In this document: in pieces, positions 1 through 64,000 of the stretch
How positions within the stretch are numbered: position 1 is the stretch's first letter
How the letters are laid out: every line of letters starts with the position of its first letter
Assembly: GCA_964023275.1 (NCBI GenBank)
Contig: OZ029914.1
Coordinates: 28,905,707-28,969,706, forward strand
Reading direction: 5' to 3'
From: Norana najaformis
Lineage: Eukaryota > Annelida > Clitellata > Crassiclitellata > Hormogastridae
Length of the DNA: 64,000 bases
Position numbers and translations under genes: made by a program
Notes under the pieces: generated by a model
Told to the model about the DNA's origin: nothing
Database searches by the model: none
What the model saw: the letters and a program-made list of their open reading frames with translations, nothing else

Positions 1-650
1 TAGTATACTGAACTCATCAACAGTCCATCAGTCTGATGCTGCAACATACATCATTTAAGTCTTCATATGGCTGTACCTGGGTTGGTTGGAGGCTCCCAAA
101 GGTGATCCTTGAGGTAATGATGCAGTTATCAAATGCTCAATCTCTTTCCTGTGGTCTTTACCTGTTGTCTTCTGTGTGAAAAGCTTCATGGTTCTATTCT
201 GAGGAAGACACCTTATGTCTATTATGTATCTAGACATTTAATATAGTGCCTTCTAAGTACCTCCCAAAGAGCTCCCTATGCTAAACTAAGTTGTATTAAA
301 GTTCACTAAGAACAAAAGTTCATCTGTATGCAAACAGAGCTCAGATAACCTGAAAAGTCCCCACTGTTAGGCTCTTGCATACATGTAGAGCCTAACAAAC
401 AGAGTCCCACCTTCCATAAGTAAACGCATACGGAAGATACAGAGGAATAAGCCACATGTAAATGCATTACACTGGGAGATATAAAGACCTTAATCTAATC
501 TAATCTAATTGAATAACTCCTACGACATCAACCAGTGGTTCACTGAATTAGATTCATAAATACAGTTCACTTCCAGAAGTCAGTGAGGATGAATCTAATT
601 CCCAACGGGCAAATGGGGTTAAGCATATCGAATGAGCTGCTATTGATTAC
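1..650. other. DDR intron, left window edge
   Basis: No exon is seen. Around 225-290 lies a minus-oriented copy of the dispersed LINE/SINE tail (TTTAATATAGTGCC then TAAGTACCTC), and 495-512 is a short (TAATC)n run. The remaining DDR exons must be further left. Confidence 0.6.
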
Positions 651-803
651 CTCTCTCAAACATAGTGTCAGCTCTGTCTTGAAATCTAACTGCATCCGGA
701 TTTTCCGGTTGACTCTGGTTGAATCGACCAACGTTGGACGGCAAGACTGTGGAGTTGGTCATCACAGGCGGAATTTCGGTTGTAAAAGGAAAGGAAGTAG
801 GCT
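651..803 (-). CDS. DDR: DDR coding exon 7: extracellular juxtamembrane segment
   Basis: The acceptor is GTGATGTTTTAG|AGCC and the donor is GAGAGAG|GTAATC, giving 153 nt. The first two bases complete E371 with the last base of exon 6, 50 codons follow (372-421), and it ends in phase 1. The peptide is rich in Thr, Pro, Ser and Asn (PTSFPFTTEIPPVMTNST, then VGRFNQSQPENPDAVRF) with sequons NST and NQS. This suits the flexible, glycosylated stretch between DS-like domain and membrane, which is poorly conserved in DDRs. Identification therefore rests on position, phase match and composition, not on similarity. The frame meets a stop right after the donor. The transmembrane exon is not visible to the left. 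Confidence 0.72.
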
Positions 804-2885
804 CTAAAACATCACGTTATAGTAGCATCATGTAATGACGCCAATGTCTGGACAATCCGCCATAGGAAAATTTGCCATAGGAATATTTACCATAGGAAAA
901 TTTGCTGCAGGACAGCTAAGACCAGATGCTACCCTTGACACAGAGATATATAAATGATTACCAGATAAGCACCTCCTTTTGCTGAAACATTTAAAAATTC
1001 TGTGGAAATAAGGAAACTACAACTATTTCTCATCTGCTTTAAACTGCCTACAACAAACTTTCCTCCATTGAACTGTCCTGCCAAAAATTATCCTAACACC
1101 GATATAACCTGACATTTACATAATGGATATTACAAGTCAATCAAAACATAATGTAAAGGATGTAACATAACTGGGTATCTACGTAGCACTGCTTCAGAAT
1201 ACTCATCAGCAAACAACAATTCTAACACGACCAGATCAAACAACGATCACAAAACAAAGATAACAGAAAGTTAAGCAGTTCTTGGCTTAATATACCAGGG
1301 AACCTGTTGGACTGATTAACTACAGCACAACTCCCAAGCTTATATAACACAACTATTTTGAATCCCGCTTCCCAATTATAAATCGTACTCTGAACAAAAT
1401 ACCTCTAAAGGACCTATATAAAGCTCCGAATGAATGAATTTCAAAAAATAGAAGTATCATGGTTTGGCCACTTGAATATTTTCATCTTTAAACTGCATAA
1501 AGGATCTGGATGAAGAACTTGCTGAAGCTCATATAAAAAAAAAAGAAGCCATTCACCTCTGGGGTTTCGACTATGATGTCTAACTAGGCCACAATAATTG
1601 AATTTTATGCCAGTGTATGGTATGCAGTGAAGCTTAAACTCAGGGAGCCATCAGCTCATCTTGCAGGGCATAGCAAAGATCTGCAACCTGAAAAACGACG
1701 ACAGAGGAACAAAGAGAACCTGAGGGGATTAATACTATGAATGCCCAGCCAAAGAGGTTTTGGACGAGTAACAATAGAACTACTCTGCTTTGTTGCATTT
1801 GCATTTACCTGGCACCCTAAAAACAAGTGACAATCAATCAGGTTCCTCACAATATGTTCATCAACAGATTTCAGTAATGAAAGCACGACCACTCAACTCC
1901 TTTAAGGATGCAGTCGATCCTTTGTTTAATTTTTGGTCTCAGATATCTTTGATGTTTTTTCATCTCATGCTAGACCTGCATTCTTTGTTTGGAGGCTTTC
2001 ATTTCATTTCCTTCTGCTCATATACCTTAAGCAGAAATGCATTAAATGCCAGAGCTGCATCTGAGGTTCTCTCATATTATATGTATAGTATACTGCAAGA
2101 AAATGGGACAATTGTATGCCGCCTTTGAAGGATCACCCAGAGCCAAAACATATATAACATGTATACATGTATCACTTGTGAAAAGCACAAAATTTATTGT
2201 TAAGGCTGCATGAAATGCATCATCATCATCAACATCATCATCAATCATCATCAGTCATCATCACCATCATTAGTACTAAAATTTATGATGCAAACAAAAG
2301 TCACACAGAAATGTGAATCTGAGGCACAGGTAGTCAGTCATCAGGCGGTGGTAGTGCAGTTAGTAATCCACATGTTTGAAAGCCTATTACAGTAACAGGG
2401 TGACCTGAATTTTAATATAGTACTAGGGTAACTTGAAATGCAATATAGTAATAAGGTAAACTGAAATGTAATATTTTAATAGAGTAACCCAGTTGTAGTG
2501 GGACTTGCATCCTTTTGGTGATCTTTTGACCACCAGCATGAACTGTTACCATTACAGTGTTACTAAGTGTTCTATTTTGTTAGTGATTCAATAAACCGCT
2601 TTAAATTGAATAACATACACATTTATACAGACATCCAGAAGTACATTAACGTGACTAGAATGGTCAAGGAGAATGGTCATGTCTGGTAATAATGGACAGT
2701 GACTGTAGTCTACAGCTAGACAATGTGGCTAACATTTACAGCAATCAGACAGTTCTAACTGCCTCACTGTGAATTACAACAACAATTTTCTCTTTGACTA
2801 GACAGCTGGTGCCTATGAGAATTCTAGGCACTTAGTGTCTGCTGTAAGATCATTAAAATGTGTAAAAATTAAGTATGATACTTAC
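804..2885. other. DDR intron 6
   Basis: AT-rich intron. It contains about three copies of an 18-bp unit (CCATAGGAAAATTTGC-like, 859-906) and an ATC-rich run at 2218-2275, but no recognisable gene or complete transposon. The short ORFs here look random. Confidence 0.6.
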
Positions 2886-3410
2886 CTCCAAAGAACCTGA
2901 TCTCACTGATCATCATCCACCTGGCTTCAAAAAACAGAACCAGTTTCACAAAACGTCCGCATCGGTAAGGTATCGGGATAAAGACATGTCGAGCAGCCTC
3001 CATTGCTACATCCTTGAGGTGATTGTACACTACTGGATCTAAAGAGAAGTGTTTCCCACCAATACTAAAATAAACTCTTGCTTCACGGAAAATACTGATC
3101 TCTTTTGAAAAGACATTATTGGCAACGATGTGGACGGCAGAAAAGTTTCGAGTCTGGTCAAACTTGAAAACGATCTCAACTGGCTCATAGGAAGGAGTTT
3201 CATTCCGCCAGGCAACCCATTCATAGCCTTTCTTGCCGATGTTTTGCAAATCAAGCCGGAAATTTGTATTTCCCTCTTCAAGGTCAGTCAGCTGACCAAG
3301 GCCTTCTGATAGGTAACCAGATGACACCATGCCGTCATACGTGAAATCGTAGAAGTCCATTTCGGTTCCACGTCTGTCCCCCTGGCGCATGTTGTATGAG
3401 ACAACGCCAT
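2886..3410 (-). CDS. DDR: DDR coding exon 6: DS-like domain
   Basis: The acceptor is TTTTGTCATCTTCTGCTTAG and the donor is TTTGGAG|GTAAGT, giving 525 nt: 2 bases, 174 codons (197-370), then 1 base. It holds the whole DS-like beta-sandwich that packs on the discoidin domain. Landmarks are GVVSYNM, FTYDG, EGLGQLTD, GYEWVAWRNET, VEIVFKFDQTRNFSA, NNVFSKEISIF and RWMMISEIRF, all colinear with human DDR1/DDR2. The sequons NETP and NFSA suggest N-glycosylation, although Pro after Thr may weaken the first. Three cysteines of the vertebrate DS-like domain are replaced by non-cysteines here. A piggyBac-type element lies 37 bp upstream of the acceptor, so the branch point must lie in that short stretch or in transposon DNA. 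Confidence 0.96.
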
Positions 3411-3539
3411 CTAAGCAGAAGATGACAAAAACTAAGCAAATGTGATTTTAACCCTTAACCGACGAGAGAAAATTTTCCGCCTAGGCCCTGACGACGAGCG
3501 ATTTTTACCGGAAAACGCCTATTAATTAAATAGTTTTAA

Positions 3540-4420
3540 ACTTGTTGTATCTCAGTCAGTTCTTGACCTACAGACATGAGGTTACCATCAATCTTTAGCA
3601 TTTTATCTCCTCTTCCCATCCATTTGTCTAGTTTTTGATACAAAAAATTTTGGGGTACCCAAAGTTGCCCCAAACCGTACCCCACCCCATGTTTAAAACT
3701 TTTCATGTTCAGGCTCCTATGGAAAAACATTTTCAGTGACAACATATGTAGTGTCAGCACAAAAATCGTGCAGAAATCAATACCAGACAAAACCTCACAA
3801 GAATTTTGAAAATATTTTCATAAATGAAGGAGTTACAGTATTTTTAGTATGTAAGATGAAGTCGTACAAATTGAAGGAAATATAAGAAAACACCTGAAAA
3901 GTAAGAAATGTCTAACTTATCAGATCTTGGTCATTCTTTGACATACAGACTTGAGGTTAATATCATTCTTTAGCATTTTATTTCCTCTTTCAAACCATCT
4001 TCCAGTTTTTGAGAAAAAAATTTGGAGGTACCCATAGTTGCCCCAAACTGTACCCACCCCATTTGAAAAATTTTTTCATGTTCAAACCCCTATAGAAAAC
4101 ATTTTCAGTGACAACTCATGTAGTGTTAGCACAAGAACTGTGCAGCAATTAATATCAGACAAAACCTCCAAAAAAGTTTGAAAATATTTTCATAAATGAA
4201 GGAGATATAATATTTTTAGTATGCAGACAGTAGTCGTACCAGAGGAGTAACAAGAAATGCCTAAAACGTAAGAAATTTTTAACTTATCAGATCTTGGTAA
4301 TTTTTGGCAAACAGACATAAGGTTAACATCATTCCTTAGCTTTTTATCTACTCTTTCAATCCTTCTGTCCAGTTTTTGATAGAAAAATTTTGTGGCAATC
4401 AAAGTTGCCTACTCACCCCA
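3540..4420. repeat. Tandem repeat, about 370-bp unit, about 2.4 copies, inside the piggyBac element
   Basis: Three similar units begin near 3540, 3912 and 4276. Each contains ACAGAC(a/t)T(g/a)AGGTTA (at 3570, 3945 and 4311), CATTTTATTTCCTCTTTCAA-like and GTACCCA.AGTTGCCCCAAA segments. The spacings are about 375 and 366 bp. Divergence between copies shows the amplification is not recent. Confidence 0.85.
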
Positions 4421-4711
4421 TCACCTCCCAAACACATACATAGTAATAAAACCACGACATCAAAAACACTGCAGCATGCACACCAACAGGACAACAACAG
4501 TAACATTACAACAACCCAGGCACACAGAGAGGCAAACACACTGATGTTTGTTTCCTTTACAAATATTTGGTAGCTCTCAAAAGGGCCATTTTTATGAATG
4601 CCTGAGTGCACCGGAAGGTCACCTTGAAGATGGATGAAGCCTCTGAATCGACTCCTTTTTCTCAATAGACTGGACTGAACAGTTCTAAGACGACATTTTA
4701 GAATGGAAATT

Positions 4712-4999
4712 TTAACAGTTGTATCGATGTGTTATATTGCTTACCTTCCTTACACTCCACAGAACCACTATCTGATTTTGCTCGTTGCAAATGTGGAAGC
4801 ATAAAACTTTGCACAAAGCAACTTTACATGCTTCACAATCATATCGAGTCTTCTTGGGGCAGCCTTTGGGATTCTTGATCTTGTTCTCTAAAACATAAGA
4901 TGCTAGAGGAGAAGTAGGTTTCCATTTTATTCTGTGGGGTTTACCTGCCTTCTGTGCATTTGACCTACTCTGCTCACCATGCAGGCCTGGTCTGTTCAA
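4712..4999 (-). pseudogene. piggyBac transposase C-terminal zinc-finger remnant
   Basis: The 95-residue frame includes PKGCPKKTRYDCEACKVALC followed by KVLCFHIC. This matches the cysteine-rich C-terminal domain of piggyBac transposases (C..C...KTRY.C..C.VALC...CF..YH), which binds the transposon ends. The usual final YHT is changed to HIC..., suggesting decay. The apparent ATG start is not genuine, since this is the 3' end of a gene whose middle has been lost. Confidence 0.8.
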
Positions 5000-5152
5000 C
5001 TAGCACATCAAAAAAGCTTATCCAAAAGCAGTTAGAAAAATTTCAAAAATGGTGCATCAGGGGCTGGTCCGCCACAGACGTTTGTAAATGGAACAGTTAG
5101 GGGTCAAATTGGAAAATCTGCTACTTGTTCAGTCCTGTCTATCTCGCCCACG

Positions 5153-5380
5153 TCATCCGCCTGACCAAGTTTCACGGTCCGCTAGCGTGTATCCGTAGCC
5201 GTCTAATTCGGAGTCGATGTCAGAATGTTCTTTAGCCAAAACCACTTTATCTTCTTCACTGGTGGCAAAAGACAGGTTTTTATTGTCAGATGAGTCAAAA
5301 CTGTCATCATCTGATGCAAATTCATCAAGAATTTGCGGAATTTCGTCGTCAGTAAGGCCACAACAACAACACGCCGCCAT
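5153..5380 (-). pseudogene. piggyBac transposase N-terminal fragment
   Basis: A 75-residue ORF begins MAACCCCGLTDDEIPQILDE and continues acidic and Ser/Asp-rich (DDDSFDSSD), ending in stop. An acidic N-terminus with a DDEI..IL motif is typical of piggyBac transposases. The catalytic DDD domain that should follow is absent: about 150 bp further on (minus strand) the sequence already encodes the C-terminus. It starts about 260 bp inside the right TIR, as expected for the gene's 5' end. It is a deletion remnant, not a functional gene. Confidence 0.7.
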
Positions 5381-5639
5381 TTTGGGTTATTTAAATTCGT
5401 GATTTAAATGTCCGATTTGATTGGTCGATTTTTATGTTTATAACCGAATTCTAAAAATATCTTCCACTTATTTATGTACTTAATTATAATATCTTGGCCT
5501 AATTGATGTAAGGTTTCAAAAATATAACGTTTGTGATAGGCTGAGAGCCGTCTACATAATAGTACATGCCCACTACCAATTACTACCAGCTCGTCGTGAC
5601 CCATATACTACCAATCACTACCTACGCGTCTGTATTGGG

Positions 5640-6861
5640 TTAAATGAACAAGTACATAAAGGTAGTAAATGATGTGCTTAAAACTATGCAGAACACCTTT
5701 AAAAAGGTGGCTGGCTTCAGTCTTGGGACCATGCTTCTATAGCAGCCTCAACTGTGTACTAATAAATAAATCCTGATTTCTGTAATCAGTCCCAAAGCGG
5801 TGAAACAGTGACCTGACCTGGATCATGATTCACAAAGTTCTGTTACTCTACAGACACCGCTAAATAACACTCATAATAAACGCAAATTTAACGGCAGACA
5901 AGTATAAACACAACGACCAACAGCAGACACACCAGCACTACATGCTATCTGGTGCTATAAAATGCTATCTGGTGCTATAAAAACCCGTAAGTACTCCTTA
6001 ACTACTGGGGCTTAACTGCCCTTCGGGAATCTTGATAACACGCCTATCAAATATGGTGCACAAGAATTTATCTCAAATTGCCAGAAATTTATCTCAGATT
6101 GCATGTTAGCCAATTGGATGGGGCATGTTAGCCGACTGGTTGGGGCACAGTAGCTGACTGGTTAGAGTGCTCGGCTTGCAATGGGCACAGTACAGGTTCA
6201 AGCCTCCTGTGAGGCAGTTATTGTGTGGGGACCTTAGAGTCCCTCATTCATAATTGCTCAGTGCCAATAATTGATGCTTAGTCATTAGATAGTGGCGCTT
6301 AATAAATGCAGAAATAATTTCAGCCAGTTAGTTAAATACATCAGTTGATCATTTTCTGGAACAGTTATGACTTGCCTGTTTGTAAAGAGATATATGTATA
6401 CTAAACTATTCTCTTGCACAAACCTAAGAAAAAGAAGAATATGAAGAACAGGAAGAAGAAAGCTAGCCTCCAGAGGCAGCCATGAACACGAAGCATTAGC
6501 AACTTCTTTTTCGAGACTAGAGGGAGCTACTGAAACCAAAATCTTTAATTATTATTCTGTCCTGGTGAGGATATGAACAAGAACCTCTGGTTAACAGTCC
6601 TACTTCCTAACCACTAGAATATGAAGCCACCCAAACCTAATGCTACTGGTACCCATAAGTAATACCACTGGTACTAAAATAGGCAAACAAGTGTAACAGG
6701 CTTTCAAAACCACTGTAATTTATACTTATTTAGAAAATTAGTAAATAGGCATGCATTATGCATAAGGACACATGTACGTGTGCGCGTGTGTGTGCGTGTG
6801 CAGATGTGTGCATATGTGATGTCGGCGCGCGGTTAAACATATCTTATCGGCAGAATCTAAC
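5640..6861. other. DDR intron 5, part right of the piggyBac element
   Basis: Contains a 21-bp direct duplication at about 5943-5985 (GCTATCTGGTGCTATAAAA), a tRNA-derived SINE (6137-6310), and a CA/TG-rich microsatellite at 6773-6815 next to DDR exon 5. No other gene is seen. Confidence 0.6.
6137..6310 (+). mobile_element. tRNA-derived SINE
   Basis: A pol III A box (TAGCTGACTGGTTAGAGTGC, 6151-6170) and B box (GGTTCAAGCCT, 6195-6205) are spaced as in a tRNA. A non-tRNA body follows (GGGGACCTTAGAGTCC ... AATTGCTCAGTGCC ... GATGCTTAGTCATTA). The same body occurs in reverse near 28.3-28.7 kb. Confidence 0.75.
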
Positions 6862-7009
6862 CTGGCCACAAGCAGCCGTAGATCTCCACTCGCATGCAGA
6901 CAGTTCGTGGGTGACTCGAATACGGAACGAAGCGAAGGCGTCGTGCAATTATCGGCGGCCGCAACTCACGTAGTTCCGCAATGTACGTGTTACTGTTGCC
7001 TCGGAACAT
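6862..7009 (-). CDS. DDR: DDR coding exon 5: end of discoidin domain
   Basis: The acceptor is GCCATTTCAG|ATG and the donor is TGGCCAG|GTTAGA, giving 148 nt: 49 codons (147-195) plus one base. The segment FRGNSNTYIAELRELRPPII, then RLRFVPYSSH and VCMRVEIYGCLW, matches the end of the DDR discoidin domain (human ...[23 protein letters not shown]). C184 and C192 complete the two disulfide pairs; C80-C184 spacing is 104 residues, as I recall for human DDR2 C73-C177. The exon is more GC- and CpG-rich than its surroundings. It is flanked by a CA/TG microsatellite at 6773-6815 and a (GCT)n run at 7203-7226, both intronic. Confidence 0.95.
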
Positions 7010-7671
7010 CTGAAATGGCAACCAATTACCTCGATGTTGCTAACCGTGACACCTTCTGACAGACAACCCGTTTGAGATGCAGACATCAGAACCCTGAGCC
7101 AAAAGAGCGTTAACTGCTGATGCACTGCATTTCACATGCACCACTAGCACTTTCCGTGAACACATATAAAAGTCTAACAGGAAAGGCCAATGAGGTCTAT
7201 ATAGCTGCTGCTGCTGCTGCTGCTGCAACTGTTTTGTGCACTTCTCACACTTGCTTATGTAAATGATTTTACAATTCAGTAAGAGTGTCCAGTTTTCATG
7301 AATATTAGAATGATCAAATTACAATACTAATTAGATTCGGCCTTTAAGAAAAGCTCTTCGTAATATCTTCAGCACTTTCTAAACTACAGCTCAAGGAAAG
7401 TTGGTGCACTGAAAAAGCCTTGCTCCAGCTTCATGTTCTACAATGTATTATGCTACACATTTTACATTACACTATTTTACACAACACTGTTACATTATAT
7501 TACATTACACTGCTATACAATGTTATACTACATAATACAGATGAGGACAGGACAGCCTCTCACCCTGAGGTAAAGGGATCTCTTACAGATGCTTTGTGTT
7601 ACACTGGTAGTCAGCTGTCAAAGCATAAACTCTGTTTGGAAAAGTTGTCTCAGCTGGATTGATGGCGTCAT

Positions 7672-7995
7672 GTTTTTAAAGTAAGTCTTCCATATCCATG
7701 TTGAATCCTGGTGGTCAGGCACTGATGAGACAATCTTCTCTATCCTCCCACCAGAATCGCTCATAATGCAAGAAAAGTGTAGCAAAGGAAGACCCAGACT
7801 GCGTTGGATAAATGACATTAATGAGAACATAAAAAGACTTGGATTAAATATGAGACAGGCATTGGACTTGACAGACGACCAAGGAGGATGGAGATTGTTC
7901 ATTTACACTCACTGCTGCCAAACAGCTGGCATCAGAAACTGGAGATGATGGTGGCGGTGGTGAAGATGATGGTAACGATGACGACGACGATCTAT
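7672..7995 (+). mobile_element. RTE-like LINE, 3' end fragment
   Basis: The plus-strand frame includes KGRPRLRWINDINENIKRLG and RQALDLTDDQGGWRLF, the usual C-terminus of RTE-type endonuclease-reverse transcriptases. It ends in a GATGATGG/GACGACGA-rich tail like other RTE 3' tails. Only the last 60-70 codons and the tail remain (5'-truncated). Confidence 0.75.
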
Positions 7996-8279
7996 GTGGG
8001 ACCTGGGGTGGTCATTACTCGTCTAAGATCTGAGCTAACAAGGAATAAATCACAAAGTCCAGGACACATGTTCAGTACACCGCAGGACTAACTGTTCCCT
8101 GCCCAGCATCACATCTGTGCTTTAACTGAAATTAAGCAAACAACTCAAGACAAAAACCGTTGACAAATGAACAACACATGTCATTACGTTGCCTCAACTT
8201 ACCATAACGTACCTTAATTTACCTCACCTTACAATTCAACCACAGAAACAGTTGGCGGTGGTTGTTCGCTCAGACTTAC

Positions 8280-8369
8280 TTCCATCCCTTTGCGGTCACG
8301 AAATCGAATCCATTGTTGCCCATCTTCACGTTGATATTCCAGAAGATAATTTGGAGCAAACTCCTGACC
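8280..8369 (-). CDS. DDR: DDR coding exon 4: discoidin domain
   Basis: This 90-nt exon lies between acceptor TTTTGTGTGACCCAG and donor ATGGAA|GTAAGT, and is in phase 0 at both ends. It encodes 30 residues (117-146) starting GQEFAPNYLLEYQREDG and including QQWIRFRDRKG, which parallels the human DDR2 segment IEFAPMYKINYSRDG...WISWRNRHG. E119 matches collagen-contact Glu113 of DDR2, eight residues after the conserved Arg as in the human protein. It is too short, and has no ATG near its start, to be found by a simple ORF search. It lies between a LINE fragment (7.7-8.0 kb) and intron 3. Confidence 0.94.
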
Positions 8370-9289
8370 CTGGGTCACACAAAAGCTAGAGATCACAACC
8401 TTTATAAGGTCAACCTAAATCTTGTTATTGGTTTATTGTTTTCTAACTTTCAACAACAAAAGTTTGTAAACCTCAGTGGCACTTTCTTCATTTCTGTGTA
8501 TATCTGAATATTTATCTAGCACCTTTTATGGCCTCTCAAGAGTACTCGCAAAGCATCAGCCCACTTCCCAGAGATGCTAGACCCTGCAGCCGCAACAAGT
8601 GGAATTATTCTATGCATTGTGATGATGATGATAAACTGTGATCTTTTGTGGCAAAAATTACTTCATAGTTATTTTCAGCCTATCTTAAATCATGTAATGA
8701 TCCTGGGCAAGTTGTTTGTGCACACCGTGCCTCTGTCACCAAGCACTATACTTTGGTACTGGCAAAAGCTGGGAAGTAAGCAGCAAGTCCTGCAATGCAC
8801 TGGCCCTATGTCCATGTCCTTGGGATTCGTCCAATGCCGGCTCAAGGGCCTAAAGAAAAGGAAACGATCACCTCCCCTATGTCTGTCTCACTTGCGGGAT
8901 ATGGGATACTTTACTTACCTTAAATCACCCCTCTTCACAGAAAGGTAAAAGCTAAAGGCAACACAATTGTTTGCATGCTCATATAGAAACTCTTAATAAG
9001 CATGGTACCCAGATCAAAGGAAATTAATTTCCTCCAAATTATCAAAGGATATTAAGAAGCACGGTCTCGAGATCAAACACGAACAGAGCAATCCAACGAT
9101 AGCACATACCTTTTTAACCTCCCTACTTACAATGATACTCATTTACAGACCCAAAGGGATGGAAGGCTGAATGGGCATCAGAAAGGCTGGCATTTCTCGG
9201 TTGGTAACCCACCCAAGTTCATCCTGCTTAAATTTATTGTTCCTTTTATTCAAAGACCAAGATGACACTGGTCTGTACACAGCCGTGTT

Positions 9290-9720
9290 TAAGCTGCAGT
9301 GAGACGTTCCTAAAATGTGCTATATAAATATCCAGAAGTACACCTACAACGTGTAGACTGTCAACAGGAAAATCATACGACAAGGGAGAAGACTGGTCAC
9401 CCGCCCTACACATTGTGGCTCAGAAAACGAAGTCTACAACAATTATTGTGGGAATCAAACCCAAGGCTATCGCTCAGTGTTGGCTTACAGGAACTTATGT
9501 ACCATAACAAGACGCATCAATCGATGGTCGCTTCAAGTGAAACTGTAGTCAGAAATCCCATTCTGGTTGAGAAGCCCAATCAAAATCTGAGAGGTCAGGG
9601 AAACCAGAAGTCAGGCTCTTCTTTTCTTTCTTATTTTCATCTACATTACGTTACACTTGGCTTAAGAAACAGTGCTTGCAGTTTAGGTAAATTTATGGCA
9701 TTGTGATTTTGTCCAAGTCC
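9290..9720. repeat. Composite of dispersed repeats in DDR intron 3
   Basis: The tail motif CCTAAAATGTGCTATATAAATATCC (about 9308) is followed by a stretch containing AATCAAACCCAAGG (about 9452), a B-box-like motif on the minus strand. Then comes TCAATCGATGGTCGCTTCAA (about 9517), which also occurs near 16.05 and 52.95 kb. The 129-codon ORF here is made of repeat DNA and is not a gene. Confidence 0.5.
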
Positions 9721-10830
9721 TATTTGCCCTTAGAAGGAATAGCCAAAGGCTGCTTTTCAAGGAATCAGCTGATGTATGATGACCAGTGAAAGCAAATCTA
9801 ATAATGCCTCAGGGTTTCCTGATTGGCTTTGGTTAATCTTTATTTAACGTTTGGACATAAAATCAAAATTTCACTTCTTGCCTTGGCCTCCAGGCAACAT
9901 TCTTCCTAGTCCATTTCGAATGATTCAATTCTCAAATTTACTTTCTTTGTTGATTTATGAGCTTATGACTTCCGGACAAACTCTACAGTCTTTGTCCAGC
10001 ACAAAAAAAAGACGAGAGATAAACCTTTAAAACTTAAAGCTCAAACGATTCCAGGTGATAGTAAAGTTAACAAATGTGCAGCCTGAGAGAGAGGTCTGAC
10101 ATTTCACAATGTGAAATCAGCAAGCCCAGTATAAAAGCCTAACGAGGCATACTTGATATAAGCGGCAACAACTATCGTCTATGATGTAAGGAAGCGGATC
10201 GCCTGATGGCTGCATCAGTTGGCAGCATCTGTACAGCTGCACTGAATGTCTGACAAGCAGAGGAATGACAAGACTCAGGTGCCTTTTAGGACTGGTTAAG
10301 AACTGCCAATTCCCCATAATGCATCAAGTCAGTGCAGCTGAGGTTTGGCTCAAAGACCCCTCAATTGAAAGGCCATGCTCAAGTCATGCTATGAAACACA
10401 AATTTAGAACTCACTGCCTTTGGGAAGCCTCTTAAATACTATAATTTCTTGTTATCTGCCGCCCGATCTAGCGTTGGCATTGTGAAAAATCATATGTAGA
10501 AAAAAGAATATTTGCTTAATCTTCATTGTAATGCAAGCTTCTTGGAGTCTGCCACTTCAGAGATTTTAGAACATTTAGAAATAGCAAAACCACAAATCTT
10601 TCAAACATCAAAGCTGTTAAAGCAAATAAGGTGGGAGTTAAAACATTATAAAAAGTCATGTGTTAGTTTTGTGCATAAAGACTCGAGGAAATGCCTTGAT
10701 TGTCTTAGATACAGTTAAAAAGCTTAATGCAAAGTTTGGTAAATAAAGTTAACAAACATAGAGAACTTAAATATTAACATAATGTATGCATATATATAAA
10801 ATCAGATATACATGAATATATATATATATA

Positions 10831-12327
10831 TGTGTATGTATATAATATACTAATAAATTATGGATTATTTGAGCAGAAGCAAGTGACAATATCTATGTAG
10901 ACAGTTTAGAATCCGGTATCTAGCTTTAACACGTATGGTCAACAAAAAAGCGATAGATAACCCACAATCTTACATAGGTGACAAGACAAAAATTGGAAAA
11001 AATGTGGAAAACTTTCTTAATAATTTAATCTGATGTAGGAGTGCATGAAGTTCCAGCAACACGTATATCAGACTGAAACAGCACGGTGCACATGTGTCTG
11101 CGAACAAAGAAAGATCAGCCAAAGTGGCTGACGTTTAACCAATGTTCCCTACTACTACTAACCATCACCCGATGATGGAGAGTTGCAGCCCAATGGAAAT
11201 AGTAGATCAAGCAGTTCGGAAAATTGCTCACTGTGATCAACATCACAGATGATGCGAGAAGAAATACACTGCTACTCCATGATGCCAATGAACAGGTGAC
11301 ATTTTTGACACAATTTCAATTCCTGAACCTGATAAAAATGAATCTGTGACAGATGTAGCCATAAACACGCTGATGTCTTACTTTGCACCGAAAGATTTTC
11401 TTAAATTTGCAGGTTTTAAGTTTCTCCAGGTTAAGCAGACCAAGCGGAAGAATGCTGCATCATGAATAACCCGCCTATGCATGCTATCCACAACCAGCAA
11501 TTTTAGCAATGTTAAAAGAGAGCTTAAAAGCTAATCCAGGGCTGTCAGTCGAATCGTCTATGCCAAAAAGTGCTGAGCTACCCTACTCTCGCTCTGGGCA
11601 TGCTGTTTGAAATGGCTAGAGTAGCCGAATTCGCAGAAGTTCAGGCCTTGGAGATGACAAACAAGCAAACTGCCAATGAGTCAGTAAACCGCCTTAAGAC
11701 AAATAAATCTAAGATGAAGCCAAGTCACCCTCCTAATGCTAATCCTAGAACTCAAAAAGACAGTCAGCCGCAACCGTGGTAAATCGAGCCGCATCCAGGA
11801 GGCCAAGAGAATTGTTCAGCCTTTGCCAAAGACCGCAGTTGCTGAAACAAACAACTCAGAGCAGCGCTCGACGGATGATGAACCAATAGTTTCGGTCCGA
11901 ACATGCAGCAACAATGAGATTCCAGGTCAGATGCCACCTACCATCAGTTCTAGCACACCTCCAGAAGAACTCTACCCAGGACCACAACCGAGAATATCTG
12001 GCCACGCAATGAAGTCCATCCACGATGGATGAATAACTACATCCAGGCATAATAATCCGTTAGGCTATTTTTGCTCTATATGGCTGTCTACCCACATACA
12101 AGATATATACTCTGGTTACAAGATAGGACTTGCTTAGCTCAGACATAGTAGCCAAAAGGGAAGGGATGTAGTAGTGTGACACAAATAATTAATTTATGCT
12201 TATAATCAAGCACCCATGGAGCAGAAGCAGAAGTGACAATATCCATGTACAGACAGTTTAGAATCGAGTATTTAGTTTTAGCATGCATGGTCAGTAACAA
12301 AAGTGATTAAAAAGCCACAATCTTACA
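10831..12327 (+). mobile_element. Degraded Ty3/Gypsy-like LTR retrotransposon, internally deleted
   Basis: Diverged direct repeats at about 10831-10974 and 12167-12327 share GAGCAGAAG, AGACAGTTTAGAATC and CCACAATCTTACA and are taken as LTRs. The right one follows a purine-rich tract (AAAAGGGAAGGGA, 12154-12166). After the left one, AGGTGACAAGAC resembles the primer-binding region of mag-type elements. Inside, frames with stops resemble a gag matrix/capsid (about 11150-11700). Further on is a Pro/Ser-rich end (TISSSTPPEELYPGPQPR, about 11940-11990) typical of a pol C-terminus. Protease, RT and most of integrase are missing. The element lies in DDR intron 3. Confidence 0.65.
11150..12032 (+). 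pseudogene. Broken gag / pol-tail reading frames of the LTR element
   Basis: From about 11300 the plus strand encodes a capsid-like stretch (VTDVAINTLMSYFAPK, KFLQVKQ) with a stop near 11465. It then continues in other frames to 11782, and an overlapping frame runs 11736-12032. Stops and frameshifts show it is dead. Assignment rests on resemblance to Gypsy gag proteins and on the flanking LTRs. No RT or integrase motif is visible. Confidence 0.55.
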
Positions 12328-12380
12328 CTGGTATACATAATGTATAACTATTTTAAATAAGTTAAGACATTAAACCATAC

Positions 12381-12522
12381 CTGTCCATTTCCAAATCGCC
12401 CCTGGGTTTCGACCAGGGTAATAACCTTAAGTTCGCCGAGGTCAATTTCCAGCCATTCGTAAACGTCTTTGCTGACCTGTGGTCGTGGACACCAAGCTCC
12501 TCCGTGTTTTTCAGTTCTTATT
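12381..12522 (-). CDS. DDR: DDR coding exon 3: discoidin domain core
   Basis: The acceptor is TTGTTGACTGCAG|AATAAG and the donor is GGACAG|GTATGG, giving 142 nt. The first base completes R69, and 47 codons follow (70-116), ending in phase 0. Hallmarks are GGAWCP (C80), WLEIDLGEL and ITLVETQGRFG, the conserved strands of F5/8-type C domains in DDRs. R111 in TQGR corresponds to collagen-contact Arg105 of human DDR2. The aspartate before GAWCP in vertebrates (Asp69) is Gly here. The 3' LTR of a degraded retrotransposon ends about 52 bp downstream of the donor, so this 5' splice site sits almost at a transposon edge. Confidence 0.95.
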
Positions 12523-15500
12523 CTGCAGTCAACAATTGTTCAGCAAATGTCTTATGCCCAGTATATAATAACTGTTTGCACATACTGATATTTGCACATA
12601 CTGATATTTTCACATACTGAGGTTGTTGCAGTCTGTTTGCACATACTGATGCAACTGCTATGACTCATGGGTAATGCTTGCTTATGTGGCTGAATGGTTG
12701 CTGAGGTTGCAGTCTTTCAAGCTATGGAAGCGTAATCGATGCCAACTTAGAGCAGACATGATAAGCACCATGTTGCACCATTTGCACAAAAAACAATTAG
12801 CATTTCACAGATGCTGAGAAATCACAAAATTTCAGTCAGAACCGGGCCTTCAGAATTTGCCAAGGACTCATCTGGCACGGGCAAAAAAGTACTGCCGCTT
12901 TACAAGACCATCTCACTTCCTCGTATGAGAATCTTATACACTTCTCTTTCATTAGTCAGTTATCAAGTGCCCTACTCATATAAATTGATCAAGTGCCGAG
13001 GCAGTTTTGCCAATATATCGACCCAACCCTTCAAATGTTTTGATCGAGTGGCCCTCAGGAAAATGTTTCTTCTCGCAGTTTGGTTCTGAAAGCTTTCAGC
13101 ACCAACAGCCCAAGGCACCACCACGTTCCTTCTGCACTGAGCAGAGTTTACACTGCTCAGTTCCAAGAAAGGTTCTTCATCACTCCTTCGTGTTTCCTAC
13201 CATTCTGTCTCTCATCATCACTGCAGCAATCTGTCATTTCGACAATTTTTTGCCATTACTGCGTAAAATTGTGACTTGCATCTTTTGGATGGCGTTGAAT
13301 GAAATGGGTCCCCTTGTGGTCAAAATGCTGCATAATGCATCAACATCAGAATTATTTGTTTTCTTGAACCACAGTATTCCTCCTCCTTTTCCTCCTTCTC
13401 CTACTCCTCCTGCCTGTCTTCTGCCTTCTTCTTTTTCTCCTCCTCTTTCTCCTCCTCTTGTTCATTCTTGCTCTCCTCTTGTTTTTGCTTTGAGATGGGC
13501 CAGAGGAAATGCACTTGTCTGTTTCAAGAAAATATAGGGGAGGTTGCAATGCCAGAGCAGAATGAGCACATGACATCTCTGTGTTCTGTTCACAATCAGA
13601 CTTCAATCTAAATCATCTGCCAGGCATCCCAGCCAGCATACCAGCCTTAGGCCAAGTATATCCAAAAGTTACAAAACTCATGAACGCTGACCCCACATTT
13701 GCCCTATGCAGAAGACTACATCTGCGTAGTGGAGGGTCTATGACGTATGTTCCATGGATACTTTTTCATAGTAATGGCACATGTATATTTACTTAATTCT
13801 GTCTTTGCCCAAGTATACTCAGGCACACGGAAACGGACATATGCTGATATCTATGTATTCCATTATTTTCAGTATTTATGATCTAGATGGCCCAACATTT
13901 AATTCCATGTTTTGTTAGCTACTGATCCTCTTTTGCTAAAGTTACGAGACTGACCCCATAAATGTGCAAAGTATGTTGTGAATCCTAGACTATGCCAACA
14001 AATAGTAATTGACACTGGATGAACATGGAGCCAACGTTCATGGTTTTTGCAACAGCAGATAAACACAATGGCTTCCTAAATCAAATGGGGACGGAGGTGG
14101 CTGGTTGGCCCTCCTGGATCCACCATTGGTTTACAACATACAATCTTAAAATTAATGCTGCTAAGAGCAGAAACTGGTTTGATCAGAATGCTCACAGACC
14201 CACTGACTAGTCTCAAAGTGCATTCACTGTTGCCTGTTACCAGTTTTCCAAAAGTTTTGACTAATTACTACAAAAAGCCACAATAATGTCTGGCTATAGG
14301 CCACAATGTACGTGCTTTATTTCTAGTCAAATAGCTGTGTTCTGGCTATGTGAGTGTCTGCTGTTTCTAGACTTTAGTTTCAAGAATGTAGACCTTTCTT
14401 CAATTTCTGATCACTGTGGCTCCAATTTTGGAGCGCCGCTGACAGATACATGTGTGCATCATGACTTTGACTGAAGTATAGATCACTGGAAGAGATCACA
14501 CTATCAGTAGTCTTACAAATGTCTACAGCATAAGTCAACTGTGGGATGTTGTAAACATGGAGCAACGGGAAGGGCAAGCCTCCATTCAGACACCAATCAT
14601 AAAATTGCAAACTATCGGCAAAAATATTAACGACGATGGACTGCAGGAACGAGGTACAAATCAAAACTAGGTAAGATCAAAGCTGTTGCATGTGCCTGGA
14701 TCATGCTACACCAAGTCCAATTTTTATTGAGCCCAATAACTTACCTCTGATGTTCAGCAAAAAATCAGCAGTTTATTGCATTCAATAAGATAATCATTGG
14801 GGGCCCATACACTGCTTACTTACAGACAACTTAATTTACCAAATTGCTTGACATGCAGGCATCAGTCTGACATGTTGTCAGTTGAAACACAATTTATTAC
14901 AAATCAAAACTGCAAGCCCTCTGCTGTTTGTAGATGATTCTGTATGTTGCTTTGCGTTGGAAAAATTCTATCTGACACAATGAATTCACAAAATTTGCAA
15001 TTTTGAAAAATCTATACAAGCAATCTGACAGAAAGCAATGTAATACGACATTTATTCAGAGCCTGCCTGCAGCAGCAATGTTAAAAAATCTCTATAGAGG
15101 CAAATCGCACAGGCAGACTCTGCAGCTTCATCTATCAAAACAATAAATTGACGATATTAAAAGCGTGAAAACAGAAAAAATGCAAAGAAGTGAAATAAAT
15201 GCAGAAAAAGTTTAGGACAGAACAGAAACATAAATAGTAGATCAAACTGTATTCAAGGCATGAAATGTAAAGTCTGGTCTTCCTAGTTGACGGATTTTTT
15301 AGGCTGGGGCTCAACCTCTCAACTAGTCAACCAAAATACCAACAAGCATCAATACAGTCAAAATTATTATAACAATAATAATAATTATTATTATTATTAA
15401 TCAGATATGCATGTATATATTTATTAATTCGTCTTAAAAGAACATGTACCTGGAAACAAATACATCTTAATTGTTTGCACAATGAACTAAGAGAAGAAGA

Positions 15501-15678
15501 AGAGTGTCACAAAGACAACTGCAATGATGTGGGCCAGCGTGTGAAAAGGCATGGAATCCACTTAATGGAAATCTGTGAGCAGACTTCCTGCGTCCCACTG
15601 TTACCTAACCGAGTTCAAAAGCCCTACCCAGACTTAAACTGCAAACTCGTTCTATATAAATCCGTGACAAAGACTAAC
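12523..15678. other. DDR intron 2
   Basis: Contains short repeats of TTTGCACATACTGATA (12576-12660), a pyrimidine-rich CTCCTC microsatellite (13378-13490) and an AT-rich (TAATAA)n run near 15368-15400. ORFs across the CT-rich run are low-complexity artefacts. No gene is recognised. Confidence 0.6.
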
Positions 15679-15784
15679 CGAGCGTTCAGAGGTCCCACGC
15701 TTTTTTGGTCATATGAAGAGCTGGCTGTGATGGCTGAGTCTGGAATGTCACCTGAATTCATGCCGAGGTCTTGACGGCAGGTGG
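15679..15784 (-). CDS. DDR: DDR coding exon 2: start of discoidin domain
   Basis: The acceptor is TTGTTTCATTTCAG at 15785 and the donor is CTCG|GTTAGT, giving 106 nt. It encodes residues 34-68 plus two bases of R69. It matches the first strands of the DDR discoidin domain: TCRQDLGMNSGDIPDSAITA parallels the human DDR2 segment around CRYPLGMSGGQIPDEDITA. The Cys (C36) equals the first discoidin cysteine. The first collagen-contact loop follows (SSSYDQKSVG), where vertebrate DDRs have Trp (W52 in DDR2) and this protein has Tyr58. The product is extracellular. A perfect (AC)6(AT)4(GT)6 palindrome lies about 200 bp upstream in intron 1. Confidence 0.93.
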
Positions 15785-15990
15785 CTGAAATGAAACAACT
15801 AGTGCTCACCTCAACGTATTATCACAGTCTAATGTGTTGCTCAATTTACAACAAGTAACTCACAGAAAAAACCTCTTTGGAACTTGTGGTACAACAGCCC
15901 TGCAAAGCTAGGCGAGTATCAGCTCCTTTAAAGTTGCTTGCTTTCAGGTCTGCTAGGCTGCCATCAAGGCCGTGCTTTAGATAAATGTTA

Positions 15991-16022
15991 ACACACACAC
16001 ACATATATATGTGTGTGTGTGT
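15991..16022. repeat. Perfect 32-bp palindrome (AC)6(AT)4(GT)6
   Basis: A compound microsatellite that equals its own reverse complement, so it could extrude as a cruciform. It lies about 210 bp upstream of DDR exon 2. Confidence 0.9.
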
Positions 16023-17130
16023 GACAACTTCTACAAAGCAACAATCGACTGCCGCTTCTAGCGAAACTGTAGCAAAAAGCCATAACCCACTGAAAAAATC
16101 CAATAGGTCAGAGGAACCAAAGTCAGGTTATGGTGTTGTCTGTGAGCATGCAAGTCAAACAGTCGAGTCTTAAGTTTAGACCTGAATAACATTAAAGAAC
16201 TGAGAGACGGCTCAGAACTCGGCAGTGAATTCAAAAGCTTCACGCCAGCCACCGAGAATGCTTGGCATACCCATGTTACAAAGATTCAACACTGTAAAAA
16301 TGAAAGGTTTTCTCATGAGGTGGAAAGTTCCACACATATGAATGTACTTACTAGTTAGTATGTACATTATGTATGTGCCTGCATGCCAGATTGAATTTTT
16401 GCACATACTTCAGCTGCATATACTTACTGATTTAGTTACTTACTAATGCAATTACTTGCTTAGGGATTTACAGAGGCAGTCATATCAAAGACGATGGTCT
16501 ACGAGGTTGCGCACAGTTAAGAAATGCATCCATACCAATTTCACAAAATGGGCCTGAAATTAGAGCCCAGTAGAGGTGAAAAGCGAACACATATTAGCCA
16601 CTTGGCTGCTGTAAAAATGGTGTAGCATTCCATGTTTGCAATTATGGACCATTCCACCACCTGCAGTTGGTGGTTTTGTTCCATCCTATCAAATGGTGGA
16701 AACTCAAAGACAAATATTGGTGGATCAGTGATCAGCATAATTGGTGGAATTTTCCATGGATTTTGTCACAGTGTAGTGAAAGGCACAACAAGAGTCAATT
16801 ACAATATTTGTTGATAAGAAAGTTAAGCAAGGAGCCTTTAGGTCAGCTGATTTTAAATGACCACGAAATTTAAAAAAATGGATTCTTTGCCCAAGGGGCA
16901 GCCAGTGTAAAGCATACAATATAGGGATAATATGTTGATTTTTATGGGTCTTTGTCCTAGCTATGGCCAGGGAATTCTAAACCATCTGTACTTTCTGCAA
17001 ATCTCTTTTAGGTGATGCCAAAATGAATTACAGTAATCTAGAAACCAGGACATTTCTTAGTGAAATCAAGACAGTTTGAGGCATGCGATATCTGATTCTA
17101 TGAATATCCTGTATCATAATCATAACTGCA
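16020..17130 (-). mobile_element. L2/CR1-like LINE remnant
   Basis: The minus strand near 16919-16870 encodes ALHWLPLGQRIHF, the LHWLP..RI.FK motif in the C-terminal part of L2/CR1 reverse transcriptases. The plus-strand text (TTTAGACCTGAATAACATTAAAGAACTGA at about 16176, TGAATTACAGTAATCTAGAAACCAGG at about 17022) closely parallels 53090-53130 and 53560-53600. The remnant is heavily mutated and interrupted near 16.6-16.8 kb. Confidence 0.6.
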
Positions 17131-18802
17131 ATCTACTTATTTCTTTAGCGCTCCCAGAAACTATGCCCATTGGAGAAGGCAGGTCAAACTCTGTGGCAAT
17201 AATAGTCAGGTTCGGTTCCAACTCCAGATGCAAAGGTCAGGAGGGTAGACAAGCAGATGGCAACGTATTCCGTATGTTTCCCAACTAATACAGGTCGTGA
17301 ACGAGAGAGGGTCAAATCCAGTGAGGGGCAAATCACAAAGTCTAGGATGCAAAACCTTTTGAGCCCACCCTGCCAACTGCAATCCACATGGTTTGTTTCT
17401 GCAAATAATCCTGTGCATACATAGTAAAGAACTCCAGATTTGGAATAATGATGTTTACATATAAATAAATATTCAATTAATGTTCAACAATATACAGAAT
17501 TTGCTTTTATCTTTGTTGAATCATAAGGTAGGTTTATCAGTTATACCAACACATGATCCTAAATCCATCGTTCATCCCTCCGATTTATTACCATCTACCA
17601 GCACTACACAGCTGTGATCCATGCCAAAAGCTGGTCCTAGAAGCCATACACTGTCTGTCTCTTGAACACTTGAGACACTTACAATACAATACAATACAAC
17701 TTATATTTATAACGCACCTTAATAAAACAATGTCTTACTCAAAGGATGCGTTACAACATAATAATTAGTTATAGTACTGAGAGAATAAATGAGTCTTAAG
17801 TTTTAATTAACACTACAACACCTTAAGTAAGACCAACACAAAAACAATTAACACTTAACATCTCAAGAACCCTGCTTGAACTCCTAAACCCTCACATTCA
17901 GTAACACCACTTAGTCCTCAAACCCTTAAAACCCACCTGTAATTTCTTCCAAGACCGGGACAATGCACTCTGCAAAGCTCCACAGCACCATTGACAAATC
18001 AGTATTAACCTACACAATCTACCACACATAAAGCTGAGCGGATTTCAAGCATCTGACACTCAATCACAATGCAAGTATGCTAGCAATCTGCAACAACCCT
18101 GGATGGCGTCACAGCTGGATGAAGCAGAACAGCAACTCCGGCGGAGGCAAGGCCACGTTCGTTACAGAGAGGGAGCCAGTGAGACATGGCCTATTATATA
18201 TCAGTTTATCGGAACCAGACAGGACTTGGATAAGGTGATCACGGCTCACAAGACAGGCAACTGAACCCGACGGACAAGTCTAATCCTGAGTAACACGAGA
18301 CGAATGCCAGAGGAAACCTAGTCTCATGGATAATGACAGGAGAGGCCACCCACCAAGAAATTCCCATCCAGTTCTTGCAGAGTATTGTAGCATCTATTGC
18401 AATCTTGAACACTGGCCTTTGTAATGTAAGCAATTGTAAATTACGCTTACAAAGGACATCAACAGAGCTTCTCCTTTCTCTCTCTTATTCTTCATATACA
18501 TCATCACCAAAAACAGATAAACTTATTACCCTTAAACAGGATTCTTACCATAACTAAGCAATAAAATAAGTAAATAATGAACAATCATAGTTCTCATGCA
18601 AACATAAATAATATATAAACATACCAAAACATGCATTTGCAAACATAAACAATAATATAAAAATATGTAAACAAAATTAATAAACAACAATGTTGTTACT
18701 GTATTAACAAACAATAAAATAATAACAAAAAAAGAATAAGTCACTGAATAAATCAAATCTAGGCCAATGACAGCAACAACAGGCCATCTTTGGCATGGAA
18801 GT

Positions 18803-18998
18803 GCTTAGTCTTTCCTGCCAACCATCCGGATTTCCTCTGCTCAGTCTTTCCTGCCAACCATCTTTCCTCTGCTCAGTCTTTCCTGCCAACCATCCTTCCT
18901 CTGCTCAGTCTTTCCTGCCAACCATCCTTCCTCTGCTCAGTCTTTCCTGCCAACCATCCTTCCTCTGCTCAGTCTTTCCTGCCAACCATCCTTCCTCT
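18803..18998. repeat. Minisatellite, 32-bp unit, about 6 copies
   Basis: The unit is GCTCAGTCTTTCCTGCCAAC + CATCCTTCCTCT, nearly identical in each copy; the first copies vary (GGATTTCC, TTTCC). Because 32 is not a multiple of 3, all three frames cycle through the same peptides, creating long artefactual ORFs (18790-19164) that should not be called genes. Confidence 0.95.
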
Positions 18999-21900
18999 CT
19001 ACAGAGCACAATCTCAAGCATTCTCCTCAGCCAGTAAAACAACAAGCAAGCCAGAAAGTAGTCAAGAAAATAAATCTGTTTCCATCAGCTGCTCAAATGC
19101 TTCTCATATCTTCCAAAAAATAACACCTACCCATAAAGACAGAAAAATGAAGAAAACAAAATAAATTGGCTGCTGCAAAAGAACTCAATTACATCTCATG
19201 TGAAGCAGAAAGCCTGCATTTCAGCATCTATAAATCTTATCAAGCCTTCCTGAAAGCCTTCGTGTCTTCCCACACAACCCAAAAGAACATAACCTGAGAA
19301 ATAGACAATCACATAAATAAATAGACAAATATACTAATGCTAATGCAAAACTAATTATTTATCAATCCTTTCTTCAATTTAAACTTGTGAAATAAATTAA
19401 TAAGCATTGCATTAGCCAACAGAAAAGAAATAATTTTCATGTCAAATATATTTTGAGACAAAAATTCTGAATTAAAAAATAAGTGCTACCTGGGTAAACA
19501 AAATCAGCGTAACTCTATTACCATGTCAGTAAACGAAGAGATAAATATATGCAAATGCACGTAAGTAGCTTACAGATAAATCTGATTATGAATAATGAAC
19601 TGCAACAAAAATTCATGCCTCAGGAACAGGTACAGACATCATGGCATCCTTTTATGATTTCATCAGTCAGAATCTAAAAAGATTCTTTGATTTAATCCAT
19701 AAATGTGATTTACATGAACTTCTGCTGCCTTGTGGTGCAATGATTCGTTGGCGTTTAAGAACAAACACATTTTGCCAAAACGAAAATCTGCAGTCAATCA
19801 GTTCAATTGAATTTTTCCATTTTGATCTATTGTTTGACCAATTTTGGGTCTATTGTGGGTCTAATGATAGTCCATCTACCATTTTGTGCACTTTCTGAAA
19901 TGTTACATCCTTGGTCATTCCTTTGATCTCGAAGATTTTGTGAAGCAATCAGTCCGGTTTATTTTCAACAAAAGCCATGGCATGAGGGACTGAACCTGAC
20001 AACTAAGCACAAGATTCTAAGTAGTCTTTTGATTGAATTTAGGATCATGATATAGAACAAACGGTTAGCCATGCCATGAAACTGTGAAAGTTCTGAGTTG
20101 TTTGATGTATTTCTATGAAATCCATTTACAACCAATCATTTAGGTTCAGTGGCATTCAATCATGCTTCTGATTTTGATTCAGATCAAAGTTTTGCTTTCA
20201 AACTTGATTTAAGGCAATTTTTAAACTGCTTTTGACTGGATTTTGATCATATGCTTCTAACACAGCCTTTCGACTGATCTTTTTATCTAAACAGTTCAAA
20301 TAATAAAAGTTTGAGTTCTTTGTCACCTTATATACAAAAATTGATAAAATGCTTGATAAAAAGACACAAGGTGATCACTGAGTAACTGCCAAGATGGTTA
20401 TTTCAAGTAAAACAAGCAAATTTTATTCGATTACACGACAGAAAGTGAATGTCTTGGAAAGGAACAAGTCCACAGACCATGTTTTGTTCTGCTAGTTCCC
20501 TCTCCCTGATCCCTGAACCTCATTTATCAGGTTTTATGGCATTTGTCACCCATAACCTAATGTTGGTTCATGTCACATGTCATTTGCACATCATTAATCA
20601 TGTGTTTCCCCATTCCCAATAAGTCATGCCTTTACATTTGTCATGCACCTGTCAGTTGTTAGGATCTTATTCATTTCTCATGTGCTTGCCATTCATTACA
20701 TGCTTGATTTCTTTTACCAGAAGCTAGTGGTGATATTTCTAGTTATCTGACCATTGCTTGCTAACTGATGTTTTGTTCATAATGACGTTTAACATCATTT
20801 CGTTCAGCATAGAGAGCGCCTTGCATTAGTTTCTCTTGAAGCAGCATTATATAAATAACCAATTACAATTACAATTATAAATACAATCTGTCATTATTTC
20901 CCATTTTCATGTACCTGTCATACACCCATGTCACCTGTCATCAGCTTGTCTGTTGTTATACCACTTACCTTCAAGACTGGCTTATCATTTGTAAAATCTT
21001 GTCAGTTTCATGGCAAGCTGTAAGGACAGTAAGAGGGTCAGACTGACATGACCTGACAGAATAACAGGAGTAACTGGCTTATGTATTGACAGCTGCTCTT
21101 GTTAGTCTGTCTTTGGTCATGTAAATATGACCCTTCTCTCATCCTTGGTCAACTCAATCTAGCCTTTTAAAAGTCCATCTACAATTTATAAACTTCGTGT
21201 TGATCGGACTGTCACGAAGTACACTTGATTGGAAATTCTGCACCTGGAGGAAAGTCTTGAGAAGAAGAACAGACAGTTCTCTTAAGCTATAACCCAAGAG
21301 GCAGCCAGAGGTTTTAATGTCAGTGACTTCAGTTTTTTTTAGCTTTTGCACATCGGGAGATGGCCAGTCCTCTTGTAATGTAATGTAATGTATGTAATGT
21401 AATAAGCACTTATATAGCGCTCTTGAAGTACCTCTCAAACCGCTGATGACACGGCTATCCTACCGATCTAAACAAGTGCGTTTTCAAGTTAACAGAGAAT
21501 GTACACTGAGTTAAACTAAGTGTTCTTCTTCACTGTCTGATCTTCCCATCAACAGTGAAAGGCCAGTGTACTTATTTTATAGCTGAATATCTTAAAAGGA
21601 GTAGAAATTCTCTCTTTCCTAAGGGCACCCATACCCTTGCAGCACCTGGATATTGGATATTGAATTTCAGCCACAGACCTAGGCAGAAAAACTTCTCACC
21701 AACCTCACAATCTCTGGACTAAAAACCCAATCCAAATCTTATAATTTCTAACATAAAGCATGCTTGGTCTACTTAGTAATCATGTTTCTATTAGATTACA
21801 AGGAAATTAATTATCTAAATAAACAACTGGATTATAATAAGCAAAAGAATTAGAATAAAAAAACACTATATAGAGAATTACGTGCGGTACTTACGCATAT

Positions 21901-22546
21901 CTTTTCATTTGAACACCAACAGGAACATGAAACAAAAATAACAATATCTACGTCATTTGCTGTTCACATAAAATAGACCAATCAAATACACAAAATTCCT
22001 TGATATGCTTAATTATATATAGAGAACATTAGGTAAGATACAAAGGTGATGAAAGATGAAGACATTTGACAGAAATACGAAGAGGAGATGGAGAGCAACA
22101 TAGGCCTACATACCAGTGATCAAGACAACATAGAATATATATATATATATATATATATGGACAAACATACAAAAAGGAATACGAACAGGATCCAATAAAA
22201 TAGTCAGACTATGTTGCAAGAAACCTCAAGACCAGATCTTATGTCAGACTAAGTGCTAGAACTGGTGGAAGAAAGAAAAACACAGCCAAATAATAAACAG
22301 ACCAGAAAAAACTTAACTGGCTTACTTGAGAAATCACAAGGAAACTACAAAGAGACAAAAACGACTGGATGGAACAACTATACAGAGAAGCAGAAGCTTT
22401 CAAGACATCCAGAATGCACAAAGTCGACAGAAAGACAAAAACTACTTAATGGAAAATTCGAACTCAAAGTAGCATCAATCAGAGATAGTGAAGTACACTG
22501 TAAAAATAAACAGTAGTCTCTTGGTGGACAATTAAATCCATTGGTG

Positions 22547-22768
22547 GAATGGCTGCGGTCTTGTCTTGAACTGTCCCCGGAATGGTTGTGGTTTTGTCTT
22601 GTCTTGAACTGTCCTCGGAATGGCTGTGGTCTTGTCTTGTCTTGAACTGTCCTCGGAATGGCTGTGGTCTTGTCTTGTCTTGAACTGTCCTCGGAATGGC
22701 TGTGGTCTTGTCTTGTCTTGAACTGTCCTCGGAATGGCTGTGGTCTTGTCTTGTCTTGAACTGTCCTC
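22547..22768. repeat. Minisatellite, 38-bp unit, about 6 copies
   Basis: The unit is GGAATGGCTGTGGTCTTGTC + TTGTCTTGAACTGTCCTC. The last four copies are essentially identical and the first is shortened to about 32 bp. The minus-strand ORFs across it, with KTRQDHSHSEDSSRQD-like repeats, are artefacts of the array. Confidence 0.95.
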
Positions 22769-23485
22769 GAGCCATGGCTTGGGTAGGGGTAGAGAAAATC
22801 CACCAATGTATAGTCTGGGGTGATGAGTTGTGATTAATTGTAATAAAATTTGGAATTTCCCACAAACACCGCCAAATTCAGTGGATAAATTTGTGTCTTG
22901 TGGAATAAACTGTTGATGATGTTATTGAAAATATATTAAGTAATAATTGGAAAGACTTCTGATGCCAAGCGACAACCTATCAGAAAATAAACGATAGGAC
23001 GCCTGATCATCTTTTTCTGAACATTAAGAGCTTTGCCCTATTTTGTGAGGTGTGATCATGCTTCACACGAGTGTGTCTAAGCTCTGTTGAACGTTATATT
23101 GCACCCATATAAATTATCTCTTAAATTAAGTAAGTAAGCAAATAAGCAAGAAAGTAAGTGTAGCTGAAGCTGTGAAAAAATTATATCTGGCTGATTATAG
23201 TGTCAAATAATGACCTTAAACTCTGGTGAAACCTCGCAAATAGCATAACAAAGTACTTTCTTTTCACTTGGCCAGAGAGAGGTCAGGGACAGAGATAGAG
23301 ACAAGGGTCGGGTGAAGACAAAGGCAGGTGAAGACAAAGGCAGATGTTAATCTGTATACAGACGTCTGCAAGACAAATCAAATTTTTGTGCATGCTTCAG
23401 CTGCATGTACTTGCTTACTTATTTACTTACTAATGCTGTTAGTTGCTTAGGGAATTAAGGTGGCATTCTTATTGAATATGATGGC

Positions 23486-24320
23486 CTCCAAGGTTATGTA
23501 TAGTTTGAAAATGCTATCCTGGTGAATAATCTTCGATTTACTGATGACACTGGAATCCACATTAGAAGCAGAATGGAAACAGAAGAAATAATCGCATAGA
23601 TAGACAAAACCAGTGGAAGATTCAGCCTAGTGATTAACGTAGAGAAAACTAAAAAAATAGTTGTAGAAAAAGCCAAAGAGACACCAGTAACTATCTGCAT
23701 CCAAGGAGAAGTAAATGAACAAGTAAATCAATTCATCAGTCTTGGATGTCTATTAATTGCAGATGACAAAAGCAAAGGAGACTCACAAAGGAGACTTCAA
23801 CATACAACACAAGCATTTGGAAAATGAACATGATATGGAGAAGCAAAGATATAACAAAGAAAAGCAAGAAAAGAATATATTAGACGATGATACAGCCTAT
23901 TTTCTTATATGGATCAGAATGTTGAACAATGTGGAAGCAAGAAGAGAAAAAAATCTTACAGCAGAAATAAGTTGGTTAAGGAAAAATGTATGAATTTCCA
24001 GACTACAAAAATTAGAAATGATGACATAAGACAGTTCTTGGATATCCAAACAGCGAAGACTCTGGCCATGTCGGAGAGAGGGCCAGTAAATCGAATCCCA
24101 CACAGTGCACTACATGCAAGATTCAAAGGAAAAAGAAACAAAGGAAGAACAAAACTGGATTGACAATATAAACGAGGACATAATAAGATTTGAACTACAA
24201 ATGAGAGGAGCCTTGGCCTTGAAAAATGATGATGAAAACGGAGATCATGTATTTACACCCACTACCGCCAAATGGCTGGCGTCCAGAATTGATGATGATA
24301 AATACATGTTAATATACATA
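23486..24320 (+). mobile_element. RTE-like LINE, 5'-truncated copy
   Basis: The plus strand encodes, in shifting frames, the RT catalytic box region (VNNLRFTDDTGIHIRSR) and NEQVNQFISLGCL. The C-terminus follows (IRNDDIRQFLDIQTAKTLAM, then NKGRTKLD.IDNINEDIIRFEL). A TGATGATGA tail ends near 24300, followed by a long (TA)n microsatellite. Stops and frameshifts make it inactive. It is very similar to 26885-27680. Confidence 0.8.
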
Positions 24321-24340
24321 ATGTGCACAAGCATATATAA

Positions 24341-24344
<4 letters not shown>

Positions 24345-24438
<94 letters not shown>

Positions 24439-24457
24439 CATGTATATATATATATAA
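24345..24457. repeat. Long (TA)n microsatellite
   Basis: An almost pure TA run, with small interruptions, directly after a LINE 3' end. The YIYIYI-type ORFs over it are artefacts. Confidence 0.95.
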
Positions 24458-24459
24458 GG

Positions 24460-26380
24460 TGGGCATAACTGGGTGTTGCCCCAATACCTAAATCTGCAGG
24501 AGACATAATATCTTGGGATTATTGTTTTAGGTTTCAAGTGTTTGCCAATGAAGGGACGGACTGTGTCTGGTTGCCAAGGATCAGGTTCAATGCTCAGCTG
24601 CGTTCTACGCATGCAGATCACAGATAGGCTAATAGGAGCTCAGCAAGTAATGCACCAATCGAGGCTCTGACTGGCCATCTGGGTGGCCGTCCGCCTGCTT
24701 AGCCGAAGGGATTTCCTTGCATTTTGCAGCTTACTGGGACAGCGACGAGCGCACCATAAATTTCCTTCTAGCGTTAAATTGTTTTCAGACAAATTGCTGT
24801 GGGGATAAAATGTGGATCCCACATAAATTGTTTTGTTACATTTTGGATACTTTTTCACATGATCACTTACAAAAGTTGTCAGAGCAATTACACATCTAAA
24901 TTCAATGTTTAGTAATGCGTAAATTTTCTGTTCCAACAGTCTCTTTAAAGGCGCTGTATAAATGCTTCTTCTAGTAGGTTACTTCACTTGAAAACAGACC
25001 TTGCCTGTGATACAGATTCAATCTGCCAATTTTGTCACTCAATAAATATTATCAGCAAATGGAAGGGGTGATGAAATCACAAATACCTACAGCAGTAAGG
25101 AACATCAACTAGTCTGAGTGTCAAAGGTCAAGGTCACTGGTTTTATGCATGGATGGATGGAGTCTGACAGATATTTTCCCAGTGTGGGCCTTCCTCCATG
25201 CTGCCTTCTTTTGGACCATCTCTCTAGGTCATGTAGGTTATGAAACCGACAAACTGAAAACAGCTTGGTAACAGTTCTCCATAAATTCTTGAAGCATCTC
25301 CTGGAATTCCTGTCTCCCTGATTCATCTACGTGAAACTGCAGGAGGCGGAGGGTTGTCTGAGAGAGAGAGAGAGAGAGAGAGAGGGAACTGGAATGCAGA
25401 GAAAGAAAGGCAGGCCGGATTTCAACTGGAACACTCAAGCATAGATTATCTACAGTGCTCCGAGAAGTAATGCCTGATAATGGCAGATTATTGTACAGCA
25501 AGAATGCACAAACATAGGCACTTATGTATGTGTGTACCTGAATATCTGCATGGCACCTCTTAAAGCACCTCTCAAAGGTGCTCCTACATGGCTTTTCCAA
25601 AGAGGTGTGTCTTCGGATATACTGAAAATGTTTTAAACTCTTCACAGAGGCACAGGTTTTATAAACTATGTTCTGATAATAGTATTGATAAGTCTGTGTT
25701 CCATCATGAAATGGATTAAGTTATATTTACCAATTTGGTTTCTGATTACTTAATTTTCTGTTTCACAATGTTCTACCTTAGTGGTGTATAAACATGTATA
25801 TAAACATATATATATACATACATAATGTCCATACGTCCTACACAGCCCACAGTAACAGCCTGCTGCAACTGTGTTCACAGGCAGACATCACTGTGGTTGT
25901 TACCAGACAAAAGAGCCTGACAGCAAGTAAGCAACAGTAGCTGTGTTCATTATTAGAACATGTGTTCTGGCCACAAGATGGATGTTGTGTAGGTGGAGCT
26001 TATAGATGAAGCCAGCATAATTGAACTTAGGTATATTCCATGGGGGAGTATTCCAAGAGGAACGACGTCTGATGTTTTAACTGAATGTTGACTTCGTTTG
26101 AGGAAGCAAGAGGAATAACATCTCTCAGCAAAGCAGTATTTTTATAGTTTCTGTTTTGACTCGGTCAGAACGTAAGCTACTACCACAACATGTAAACAAC
26201 CAACTTAAAGCATGTTTCCCATAAAATTAGACTTAGTAGTAGTATAACACTGGCCAAACTTTCTGACATTCCGACTGCTGTAGCACCAATAGCTATCGCA
26301 GTGTATCATGTGAAATGTCAATACATTACTGTTCTGTGCAATCTGTAGATACAAGGTCCACGTACGATACTGGACAGCCA
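24460..26380. other. Intron 1 segment without recognised gene
   Basis: Contains tail-type repeats at about 24945-24972 (plus) and 25540-25600 (minus), a (GA)n run at 25362-25384 and short TA/CA runs at 25795-25825. Nothing else is identified. Confidence 0.55.
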
Positions 26381-26399
26381 TTTTCATGTGCTGATATAA

Positions 26400-27720
26400 A
26401 AGAAAATCCAAGAACAATACATCCAAGGATAATAAGGAATAGGTAGAGTAAGTTAGAGCGATTGAAAATCCAGGAATATCAGAGAAACTGATCGAGCTTG
26501 TACAAGAGATACATCCAAAATCATCAAGTGTGGCAAAGGTAGACAAAAAGGTCATGAATACTTCCAGACAAAAGCAAAGGTGAAACAAGGATGCATATTA
26601 TAACACCTGTTTAACATAGTATTTGAAGCAGTAATGATACCTGTTTAACATAGTATTTGAAGCAGTAATGATACCTGTTTAACATAGTATTTGAAGCAGT
26701 AATGATACCTGTTTAACATAGTATTTGAAGCAGTAATGATACCTGTTTAACATAGTATTTGAAGCAGTAATGATACCTGTTTAACATAGTATTTGAAGCA
26801 GTAATGATACCTGTTTAACATAGTATTTGAAGCAGTAATGATACTCAGCCTAAGCAACACCAAAGCAGGAATAGAACTAAATGAAGGGCTTGTGAATAAT
26901 CTTCCACTGACTGATGACACTGGACTCCACACTAGAAGTAGACCAGAAACACAAGAAATAATCACACATATAGACAAAACCAGTAGAAGATTCGGCCTAC
27001 TGATTAACGCAGAGAAAACTGAAAAAATGGTTGTTGCAAAGCCAAAAAGACACCAATAACTATCTGCATCCAAGAAGAAGTAAATGAACAAGTAAATCAA
27101 TTCATCAGTCTTGGATGTCTATTAATTGCAGATGACAAAAGCAAAGGAGACTCACAAAGGAGACTTCAACATACAACACAAGCATTTGGAAAATGAACAT
27201 GATATGGAGAAGCAAAGAAATAACAAAGAAAAGCAAGAAAAGAATATATGAGACGATGATACAGCCTATTTTCCTATATGGATTGAATGTTGAACAATGT
27301 GGAAGCAAGATGAGAAAAAAATCTTACAGCAGAAATAAGTTGGCTAAGGAAAAATGCATAAATTTCCAGACTACAAAAAATAGAAATGATGACATAAGAC
27401 AGTTCTTAGATATCCAAACAGCGAAGACTCTGGCCATGTGGGAGAGAAGGCCAGTAAATTGAATCCCACACAGTGCACTATATGCAAGATTCAAAGGAAA
27501 AAGAAACAAAGGAAGACCAACACTGCATTGGATTTACAGTATAAACAACCAATGCTAGATTGCCAATATAAACAAGGACATAATAAGATTTGGGCTAATA
27601 CCAAATGACCAATGAAATGACGATCACGTATTTACACCTATCACCACCAAAAGTCTGGTGTCAGGAACTGATGCTGATGATTATTATTGTTATGATGATG
27701 ATGATGATGATGATGAAAGT
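26400..27720 (+). mobile_element. RTE-like LINE copy with an expanded 34-bp array
   Basis: Plus-strand RT motifs run in order: GISEKLIELVQEIH (about 26468), VKQGCI (about 26579), PCLFNIVFEAVMI, LVNNLPLTDDTGLHTRSR (about 26890; the DD box) and RRFGLLINAEKTEKMVV. The C-terminus follows (KEITKKSKKRIYETMIQPIF, then RNDDIRQFLDIQTA). It ends in a (GATGAT)n tail at 27675-27718. Frameshifts and stops show it is dead. A 34-bp motif is repeated seven times within the RT region. Confidence 0.85.
26606..26843 (+). repeat. 34-bp tandem repeat, 7 perfect copies, inside LINE RT
   Basis: The unit is CCTGTTTAACATAGTATTTG + AAGCAGTAATGATA, starting at 26606, 26640, 26674, 26708, 26742, 26776 and 26810. One unit encodes part of the normal RT sequence (CLFNIVFEAVMI). 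The six extra copies add 204 bp, a multiple of 3, so the downstream frame is regained. Confidence 0.97.
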
Positions 27721-27904
27721 AAGGTTATGCAACATTAATATGGCTATCACTCATTCATTTATAACATGTCTTGTTGAACAGCAGCCTTTAGACGTGAGGT
27801 CATGTATCTGAACATTCATTTCGTTGAAGCACAAACTGCAGTTCCACTAAAAAGAGTTAAGCTTAACTCTGCAATCATGACTCAAAATCAAACTGTTAAT
27901 TTCA

Positions 27905-27995
27905 CATCATGCACTGAGATTTGAACTCTGGACACTGAGGTGGAAGCCAGATGGCAAACTGACCTCAGGCACACGATCACATTTACCTTACCCTA
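27905..27995 (-). mobile_element. tRNA-derived SINE head (fragment)
   Basis: On the minus strand CAGAGTTCAAATCTC is a good B box, preceded by GCCTGAGGTCAGTTTGCC-like tRNA sequence. The remainder is not clear. Confidence 0.45.
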
Positions 27996-28334
27996 CCTAA
28001 AATTACATTACCAATGATGCTCCAAATCAAACTGTTTGCCGAAAAAGCACCAATGTCAACCATGAAAGGCAATTCATTCATCAGAAGTGATATGCCTGAG
28101 AATGTTTGTCTTTTTCAGATATTTGAAAAGGCCTACACTCGACTAGGACTGAACCAGACACTCATTCTCAACTCTAACACCATAATCAAGAGGCGGGGTC
28201 GATAGGCATGTCGCTTGCGTGAGTTCTGCTTTGCTTTTAGACACCTTCTCAAAACTTTGACATTCTTTTGTTTTTTGTTAATTCTGTACTTAATTCTGCA
28301 TTTATAAACACCAATGTCTAATGAAAAAGCATCA

Positions 28335-28505
28335 AACAATGGTGTGCATCAAACAATGGTGCTGAGCATTTTTGCATGACTTGCTCCAGGTCCCCACAAA
28401 GGGAAGGCTTGAACTTGCACACTGTCACATAAGGCAAGCACTCTAACCAACTGGCTGCCATGTCCCATGGTTTATTATTACTATTTGCGCATTCATTAAG
28501 CACCA
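28335..28505 (-). mobile_element. tRNA-derived SINE
   Basis: On the minus strand: A-box-like GGCAGCCAGTTGGTTAGAGTG, B box AAGTTCAAGCCTTCC, then the SINE body GGGGACCTGGAGCAAGTC ... TGCTCAGCACC. This is the same family as 6137-6310. Confidence 0.7.
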
Positions 28506-28690
28506 CCACCTTACTTATTTACTTAATGGCCAAGCATCAGTCGATGGCACTGAGCAATTGTGAGTGAAGGACTTGCTTAAGGTCCCTACACAGTAACCGT
28601 ATCAGGGGTGTCTCAAAACCCACAGACTCCGCACATTACAAGCCAAACACTCTAACCAATCAGCTGCGGTGCAACAGAGTGGTTGCCAAA
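28506..28690 (-). mobile_element. tRNA-derived SINE, second copy in tandem
   Basis: On the minus strand: A box GCAGCTGATTGGTTAGAGTG (about 28648-28667), B-box region GGGTTTTGAGACACC, body GGGACCTTAAGCAAGTCC ... CAATTGCTCAGTGCC ... GATGCTTGGCCATTAAGTAA. It is immediately followed, in the same direction, by the copy at 28335-28505. Confidence 0.7.
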
Positions 28691-31600
28691 TGTTGGATGA
28701 AACCATTTTTGAAGACTGGATTTATCACAATCTTGCTAAATGACCAAATACAGCCTCACAGCCACTTAGATATCTTTCAGCAGATCGCTGACTCCTGTAC
28801 AAAACTCTTAACTTGTCCCAGACAACCTCTAAAAAATCTACAATCCATGCAGGCATGATGCATGCATACGGCTAACCAAGCCAGTGGAAAATATAAAAAG
28901 TTGAACTCACAAAGGCGGCACTGGGCAATTTACAACACTTGCAAAACGCTGTCAAGTCCAAATGGACAAAAATCATCCATAAATCCGGAAACTTCAAACA
29001 GACTAGAGGCACAGTCTGTCATTAATGTTCTCAGCAGGTGTCTCATGTTCATCAGGAGAAAGGCAGTCTGGGAAACAGAAACCCACTTCAGATCCAACTT
29101 AGAGCATGCACTGAACTCAGGGTGGTCTAGAGTCTAAACTAACAGAACTTTCTTAGTCTGACTGTAACCAAAGACCTCTTGCTATACTCTAGATGCTAAA
29201 CCATCCATGTCTAACCCCAACCATGGATGAGGGTCCTGAGTAAAAGCCAAATGAATTATATAGGGTCACCACCCATATTCCACAAACAACCCCCCCCCAG
29301 TGACTGCTCAGATCAGATATATTAGCTCATGGACTTTGTACCCACATATGGATCACCAATCTCTGTATTGTATAGGATTATACAGAGAGATAATTTTTAT
29401 GCATGGATGAATTTGTATGTGTATACCTTGAAATTAATGTAATATACACTGCAAAGTGTACATGTGGTTTTTATTAGAGAAATTAATCTAACTGCAAATT
29501 TTACTGCTTGATCTTTGAAGTAATAAGATTAATTCAGGATTAATTCACTTCAAAGAGACTATTAAGACTTGAAACAAAACCTCTACAGTTACACACATAC
29601 AAAAGACAAGCTCTCTTCTCCTCTGCCACCCAACAGAACCTTGTACAAGTTCATGGGAAACCTATACCCAAATGTCCTACCCTCATTGCTGGACCAAGTG
29701 CTGACTCCACCCTATAACGCTTAGGTCACAGGTGGTTTGCTTCTGCAAATAATCCCAGGCATACAAAATAGAGAGTAGTAAATTAAAGAACAGTAAATTA
29801 GGAATAATAAGACTAAAGTAAATAAAGCCCCTGTTAATGGCCATTTATTACTGTTGGTTAAGGTTTCTATTACCATCCCCCTCAGTTAAACCAGGTCATG
29901 ATCACATCCTTTTTAAACCTCTGTTTAGACTTTATTCCCATCTTTTGATGCATTCCCTTCTTTCTTTAGCATTTTTTGCTATTCTTTATCCCTGACGGGT
30001 GGTTCCCTAACTTTCTCGGTTTCTGCCGAGATCAACACCGGACATGAACAGAATAGAAATCACGATGTATGTTGCTGTCCCGCAGGTGGGTAATCACAAC
30101 TCAGTCACTGAAAATGTGCTTCTAATGATGAAAAGTCTTTTGTCAAGCAGGCTGAACAAGGAAAACATTACCAAAGCCAGCTCTTGATGTGTGTTGTTAG
30201 ATCTATAGCGCATTAATTAATTAATTAATTTATTTATCTAGAGTTTTTATAGAGCATCACTATCTAACAATGAAGCTTCAGTTGATGGCACTTGAAGTGC
30301 ACTCTGAACCTGCCCAAAGAGCCTTCGAATATTTGTTCAGTAAGAGGTGCTATCTGAATTGACCAATGCAATACAATACAATGACACTCTCAAGCTCCCT
30401 ATATCATAAATAACTCGTCGGGGAAGGGTCAAACCCTCAAACTTAGTTATCAGGCAAGCACTTAACCAATCAGCAAGTGGCCAAGAATGGAATGGGCTTC
30501 TAAGGCTCACATGTCGACTTCCATCCAGTTCTATCTATCCAGCGTCTCATGTTGTGGCGGCTGCCCTAAAAACTAATTATTCTGCCACGCCTCTGGCAAA
30601 CCAGTCTCTGAACCATCTCAAAACAATCCAAATGTCACCAAAATCCAATTACTAGGTCTGAGAGGGACTTAAATTTCCATCACAAGTCCTAGTCAAGCTC
30701 CACGGGTTCACGGGCAAGATCCGGCACTCCCAACACCAATGTCTGACATAAAAGAACATTAATGTGGCCACACAAGAACACTCTGACACAATATATTGTC
30801 CAGTAACAAAACAAATAGCCAACAGCAAGGAACCTTTGTCTGTCTTCAGTTATGTATACCAGAACAGCAAAACATGTCATGTAGTTCCTAGTTGTATGTA
30901 TGCGTCTAAATATGTATGTATGTATGTATCAGGACACTTTATACAATACCTCTGAAAAGCACTGTATATCTATATACCTGACTATCTGACTGATCTAAAC
31001 AAGTATGTTTTAAGGCATTCGGTATGCAGTGCTTGTTTACTAGATAAAATAAAGTCTGTGGTCTCACACTAGTGGCTCGTCTTACCAGAGGATATGTATA
31101 CCAGTATGGTGGACCCAGGCCGCAGTAAGCAATCAGAAGATCAAAGTCAGCGTAAAACTCGTCAATATTTGAGGCTATCGGAAAGGTTGAAGGGTGAAAA
31201 GGGAGCGGTTAGGAAGGGCTAGGGGATTAGAAGGCGTTGGAAGCAGCCAGCGGAAATGAACCAATTGGTCTGTCTGCTCTTTGAACCCAAATGAACGTTG
31301 TGATGTGTGCAGAGTGTCAAATTCCATGCAATGTCTTCACAGGTCATTAGACCAGTCTAAGCAACTGATAAGATGCCTACCTATAAAAGGTAAAGTAAGA
31401 TACCGTAAGGTAACTCATTTATTACATTTGCCTACTGATAAGAGTCTTCTGCAGAGGTGCATGGATGGGTCCTTAGGTTAGTGGATTTTTATCCAAGAGA
31501 CAAAGTAACTTTACAAAGGACCTTTTAAGAACTTCACAGAGGTATTCAAAATCTCACAATGGCACCACAATATCACAAATCCAACAACCAAACAACATAC

Positions 31601-32420
31601 CTACATCTTTACCGGTTGCATAAAGCTAAGCAACCGAACTCCAGAGGTGAATAAACGACACACAATCACCCACAGCGTAGGTTATTGCTCATTTATAGGG
31701 GCACTTCAGGAGAGTTATGGTTCGCTGAGCCGTGGTCAAGGGGAGGCTTAAAGGATTTCAGGTAAACGCAGCCGAGTGGCAAACGTGACAAATGCAACCC
31801 AACAAACATGAAAACTGCTGCATGGAAACAGATCGAGAGCGATGAAACCCTGACAGTAAACACATTCAACTCTGAAACCTCTGCTTCATAACAGCACCCA
31901 TCAATCCCCTAAAGATGAATTACTTATAGGCGTATTCAGTTACCAAGGGAATGCTCAACGGGCCTAAACATTAAGCTTTTGTTACTAGTTGGTTGTGCAG
32001 AGTTACACGAATCATGGACTGAGAACGACATCACATTACGTACCACGATCTGAATCCTAGTAACCGAAATAAGGTAATGGCTCATTGTTTAGTCATATAG
32101 TCATCTGAGCACTGCAAACTAACTGATGAACTTTCTGTACTCAATAACACTTAACATTGTCTATGCTAGCATAATGAGCAATTCTGATTAGTTTCTCTTG
32201 AAACCACATGAATTTCCAGTTACAATTACAAGTTAATGAACTGAAATGAAATTAACTGGAAGTAGTCATACCAAGTTAGTTTATCTTAATAGCAGTAGTC
32301 TTAAGACAAAACAAGAACTTCCTTTCTTTCCATCGATGGTAGAAGACCATCTTGGTAATGGAAGGCTTGACGCAGATAGATAGACCTACACAGCATCCCA
32401 AAGGAGTTTCCTTCTGTGCA
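28691..32420. other. Intron 1 segment with scattered repeats
   Basis: Contains a repeat at 29690-29815 shared with 17330-17450, a SINE (30230-30490) and a tail-type repeat with ATGT microsatellite near 30895-31020. No host gene is recognised. Confidence 0.55.
30230..30490 (-). mobile_element. tRNA-derived SINE
   Basis: On the minus strand: A-box-like GCTGATTGGTTAAGTGC (about 30461-30477) and B box GGGTTTGACCC (about 30427-30437). The body is diverged (GTGCCATCAACTGAAGC). It is interrupted by a (CAATA)n stretch. Confidence 0.55.
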
Positions 32421-33089
32421 CGTCTTTTGTGAGGTTCTTAAAAGGTGCTATATATATGTTCAGCTACATACTACACATACATATAATACATACACATAAA
32501 TACATACATATACAGGGAACAAACATACACATATTAAACGACGCTTCAACACATCATATTACACATTAAGACTGTTACACAGCATGTCTTTAAGACAGGT
32601 TCTTGGTATACATCTTCTAAGCTATAGCTTGTCTATAAGGTAGTCGGACTATAATGTGTAGCAATATACAAGGCCTAACCTGGGCCGCCCCACGGGATGC
32701 AGAAATATTCTAATCTCTTGCCCATTACTTTTTCCACCTAGCAGCATCAATCTTGAAAGTGATTTTTAGATCCAACATAAGACAAATAAATTGACTTATT
32801 CTGAAGGTGATATACACCATTCATCAATTAGCAAGACCAACGAATTCCATGGCCTGTCTCTTCTCTTTTCCATCCATTACACCGGAAATTACTTCTACGG
32901 TCATCTGAAATTCCACCAACGGAAACATGGTACCATTACATCATGGTGCAGAGACCTTGAGCAAGTTCCCAACGCACAATTGCTATCATCGATTGACACT
33001 GTAGACAGTATTTGATTCTGGTGCTAGATAAATGCACTGTACACACAAAAACTGTTTAAATAAAAGACAGTAACCTAAAACAAACCAAC

Positions 33090-33450
33090 ACAACACAGAA
33101 CCAGTATAACACAGAACCAGCATGACAGGGAATCAGCATAACACAGAACCAGCATAACAGAGTACCAGCATAACAGGGAACTGGCATAACACAGAACCAG
33201 CATAACACAGAACCAGCATAACAGGGAGCCAGCACAGAACCAGCATAACAGGGTACCAGCATACCACAGAATCAGCATAACATGGAACCAACATAACACA
33301 AAATCAGCATAACAGGAAACCAGCATAGCAGAAAACCAGCATAAGAGGGAACCAACATGACAGGGAATCAGCATAACAGGGAACCAGCACCATGGAAGCA
33401 ACACAACACAGAATCAGCATAACCGGGAACCAGTATAACAGAAAACCAGA
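33090..33450. repeat. Degenerate minisatellite, unit about 16 bp (ACCAGCATAACACAGA-like)
   Basis: More than 20 irregular units alternate ACCAGCATAACAGGGA, ACCAGCATAACACAGA and similar. The Cys/Trp-rich minus-strand ORFs (33056-33404) are artefacts of the array. Confidence 0.9.
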
Positions 33451-35514
33451 CACTTCTTAACCAATACTGAAGTCTGAAGGCTTTCTTTGAAGACGATAAA
33501 TTTCAACAGTCTATTCCGTTGCTTACATGACGCTCACTGGGAATTCAGTTGCATCCTCTCTAATGTAAACAAATGTATATTCTAATTGCTTCAATACTGC
33601 AATATTTAGTAATAATCAACTACATTACAGTTAATCACTTATCTGATTACTGTAGCACTTTTAATTATCAATACTTACATTTATGAAAGTCCTAAATCTT
33701 AGATTAGCAACTTTGCTGATGGACTTAAATAAATCACAAGTACAGTTCGGTGTCTTTATTTTTCAGCTTAAGCCCCTGAGGTCCTTTCCTTATCTAGTAG
33801 CTGCTAAGCAACACCATAGAACAAAGAACATTTCACTTATTTTCCACGGGGTCAAGAACATTGAATCTGGCTGCTGTTCCTATCTCATCCAAACCCTTGA
33901 TTAACGAACTCCCCAGGGCTCTCTGCACGACCTCACATTTGGTCCGATGGTCTGACGATGGAATGGTATTTACCAGCCACTTCCGTATCATCCCTTTTGT
34001 AGGCCAAGAAACAGTCCAGCGAAAAAGACCAGACCCAAGCAACAACATCGTAAGCCAATTACAATCTTATCAACCAGTACCACCAGTCAATTGTCAGCTC
34101 CAGCGGTATGAGGACCTGCTTTCTCGGTGGTCCACCAGAACTTAGGCAGGCGTTTATATCTGCCAAGAAATTACCTGCTCTGGCAAGAAACCAGCATATC
34201 TCTGACCTTTGACCCAAGGGCTAAGCATTTCAAAGGCACTGTATGAGATATATCAATCAGCCGCCCCAATCTGTCTCAGTCACCAACCCCAAACAGACAT
34301 CAAAACATTCTTCTCCAATTACACCTACAAACATTACCATGACTACTATTATTTTATTGTAATAAAATCCATCACTTATTTTGGTCTTGGGATATTTATT
34401 ATCTCAAGTTGATTAGCAGCAAGTAAACACCAACCAGGAATAGGCCCTAAGTTGGAGACTATTGATGTGACAAAACTGGTTCTGTATCCAAGAGGTTGTT
34501 AGCAAGACCTTGAAATCTGGCCAGAAATGGAATATCCAGGAACAACCTATAGAAGATTAAACGTTAATAGAAGATTAATGATAGCCCAGTTTTTATCGTG
34601 GTTGATTATTATCGTCATCAATACGGCTCTAACTTCAACAACTACTGCCCAAAACTGTTGAGCCAAGCTGCATCACCAGAAAAGTAAACAGAAGCTTAAA
34701 TCTCTTGCACACAGACCAAAGCATGAAAATGTCAGACATAGAGGACAATACGCAGAGTTTTTGCAACTTCATTCTCTCAGCCTCATTACCCATCACCCTA
34801 AAGTGGCTTCTGAGGACAGGCAAAACAACTGATGATCGATTAAGATGCACTCAAAGTAATTTATTTATTATTTATTTATTGCACTTAATAAAATAACACA
34901 GTATGGCATAATACAAACATAAAAAAAGCTTTAAAGTTAAGAAGACATCTAATCTGTGTTAGAACAACTGCAGATTAACCAGAAAATGATTAAGAGCCAA
35001 TCCTTCCTGACTTCTGATTAGGCGCCCAACGTCAGTTAATCTGAATCTGATTACAAGTGTGTGCGGACAAATTGTGCACAGCCGCTACACGAAGTCTGCT
35101 CAGCAAGCTCGAATCCACAATCGTTGGATTACAGACCCAGCGCACTTCCGAACAGACCACTGCGATGCATACAATAAAGTTAACATACTTGTTAACACAC
35201 CTCTGTTGGAACTCTTCAGAAGCATGGTCACATGTTCCAAGATTCATCGGCTCAATCACAGACTCAACTACAGCCACCCAACTACAAGACGACTTTTTTA
35301 ACACTCCCAACCCATGCTTGCACTCATTTACCGTCCAATGAATGGAAGGCTGAGTGGTCACCAGATGGCACCAGGTGCCTGCCAGCAATGTGTCAGCAGC
35401 ACTATATAGTCATTTTATAGTCATAACAGAGCGGTCATTTTATAGGCATAACAGAGCGGTCATTTTATAGGCATAACAGAGCGGTCATTTTATACGTATA
35501 ACAGAAATGTCCAG
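33451..35514. other. Intron 1 segment without recognised gene
   Basis: Includes a tail-like motif at 34225-34255 and three near-identical direct repeats of CATTTTATAG(g/t)CATAACAGAGCGGT at about 35412-35495. ORFs near 35030-35390 have no recognisable domain. Confidence 0.55.
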
Positions 35515-35675
35515 ATACATACATACGTACATACGTACGTACAAACATACATATATGCATCCATGCACACATGCATACATACATACATACATGCATACAT
35601 ACACACATACATAAAAAAATACATACAGACATACATGCATCCATACACACATTCCCACATACACACACATGTACA
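35515..35675. repeat. (ATAC)n / (ATGC)-variant microsatellite
   Basis: Long imperfect tetranucleotide array. The minus-strand ORFs consisting of VCMYVCMH-type residues are artefacts. Confidence 0.95.
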
Positions 35676-35724
35676 TACATATAGAAGCATAAGTGACTCT
35701 AACACTTAGGCTAGCAGAGTCAAA

Positions 35725-35935
35725 GTCTTTGTGAGATACTTAAAAGGTGCTATATTAAGTGTCTAGATACATACAAATATACCGTACATACACATATATA
35801 TATACATACATGCATATATACACATATATATATGCATTCAGAATGACTGAGAAGTCGTGAACAGTACAACTGCTCTGACTGGGTTTTGAACCAGAGCCAT
35901 CTGGATTGGCAGTCTAGCACAAAAGACTCCCGCAG
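35725..35935 (-). mobile_element. SINE-like composite: tRNA head, microsatellite, conserved tail
   Basis: Reading the minus strand: tRNA-like head with B box TCTGGTTCAAAACCCAG (about 35887-35903), then TATATG/ATAC microsatellite (35765-35835), then CACTTAATATAGCACCTTTT (about 35741-35760). The same order is suggested at 40840-40945, where a B-box-like GAGGTCGAATCCTGG precedes the tail. Confidence 0.5.
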
Positions 35936-36189
35936 CATACAGTGTGCCTCTGTTGCTTCAGTCAAACGATACCTCGATACCTCGCCTAAAAAGGTGGAGG
36001 AGTATTGCAGAGATATCACACCACCCAAAAGACAAATCAATTCCTCGCTTATGAGCCGTCTCCCTTTCAGACCAACCACTTGTAGGCTGATTCCCTGCAG
36101 TACAACACCAATCTGACACCACCGTCTCTGAAAGCAAGGAAACCCAAGAACACAGCCATACACAGACAGGCACACAAGCAGACAAACAG

Positions 36190-36240
36190 ACAACATCACA
36201 CACACACACATGCACGCACACACACGCACACACACACATG
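36190..36240. repeat. (CA)n-rich microsatellite
   Basis: CA repeat with ATG/ACG interruptions, which gives the Cys/Val-rich ORFs on the minus strand. Confidence 0.9.
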
Positions 36241-36299
36241 CCTGTATCCACGTCGGCGAGTAGCCATGCCGGAGAGAAATCAATAAGAGGCCGCGGAGA

Positions 36300-39200
36300 C
36301 ATCAATCTGGTTTGACAGTCTCAAAAGACATAGGATATGGCCCAGAGAGGAGGTGGGAAGACCCACACATGACATCCTGAAAGATTACACACAACTAAAT
36401 GCTAACACAGCCGCTACCCAGAATTCCCCTAGGGAGCCAGAGAAGAAGGGAAGCATGAAGGCAAGAAGGCAGACACCAGGACCGGCCACAGATACTACTC
36501 TAAAATATTAATTATAGAAATCTAGGTTAATAGAAAACTAAAGCCTCCCCTAGACATGTGCTACCAAGAAATCAGACTGCATTATTGTGATACACGGCTA
36601 ATAAAAGTCTAAGACCAAAAGAATAAATAAGACACGTGGCTTAGCAAAACGTCGGATATGACATGAGGCTAATGGAAAAAGGCTGTAATTACGACACGTG
36701 ACTCACTGGAAATTTATGCTATGTGATACATGCCTAAGGAAAAATAGGCTGCAGGAAATGCCTAATTGCAAAATAGGATATAAGACCGAAAAAGCTATAT
36801 GATGTGCGATTCTAAATGCAAAATTAGGCCACAAGAGACACCGCTACTGGATGACTACAATGTAAGCTAACAGAAAAAGCTATGAGATATTATTTTTAAT
36901 GTGAAAATTATTCTTGTTACTTATTAACACTATTAATAATAAAATGGCATATTTTTCTTTTCATATTATTGTTATTATTATTGCTTTTCTTTTTATTATT
37001 ATTATTTTTCCCCAGGTAGAAATGATACCTCAGGATTTTATGAGCTGTCCTGAGAATAAAATAAGTTCCGGAATGGATTGAACGTCAAACTTTCTTATTA
37101 TTGTTGTTATTATTATAATTATTATTACTATTATTATTCTGATCTCCATAGCTAAATTTACTTCTGTTCGGCAGAAACCCCTGCTTGTCTACGGCTAATC
37201 TGACACTTGAGCCTAGGTTAATAGAAATAAAAGCCCATGGTAAATGGCCCTTGAAGTCTGTCTATTGGAAACAGGAAGCCAGGAAATTCAGGGTCTATTC
37301 AGTCCATGGCAGATAATTACCCCGGCTCATTTGTTTTCATAATGAGCTGCCAGCCAAGACCTAATCTGGTATAAGCAGCCCTGATCAACTCTCAATAACC
37401 GTAAACGCTCAAATTTCTAAAGCACTACTTAAAAGCAGAGTGAAGGGCACCAGTTTCTTTAGTAAATAATAATACCACCAAGAAAATGCAATAGACAAAG
37501 CCAGTTAGAAAATGCATTTCATTACATCAGTCAGAAAATACAGGTAATTTGGCTGGAACCTATGAAGTTACTACATGACTGTAGAAGAAGAAGTAGAACT
37601 GTAATCTAACGCCTAGAGGCTACCACGAGTATGAAGCATTTGTAACTTAATTTCTTAGCTTATTCTTGGAATTGTGGGCAGATAATCAGTCCTCTCCTTC
37701 ACCGTATGATCTTCCCACTCACAGTGTACGGTCAGCATTTTCATTTTATGGCCAAGTTAGCTAGGAGGTGCAAGTGGAATAATCGTAAACTCAATCACTC
37801 CTGCGCTGTTAGATAACAAGAACCAGAAATAACACAGCCCAGCAAGAGAACAGAAACAGCGAATAATCTAAATGTAAAGGTTAGCCATGAATTTCACATC
37901 CACAAAAACCCAAACAACTTCAGCAATTGATTGATAAATCCCTTAGGATTAGGAATATCCCAAACCAGAGCTAATAACTCGGCCCATCTTGCAAACTCTT
38001 CCAGGAGGTCTCGAGGCAATATTTTGCACCATGATTTACAGCCATTAGGAACCCAGACAGCTAGCTGACAGCAAAGACATGTCCAAAAACGCACCAGCTA
38101 ATTCTTAGCCAACCAAAGACCAAAACTCCAGGCAGAAAAGGTTCCAGGCAGGAAAGGTTCCAGGCAAAAAAGGTTTTGAGAGCCTTTGGCACAGCTGGTT
38201 ATCATGGTGGTCCTTCACTAAAACCATATTATCCAGGAACTTACAAGTCAGCCTATAAATTCATTTTATCAGCAGAGATACTTTTCATCAGGCCCTCAGA
38301 GAGACTGAATCACGATACTGAGAATTTCTCCACATGTAATGGATAGGGCTGAAAAGAACCTTCCAAATCACAATTTCCTCAAGCAAATGTTTAAATGGCA
38401 GCCTTAATGTGGCCTGAACAATCTTGAACATAAATTGTCTCATGACAGACAGACTAGTACCGCTGTAGATAACATTTTCTTTCAGATCAAAAGGGTAAGT
38501 AACTGTAAAATAAAGAATTCTAATGAAAATAAATGTCCTGCTTAAAAAATTCATGTTCCACAACCCGATTACAGATTAGGCGACAATTCTATAACACAGT
38601 TATAAGAGTTTCTCAGAGATGGAATAAATGCACCAAATGACCTCAGTGTCTGAGGAACTGTCCATTTGGTTTGTAGTCAACTGATGCTCCAGGAAGACAG
38701 GAAATGCCAGCATCAGCTTCCGAGACATCAACAGACAAATGCTTTCATGTCTGGCCGCTGCTGCTGCTGCTGCTGCTGCTGGTCCCTGTTTATGGAACAC
38801 GCCAGGCAATGCAGTGGGAAAGGCCCTCGGTCTCCAGCAATCACTTACAGATTGCATACTTGTAGATACTTAAAGTACTTCCATGGACCTACAGACAATT
38901 AAAGTGACTCTGTAACAGAGGGAAACGGAAGATGGAAAGTCTGCAATTTTCTTGAAGAACCGCCTCTTCTTATTCCTCCTGTTGCTCCTCTTCTTCCTCT
39001 TGCTGCTCCTCCTCTTGCTGTTCCTCCTCCCACCTCCCTACCCCTGTCCTCCTTCCCTCTGGCCAAGCCATAACAAGAGCACCGACGGTTGGGATCAACG
39101 CTCTTTAGATTAGGCTCACAGTTTACGCTGGCAAGATGTCAGCAGCAGAGCATGTAATTAAGGGCAAAGGGTGTGAGAAGTACAGGCTGATCATTAAGCA

Positions 39201-40900
39201 GCCACACACAAATCCAATAACTCGCCCAACCACTCCAACTACTCTCATTAATCCAAGTACTTGCCAGATGCCATAAACAATTGCAGGCCTCTCTTAACTG
39301 GAAGCAAGGGCCTCCAGAGTCGCTAAAGATAAGTTGTCGGCTGCCCAATAATAATTTTCTAAAAGAGTTTTGTCTCTCAAGCCTACCCTACAACCTATCA
39401 GATCTGATCCCTATCAGCCAGTCGGATAGCATCTGTTCTGTGTTTGATCTCCGTTAGTCTTTCTGCTGTTTTTATTGAAGCTGCTTTATCATTAAAGCAA
39501 TTCAAAACAGTTAAATGAATCCCCACACAAGCTGTTTTAAATGAGTAATATGATCTAGGAACAGACTAATTGCGTGGGAGTAAGCGGATTCATAAGGAAG
39601 AATCATTACAGAACCAGCTGTTCAAATAAATGGTCCGCTGTTCTGCAATAACAGGCACCAGATATTGATATTAAGAGCAGCAGTAGGAACACTAGCAGTT
39701 AATAAAATATTTATGCAACAATAGAAAGCTTTTAACACTCTGCATGCTACTGATAGGGCAAGCGAACCCTTGGCATTGAGAGGTAATGTAATCCTAAATT
39801 CGTTGTGCAATGGACTGGGCTTGATGGCAAAGTGGAGTCAATCGTGTGGAACATCATCATCAAACCAAAAGATTCATCCCATTGGTGTAGCAACCCGCTG
39901 CTATATAAAAATTTTCATCACCACCATCATCATCACTTGCATGTAACTGTATTTGTCTTGAAGAGAGCTAAATGAGTCCCTGGGTGGCTGAGAGTAAGTA
40001 AGCAAGTGAGTGAATGGATGTTGCCATGCTCTTCATCACTACCACTGTTGTCCTCGTCATAATCACCCTGTTACCTTCATCTTTATCTTTACCACCACCA
40101 CCATCACCAAAATTTTTACAACCACATCATCGACACCACTGCCGCCGCCTCTTCCACCAAAGCCATGGCACAGCATGCTGCAGTAGGTGCCTCTGAAAAA
40201 GAAAAGAGAAAACTGATGGGAGACATGGAACAAATCCAACTAATCCACAGGTTCCCACCTGGCTGACTGATGCACAGGGCATACCTGCTGTTTATAGGTC
40301 CTTTTCCAGGTGCTCCAGGGTCTGCAGTCACCCCACCCACATAAAAATTCTCTCAGGTACAGACACTAAGTTTCACAGTCTGTGAAGCCAATACTGCTGA
40401 TGTCAGTAGCCTTTGGCGGCCTCTTCTTAGAAACAGCATCAAATTGGCAGCAGTTATAAGACTTACGAAATGCCCAAGGGACACTAAAGAGACATTTAAA
40501 AACCATAAATTAATTCATTTTGGGAAATCCTCAGGCTGAGGGTGGTGAATATGGGCCTTTGATTGACTCTAATGGTAAATATCTGGTGCTGCTCTGGAGG
40601 CACAGTGCAACTTCATCTACTGACCACTGACCACCAGATCAGTTCAACTCTCTTCCTCATCAACTCCGAGTTTGCAGCTGAACACTGATTAATAAACCGA
40701 TTAAGCCTACGATTCCTCACTCAGCCAATGGACACATGGCGTGTTAACAAATGTCTTACTTGCTTACCCATAAAACACACACCGTTGACAAGTCTTGTAG
40801 AATCGTCTCTTTTTGATTTCCAGGCCTCTTCCACTACCACATCTGAGGTCGAATCCTGGTGCATCATGTGATGTATTAATGTATGAATCAAGGGACTCAT
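36300..40900. other. Intron 1 segment without recognised gene
   Basis: AT-rich DNA with (TTA)n runs at 36960-37135, a (CTG)8 run at 38757-38780, a CTTCCTCCT-type pyrimidine tract at 38965-39050 and CACCACCAT runs at 39918-40140. No domain was recognised in any ORF. Confidence 0.5.
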
Positions 40901-40973
40901 TTACAAAGCACTTAATATAGCACCCTTTAAGTACCTCGCAAAAGTGCTGACTATCTAACTGATCTAAACCACG

Positions 40974-41095
40974 GCACCTGCATATCACCACCACCTGCAT
41001 TATCACCACCACCTGCATATCACCACCACCTGTGTATCACCACCACATGCGTATCACCACCACCTGCATATCACCACCACCTGCATATCACCAGG
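40974..41095. repeat. Minisatellite, about 18-bp unit (TATCACCACCACCTGCA)
   Basis: About seven units with small variants (ATTATC, TGTGTATC, ACATGCG). Confidence 0.9.
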
Positions 41096-41653
41096 GCAGA
41101 GAGTGCAACAGTCGCTGACTCGAGATTGGAACACAGAGCTCCCTGTTGTATGTATGACAGCTACATAGAAGCTAATGTCCTGTCCAACAGAAGATACTGT
41201 ATTCTTGCTGTTGATATGCTGAGCCTCAGCCAAAAGACTCTTTAACCTCTGAAGTTTCCCTCTGATGACTTGCTGACAGAGGTAATTTGTAATGGATAAT
41301 TTTACATTTCATCTGCCTTCATCGGAACATTGGAAAACCAAAAACATTTCTAACTGCTACTAATGCAATAACATTTATGTCTATAAGAACTTTAGAATAT
41401 ATTTCTATCACGTAAGTATACTAACCTGTGAAAATCATCGATTGTAAACCCCACATTTCTTCAGCACCAAAGAAAGCTCAGTCGTGGGAACTAGCTTTTT
41501 CACAGGTGCTTAATATTTTTACAAAATCACTGAGGCAGCAGCTAGGGTCAGGTAGGGTTTCAAGTCAAAAACCAAAAGCCAGGCTGGTACACAGGCAGAT
41601 GGCTATGGCTGATGGTGTTTGGAATAGCAGCCACCAGAAAGATTAGGAGATTG

Positions 41654-41718
41654 ATTTCATTCAGAACTGAAAGCAGAAATTAGGAAATCTAATTTCTGCT
41701 TTCAGTTCTGAATGAAAT
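41654..41718. repeat. Perfect inverted repeat: 30-bp arms, 5-nt loop
   Basis: The left arm 41654-41683 (starts ATTTCATTCAGAACTGAAAG) is the exact reverse complement of 41689-41718; the loop is GAAAT. As RNA it would form an uninterrupted 30-bp stem. Confidence 0.97.
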
Positions 41719-41758
41719 GCGTGCATAAAAATTGCAAAAGGAGCACAGTTGGTCCACT

Positions 41759-41898
41759 GGTACCATGGGTCAGACGGTAGAAAGATGGTACCATAGGTCA
41801 GATGGTAGAAAGATGGTACCATAGGTCAGATGGTAGAAAGATGGTACCATAGGTCAGATGGTAGAAAGATGGTACCATAGGTCAGATGGTAGAAAGAT
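41759..41898. repeat. Minisatellite, 28-bp unit, 5 copies
   Basis: The unit is GGTACCATAGGTCAGATGGT + AGAAAGAT. Copies 2-5 are identical; copy 1 has two substitutions (ATGGGT, GACGGT). Confidence 0.95.
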
Positions 41899-42617
41899 AA
41901 AGAGCTGAAGAGGAGCAGCTTGAGCTATTTAAGATTAAAATTCCTGAGAAATAATTGCCAGCTGCAACTAGGCATTCAACCTGAATTTTATAGTCTTGCA
42001 CTGAAATCAACCCAACTTGTTTTCAGCTATTGTCAACAAGTGTCAAAGAAAAAAGTCACATGTGGTGCTGAAAAAAAGAAATTTTTACATGATGTTACAT
42101 GAATTACAGGTAAATATTCTTTACATAAAATTACATTTATGGTCGATTAATTTTAATCACATTACATGTGATTTAACATAATGGACTATAAGTGACTGTA
42201 GGTGAATAAAAATTTAAGTATTCTTTGGATTTGACTTCTTTTATTGTGAATGAATCATTTCCACTTAATGGGTTTAGAAGCCAAAATAATGAAATCAAGC
42301 AAGCAATGTATTCAATCAATCAATTTATCAATTGACTGCTCAATCAATCACTCAGGTGAAAGCTTATAACAGGGCCAAAAGGAATCAGACATGTCACTGG
42401 AAACACTTCAAATTCTTTGCAATTGATGTATTGAGCCAAGGCCACTAATCCTACGGGACCAGATGTAACCTGCTGACCTATGCATTCCAATGAACCATTA
42501 CATTTAAGAACGCTCCAACCAAACCTTCTGTTTGCCAGACTACCTGTCAGCGTGGATGCCTGCCTCTCCACATATGTCTTATTTTCTTTCCATTCCTCTT
42601 TCCAGGTCTGTGGATGA

Positions 42618-42722
42618 ACAGAGAGACACAGAGACAGACAGACAGACAGACAGACTGATTGAGACTGACAGACAGACAGATAGACAGGTAGATGGACAGA
42701 CAGATAGGCATACAGACAGATA
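42618..42722. repeat. (GACA)n microsatellite
   Basis: Imperfect ACAG/GATA tetranucleotide repeat. ORFs with repeated QTD or CLSV residues are artefacts. Confidence 0.95.
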
Positions 42723-42785
42723 GACAAACTTGGACAGATATTTTCTAGTTTTTGTCCTACAAAAAACTCCTGAGTTAGTTTGTTA

Positions 42786-43735
42786 CTTATCCAGCACCTT
42801 AATATAGCACCTTTTAAGTACCTCACAAAGCACTACCTATGCTAGCCTACATAATGCTAAAGTCATTTATAATTACTTAAATAAATAAGTTAATTAATAA
42901 CTTCTACTGAGCCACTGTCTAATGCACAAGGCACCAAACCAAGCTGCAATCAGGTGAATATTCATAAGATCACTCCACAGAAAGAGAGAGGCAGCGTATG
43001 GCGGATAAGCAATTTGAAAAAGGCAATTCTTAAGTTGAGAGCAAAATGACACAAGCGACTGAGAAGAACAAGTAGATACAGGAAGAGAGTTCCATATTTA
43101 GGTTTGGCAATCAAAAGGCCTGTTCACCAAGAACAGTTCTAGTCTCAGGAATCACCAGAGACAAGCAATCAGATGATCCATTGAATAATGATAAGTCTGA
43201 TTTATAAGATATGCTTTGATTCTTTTATTCGAAAAGTTTATATTTTTGAATGTGAAATAAATCCTTAATTGAACAGGAAGCCAATGCAAAGATTTAAGCA
43301 CAGGGATTACATGCTCATACTCAGACATATCAGTAATGGCTTTAGCAAAAGAGTTCAGAACTCTGGAGTTTCTGCATGTTTGACTTAGTAATACCAGTTA
43401 AGAAGCAAGTTACAGTAAGCATGGTGACTGGAGACTAATGTGTTAGCCAGAGATATTCTTGAAGACATAGGGACATAATGCCTAATTCTACATAATTGCC
43501 TAATTCCACATATGTCATCAATATACAAGTATGACAACTTACAAATACCATTTGCATAGTTGGTGAGAGACATAGTAGAATCATAAACAACGCCCAAGTT
43601 ACAAGCAGCACGAGCTAACTCAATAAGTGATTCACCCAGTTTTAAAGATTTAACCCATTCAAACTTCTCAAGTTGCTGTGGAATGCCCAGTACTAGAAAT
43701 TCAGAATTCATTAAGAACAAAACATATTGTAATAA
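42786..43735 (-). mobile_element. L2/CR1-like LINE, 3' end
   Basis: The minus-strand frame 43720-43385 encodes NLGVVYDSTMSLTNYANGIC, IRQLCRIRHYVPM and LVSSHHAYCNLLL, the LGV.FD..L.....I......(Y/H)..LR.IR....LV.S..DYCN.L pattern of L2/CR1 RT C-termini. A 3' UTR of about 550 bp leads to the tail AGGTACTTAAAAGGTGCTAT near 42795-42825. This copy links the dispersed tail motif to an L2-like LINE 3' end. Confidence 0.75.
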
Positions 43736-44249
43736 TTAACTATTACTTGGGTGGCATAAAGGTCAATCAACCAAAACAATGACCACAGTGTCTATAGTTA
43801 GAATCATGGGATTTCATACAAAACTGGCAACCTGCCGTCAATCCATGTATGTATATATGAACATATTATTATATGCGCACAAGTGAAGCCCGTCTACATT
43901 CTCTGTCTGCCTGTTTGTCGGTCTATCACTGTCTGTCTACCTGTCTGCCTCTCTGTTTTTGTGTGCTTTTCCGAAAACATCGAATAATGGCTGAAGCGCA
44001 GAGCACTTGGAGACCAAATGGATCTGGACAAATGCACACTTCTCTTCTGAAGAACTTTAAAACCAGTTCCTTCCTGGAGGCATTCCACAATTAGCCGCAG
44101 GTCCTTGGCTATATCTTGTAGGAATAAATTCCTCTAAAAACAGCTACAGGCTGTAATGGAATAAAACAAATCTATAGATAGCACATATAATAAATACTCA
44201 TACAACCACATACACCACATCCTCATCGTTATTGTCATCCATGCATCCA

Positions 44250-44505
44250 CCATGCTTATGCATCCATCCATCCATGCATCCATCCACCCATCCATCCATC
44301 CATCCATGCATACATCCATCCATCCATCCAACCACCCACCCCCCCATCCATCCTACCATGCATCCATCCATCTATCCATCCATCCATCCATCCACCCACC
44401 CATCCATCCACCCACCCACCCACCCATCCATGCATCCATCCATCCACGCATCCATCCATCCATCCATCCATCCATCCATGCATCCATCTATCCATCCATT
44501 GCAAT
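44250..44505. repeat. (CATC)n microsatellite
   Basis: About 250 bp of CCAT repeats with CAC/GCA variants. The HPSIHPSI-type plus-strand ORFs and WMDGWMDG-type minus-strand ORFs are artefacts. Confidence 0.97.
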
Positions 44506-45760
44506 TTAAAATACTCAATATAATATGAATTTATCTGTATATTTGCTGGTCCCTGTCTACTTATAATTTATTGCAAGCAATACTAAAACTGAAGATCACA
44601 TTTTATAGGTTATTTGACTAGATAATACCACATCCTTTTTGCAACACACTCAGGATATCCATCAGAAGCAAGAAGGATTGGCCACATGGGTTGTAACAAG
44701 ACACTTTCTCTCCCTAAATTATTTTCCCATTAAATCACTAACTTGCCAGATTTTTCCAGGAAAGATATTTACAGAGGAGCCTCATGAGTCCCTCGAAACA
44801 CCCAAGAAGAACCTGACACTAAAAATAGGGCCCAAGAGACAAGAACCAGAATCAGAATGCCACGTCAGACCAGATAAGATATGGATAAAAACCAGCATTA
44901 GACTGAGTCAGTAACTATAGACCACAACAGCAGGGATTGGAGGGGCTGGCAAATTAGCTCCCAATGTTCAGGAGACAAGGGACAGAATAGGGTGTGGTCA
45001 GCAACTGAAATGGAAGACCAGAAGACAGCCCACTGCTAAGTACAATCTTAAGAATAAACAGGGAACAGTATTAAACTTTGAACTTTTATGAGCACATGTT
45101 TTCACTTGACTTATCTGAGAACCTCCCATCCATCCGAAATAATTCATTTAGACAATTATTCTGGCAAGATAACATAAAGGAGCCACTAACAAACAGCTCC
45201 AAAACAAAAACAGATAAAATGACCAAAACTGTAAGAAATAACTTTCAAGTGAGTACACAACAATGGCGGCCAAATGGAATTCCACAGCATTTAACTGTAG
45301 CACTGCAATTACTATGCAGTTTGTTCGAGATCATGCCATAGTACCACCCGCAACCAAAGACTTAGGACCCACTTCTGTTGTTTTGTGCTTCAGATAAATT
45401 GTCCATCTTACAATCCTATGACTGTGTAATACTTGGAGGTAATGCAATGGCTCATTTACTAAATGTTTTTATCAAATAGTAGTCTGCATTCATTGGAACT
45501 GGAGAACCCATTGGTGAAGAATCCAGAATCAGACTAATAATTCACTGGACAACAAATTTTTACAAAAGTCATGTTACTGAAATGAAATTAGTCAGTTCTT
45601 ATCAATTTGTATGTGCTGAACACGAATATGACAGTGAAAATGCCGAATTGGCTCTAGTTTTTTTGTAATCTGAAATGAAGTAATTTTATATCGCACAATG
45701 CATGCCAATAGTGATACACTTACAGTTAATATTTGTAAAAACCAGGTCATAGACTAGTTC

Positions 45761-47446
45761 TTAGATTTTTTTTGCCTGTCTCTTGTACAGCTGTTCGGAA
45801 GCATCTCTGCGGAGTGTCCAGCAGTAGTCAGCCAACATTGTAGTGGACCATTTTCCCTGGTACCTTTGCTCCATTGTTGCGATATCTTGATGAAAACGTT
45901 CGCCATGTTCGTCACTAACCATACCACAGTTGTCAGGGAAGAAATCCAGATGGGAATGAAGGAAATGCATCTTCAGAGACATATTGCAGCGAAATTTCTG
46001 GTACTGCTTGAGCATGTCTTCTACTAGTTCCTTGTAGTTTTCTGCCCTAACATTCCCCAGAAAGTCTGTAGACACTAGACGAAAAGCATTCCATGCTTGT
46101 TTCGCATCACCCTCCAGCAAGTTGTTGAAGCGGTCATCTTTGAAGAGTTCTCTAATCTGAGGACCCACAAAAACTCCCTCTTTAATCTTTGCTTCGCTGA
46201 GTCGAGGGAATTTTTCATGCAGGTATCGGAAAGCTGGCGAAGTGCGGTCCATGGCTTTCACGAAGTTCTTCACCAAACCTAGTTTGATGTGAAGGGGTGG
46301 TAGTAGGATTTTGTGAGCCTCGACCAGAGCTGGGTGCTGGATATTCTTCTGTCCAACTGCCATGTTTTGTCTGGGAGTCCATTCCTTCCGCACGTAGTGC
46401 AACTCTCTTGCTCGGCTATCCCACTCACACAAGAAACACATATATTTTGTATATCCTTGCTGCAGTCCCATTAAAATGGCAACTACCTTCAAATCACCAC
46501 ACAGGTGCCAATTGTACCTGTTATAGTCAATGGAATGCAGTAGCTGTTTAAGGTTATCGTATGTCTCTTTCATGTGGACAGCATGCGCTAATGGAATAGA
46601 TGGAAGACGGTTTCCATTGTGCAAAAGCACAGCCTTAAGACTCAGTGTTGAAGAGTCTACAAAGAGTCTCCATTCTTGTGGGTCATGAGTGATCTGTAAG
46701 GCATTCATGAGGTCGTCAATGTTGGAACAGAATACCAGATTACCTTCCTTCATAAAGAAAGGTTCCAACTGCTGATGGCGCTTTCTATATGAAGTAATTG
46801 TGACATCTTCTTCTAGAAGATTCCATTGTTGGAGTCTTGATCCTAGCAATTCTGCCTTGTTTTTGGATAAGTCCAAATCACGAACAAGGTCATTTAGTTC
46901 TTCCTGTGTTATTCTGTGTGGGGTTGATGATGCACCACAGTGAAAATCGGGATCACTGCACGCTGACGGACCAGGAGTAGAACATGTCGGCTCACCCTTG
47001 TCCTCATCAGATGAATCAAGGAAAATATATTCTGCTGGAGGTTCTGGAATAGGAAGTCCATCACCATGTGGAACTGGTCTCAATGCTGACGGAATGTTTG
47101 GGTAGACTATTGTCGACTTCTTTTGCTTTGTTATTCCACCGGAAAGAGGAGGAACCAAGCAGAAGTAACAGTCATCTACGTGGTTGCTTTGCTCTCTCCA
47201 CACCATGGGAACTGCAAACGGCATTGATGGTCTTTTGCCATTCAACCACTGTGAAAGCTGTGTTGTACATGTAGCACAGCATATATGCGGGGCCCATGGC
47301 TTGTCTTGGTCACCAACCTTGCATTCAAAGTAAGCATGATATGCCTTCTTGACTTGATAAGTGATACTTTTCCTCTGGTTGGCAAATGTCACTTCCCCAC
47401 AAATGTAACAAAAGTTGTCCACAGTATTTACGCACTTCCGAGGCAT
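45761..47446 (-). CDS. Transposase-like protein, 561 aa, uninterrupted
   Basis: Single-exon ORF starting MPRKCVNTVDNFCYICGEVT; the ATG has G at -3. The N-terminal 100 residues carry cysteine pairs (C13/C16, C56-C57/C60, C93/C96) suggesting zinc binding and DNA contact. An acidic/Ser linker (143-175) follows. The core has FVDSS (D264), CGDLKVV (D318), a CxxC insertion CFLCEWDSR (C337/C340), LLPPLHIKLGLVKNFVKAMD (382-400) and SDEHGERFHQDI (511-522). D264, D318 and E513 or E516 are candidate catalytic acids of a DDE-type transposase; that is inference. I recognise the family as long uncharacterised single-exon proteins repeated in many invertebrate and some fish genomes. I do not know its accepted superfamily name. 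No stop or frameshift is seen at near-full family length. Confidence 0.85.
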   Translation of the reverse strand: MPRKCVNTVDNFCYICGEVTFANQRKSITYQVKKAYHAYFECKVGDQDKPWAPHICCATCTTQLSQWLNGKRPSMPFAVPMVWREQSNHVDDCYFCLVPPLSGGITKQKKSTIVYPNIPSALRPVPHGDGLPIPEPPAEYIFLDSSDEDKGEPTCSTPGPSACSDPDFHCGASSTPHRITQEELNDLVRDLDLSKNKAELLGSRLQQWNLLEEDVTITSYRKRHQQLEPFFMKEGNLVFCSNIDDLMNALQITHDPQEWRLFVDSSTLSLKAVLLHNGNRLPSIPLAHAVHMKETYDNLKQLLHSIDYNRYNWHLCGDLKVVAILMGLQQGYTKYMCFLCEWDSRARELHYVRKEWTPRQNMAVGQKNIQHPALVEAHKILLPPLHIKLGLVKNFVKAMDRTSPAFRYLHEKFPRLSEAKIKEGVFVGPQIRELFKDDRFNNLLEGDAKQAWNAFRLVSTDFLGNVRAENYKELVEDMLKQYQKFRCNMSLKMHFLHSHLDFFPDNCGMVSDEHGERFHQDIATMEQRYQGKWSTTMLADYCWTLRRDASEQLYKRQAKKI

Positions 47447-47560
47447 TACTGTTCTGTATTGTATCTAAATGGATAAAGTAATAATAGTTTTATAAAACAG
47501 TAACTTAAACTGTCTCGCACAAAGTCTGTAATATTGTAAATGCTCAACCGTTCCGACTCG

Positions 47561-47642
47561 CTTTATATAGTACACTGCTGACGTCATCTTACGTCAGCAG
47601 CCGACTGGCTGTAGTTTTACATTGCATCAGAAAATGACGTAA
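47561..47642 (-). promoter_or_regulatory. Putative transposase promoter: TATA box and CRE sites
   Basis: On the minus strand CTATATAAAG (47570-47561) lies about 115 bp upstream of the transposase ATG. Just upstream is the inverted repeat CTGCTGACGT...ACGTCAGCAG (47575-47600), which includes a perfect cAMP-response palindrome TGACGTCA (47579-47586). A further CRE-like TGACGTAA is at 47635-47642. Factor binding is inferred. Confidence 0.6.
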
Positions 47643-47895
47643 TCAACTGTGCATGATGTGTCCATGATGGGATTATGCAATGAGGTGGAATATTACATCA
47701 TTCTAGACTTATTTAGGATATTGTCGCAGTCCTACTGCATAAATTTACATGGTGAAACATAAAAAATGAACTATATGAAATATTTTCAAAACGAGAGCCA
47801 ATAAAAAATTTTTATGGTTATATTCGTGTTCAGCACACCAAGATGCTACACATTAGGGCCTTTTCCAGTCAGTAACGATTTCTCTGTTGACCAGT

Positions 47896-50800
47896 TATAA
47901 CAGAAAAAACTCTGCCTGATGTATTATACCATGACTTTGTGATTGTTAATTTACATGAACGATACATTGAAATTCAAAACAAGCACTCAGTGCCTTTAGT
48001 TACCTTTGCATCTCAACGCAGAACCGAACCTGACTCAACTTTGCCTGAAACAATTCTGATTTGACTGTGCACCTGTGAATAAGCTGGTTCCTTTTTGGTG
48101 CTGAAGAAATCCGGAGATTATGATTATGATTCATTACCCAATGACCAACACTGCAACCAAGGAAGGGACTGCTGATAAGCATTTTTATGGATTAAGACTT
48201 GGGAACCTTCTGGTGCACTCCTATCGGGGTTCACCATGTTAGTTTCATACCTGCAGCCTTTCTCAAAGCTCAACTGCTTGGCCATTCACAGCCATAGACT
48301 ATGTTACAGCCGCTCTGTCCCAACTAATTGGAAACCTAGACCTGAAGTTAGATTCTGGAGCTCATCCAATGACGTACGTCTTCCACACGGTTATTCCTTT
48401 TGCTAGATCCGCCCATCCCCATACCAACAAATTCCCAGCCAATGGGTTGCTAACAGAAACCATATATGACCTGCCGCTTAGGGCTGTTATTCTGTCTTCT
48501 GCAGCGGGAGCTCCTTTCCAGTTGCATTAGCAAACATCTGAAAGAAATTTCACTCACTAAACCGCCTTTCACCCGACAATGGCCACGATGCCGCTGATAA
48601 ACGTCAGACCAACCAGTCATTGGCCAGCCAGCCGATCAGCATTCAATGCAGCGGTTGTCCTCCAGGAAAGACAGCATCTACTGACAAGAAAATGCTCCAT
48701 GACAGCCACTGACAACTACTTGAGTAATCAGAAAGATGTTCTTTGGAATCTAATTTCCACTTACATTCCTTCCTTCACAAACAGCGTGGCTCAAGTTAGG
48801 CCATGCAACAGCAAATTTATCCCATAGGAGATCAGGTCTGCCACTTTTTCAAAGCTCTTGACCTGGAGCAGAAAAATGACTTAGAGGATTTGTTTAACTA
48901 AACACCATTCCTATTCAGGCCCACTTGCCTGCTTATTTTGATATTCCACAGCAAGCATAGCTGTGCATGGAAAACGCAAGATTGCAATTGTGGCGAGCTG
49001 ATAGCTTCCGCACCTGAACACCAATCATTGTCAACGTATAACAATCACTTAAACAATCATAAACATCGGCATCTTAGTGTCAGTACTGATCGACTTTCAC
49101 ACTCACTTGAAGCAACCGACATTTAGGCAGAAAGTATGATTCCTGGAAATTAACACCTGTTTCTGCAAGCTGGACTGAATGCTGAAGTATAAGTCTTACA
49201 TCTTTGATGACTCGGCTTTTAGATTTTAACGGTACTCTAGGCTTTGTATTTCCTGTCTTTGGTACAAAAGCCCAGCAAGCAGTCTGCAGGTAAAAAGGGG
49301 AAGAAAAGTCTCTTCTCTCATTTGGTCTGACTGTTTCTTATCAAAGATCTATACATATGCCCCATGAAACGTTTTTCCCCTGCCACATAGGTCTTCCCCA
49401 ATTGCCGTCAACCATGAATCAGACCATGCAGCAGTCATTACATTAGACAATAGTAAATTTGCAGAGTAAGGCTTCCTGTCAAATTGCAATGCACGGACTA
49501 GCAGGAAGGACAGGTCACGCATTGTCTGGTATTGCTATTGTTTTTGCTGAAACATCCTACAACCTCAGAACAGGACGTCAGCTAAGGTCTACTGCTGAAT
49601 GGAGGCATGAAATGAATGCGTGCAAAATAGCTTTCCTCGGCCACTGCAAGCCACCCATTGATAAGATTCAATGCCTAACATATCTACGATCAGTACTTAA
49701 CAGAAGTCATTGCTGGCCAGTCTGGTTTCCACAGCGCCAATTTTCTAGTCTGTCAGCAATGCCAGCAATCACTGAGAAAATGTCAGACGGCCAAGAAAGA
49801 ACAACCAGAGAAAAACACAGGAACACCCACAGACACAAACAAATCCAGGGGCACAAAGGAACATCCAGGAAAACATAAATATCCCGAGAAACAGAGGAAC
49901 AATCACAGAAACACACACATTTAGGGAAACAAAGGAACTGTCAGAAACACACAGAAACATACAAAGAAGAAAAGACAGATCCGGATAAACAGAAGCAACC
50001 AGAAGAAACATTTAAATGGCAGCCAAGAAATGAGGGATGTAAACATAACTGAAAATGACTCGTCGATGTGCACACCCTTCGATCGGAACGTCGTACATCA
50101 CTCACATCAAAACTCAAGCAGAGCACAACGTTAATCGGAAAAGGCGAAAGGCAAGTTCTTCAGTAAGAAAGTAATGGATTCTGTAAAGACATAGACATAA
50201 TTGCTAATGCTGTTTATATGATGATATATTGAATATGCTAGATCATAATTTCATAAGGAAACCTGTGGTCTAAGTAACACCTGGAAGAAATGTACCGCAC
50301 TAAAATCTGGATACATAGTATCAAAAAAACAAGTAAGCGCAGAAAGGCACAGGCAAAGGAGAGTAATAGAAGGAGACAATTTAGGAATTCTTTGAAGTTA
50401 TTGCAGGTAACAAACTTCTCACATTTTGCAAAACAAGTTACTGGCTATATATGAGTTCGGAAGAAAAACGCTTTTCCCAAACATCCACAACATGCTGTCA
50501 TGTTACTAGCGAACAGAAATATGAGAAACTGACACCCAGTTGGGTGTCAAGCTGGATGTCCATAGGAAGAAATAGGATGCATTTAGCTCATGGACCCAAC
50601 TAAATGTAACATTTCATCAGATTCTGCTGTTCTACAAAACTGGTGTAAAATGAGGTACAGTATGAGTTGATTATTCCATATTTTAGGAACATTACTGCAC
50701 AAATGTTATACAGGATTACACAGTACATGACATCATATGTCTTTGTACAACATTAAATGAGTTTAACAGCACACCCTCTTTTAAAAGCATATTTGGCATC

Positions 50801-51640
50801 ATCACAGACACTAAATGTGGAAGAGAGTTGCACAGTGGAAAGACAACGTGTCATGTTTCCGTCTTCAAAGACTGACTCGGATTACCATCCTCAGACTACC
50901 ATCCTTTTGTTTTCAGCAATCAATTAAAATAATCATAGCCATTATCATTATCATCACCATCATCATCATCACACCCTCAACATCAGAATATCATGATAAG
51001 CAACAGGGATTTCCATTTCATCATGTAAACCCATTGAGTGTTCATGTTTTTATAAACCACCTGTTCAATCTCTTATTTTATCACAGGACAAAGCAGATCT
51101 AAACAGACCAGGCCCAGTATTAAGCTACACGTTTATGACGGAAATAATATTTGCAGATAACTCTGTTATTTTATTTGTTTCAAATTTAGCCGCTTAAGAC
51201 ATTCACGAACCTAAGAAACAGCCATACTTCAAATATTGCAATCAGCATTCGAATATAATCAGAAGAAGCTGAAACTTGGGTAGAGGAGTGTATTTAATAT
51301 TTTTAAATCGTTTAAATTCTCTGTTGCAACATCAGTTGGAACAATTCTCATTCTAACACACAACAAACCTCATCCTCGAATCTGAAACATTCATGACAAG
51401 GTCAGTAAACAGCGTCCACACCTCAGACTCGGATTTACAGACCTTGCATGCATTATAAGCAGTTTTGACAAATAAAATAATAATAAATAAAAGACTAACA
51501 TCATACAAAAGACTAATACAGTAGCAAAAAACTAACCTTTTGCCTAAATGTTTTATCATTCTGCAGCAGACCATAGTATCTATATATCCCCACTAACTTC
51601 AAAGGACTGATCCACCTGTAATTATTAACTAATATGCAAA
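47896..51640. other. Intron 1 segment next to DDR exon 1
   Basis: No recognised gene. It has an ACAC/AGAAACA-rich stretch (49800-50030) and ATC/ATT-rich DNA near 50925-50975. The 139-codon ORF at 49459-49878 shows no recognisable domain. Confidence 0.5.
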
Positions 51641-51721
51641 AATTAATTTAAAAACTGACTAGCTGATTTACCTGCAAGCAAAACAGTAATAAAACAGAGG
51701 GAAACATAAAAAGATACTCAC

Positions 51722-51821
51722 AGACTTCTTCTTTATCGAAGCTGTCCAAATCTGCCATGACAACAGCCGATGCCAAAATCACGACCATGCATACAAGTCG
51801 ATCCGACAGCTTGACTTTCAT
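51722..51821 (-). CDS. DDR: DDR coding exon 1: signal peptide
   Basis: This exon holds the initiator ATG (51821-51819) and 33 full codons plus one base. The peptide has a basic start (MKVKLSDR), a hydrophobic core (LVCMVVILASAVV) and a small-residue site after VMA, so cleavage between A23 and D24 is likely. It ends at AAGTCT|GTGAGT, a strong donor, in phase 1. The leftover T completes a Ser codon with the next exon, 36 kb away. The ATG has A at -3. An in-frame GTG lies three codons upstream, but the ATG is the natural start. The exon's 5' boundary is unknown: the 5' UTR may continue upstream or be spliced from a distant exon. A weak TATA-like motif lies on the minus strand near 52144-52152. 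Confidence 0.85.
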
Positions 51822-52200
51822 ATTCACCACAATTCTCTGGCAGTTGAATTTCCTGCAAACTGGCGTCTATACCGACCAGTTCAGAATGGCATGATGGTGG
51901 AAAACTGGGGAGCAGATCCTCGTCCACAAAACATCCGGCATTTGAACACGACCTCAATAGACTGGACGACAAAAGAAGATCGCCGACAATGCAGACGAAC
52001 GAACTGAACAAGCGTCACCTTCATAAACACGCACACACAGACATACACATTTTCGCCCGAAGCAATAATTCCATTTTGCAAAACATCTGCAGAGACTAGA
52101 GCGCAAAGAACCGCCGCACAAATCCCAACACCTGAGCTCTCTCGATATATGGTGACCATTTGGACAATTTCCACTGACTACCCTGCGAGGAGTGGGGTGA
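51822..52200 (-). promoter_or_regulatory. DDR: DDR 5' flank (possible 5' UTR and promoter)
   Basis: This is the region upstream of the DDR ATG. It contains a CA-rich tract (52027-52050) and a minus-strand TATA-like CCATATATCG near 52152. A possible acceptor (CCAGTTTGCAG|GAAATTC, about 51857) would allow splicing from an upstream noncoding exon. Which applies cannot be told from sequence. Confidence 0.3.
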
Positions 52201-52779
52201 TGTGGGGACAGCCTGGTTGACGTTGCTCAAAGATCTATAGGGCAGGTGGGAGGATTGAACAAAGCTGGCCAGCTGCTTTCATAATCCCCCTGATCCAGGT
52301 GATGACAACTTCATATTATAATACTCCAACATTCAAGTAACTTCCTGTTATTAATCAACCAGTCAACACAACTCAATATTGTATTACTCAGTCAGACATT
52401 TGACATGAGTTCATGTTATTTACCAAACATACTGAATAACTTAATACAATTTATCAAAATTTAGCATAACTTCACATTATTAACCACATTTCATTATAAA
52501 TTAAATTATTATTATGTGTTAATTATTACAATCTATTATTCAATATCTTTCGTCATAACAATATTGCTAAGCATACATTCAGTATAACTCAACATTATTG
52601 ATCAAATACTCATCCCCATTAATTGCCAGACAACGGGTAAATTACCCACTACTTTCTGTTAATTACAGGTATGTACTGAGTATCCTGCAACAAGTCACTT
52701 AATTTATCAAATGATGCCAAAGAAAAATTTTCAACCTCCTCACCCAGTCAACTAATGTCATACCCTGTATGTTAGTCTA

Positions 52780-52880
52780 TGTATGTATGTGTATATATAT
52801 ATATGTATGTAAATAGGAATGTATCTACATATGTATGCAAGTATCTATGTATGTATGTATGTATCTTTGTATGCATATGT
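52780..52880. repeat. (ATGT)n microsatellite
   Basis: TATGTATG array just left of an L2-like LINE 3' end. Confidence 0.9.
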
Positions 52881-52904
52881 GTTGGTTCTCCTATTCTAAT
52901 TTAA

Positions 52905-53620
52905 TATAAAGACTTCTATAGCGCAGTTATCATAATGCTCAAGGCATCATTCAATGGTCGCTTCAAGTCAAAATCACAGCCAAAATCATAATCTGTTGGA
53001 GCATCCAGGTGGAATCCCGATATGTCAGGGAAATCGGACACCAGGTTACCATGGGTAAGCAAGTTGAAAGAGATGTTTTTAGTTTAAACCTGAATGACAT
53101 TAAAGAATTGATAGAACTGAAGCGGGCAGTAAATTCCAAAGCTTTGGACCAGCTACGCTAGAGCCCAACACTGATCGGTATGGGGCACAGCTGAAAGATC
53201 TCACCCGATTAATCCACTAAAAAATGAGCAAGGTCCAGGCTATTTAGAAAAACGTGTACACTTACCATTTACAGCAAGAGTCACACTGTCCAGCGACCAA
53301 GTGCAATGTCTATTAGTGTGAGGTGAGATCAAGCAACGTAGATACTTTAGGTCGGCTCATTTAAATGTAGTACTTTGAGAACAATGAGACAGATTTTAAC
53401 AGAATTTGAAATGAATTCTTTGCTCAAAGAACATCCAGTGAAATGAATGTAATATTGGCTTAAAATGTTGATACTTAGGAGTCTTTGTTATGGTTTTGGC
53501 AAGAGAGTTTTGAATGATGTATAGCAGATCTCCCTTAGTCATACCAACAAGAAGTGAGTTACAGTAGTCAAGTCTGCTGGAAATCAATGCATTAGTTAGT
53601 TGGATTAAGGTAGTTTAGAC
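52905..53620 (-). mobile_element. L2/CR1-like LINE, 3' end
   Basis: The minus-strand frame 53587-53396 encodes ISSRLDYCNSLLVGMTKGDL then ILHSFHWMFFEQRIHFK, the classic SRLDYCNSLL...L.WLP...RI.FK block of L2/CR1 RT. The 3' UTR runs to a tail with TGCGCTATAGAAG near 52917. The text is shared with 16.0-17.1 kb. Confidence 0.8.
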
Positions 53621-53754
53621 AAAAGAGATCTGATTCTACGAATATCCCGTATGTCAAATATGCATGCATCTGCATATGGCCAGAAAATGGTTAGAAAATG
53701 ACATGATGGAATCAACCACCACACCAAACTGCATGCACATTCAGTGCATATGTA

Positions 53755-54035
53755 TATGAACAATTATATAGTACTTTTTAAGAACCTCTCAGACAGGTAT
53801 CTCAGCATTTATATAGCACCATTTATTGTCTCAACAGCGCACGGCTCTAACATGCACACAGTCATAATTATATAAAGAGACCTTAACGACTGGTTCCACT
53901 CAGACATCCAGCTATAATCATAACTCCACAAAATACACCTTCTGACGAGTGATGGCAGCAGTAAAGCTAATAGTAAATGGTGATGATGGTTATGCTCTTT
54001 GTGAGGCTCCTAAAAGGCACTATATAAATGCTCAG
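53755..54035. repeat. Two tail-type repeats in opposite orientation
   Basis: TATATAGTACTTTTTAAGAACCTC at about 53765 (minus orientation) and GAGGCTCCTAAAAGGCACTA at about 54001 (plus) flank about 200 bp. The right copy runs straight into an (ATAC)n array. Confidence 0.7.
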
Positions 54036-54039
54036 ATAC

Positions 54040-54145
54040 ATACATACACATACATATATACATAAATATGTATACATACATACATACATACATACATACA
54101 TACATACATACATACCTACATACATACATACATACATACACACAT
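54040..54145. repeat. (CATA)n microsatellite
   Basis: ATAC repeat that directly continues a LINE/SINE tail (TATATAAATGCTCAGATACATAC). Confidence 0.95.
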
Positions 54146-54457
54146 AATCGGTTCATACGGCTCTTCTGACATCTATGACGACTGTAACAATGAACACATG
54201 ACAACAATGAGGAATAAAATTGCTGTGATATGATGGAGTAACTGACAGCTAATGTCATTCAAATTAAAACAATGAAAAAAACTGGTACTGCTGCTGCTAG
54301 ACTGACCTGTGATGAGGTCCTGAAACAGAAATGGATGCTGACGACCTGCTGCATATTGCAGATAATTACGTTGGCTTTTATCTGAGAAAATTGAGTCTAA
54401 CCTGGTGTCTAAAGCCGGGTAGTGACTATAGATGACAAAGGCCCATGCCCACATTGG

Positions 54458-54558
54458 TCCATATATATGTATATGTATATATATGTATATATATGTATAT
54501 ATATACATATATATGTATATATATAGGTATATATATATATGTGTATATATATATATTT
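54458..54558. repeat. (TATATG)n/(TA)n compound microsatellite
   Basis: ATATATGTATATATATGTAT-type repeat. The Tyr/Ile-rich ORFs over it are artefacts. Confidence 0.95.
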
Positions 54559-54559
54559 A

Positions 54560-55268
54560 CATACGGCGTATAGGATAGGACAGAGTAGGTTGAATTGTTG
54601 CACGCCTTCTGTACATTTTGGCAGGAAGTCGACCTTTTAAAAGGTGTTTTTAAGTTGGCTTGGACTGGATTTTGGTTTTGGTCCTGTGTGACCAGGTTTT
54701 CTTACCAGTCTGTTTTAGGTAGTTGTGTCTAAGACTTCCTGCGTGGATGACTTGTTTGGTTATTTTGAGCAGTCTGCCGCTTTGGTTCTCTTTGAGTTGT
54801 TTTCGTCACCGTCTGTTGGTGGACATTGTGTCTTCTGTTCACGAGAGGCTGTTATCTGATTTTGTCATCATCACCTGAGGTTAACGTCTTAATTCTACAT
54901 GAGTCATGCTAGGCTTGTAAAAAGCTTAAGATTTTAAGCATTTTAACCTAAAGCTAATATATTCTTCCATAGCTCTATACAACCTGTAACAATATGTATA
55001 CACACCCAATGACCTTCTATCCTCCCATTTACCCAAACAAGCACTACATCCTAATCTTGCGTCAGACAATCAGTATAACATCTCGGGAGTTTTTTAAGGT
55101 CATGCGTTGGTTAGTCACATAGCTATGTACAATTGTTCAGAAGAGTCTGTTTGTCCCTCCACAACTATTCAAAAAAGTCTGTTTATCCATGTTCTGCCTG
55201 CCTGCCTGCCAGTGTCTGCCTGCCTGCCTGCCAGTGTCTGCCTGCCTGCCTGCCTGCCTGCCTGCCAG

Positions 55269-55321
<53 letters not shown>

Positions 55322-57880
55322 TATATAACTTAATAAACCAGCTCCCTCTGCCAGTTGCATGAAATGGCCTTGGCTTCAGTGCAGGTAATTATAGCAATTA
55401 CCTTCCATCAACAACAACCCTGGCCTATCCTTAAAGAATCTTTCAGACTGCCCACAAATATAATAACAGAAATCAAACAACCAGGCAAACTTTCCTCACT
55501 GGTTGCGCGGCTCAACAAAAAATAAATTATAACATTTATATATAATTTAATAATAATAGTAATAAATGCCCTCAGCCCCTCTGAGATGGCGCTCCACACA
55601 GTGCTTCATAGCGTGCTCACGCACTGCTTTTAAACAAACCCTATAATCCTATGTATTATGGTTGTTTAAGTAAGTTTCTCAGAGATCAATCATCTTATAA
55701 GCCTAACCTATTTTTTTAGTTCCTGAGGGATCATTTCTACCTCAGGTAAAAATAATCATGTAAAGTACAATAATAAATATAACAATAGTAATAGTAGTAA
55801 TAGTAATAATAATAATAATAACAATAATAATAAAAATAATAATAATAAATAATAATAATAATAGCAAAAATAACAACAATAATGCTCTTTTTATACTATG
55901 CCAAAAGTTGTGCCCCTAGTTTACTTTTTGTAAATCCAGAGCGATCATTGCAACCTTGGCTGAAATCAATAACAATAATAATGTGACAAGATTATTTCTA
56001 CACGGGGGAGGGGGTACAGCACGACAACAGCAACGATAAAGAAATGTCAGTCCTGCAAGGACTATTATACAGTATTACACCCACGCCTCAAAACAGAAGC
56101 AAACAGACACCAGCTTCAAACACAACAAGGATGATTTTTTATTTTACTTCATACAGAAACTTCCGTCCATCAACGTACGTATTCATTACCAGCAGGAAGC
56201 ACAGTCCAAAACTCCATATCCCCACGATTGCAATATCAAGTTCGTCTTCATTTCATTCTGGATTATAATTAGGTTTCCCCTTGATCTGGAAAAAGCTTTC
56301 TCACGCTCTCCCACTTCAGCAGCACACATACTAAATCCATTGATTTGATACGTTCACGTGTTCCAGAAAGGTAAGGTTGCAAGCAACAGACACAGATCAA
56401 GAGGGATCTGTAGAGACAGACAGAGACAGAGAGAATGCAAGAGACAACGAGTCAGACAGATAAGGAGAAAGACATACAGATACAGAGACAGTCGGAGAAA
56501 GACTGAAAGACAATGCAATAGACAGAGAAAGATGGAACGCACGACGGAGGTACAGAGAAAAACAGTGTCAATAATCAGGCTCTGACTAACCTGACTCGAA
56601 TGCCAGCTAATCACAAACAAATCAAAGACTAGATAATATGTCTAGCCTACATCACAGAAATTTCAAGCCTAAAGCGCGGGAACCCACCATCCAAGTAGCT
56701 AAGACCAGTAGCTAAGGTAGCTAAGAGGAGCTAAGGTATCTAAGGGTAGCTATGACAAGTCAGAGTAGGCTGGTTGCTAAACAGAAGGAAAGATTGCGGA
56801 TGCCAGATAGCTAATGATGTCACAAACCAAATGACATATTTTTACTATATTATGTTCACAGACAGACTGAGATATTGTGAGCCAGACCATAGACGTCTAT
56901 GGCAAGACAGACAAAACGTCACCAAGACAAAACATTTCATGGTTCTGTTTAGGTTTCATGGCGTCTTCATTCTGCCTGGAAAACAGGAGAGTTAAGAGAT
57001 TCAACCAATTCTCAGTACTTAGGATTCTTCTGTAAGAAGTGCTTTATAAATATACCGTCTAAAGAATGCCTTGTTTTCAACACTGAGATCTCGAAAACTA
57101 GCTCATCTGAAGAACTTCACCAAACTGCCAACTCCATTCAACTGAATGTGGAGTTAGCAGTGCCACGGGAATACGGATGTTGAAAATTCCAACCCAAGCC
57201 ACGGCAGGCATTATATGACTTTGGAATTTCTGTTCTGTTTGCAAGAAACCTTATTAAAACTGATTAGGTGCAAAACTTACACTTAACTCAACCCAATACG
57301 TGTAAGAACTCAACCAGATTTCTAAATTACTACCACAAGCGGGGCATACCTAAATAATTACAAATTATGAGTCACTGCCTTTGTGGGAAACAATCCTTTT
57401 GAGTTTTCAGGGCCCAGTTTTTTTCAAACTCTTTGCCCCAGCTGCACATTTGGCTGTTTGAAGTGACAACATTACAATCCAGCTTCAAGACATACATTCT
57501 CAAATGCAGGCTTCGAACTGATATCTCTGCCTGTCCCTCAGTTCCAATTGCTCTACCTCACTCTTCTTCACTGCCTATGACAGTTTCCAACTCCCTCCGG
57601 CTCAGGGTTGGTCATGCTCTCGGGAGATCATGGATCCCGGAAGAACCCCATTTCCATTTCTCTGGTGGGGATTCAATTCCCGGTTGGCTGATCCTGCAAG
57701 CTGACCCCAGAAGCCTTCCTCATCATAGTACATCTGGGCCCCATACTCAACCTTGAGCTATTCTTTGAACAAAAAATTAAATTAAATTAAAAACAAATCT
57801 AGACACTTAACTGTGGTTTAACTGAGGTAACTGTACTACACACAATACTACACACAGTACCACACACTGTACTACACACA
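54560..57880. other. Intergenic region right of DDR
   Basis: Includes (CTGC)n/(CTGT)n at 55196-55321, (AAT)n at 55795-55870, GACAGA-rich sequence at 56405-56540, a tail-like motif at about 57030-57058 and short ACTACACAC repeats at 57833-57880. No gene is recognised. Confidence 0.5.
55196..55321. repeat. (CTGC)n then (CTGT)n microsatellite
   Basis: CTGC blocks separated by CAGTGT, followed by about 14 units of CTGT. Confidence 0.97.
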
Positions 57881-57884
57881 TGTT

Positions 57885-58375
57885 TTCAACTAAACGTCTT
57901 GAAAACATGTGTGTTTAGCACAGCTCTGTACGCATGTGAGGCATGGACAATCAAAAAGACGGATAAAGAGAAGATATTAGCATTTGAAATGTACTGCTAT
58001 AGACGAATATTACATCTGAATTGGACAATGAAGGTAACAAATACGGAGGTCCGAAGAAGACTGAGCATAAAAGAAGATCTAATACAAGTAATAATGAGAA
58101 GGAAATTACGCTTGTTTGGACATATATGCAGGATGGATGACAGTAGTAAAAATAAAAAGCGTGATGATGGGAATTATGGACGGAAATGGGAGACGAGGAA
58201 GACCTAACAGGGAGTGGACAGACGATATAAGGGATTGGTGTAAGCAAGACTTGCACGCCTTGATAAGAACAGCACAAGATCGGGAACTGTGGAGACAAGT
58301 GACAATGCATGCAGTGGACACCTACGGGCTCTCGGCCCATGGATCATGATGATGATGATGATGGATCATGATGAT
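57885..58375 (+). mobile_element. RTE-like LINE, 3' end fragment
   Basis: The frame 57899-58207 encodes VFSTALYACEAWTIKKTDKE, EMYCYRRIL and KLRLFGHICRMDD. After a frameshift near 58145-58170 the next frame gives GRRGRPNREWTDDIRDWCKQ and TAQDRELWRQV. These form the C-terminal part of RTE-type reverse transcriptases. It ends in ATCATGATGATGATGATG (about 58345-58370), a typical RTE tail. It is 5'-truncated and frameshifted. No ATG or promoter is meaningful. Confidence 0.85.
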
Positions 58376-59410
58376 AACTGAGGTAAAGTAATTACTCATT
58401 TGTTACCATGAGCCATAGTTTGATTTTCTCAACCTAAATGCCGGTATCTTGTCAAGAAATGACGGTAGAAAACAGTAATGTAATAATAATATTATTATTA
58501 ATATATACATATTATATATTACAAATATTATGCAATATGCTGCCACTGAAATGGGAAAACTTAAGGATACAAGTTTCTAAAGTACGAGCTTGATATGTAC
58601 TACCTCACTCAGTTCCACATTCAGTCTTATTATTATTATTATTATTAATATTATTACTGTCTTGCATTTGTTGTCTGACCCACCCACACCTACAAATCCT
58701 TGCTCAGCTGATGGACACATGGTGTGTTAACAAATGCATTACTTACTTACTTATTTACTTACTTACTTACTCTCTCTGCCTAACATTTTCTATCTCATTC
58801 CCATCCTGTGCCTAGTTCTTTTAAGTTTCCAAGTGCCCGTCTTGCTGTCACACTCTGTCAAACTCTCTACCCCATGCACTCACCCTTTCCAACTATAGCT
58901 GTCGCATTCTCTTTTCACCCATTAAATTCTGTATCCCGCTCTAGAAGGCACACTCTCTGTCCCAATCACTTTAGTTAACTCTCTGCCCAGCCACGTTCTC
59001 TCAGCCCAACATATCTCTGTCACGCTCTTCTGGCATACATTGCCTTTCATAGGTCCTTAAATGCTCTACATAAAGTCAGATACATAAGTCCGTACATGTC
59101 GTATTAAATCCGAGATATAATAAGTGCAATTCAATAATTCATTCTATAGCATTACTATAGCGCCCCTTAAAGATGTCTATTCAGAGGTGCCCCCACCCCC
59201 ATCTGGCTAAAGATAAGTTTTCAAAAGTTCATAAAAGGTACGTGTAGCAACCCCGGCCAGAACAGGCAGAAATTCAGAGGGAGGTTAATTGCCCAAGCAC
59301 CGAAAACGAATCACTAGACGTCAACCAACATCTTATGAAGAACCTCTTAATGCTCGTCCGTCACAAGCGATGTATTCATAAACAAACAATTCCTACAGCA
59401 ACCAATTGTT
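58376..59410. other. Intergenic, repeat-rich
   Basis: (TTA)n at 58485-58505 and 58628-58650, (TTAC)n at 58738-58770, and a repeat shared with 40715-40765 (GGACACATGG(t/c)GTGTTAACAA). A CTCTCTGCC-rich pyrimidine stretch runs 58770-59050, with tail-type motifs near 59050 and 59150. Confidence 0.55.
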
Positions 59411-59416
59411 ACTTAC

Positions 59417-59890
59417 GTCCAACAAGGGCCCACAAGACACAACTCGAGTGATTGCGGCCGACAGCTGCGATCGGATTGTTACCCCAAGCCGTGAAACCTA
59501 ACGGTCGGTGTAGGTTTCGAAGGGTAATGCACACGCAACTGTCATCGGCTGCAGACGAACCATTAAGTATCCATTTAATCCACGTAAGTCGACGTCAGAG
59601 GGAGCCGACCATGCAGAAGTCCGTGTTAAGACAAACACATCCAACTCAAATTGATACGGCAGCAAATTTTCCAATCCGCCACATGCATCCAGCAGAAGAG
59701 CCTACGCCAGCTGCTGCTGTTGCTGCTGCTGCAGCCGCCATACATCTAAAGCATACCTACGTACATCACCTCGAAGCCAGCCTACGGCGCTGTTGTTCGA
59801 ATGCAGGAGAAAGTGTACGGACTGCAGAGGGCGCCCCGTGTGTGTCAAGCCAACTGTCGCCATCTGTTAGACTGCCAGAGAACTAAACCT
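59417..59890 (-). other. CpG-richer island, candidate noncoding first exon of DDR
   Basis: The segment is clearly richer in G+C and CpG than its AT-rich surroundings. At its left edge the minus strand has GGAC|GTAAGT (exon end 59417), a near-consensus 5' splice site. On the minus strand DDR is the next gene downstream, so this could be a 5' UTR exon. ACTGCAGAGGGCGC (59821-59834) resembles a CTCF-type core. The 144-codon plus-strand ORF (59452-59886) has a poly-Ala run and no recognised domain. No transcript evidence is available. Confidence 0.3.
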
Positions 59891-60254
59891 AGGAATGAGC
59901 TTGTACTATAGCAGCATGAAACTGTGTAGCCAAGTAACTTACTTGTAAGTTAGTAGTCCTGTGTAATGTACAAGTAAGTGATTTGCACTGGTATAGGTAA
60001 TGCACATGATAAGCAAGTGATGGACAGATACATGCATGCTACATTAATGTGTAAGCAAGTATTTCTGTAATGTACATGTAAGTAAAGTGCATGCATAGCC
60101 AGATTTTGTACATGTGTAAGTAATGTAGGCTTAAAAGTGTAAGCATGTAATGTACTGGCCAAAGCAGGAAATCTAATGCCACTCCAAGTATAAAGCTTAC
60201 TAGATAGGACATTCTATATAACAGTGATAGTGATTTCACTCTTAGTCATGCAGT

Positions 60255-60440
60255 TCGTAATCGTAATTCCAAGATTTCTACAGCGCCCAACGAAAGCCGC
60301 GCCGCAGGGACCAGCTTATTCACAGGCGCTCAGTCAAAACAAAATCGATAGGCAAAAGGGTTCGGTTCCAGGTCAAGATCCAAAAGTCAGACGGAGGGAC
60401 AGCGTGGCAGCTGCGGGGGGTGGTGTTAGGGGTTGGAGAG
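60255..60440 (-). repeat. LINE 3'-UTR-like repeat
   Basis: Plus-strand text TTCTACAGCGCCCAACGAAA ... GGTTCGGTTCCAGGTCAAGATC resembles the 3' parts of the L2-like copies near 16, 41.45 and 52.9 kb. Confidence 0.4.
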
Positions 60441-61749
60441 CAGAGAGATAAGAGGAAGAAGGGATGTGTTTTGTTTGCATATGTTAACATGCCTAGTTGA
60501 ATTTCCCAGATGGTGGAACTGGAAATTTGAAATATTTCGCAGTAGTGGTGATTATTTAACATCCTGTCTTTTGAATGCAGAACTTTGCCTCTAAGACAAG
60601 GTAAGTAAAGGTGTTCATTCATTACACACTTATACGCTTCCATCATAATGTGGAACTCTGTGGAAAATATTGCATCCACCATGGTCTAGACCACTTCATA
60701 TGCTGGCAGCATTTAGTGTCAGTTTTTGCAACTGCTTCAGATGAAGGTCAATGAGTGCTAAACCAGTCAGCCACCACAAGAAGTGCACGACCATGACGAT
60801 AAGCAAGTATAACAGTGTTAACAGTCAGTGTTAGTGTTAACAAATAGTTTTAGTAATTTAGTAGTTGAAGAAGAGTCACTTCTAACTCATCGCCGACAAG
60901 TTACTGTTTACATGCCCCTGTTTGCAAACCAATGCCAAATAAGGGCAGGTGTAAACCAAACTTCTGGGTTACAAGGCTTGACAATTTTACGTGACACACC
61001 TGCAGGATTCAAACCCCAGATAACTGTAATTGGAGTAAGAAATTTGTACAGCACTGCTTGAAGAGGAACTAATCAGAGGTAATCAACAGAGAACTGAAAG
61101 ACAGATACATTATCAATCTACCACAAAGTGTAAAAAGGTCAGTATCTATAATGTAGCAACAGCTACATTACAGCTAATAATAGCCATTAATTAATTAGTG
61201 TTCAGCTTAATTCATCAGCAGATTAATATCTATCAATTTATACAGCCCTCTTAACACACTCAGATAACATTTCTGTGCTACTTTTAAGATGGAAAAATGC
61301 AGTGCTTAACCTAGAATATACCAATTCACATTTGAAAGAGAAATTTAAATCAATCACTTGTGTAAAATACATATAAAAATAAATATTAAGAACAAAAATG
61401 GCAAATATAATGCAGACAATAAGTCAATCAGTGTGACTAAAGTGACACTACTTTTAAAAAGCACGAAGTCCTCGCACTGCATAAAAGCAGGAACAGAAAA
61501 CCAAATCTAAATGAAGAACAGACTTAGATCTGCATTCGTAACATCATCTCTGGTCCACTACAAGCCATTTCCGAGAAATGAACGGTATATGTTCGAAAGA
61601 AAAGCATCGACGAACCCAAAATTCAATTCTTTTCACGACAAAAACGGACATGGTTTTGACAGGATTTCAACCAGGCTTAGGAACTGCACAAACATAATCC
61701 AATTATACGACCCATGTACAAGCACTCAGACTTATACTGTCGGGCAGGC

Positions 61750-62340
61750 ATATACATAAAGTGTCCACGCGTCACTAGTCGGGGGTGGTCAGTCGGTGGA
61801 CAGACAAGTCCACAAATGGACATTACATTGACCACACCCAGGAAAGACGCCCGACCGACGGGGCCCCCTAGAACAAATCTAACGAGTGAATTATTTCCGT
61901 TACTTCTATCTCGCATGCATATCTCGACTCGTGTTTCGGTTCGCAATTCATGGAACCCGCGGCCTCGAATCGATACTCGGCGCCGGGGCGCGTCGTTCGT
62001 CACCGTCCAAGTACTATTCGGCGGTATCGGCGGCGTTGTAGGCAGGCCGACACCATGACGAGTTTTATCACATACTTAGAAAAGCCAGCGACTAGTATCA
62101 ACAGAGAAGATCAATGTCGGCTACTGACATCTGCGAACGGCCATCAACGAAGACGACGACGCAACAGCACTGCCACCCGTCCTATCCCCAAGTTAATGGA
62201 CCTGTCCGCCGTAAAACGAGATGAAGCCGACGCTGCCAAAGAGAATTTCCACAGTAGCCGACCCACCCTGTTTTGCCATTGTCTTCGGTAAAGTGCGTCT
62301 GTACCGATCCGGTTCCAGGAAATTCTGCTCGAGATCAATT
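61750..62340. promoter_or_regulatory. CpG-rich island, candidate promoter of a rightward gene
   Basis: About 600 bp dense in CG dinucleotides (GGCGCCGGGGCGCGTCGTTCG at about 61980-62000) inside AT-rich DNA. In animals with mosaic methylation, CpG retention often marks promoters or conserved exons; that is inference here. Confidence 0.4.
62055..62287 (+). CDS. Candidate first coding exon of an unidentified gene
   Basis: The ATG at 62055 has a favourable context (GACACCATGA) and opens a 78-codon frame. The peptide starts MTSFITYLEKPATSINRED and has a basic run (QRRRRRNS) followed by KLMDLSAVKRDEADAAKE. A possible donor CTTCG|GTAAAG at 62287 precedes the in-frame stop. The frame lies within the CpG-rich island. 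I do not recognise the protein, and no following exon was identified in the last 1.7 kb. It could equally be 5' UTR or random ORF. Confidence 0.25.
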
Positions 62341-62850
62341 TCACCCGGATGGATCCATCAGCTTATGATAGATCTCGATCTGGCTTTGGGTCTGTCTCGA
62401 TGGAATAGATCCAGACGCCTGTAATCAGTCTCAGTGCAGTGGATCCAGCTGCTCGGAATCAGTCCATCCCTCCACTGGAATGGATCTACCGGCTAAATCC
62501 CAGTTACGACACTGCCACCTTGTCTCAAGACAATCCGACCAAATCTGAATTGATGGCTCAGAAATGTGTTTTTGATTTGGTGCCAGTCGAACTTCTGTTG
62601 ATAGGTTTGAAAAACAATTCCAGTACCGTCTTCTAGCAATGCTGAGAGTGAAATAGGTTATCTGAAGGTGGTAATGGATTGCTAAAGCAACAGCTTTTCC
62701 AGGGTTTCCAATCTTTGTGTGGTCAAGTGGTTAAGCCAAGCAACCAACAAGAAAGCACAGATGAGTTGTTCAACTGCCACATTTTTGCTTCAGCCACTAC
62801 TGTCATGTGTTCGAACAGTGCATTTGAACACAAATGTTGCTAAGTAGTAA
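62341..62850. other. Intergenic region right of the CpG island
   Basis: Short GGATC(C/T)A-containing repeats (ATGGATCCATCAG, GTGGATCCAG, ATGGATCTAC) at 62350-62490. No gene is recognised. Confidence 0.4.
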
Positions 62851-62853
62851 GAC

Positions 62854-62856
<3 letters not shown>

Positions 62857-62941
<85 letters not shown>
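62857..62941. repeat. (TA)n microsatellite
   Basis: About 85 bp of nearly pure TA. Confidence 0.97.
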
Positions 62942-62944
<3 letters not shown>

Positions 62945-63064
62945 CGATGGAAGAGCTTTAGGTTACTGAAGGCTCATGCCTGTAAAAGATCTGGATGACT
63001 GCAATGGAGACACATTCACTTCAAAAAGTTCATCTGCCTAGTCATGATATTCACTAGGCAGATA

Positions 63065-63260
63065 AGTCATATGTATGTATGTATGTGCATGCATGCATGT
63101 ATGTTTGTATGCATGCATGTATGTATGTATGCATATATATATATATGTATGTATATATTTATATATATATATATATATAGACATTTAATATAGCACCTTT
63201 CAAGTATCTTGTTTGCCTAAGTGGTGTGTTAAAGTTCATTAAGACCAACATATTCACCTA
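63065..63260 (-). repeat. (ATGT)n/(TA)n microsatellite plus LINE/SINE tail
   Basis: The microsatellite (63065-63178) abuts AGACATTTAATATAGCACCT at 63179 and CAAGTATCTTG. This is the same join as at 225-275 and, in reverse, 54000-54060. Confidence 0.8.
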
Positions 63261-64000
63261 TAAGCAAATAATGCTCAGATTACTGGGAAGTCCTCACCAG
63301 CGGGCGTTTGCACACACGAAAAGCCCAACCAATGCAGTCCCTTCCAGAATTTACAGTCAACACCGTTTTCGGAGATTCAGGCCTGAGTTGCATCAACTGA
63401 GGATGAGGAACGACGACAGCTGAATGAAGTCTGCAGTCCATTGTTATGCTGACCAACTGGCACTCCTTGGACAGAAGGTACCGGAAGGTATGGTAACAGT
63501 GATTACACAAAGTAACAACAAAACATGGACAAGAATACGTTGGTGTGGTTCTACATCTTTGTGAAATCCTTCGTCTGCAGACTTATCCATTTAATTTAGG
63601 CCAGAGATGTGCAACACTCAGGGGTACTTAAAAGGTGCTATATAAATATCCAGACACATCCAAACATAATATGAAACGGTAATTTATTAGGCGTCTGCTT
63701 TTGTTTGGAACTATCTCTATTCATCACTGAATCCAGCTCTCAAAACTTTGAAAGCAGTGCCTAAGTTGAAGAAGGACCTTAATTTTCTAGCGAAGTGTAA
63801 ACATTTTAACATTGGCAATCAAGCAGCTGCCTTTTGTTTGAACACTGTGAGACACGTACAGTGGTGTAAGGCCAATGTGTTTACACAAGGCCAACACGAG
63901 GCCACGCTTTCGACAAATACCGAGGCCATTTTGGCGGCAGTCGTTCTCACAAGTTCTCTGTCTGGACGGCTCTCAGTTGGACGATGAAGAGGCATCTCCT
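63261..64000. other. Right end of the window
   Basis: A plus-oriented tail repeat at 63625-63660 (TACTTAAAAGGTGCTATATA). The last 250 bp are less AT-rich and contain a minus-strand GCCGCCAAAATGGCC (about 63932-63918), a good Kozak-like ATG context with a frame of only about 36 codons. No gene can be called. Confidence 0.35.

Follow-up and report, generated by a model that had tools for sequence, protein, structure and literature searches.

The window, a 64,000-nucleotide stretch of the Norana najaformis genome, contains an element that is very probably a young copy of an autonomous cut-and-paste DNA transposon of the Chapaev3 group from the CMC/CMCT clade. We regard it as the representative of a new family of this already named group, distinguished by a burst that is both large and fresh and in which most copies are full-length. 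A preliminary description had placed the transposase in an uncertain superfamily and considered the element a poorly described system; by contrast, the features that could be compared match those of Chapaev3, which has already been named and described (PMC4079192). According to the same account, elements of Chapaev and Chapaev3 have CAC/GTG ends, insert between A and T with duplication of TWA, and encode C(2)C, LH, and H(4)H, and the TWA duplication is reported there for all Chapaev3 elements examined (PMC4079192). Chapaev3 is treated as a Chapaev sublineage within the CMCT clade in a further report (PMC12730594). At the level of the family, the element has CAC/GTG ends, a 3-bp TWA duplication in an A_T context, the C(2)C, LH, and H(4)H motifs, the size of a Chapaev3 element, and empty sites. 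The assignment is based on these hallmarks and not on similarity to a named sequence, because searches of Pfam, NCBIfam, and the PDB gave no match.

The limits of the window copy were determined by BLAST and by comparison of its ends with those of other copies. The span of 45544..47895 proposed initially was nearly right; however, the compared copies place the ends one base wider on each side (Table 1). The majority length across copies is 2353 bp. The terminal inverted repeats recognized in the preliminary description are present: the 12-bp CACTGGNCAACA is inverted at the two ends and is accompanied by a gapped subterminal block of 50 nucleotides with 80% complementarity. Alignment of the two ends of the majority sequence scores 93, whereas the maximum among 200 shuffles is 66. 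The impression that the element is intact holds for the reading frame, which is open, but not for the 5′ terminus, where the terminal C is missing or replaced by A, so that the first triplet is AAC. The junctions of the window copy are odd, with TTA followed by TA on the left and AA followed by TTA on the right. The target-site copies assigned to it are provisional, because extra bases intervene between them and the element. The sequences that had been read as a core promoter are present: a TATATAAA box is preceded by a palindrome with TGACGTCA, both upstream of the transposase start codon. To call them a candidate promoter is a fair guess, and an internal TATA promoter probably drives the single-exon transposase gene.

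Table 1 Features of the transposon copy in the window (target-site copies and motifs with putative functions are marked as such).
Feature	Position in window	Strand	Basis and remarks
Whole element, very probably Chapaev3	45543..47896	-	5′ end 47896, 3′ end 45543; from compared copies
Left target-site copy (provisional), TTA in element sense	47898..47900	-	Sequence; extra bases between TTA and element end
5′ terminal inverted repeat, CACTGGTCAACA in the family	47885..47896	-	First base A in window copy
Subterminal inverted block, 5′ side	47788..47837	-	Repeat search; 50 nt, 80% complementary to 45612-45661
CRE-like palindrome holding TGACGTCA, upstream of TATA box	47575..47600	-	Sequence and self-match; putative function
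TATA box-like TATATAAAG	47561..47569	-	Sequence; putative function
Transposase ORF, 561 aa	45761..47446	-	ORF list; 40 of the first 48 copies encode 563 aa
Cys-rich N-terminal region, residues 13-97	47156..47410	-	CxxC 13/16, CCxxC 56-60, CYFC 93-96
D264 codon, candidate first catalytic Asp	46655..46657	-	Position from translation; putative role
D318 codon, candidate second catalytic Asp	46493..46495	-	Position from translation; putative role
C(2)C motif, C337-F-L-C340	46427..46438	-	19 residues past D318
LH motif, L385-H386	46289..46294	-	Picked by place among the six LH pairs of the sequence
H(4)H motif, H494-H499	45950..45967	-	Translation
Candidate catalytic Glu, E513-E516	45899..45910	-	E516 probably preferred
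Subterminal inverted block, 3′ side	45612..45661	-	Repeat search
3′ terminal inverted repeat, TGTTGTCCAGTG	45543..45554	-	Compared copies
Right target-site copy (provisional), TTA in element sense	45538..45540	-	Sequence; extra AA between TTA and GTG end

The window copy and another copy, L033, have 12 bp of the right flank in common (AATTATTAGTCT; window 45531-45542), after which their flanks diverge. A 24-mer spanning this flank and the element end occurs nowhere in the genome other than at the window copy and at L033, and the two copies have no internal variant in common. We regard the common flank as chance or a one-off.

The copies compared with each other are the best-scoring 78 of 6573 first-look candidates from a protein search; fractions within this set are not representative. 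End patterns allowed one change at the 5′ end and two at the 3′ end. Both ends were recognized in 58 of the 78 copies; the others had a single recognized end, which was the 5′ one in 6 copies and the 3′ one in 14. Some of these 20 copies with one end unrecognized are truncated and one (L035) has an altered 5′ end; in 19 of the 78, more than about 20 bases at one terminus are missing from the alignment. Among the 58 copies selected for having both ends recognized, 57 start with CAC and 53 finish with GTG, and the sole other 5′ triplet is the AAC of the window copy. An exact 3-bp duplication is present at the junctions of 29 of the 58 copies, which is about half of them, compared with 9.1 expected from re-pairing of the flanks. 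When only the 51 copies whose CAC and GTG are both exact are considered, 29 have the exact duplication, and it is TTA or TAA in 21 of these 29. The left target copy is preceded by A in 40 of 57 cases and the right one is followed by T in 39 of 57. Matches of 4 bp were found at 1 of 30 junctions.

It is unlikely that the element represents another CMC/CMCT lineage, such as Chapaev proper, EnSpm/CACTA, or Transib, even though those lineages, too, terminate in CAC/GTG or CA..TG and have C(2)C and H(3-4)H (PMC12730594, PMC4079192). A 3-bp duplication that is mostly TTA or TAA in an A_T context is the published signature of Chapaev3, and the rarity of 4-bp matches also speaks against the other lineages. 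Transib elements generate a 5-bp duplication and EnSpm elements start with CACTA; however, neither of these features was seen in the element.

The TWA duplication characterizes the Chapaev3-like family of the window, but not every copy, since a perfect 3-bp duplication is absent from 22 of the 51 copies with exact ends. Point mutation cannot account for these imperfect junctions, because the divergence of the copies is only about 0.26%. Some of the imperfect junctions resemble TWA to which one or two A/T bases have been added on a single side or on both. A subfamily defined by such junctions was considered; the best class, with one extra base on both sides, has 5 members compared with 1.7 expected, which after about ten offsets tried is suggestive only, and no class is claimed. 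It is possible that the imperfect junctions reflect imprecise joining, repair, or assembly error.

Two empty sites confirm that the element inserts. When 57 joined junctions were compared with the window and with the remaining loci retrieved, there was one match, in which the joined flanks of copy L040 correspond to a stretch beside L033 (86 of 103 positions, 6 gaps). The second site was found by reading flanks: copy L030 is located in a short tandem repeat, and the adjacent uninterrupted unit matches the joined flanks at 57 of 58 positions across the junction. The duplication of L030 is ACA, not TWA, with one ACA in the empty unit and two at the insertion. The initial identification of the element as a DNA transposon is upheld by its defined ends and target duplication, by the two empty sites, and by a copy number in the hundreds.

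The single-exon transposase reading frame on the minus strand is open in the window copy and is by far the longest of the 16 window reading frames of at least 120 residues. The 561-residue frame is real, and the candidate catalytic residues D264, D318, and E513/E516 and the CxxC motif C337/C340 are located where the preliminary description had put them; the N-terminus is cysteine-rich as claimed, with CxxC, CCxxC, and CYFC at residues 13-97. A 1-base insertion, which changes the last codons of the window reading frame, is present in 4 of the 78 copies including that of the window. Therefore, elements carrying the insertion have multiplied, by means of their own transposase or that of other copies. 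The cysteine-rich N-terminus is consistent with a candidate Chapa zinc domain, which has been reported for Chapaev3 as well as for the N-terminal portion of RAG1 (PMC4411706). The order of the motifs in the DDE core at loose spacing also arises in 82 of 2000 shuffles, and is therefore weak evidence when taken alone. The key residues are nearly invariant in the 78 copies, with E516 changed to A in one copy and a silent change of C13 in two; however, this constancy says little, because the copies diverge so little. Single-sequence AlphaFold (AF2) models have a mean pLDDT of 37.8 for the whole protein and 40.6 for residues 225-561, which is too poor for a fold search.

The Pfam search of the 561-residue protein that had been proposed for finding its family gave no match above the cut-off, the best hit being a gag model with an E value of 0.11. 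NCBIfam yielded no family for the protein, and PDB sequence searches provided no convincing match and no RAG1, the best hits being adenylate cyclase with E values of 1.5 and 1. The N-terminus searched alone had no match. Searches of viral, phage, and bacterial collections found no homologue, and three pattern scans gave 0 hits each. Three viral or bacterial pattern hits were rejected as chance, as tblastn found nothing beyond the typed motif or short noise, and one pattern hit in Actinoplanes (L001) was judged to be chance from reading 1 kb around it. The lack of matches in Pfam, NCBIfam, and the PDB would suit a new transposon superfamily, which is nevertheless very improbable, as each Chapaev3 hallmark open to testing is present and a missing Pfam match is expected if Pfam has no Chapaev3 model. 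Elsewhere in the window, a 173-residue reading frame at 2869-3390 on the minus strand matches PF21114, the DS-like domain of the discoidin domain receptors DDR1/2, with an E value of 7.7e-56, and represents an exon of a host gene. A Pfam scan of eight other window reading frames found no family.

The Chapaev3-like element is abundant. The genome searched comprises 608,420,607 bases in 17 contigs, and exact-pattern counts across all of it gave 884 5′ ends, 959 33-mers of the catalytic motif, and 777 3′ ends, whereas the reversed control patterns of the 5′ end, 33-mer, and 3′ end had 0 matches each. The genome thus holds roughly nine hundred nearly identical copies of the element. The best-scoring 78 of the 6573 candidates are distributed over every one of the 17 contigs, all match residues 1 to 560/561 at 99-100% identity, and 75 of them have no internal stop. 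Substitutions separate them from the majority sequence by a median of 0.255%, with values from 0.042 to 0.510%, and 10 of the first 48 copies reproduce the majority protein without an amino-acid difference. The distinct coding variants in the 78 copies comprise 92 synonymous and 105 nonsynonymous changes as well as 3 stops, which gives an N/S ratio of 1.14 compared with the neutral expectation of 2.95; however, the ratio is biased downward, because the copies were selected by protein score. On contig C1, among the 88 exact 5′ ends listed, the 33-mer lies at the full-length distance in 71 and at a shorter one in 2, and 8 of the 15 remaining listed 5′ ends are paired with an exact 3′ end at a distance of about 2.3 kb. 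Therefore, the copies on C1 whose 5′ end is exact are mostly of nearly full length and are not short derivatives. Because roughly nine hundred copies are nearly identical, the element jumped very recently, and it may still be able to do so. The copy count and empty sites proposed as checks in the preliminary description thus gave near-identical copies in the hundreds and two empty sites, and the domesticated single-copy gene that it had named as the alternative is excluded by the 884, 959, and 777 exact matches. There is a negligible chance that the element is a domesticated host gene with old transposon ends retained, for which the open reading frame and seemingly constrained coding changes (in a sample biased by protein score) could be cited, but against which stand the hundreds of near-identical copies with differing flanks, the scored copies on all 17 contigs, and the empty sites.

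The genome contains other matches to the pattern ERFHQDI..M, which in its degenerate form, with a codon unused by the family of the window element, has 114 exact places and 0 in the control. The places listed include at least four sequence types, with one near-identical type forming most of the list; examples are C1:5810233, C3:29072961, C9:25399923, and C11:24691625. The 114 places probably represent further Chapaev3 families, one with a burst of its own.

In the mechanism that we propose, the single-exon gene would produce a 563-residue DDE transposase, in which the cysteine-rich zinc region of the Chapa type at the N-terminus probably binds the end repeats. By analogy with the DDE family, D264, D318, and E516 would perform two-metal cleavage, and C(2)C...H(4)H would form a zinc-held insertion in the catalytic core. 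The core probably cuts both the CAC/GTG ends and joins them to the target with a 3-bp stagger, mostly at A-TWA-T, and some copies may still be active. The window copy is a likely source of transposase; however, it is a doubtful substrate for transposition, because its 5′ terminal base is altered. The family is a candidate for a natively active CMC-clade transposase, and the natural burst seemingly consists of mostly full-length copies, not short deletion derivatives. Among the papers listed in literature searches, no title or abstract pointed to biochemistry on a Chapaev enzyme. The hundreds of near-identical natural copies would offer a ready protein, with no reconstruction, for tests of hairpin cleavage, zinc use, and target choice. 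As a tentative extension, a natural CMC-clade (RAG1-like) transposase may still be active here, in a living animal, in an ongoing burst of about 900 copies that are mostly full-length. The frequent imperfect junctions, in which one or two bases are extra or missing, would then result from end cleavage or joining that is looser than has been reported for the known Chapaev3 families.

CMC transposases are thought to be distantly related to the V(D)J recombinase, and the transposase of the element is probably distant kin of this antibody-gene-shuffling enzyme. A 285-residue piece of RAG1 has no significant alignment with the protein (z 2.1, reached by 18 of 500 shuffles); only C(2)C is in register, and the H(4)H motifs are out of register. 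In a PDB search, the same piece retrieves solved RAG1 chains and reaches the solved DNA transposase 6pqn (Transib) at an E value of only 0.0089. Therefore, the missing similarity to RAG1 is no strong argument either way. The motif residues of RAG1 are D600, D708, E962, C727/C730, and H937/H942 (PMC4914335), and the order D...D...C(2)C...H(4)H...E is common to RAG1, Transib, ProtoRAG, and the protein described here. The spacing from the second D to the first C is 19, that of the two C is 3, and that of the two H is 5 in both RAG1 and the transposase of the element; by contrast, the two D residues are 54 apart in the transposase and 108 in RAG1 (PMC4914335). Unlike in RAG1, Transib, and ProtoRAG, the target duplication is 3 bp long. 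A RAG2-like partner is absent from the element, because it contains only one reading frame of at least 120 residues.

Within the CMCT clade, EnSpm/CACTA, Plavaka, ESTA, and Lanisha are reported to have C(2)C and H(3-4)H motifs and CA..TG ends (PMC12730594), which the element has as well; it differs from them in its terminal CACTGG and TWA target. Among the published Chapaev3 elements, the silkworm Garfield is reported to have 2,289 bp and 556 residues, and Merrow_PM 2,451 bp and 78 + 484 residues (PMC4079192). The element is like Merrow, Garfield, Conan, and the Chapaev3-n entries of Repbase, as far as these are described, in its ends, in TWA insertion between A and T, in its motifs, in a length in the range of 2.3-2.45 kb, and in a protein of about 560 residues. 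The genes of Merrow and Garfield have two exons, whereas there is a single exon here and in most other Chapaev3 elements (PMC4079192). The many junctions with imperfect duplications are unlike those in the published descriptions of Chapaev3. The 884 exact 5′ ends of the family compare with more than 254 copies reported for Merrow_PM, which were counted differently (PMC4079192).
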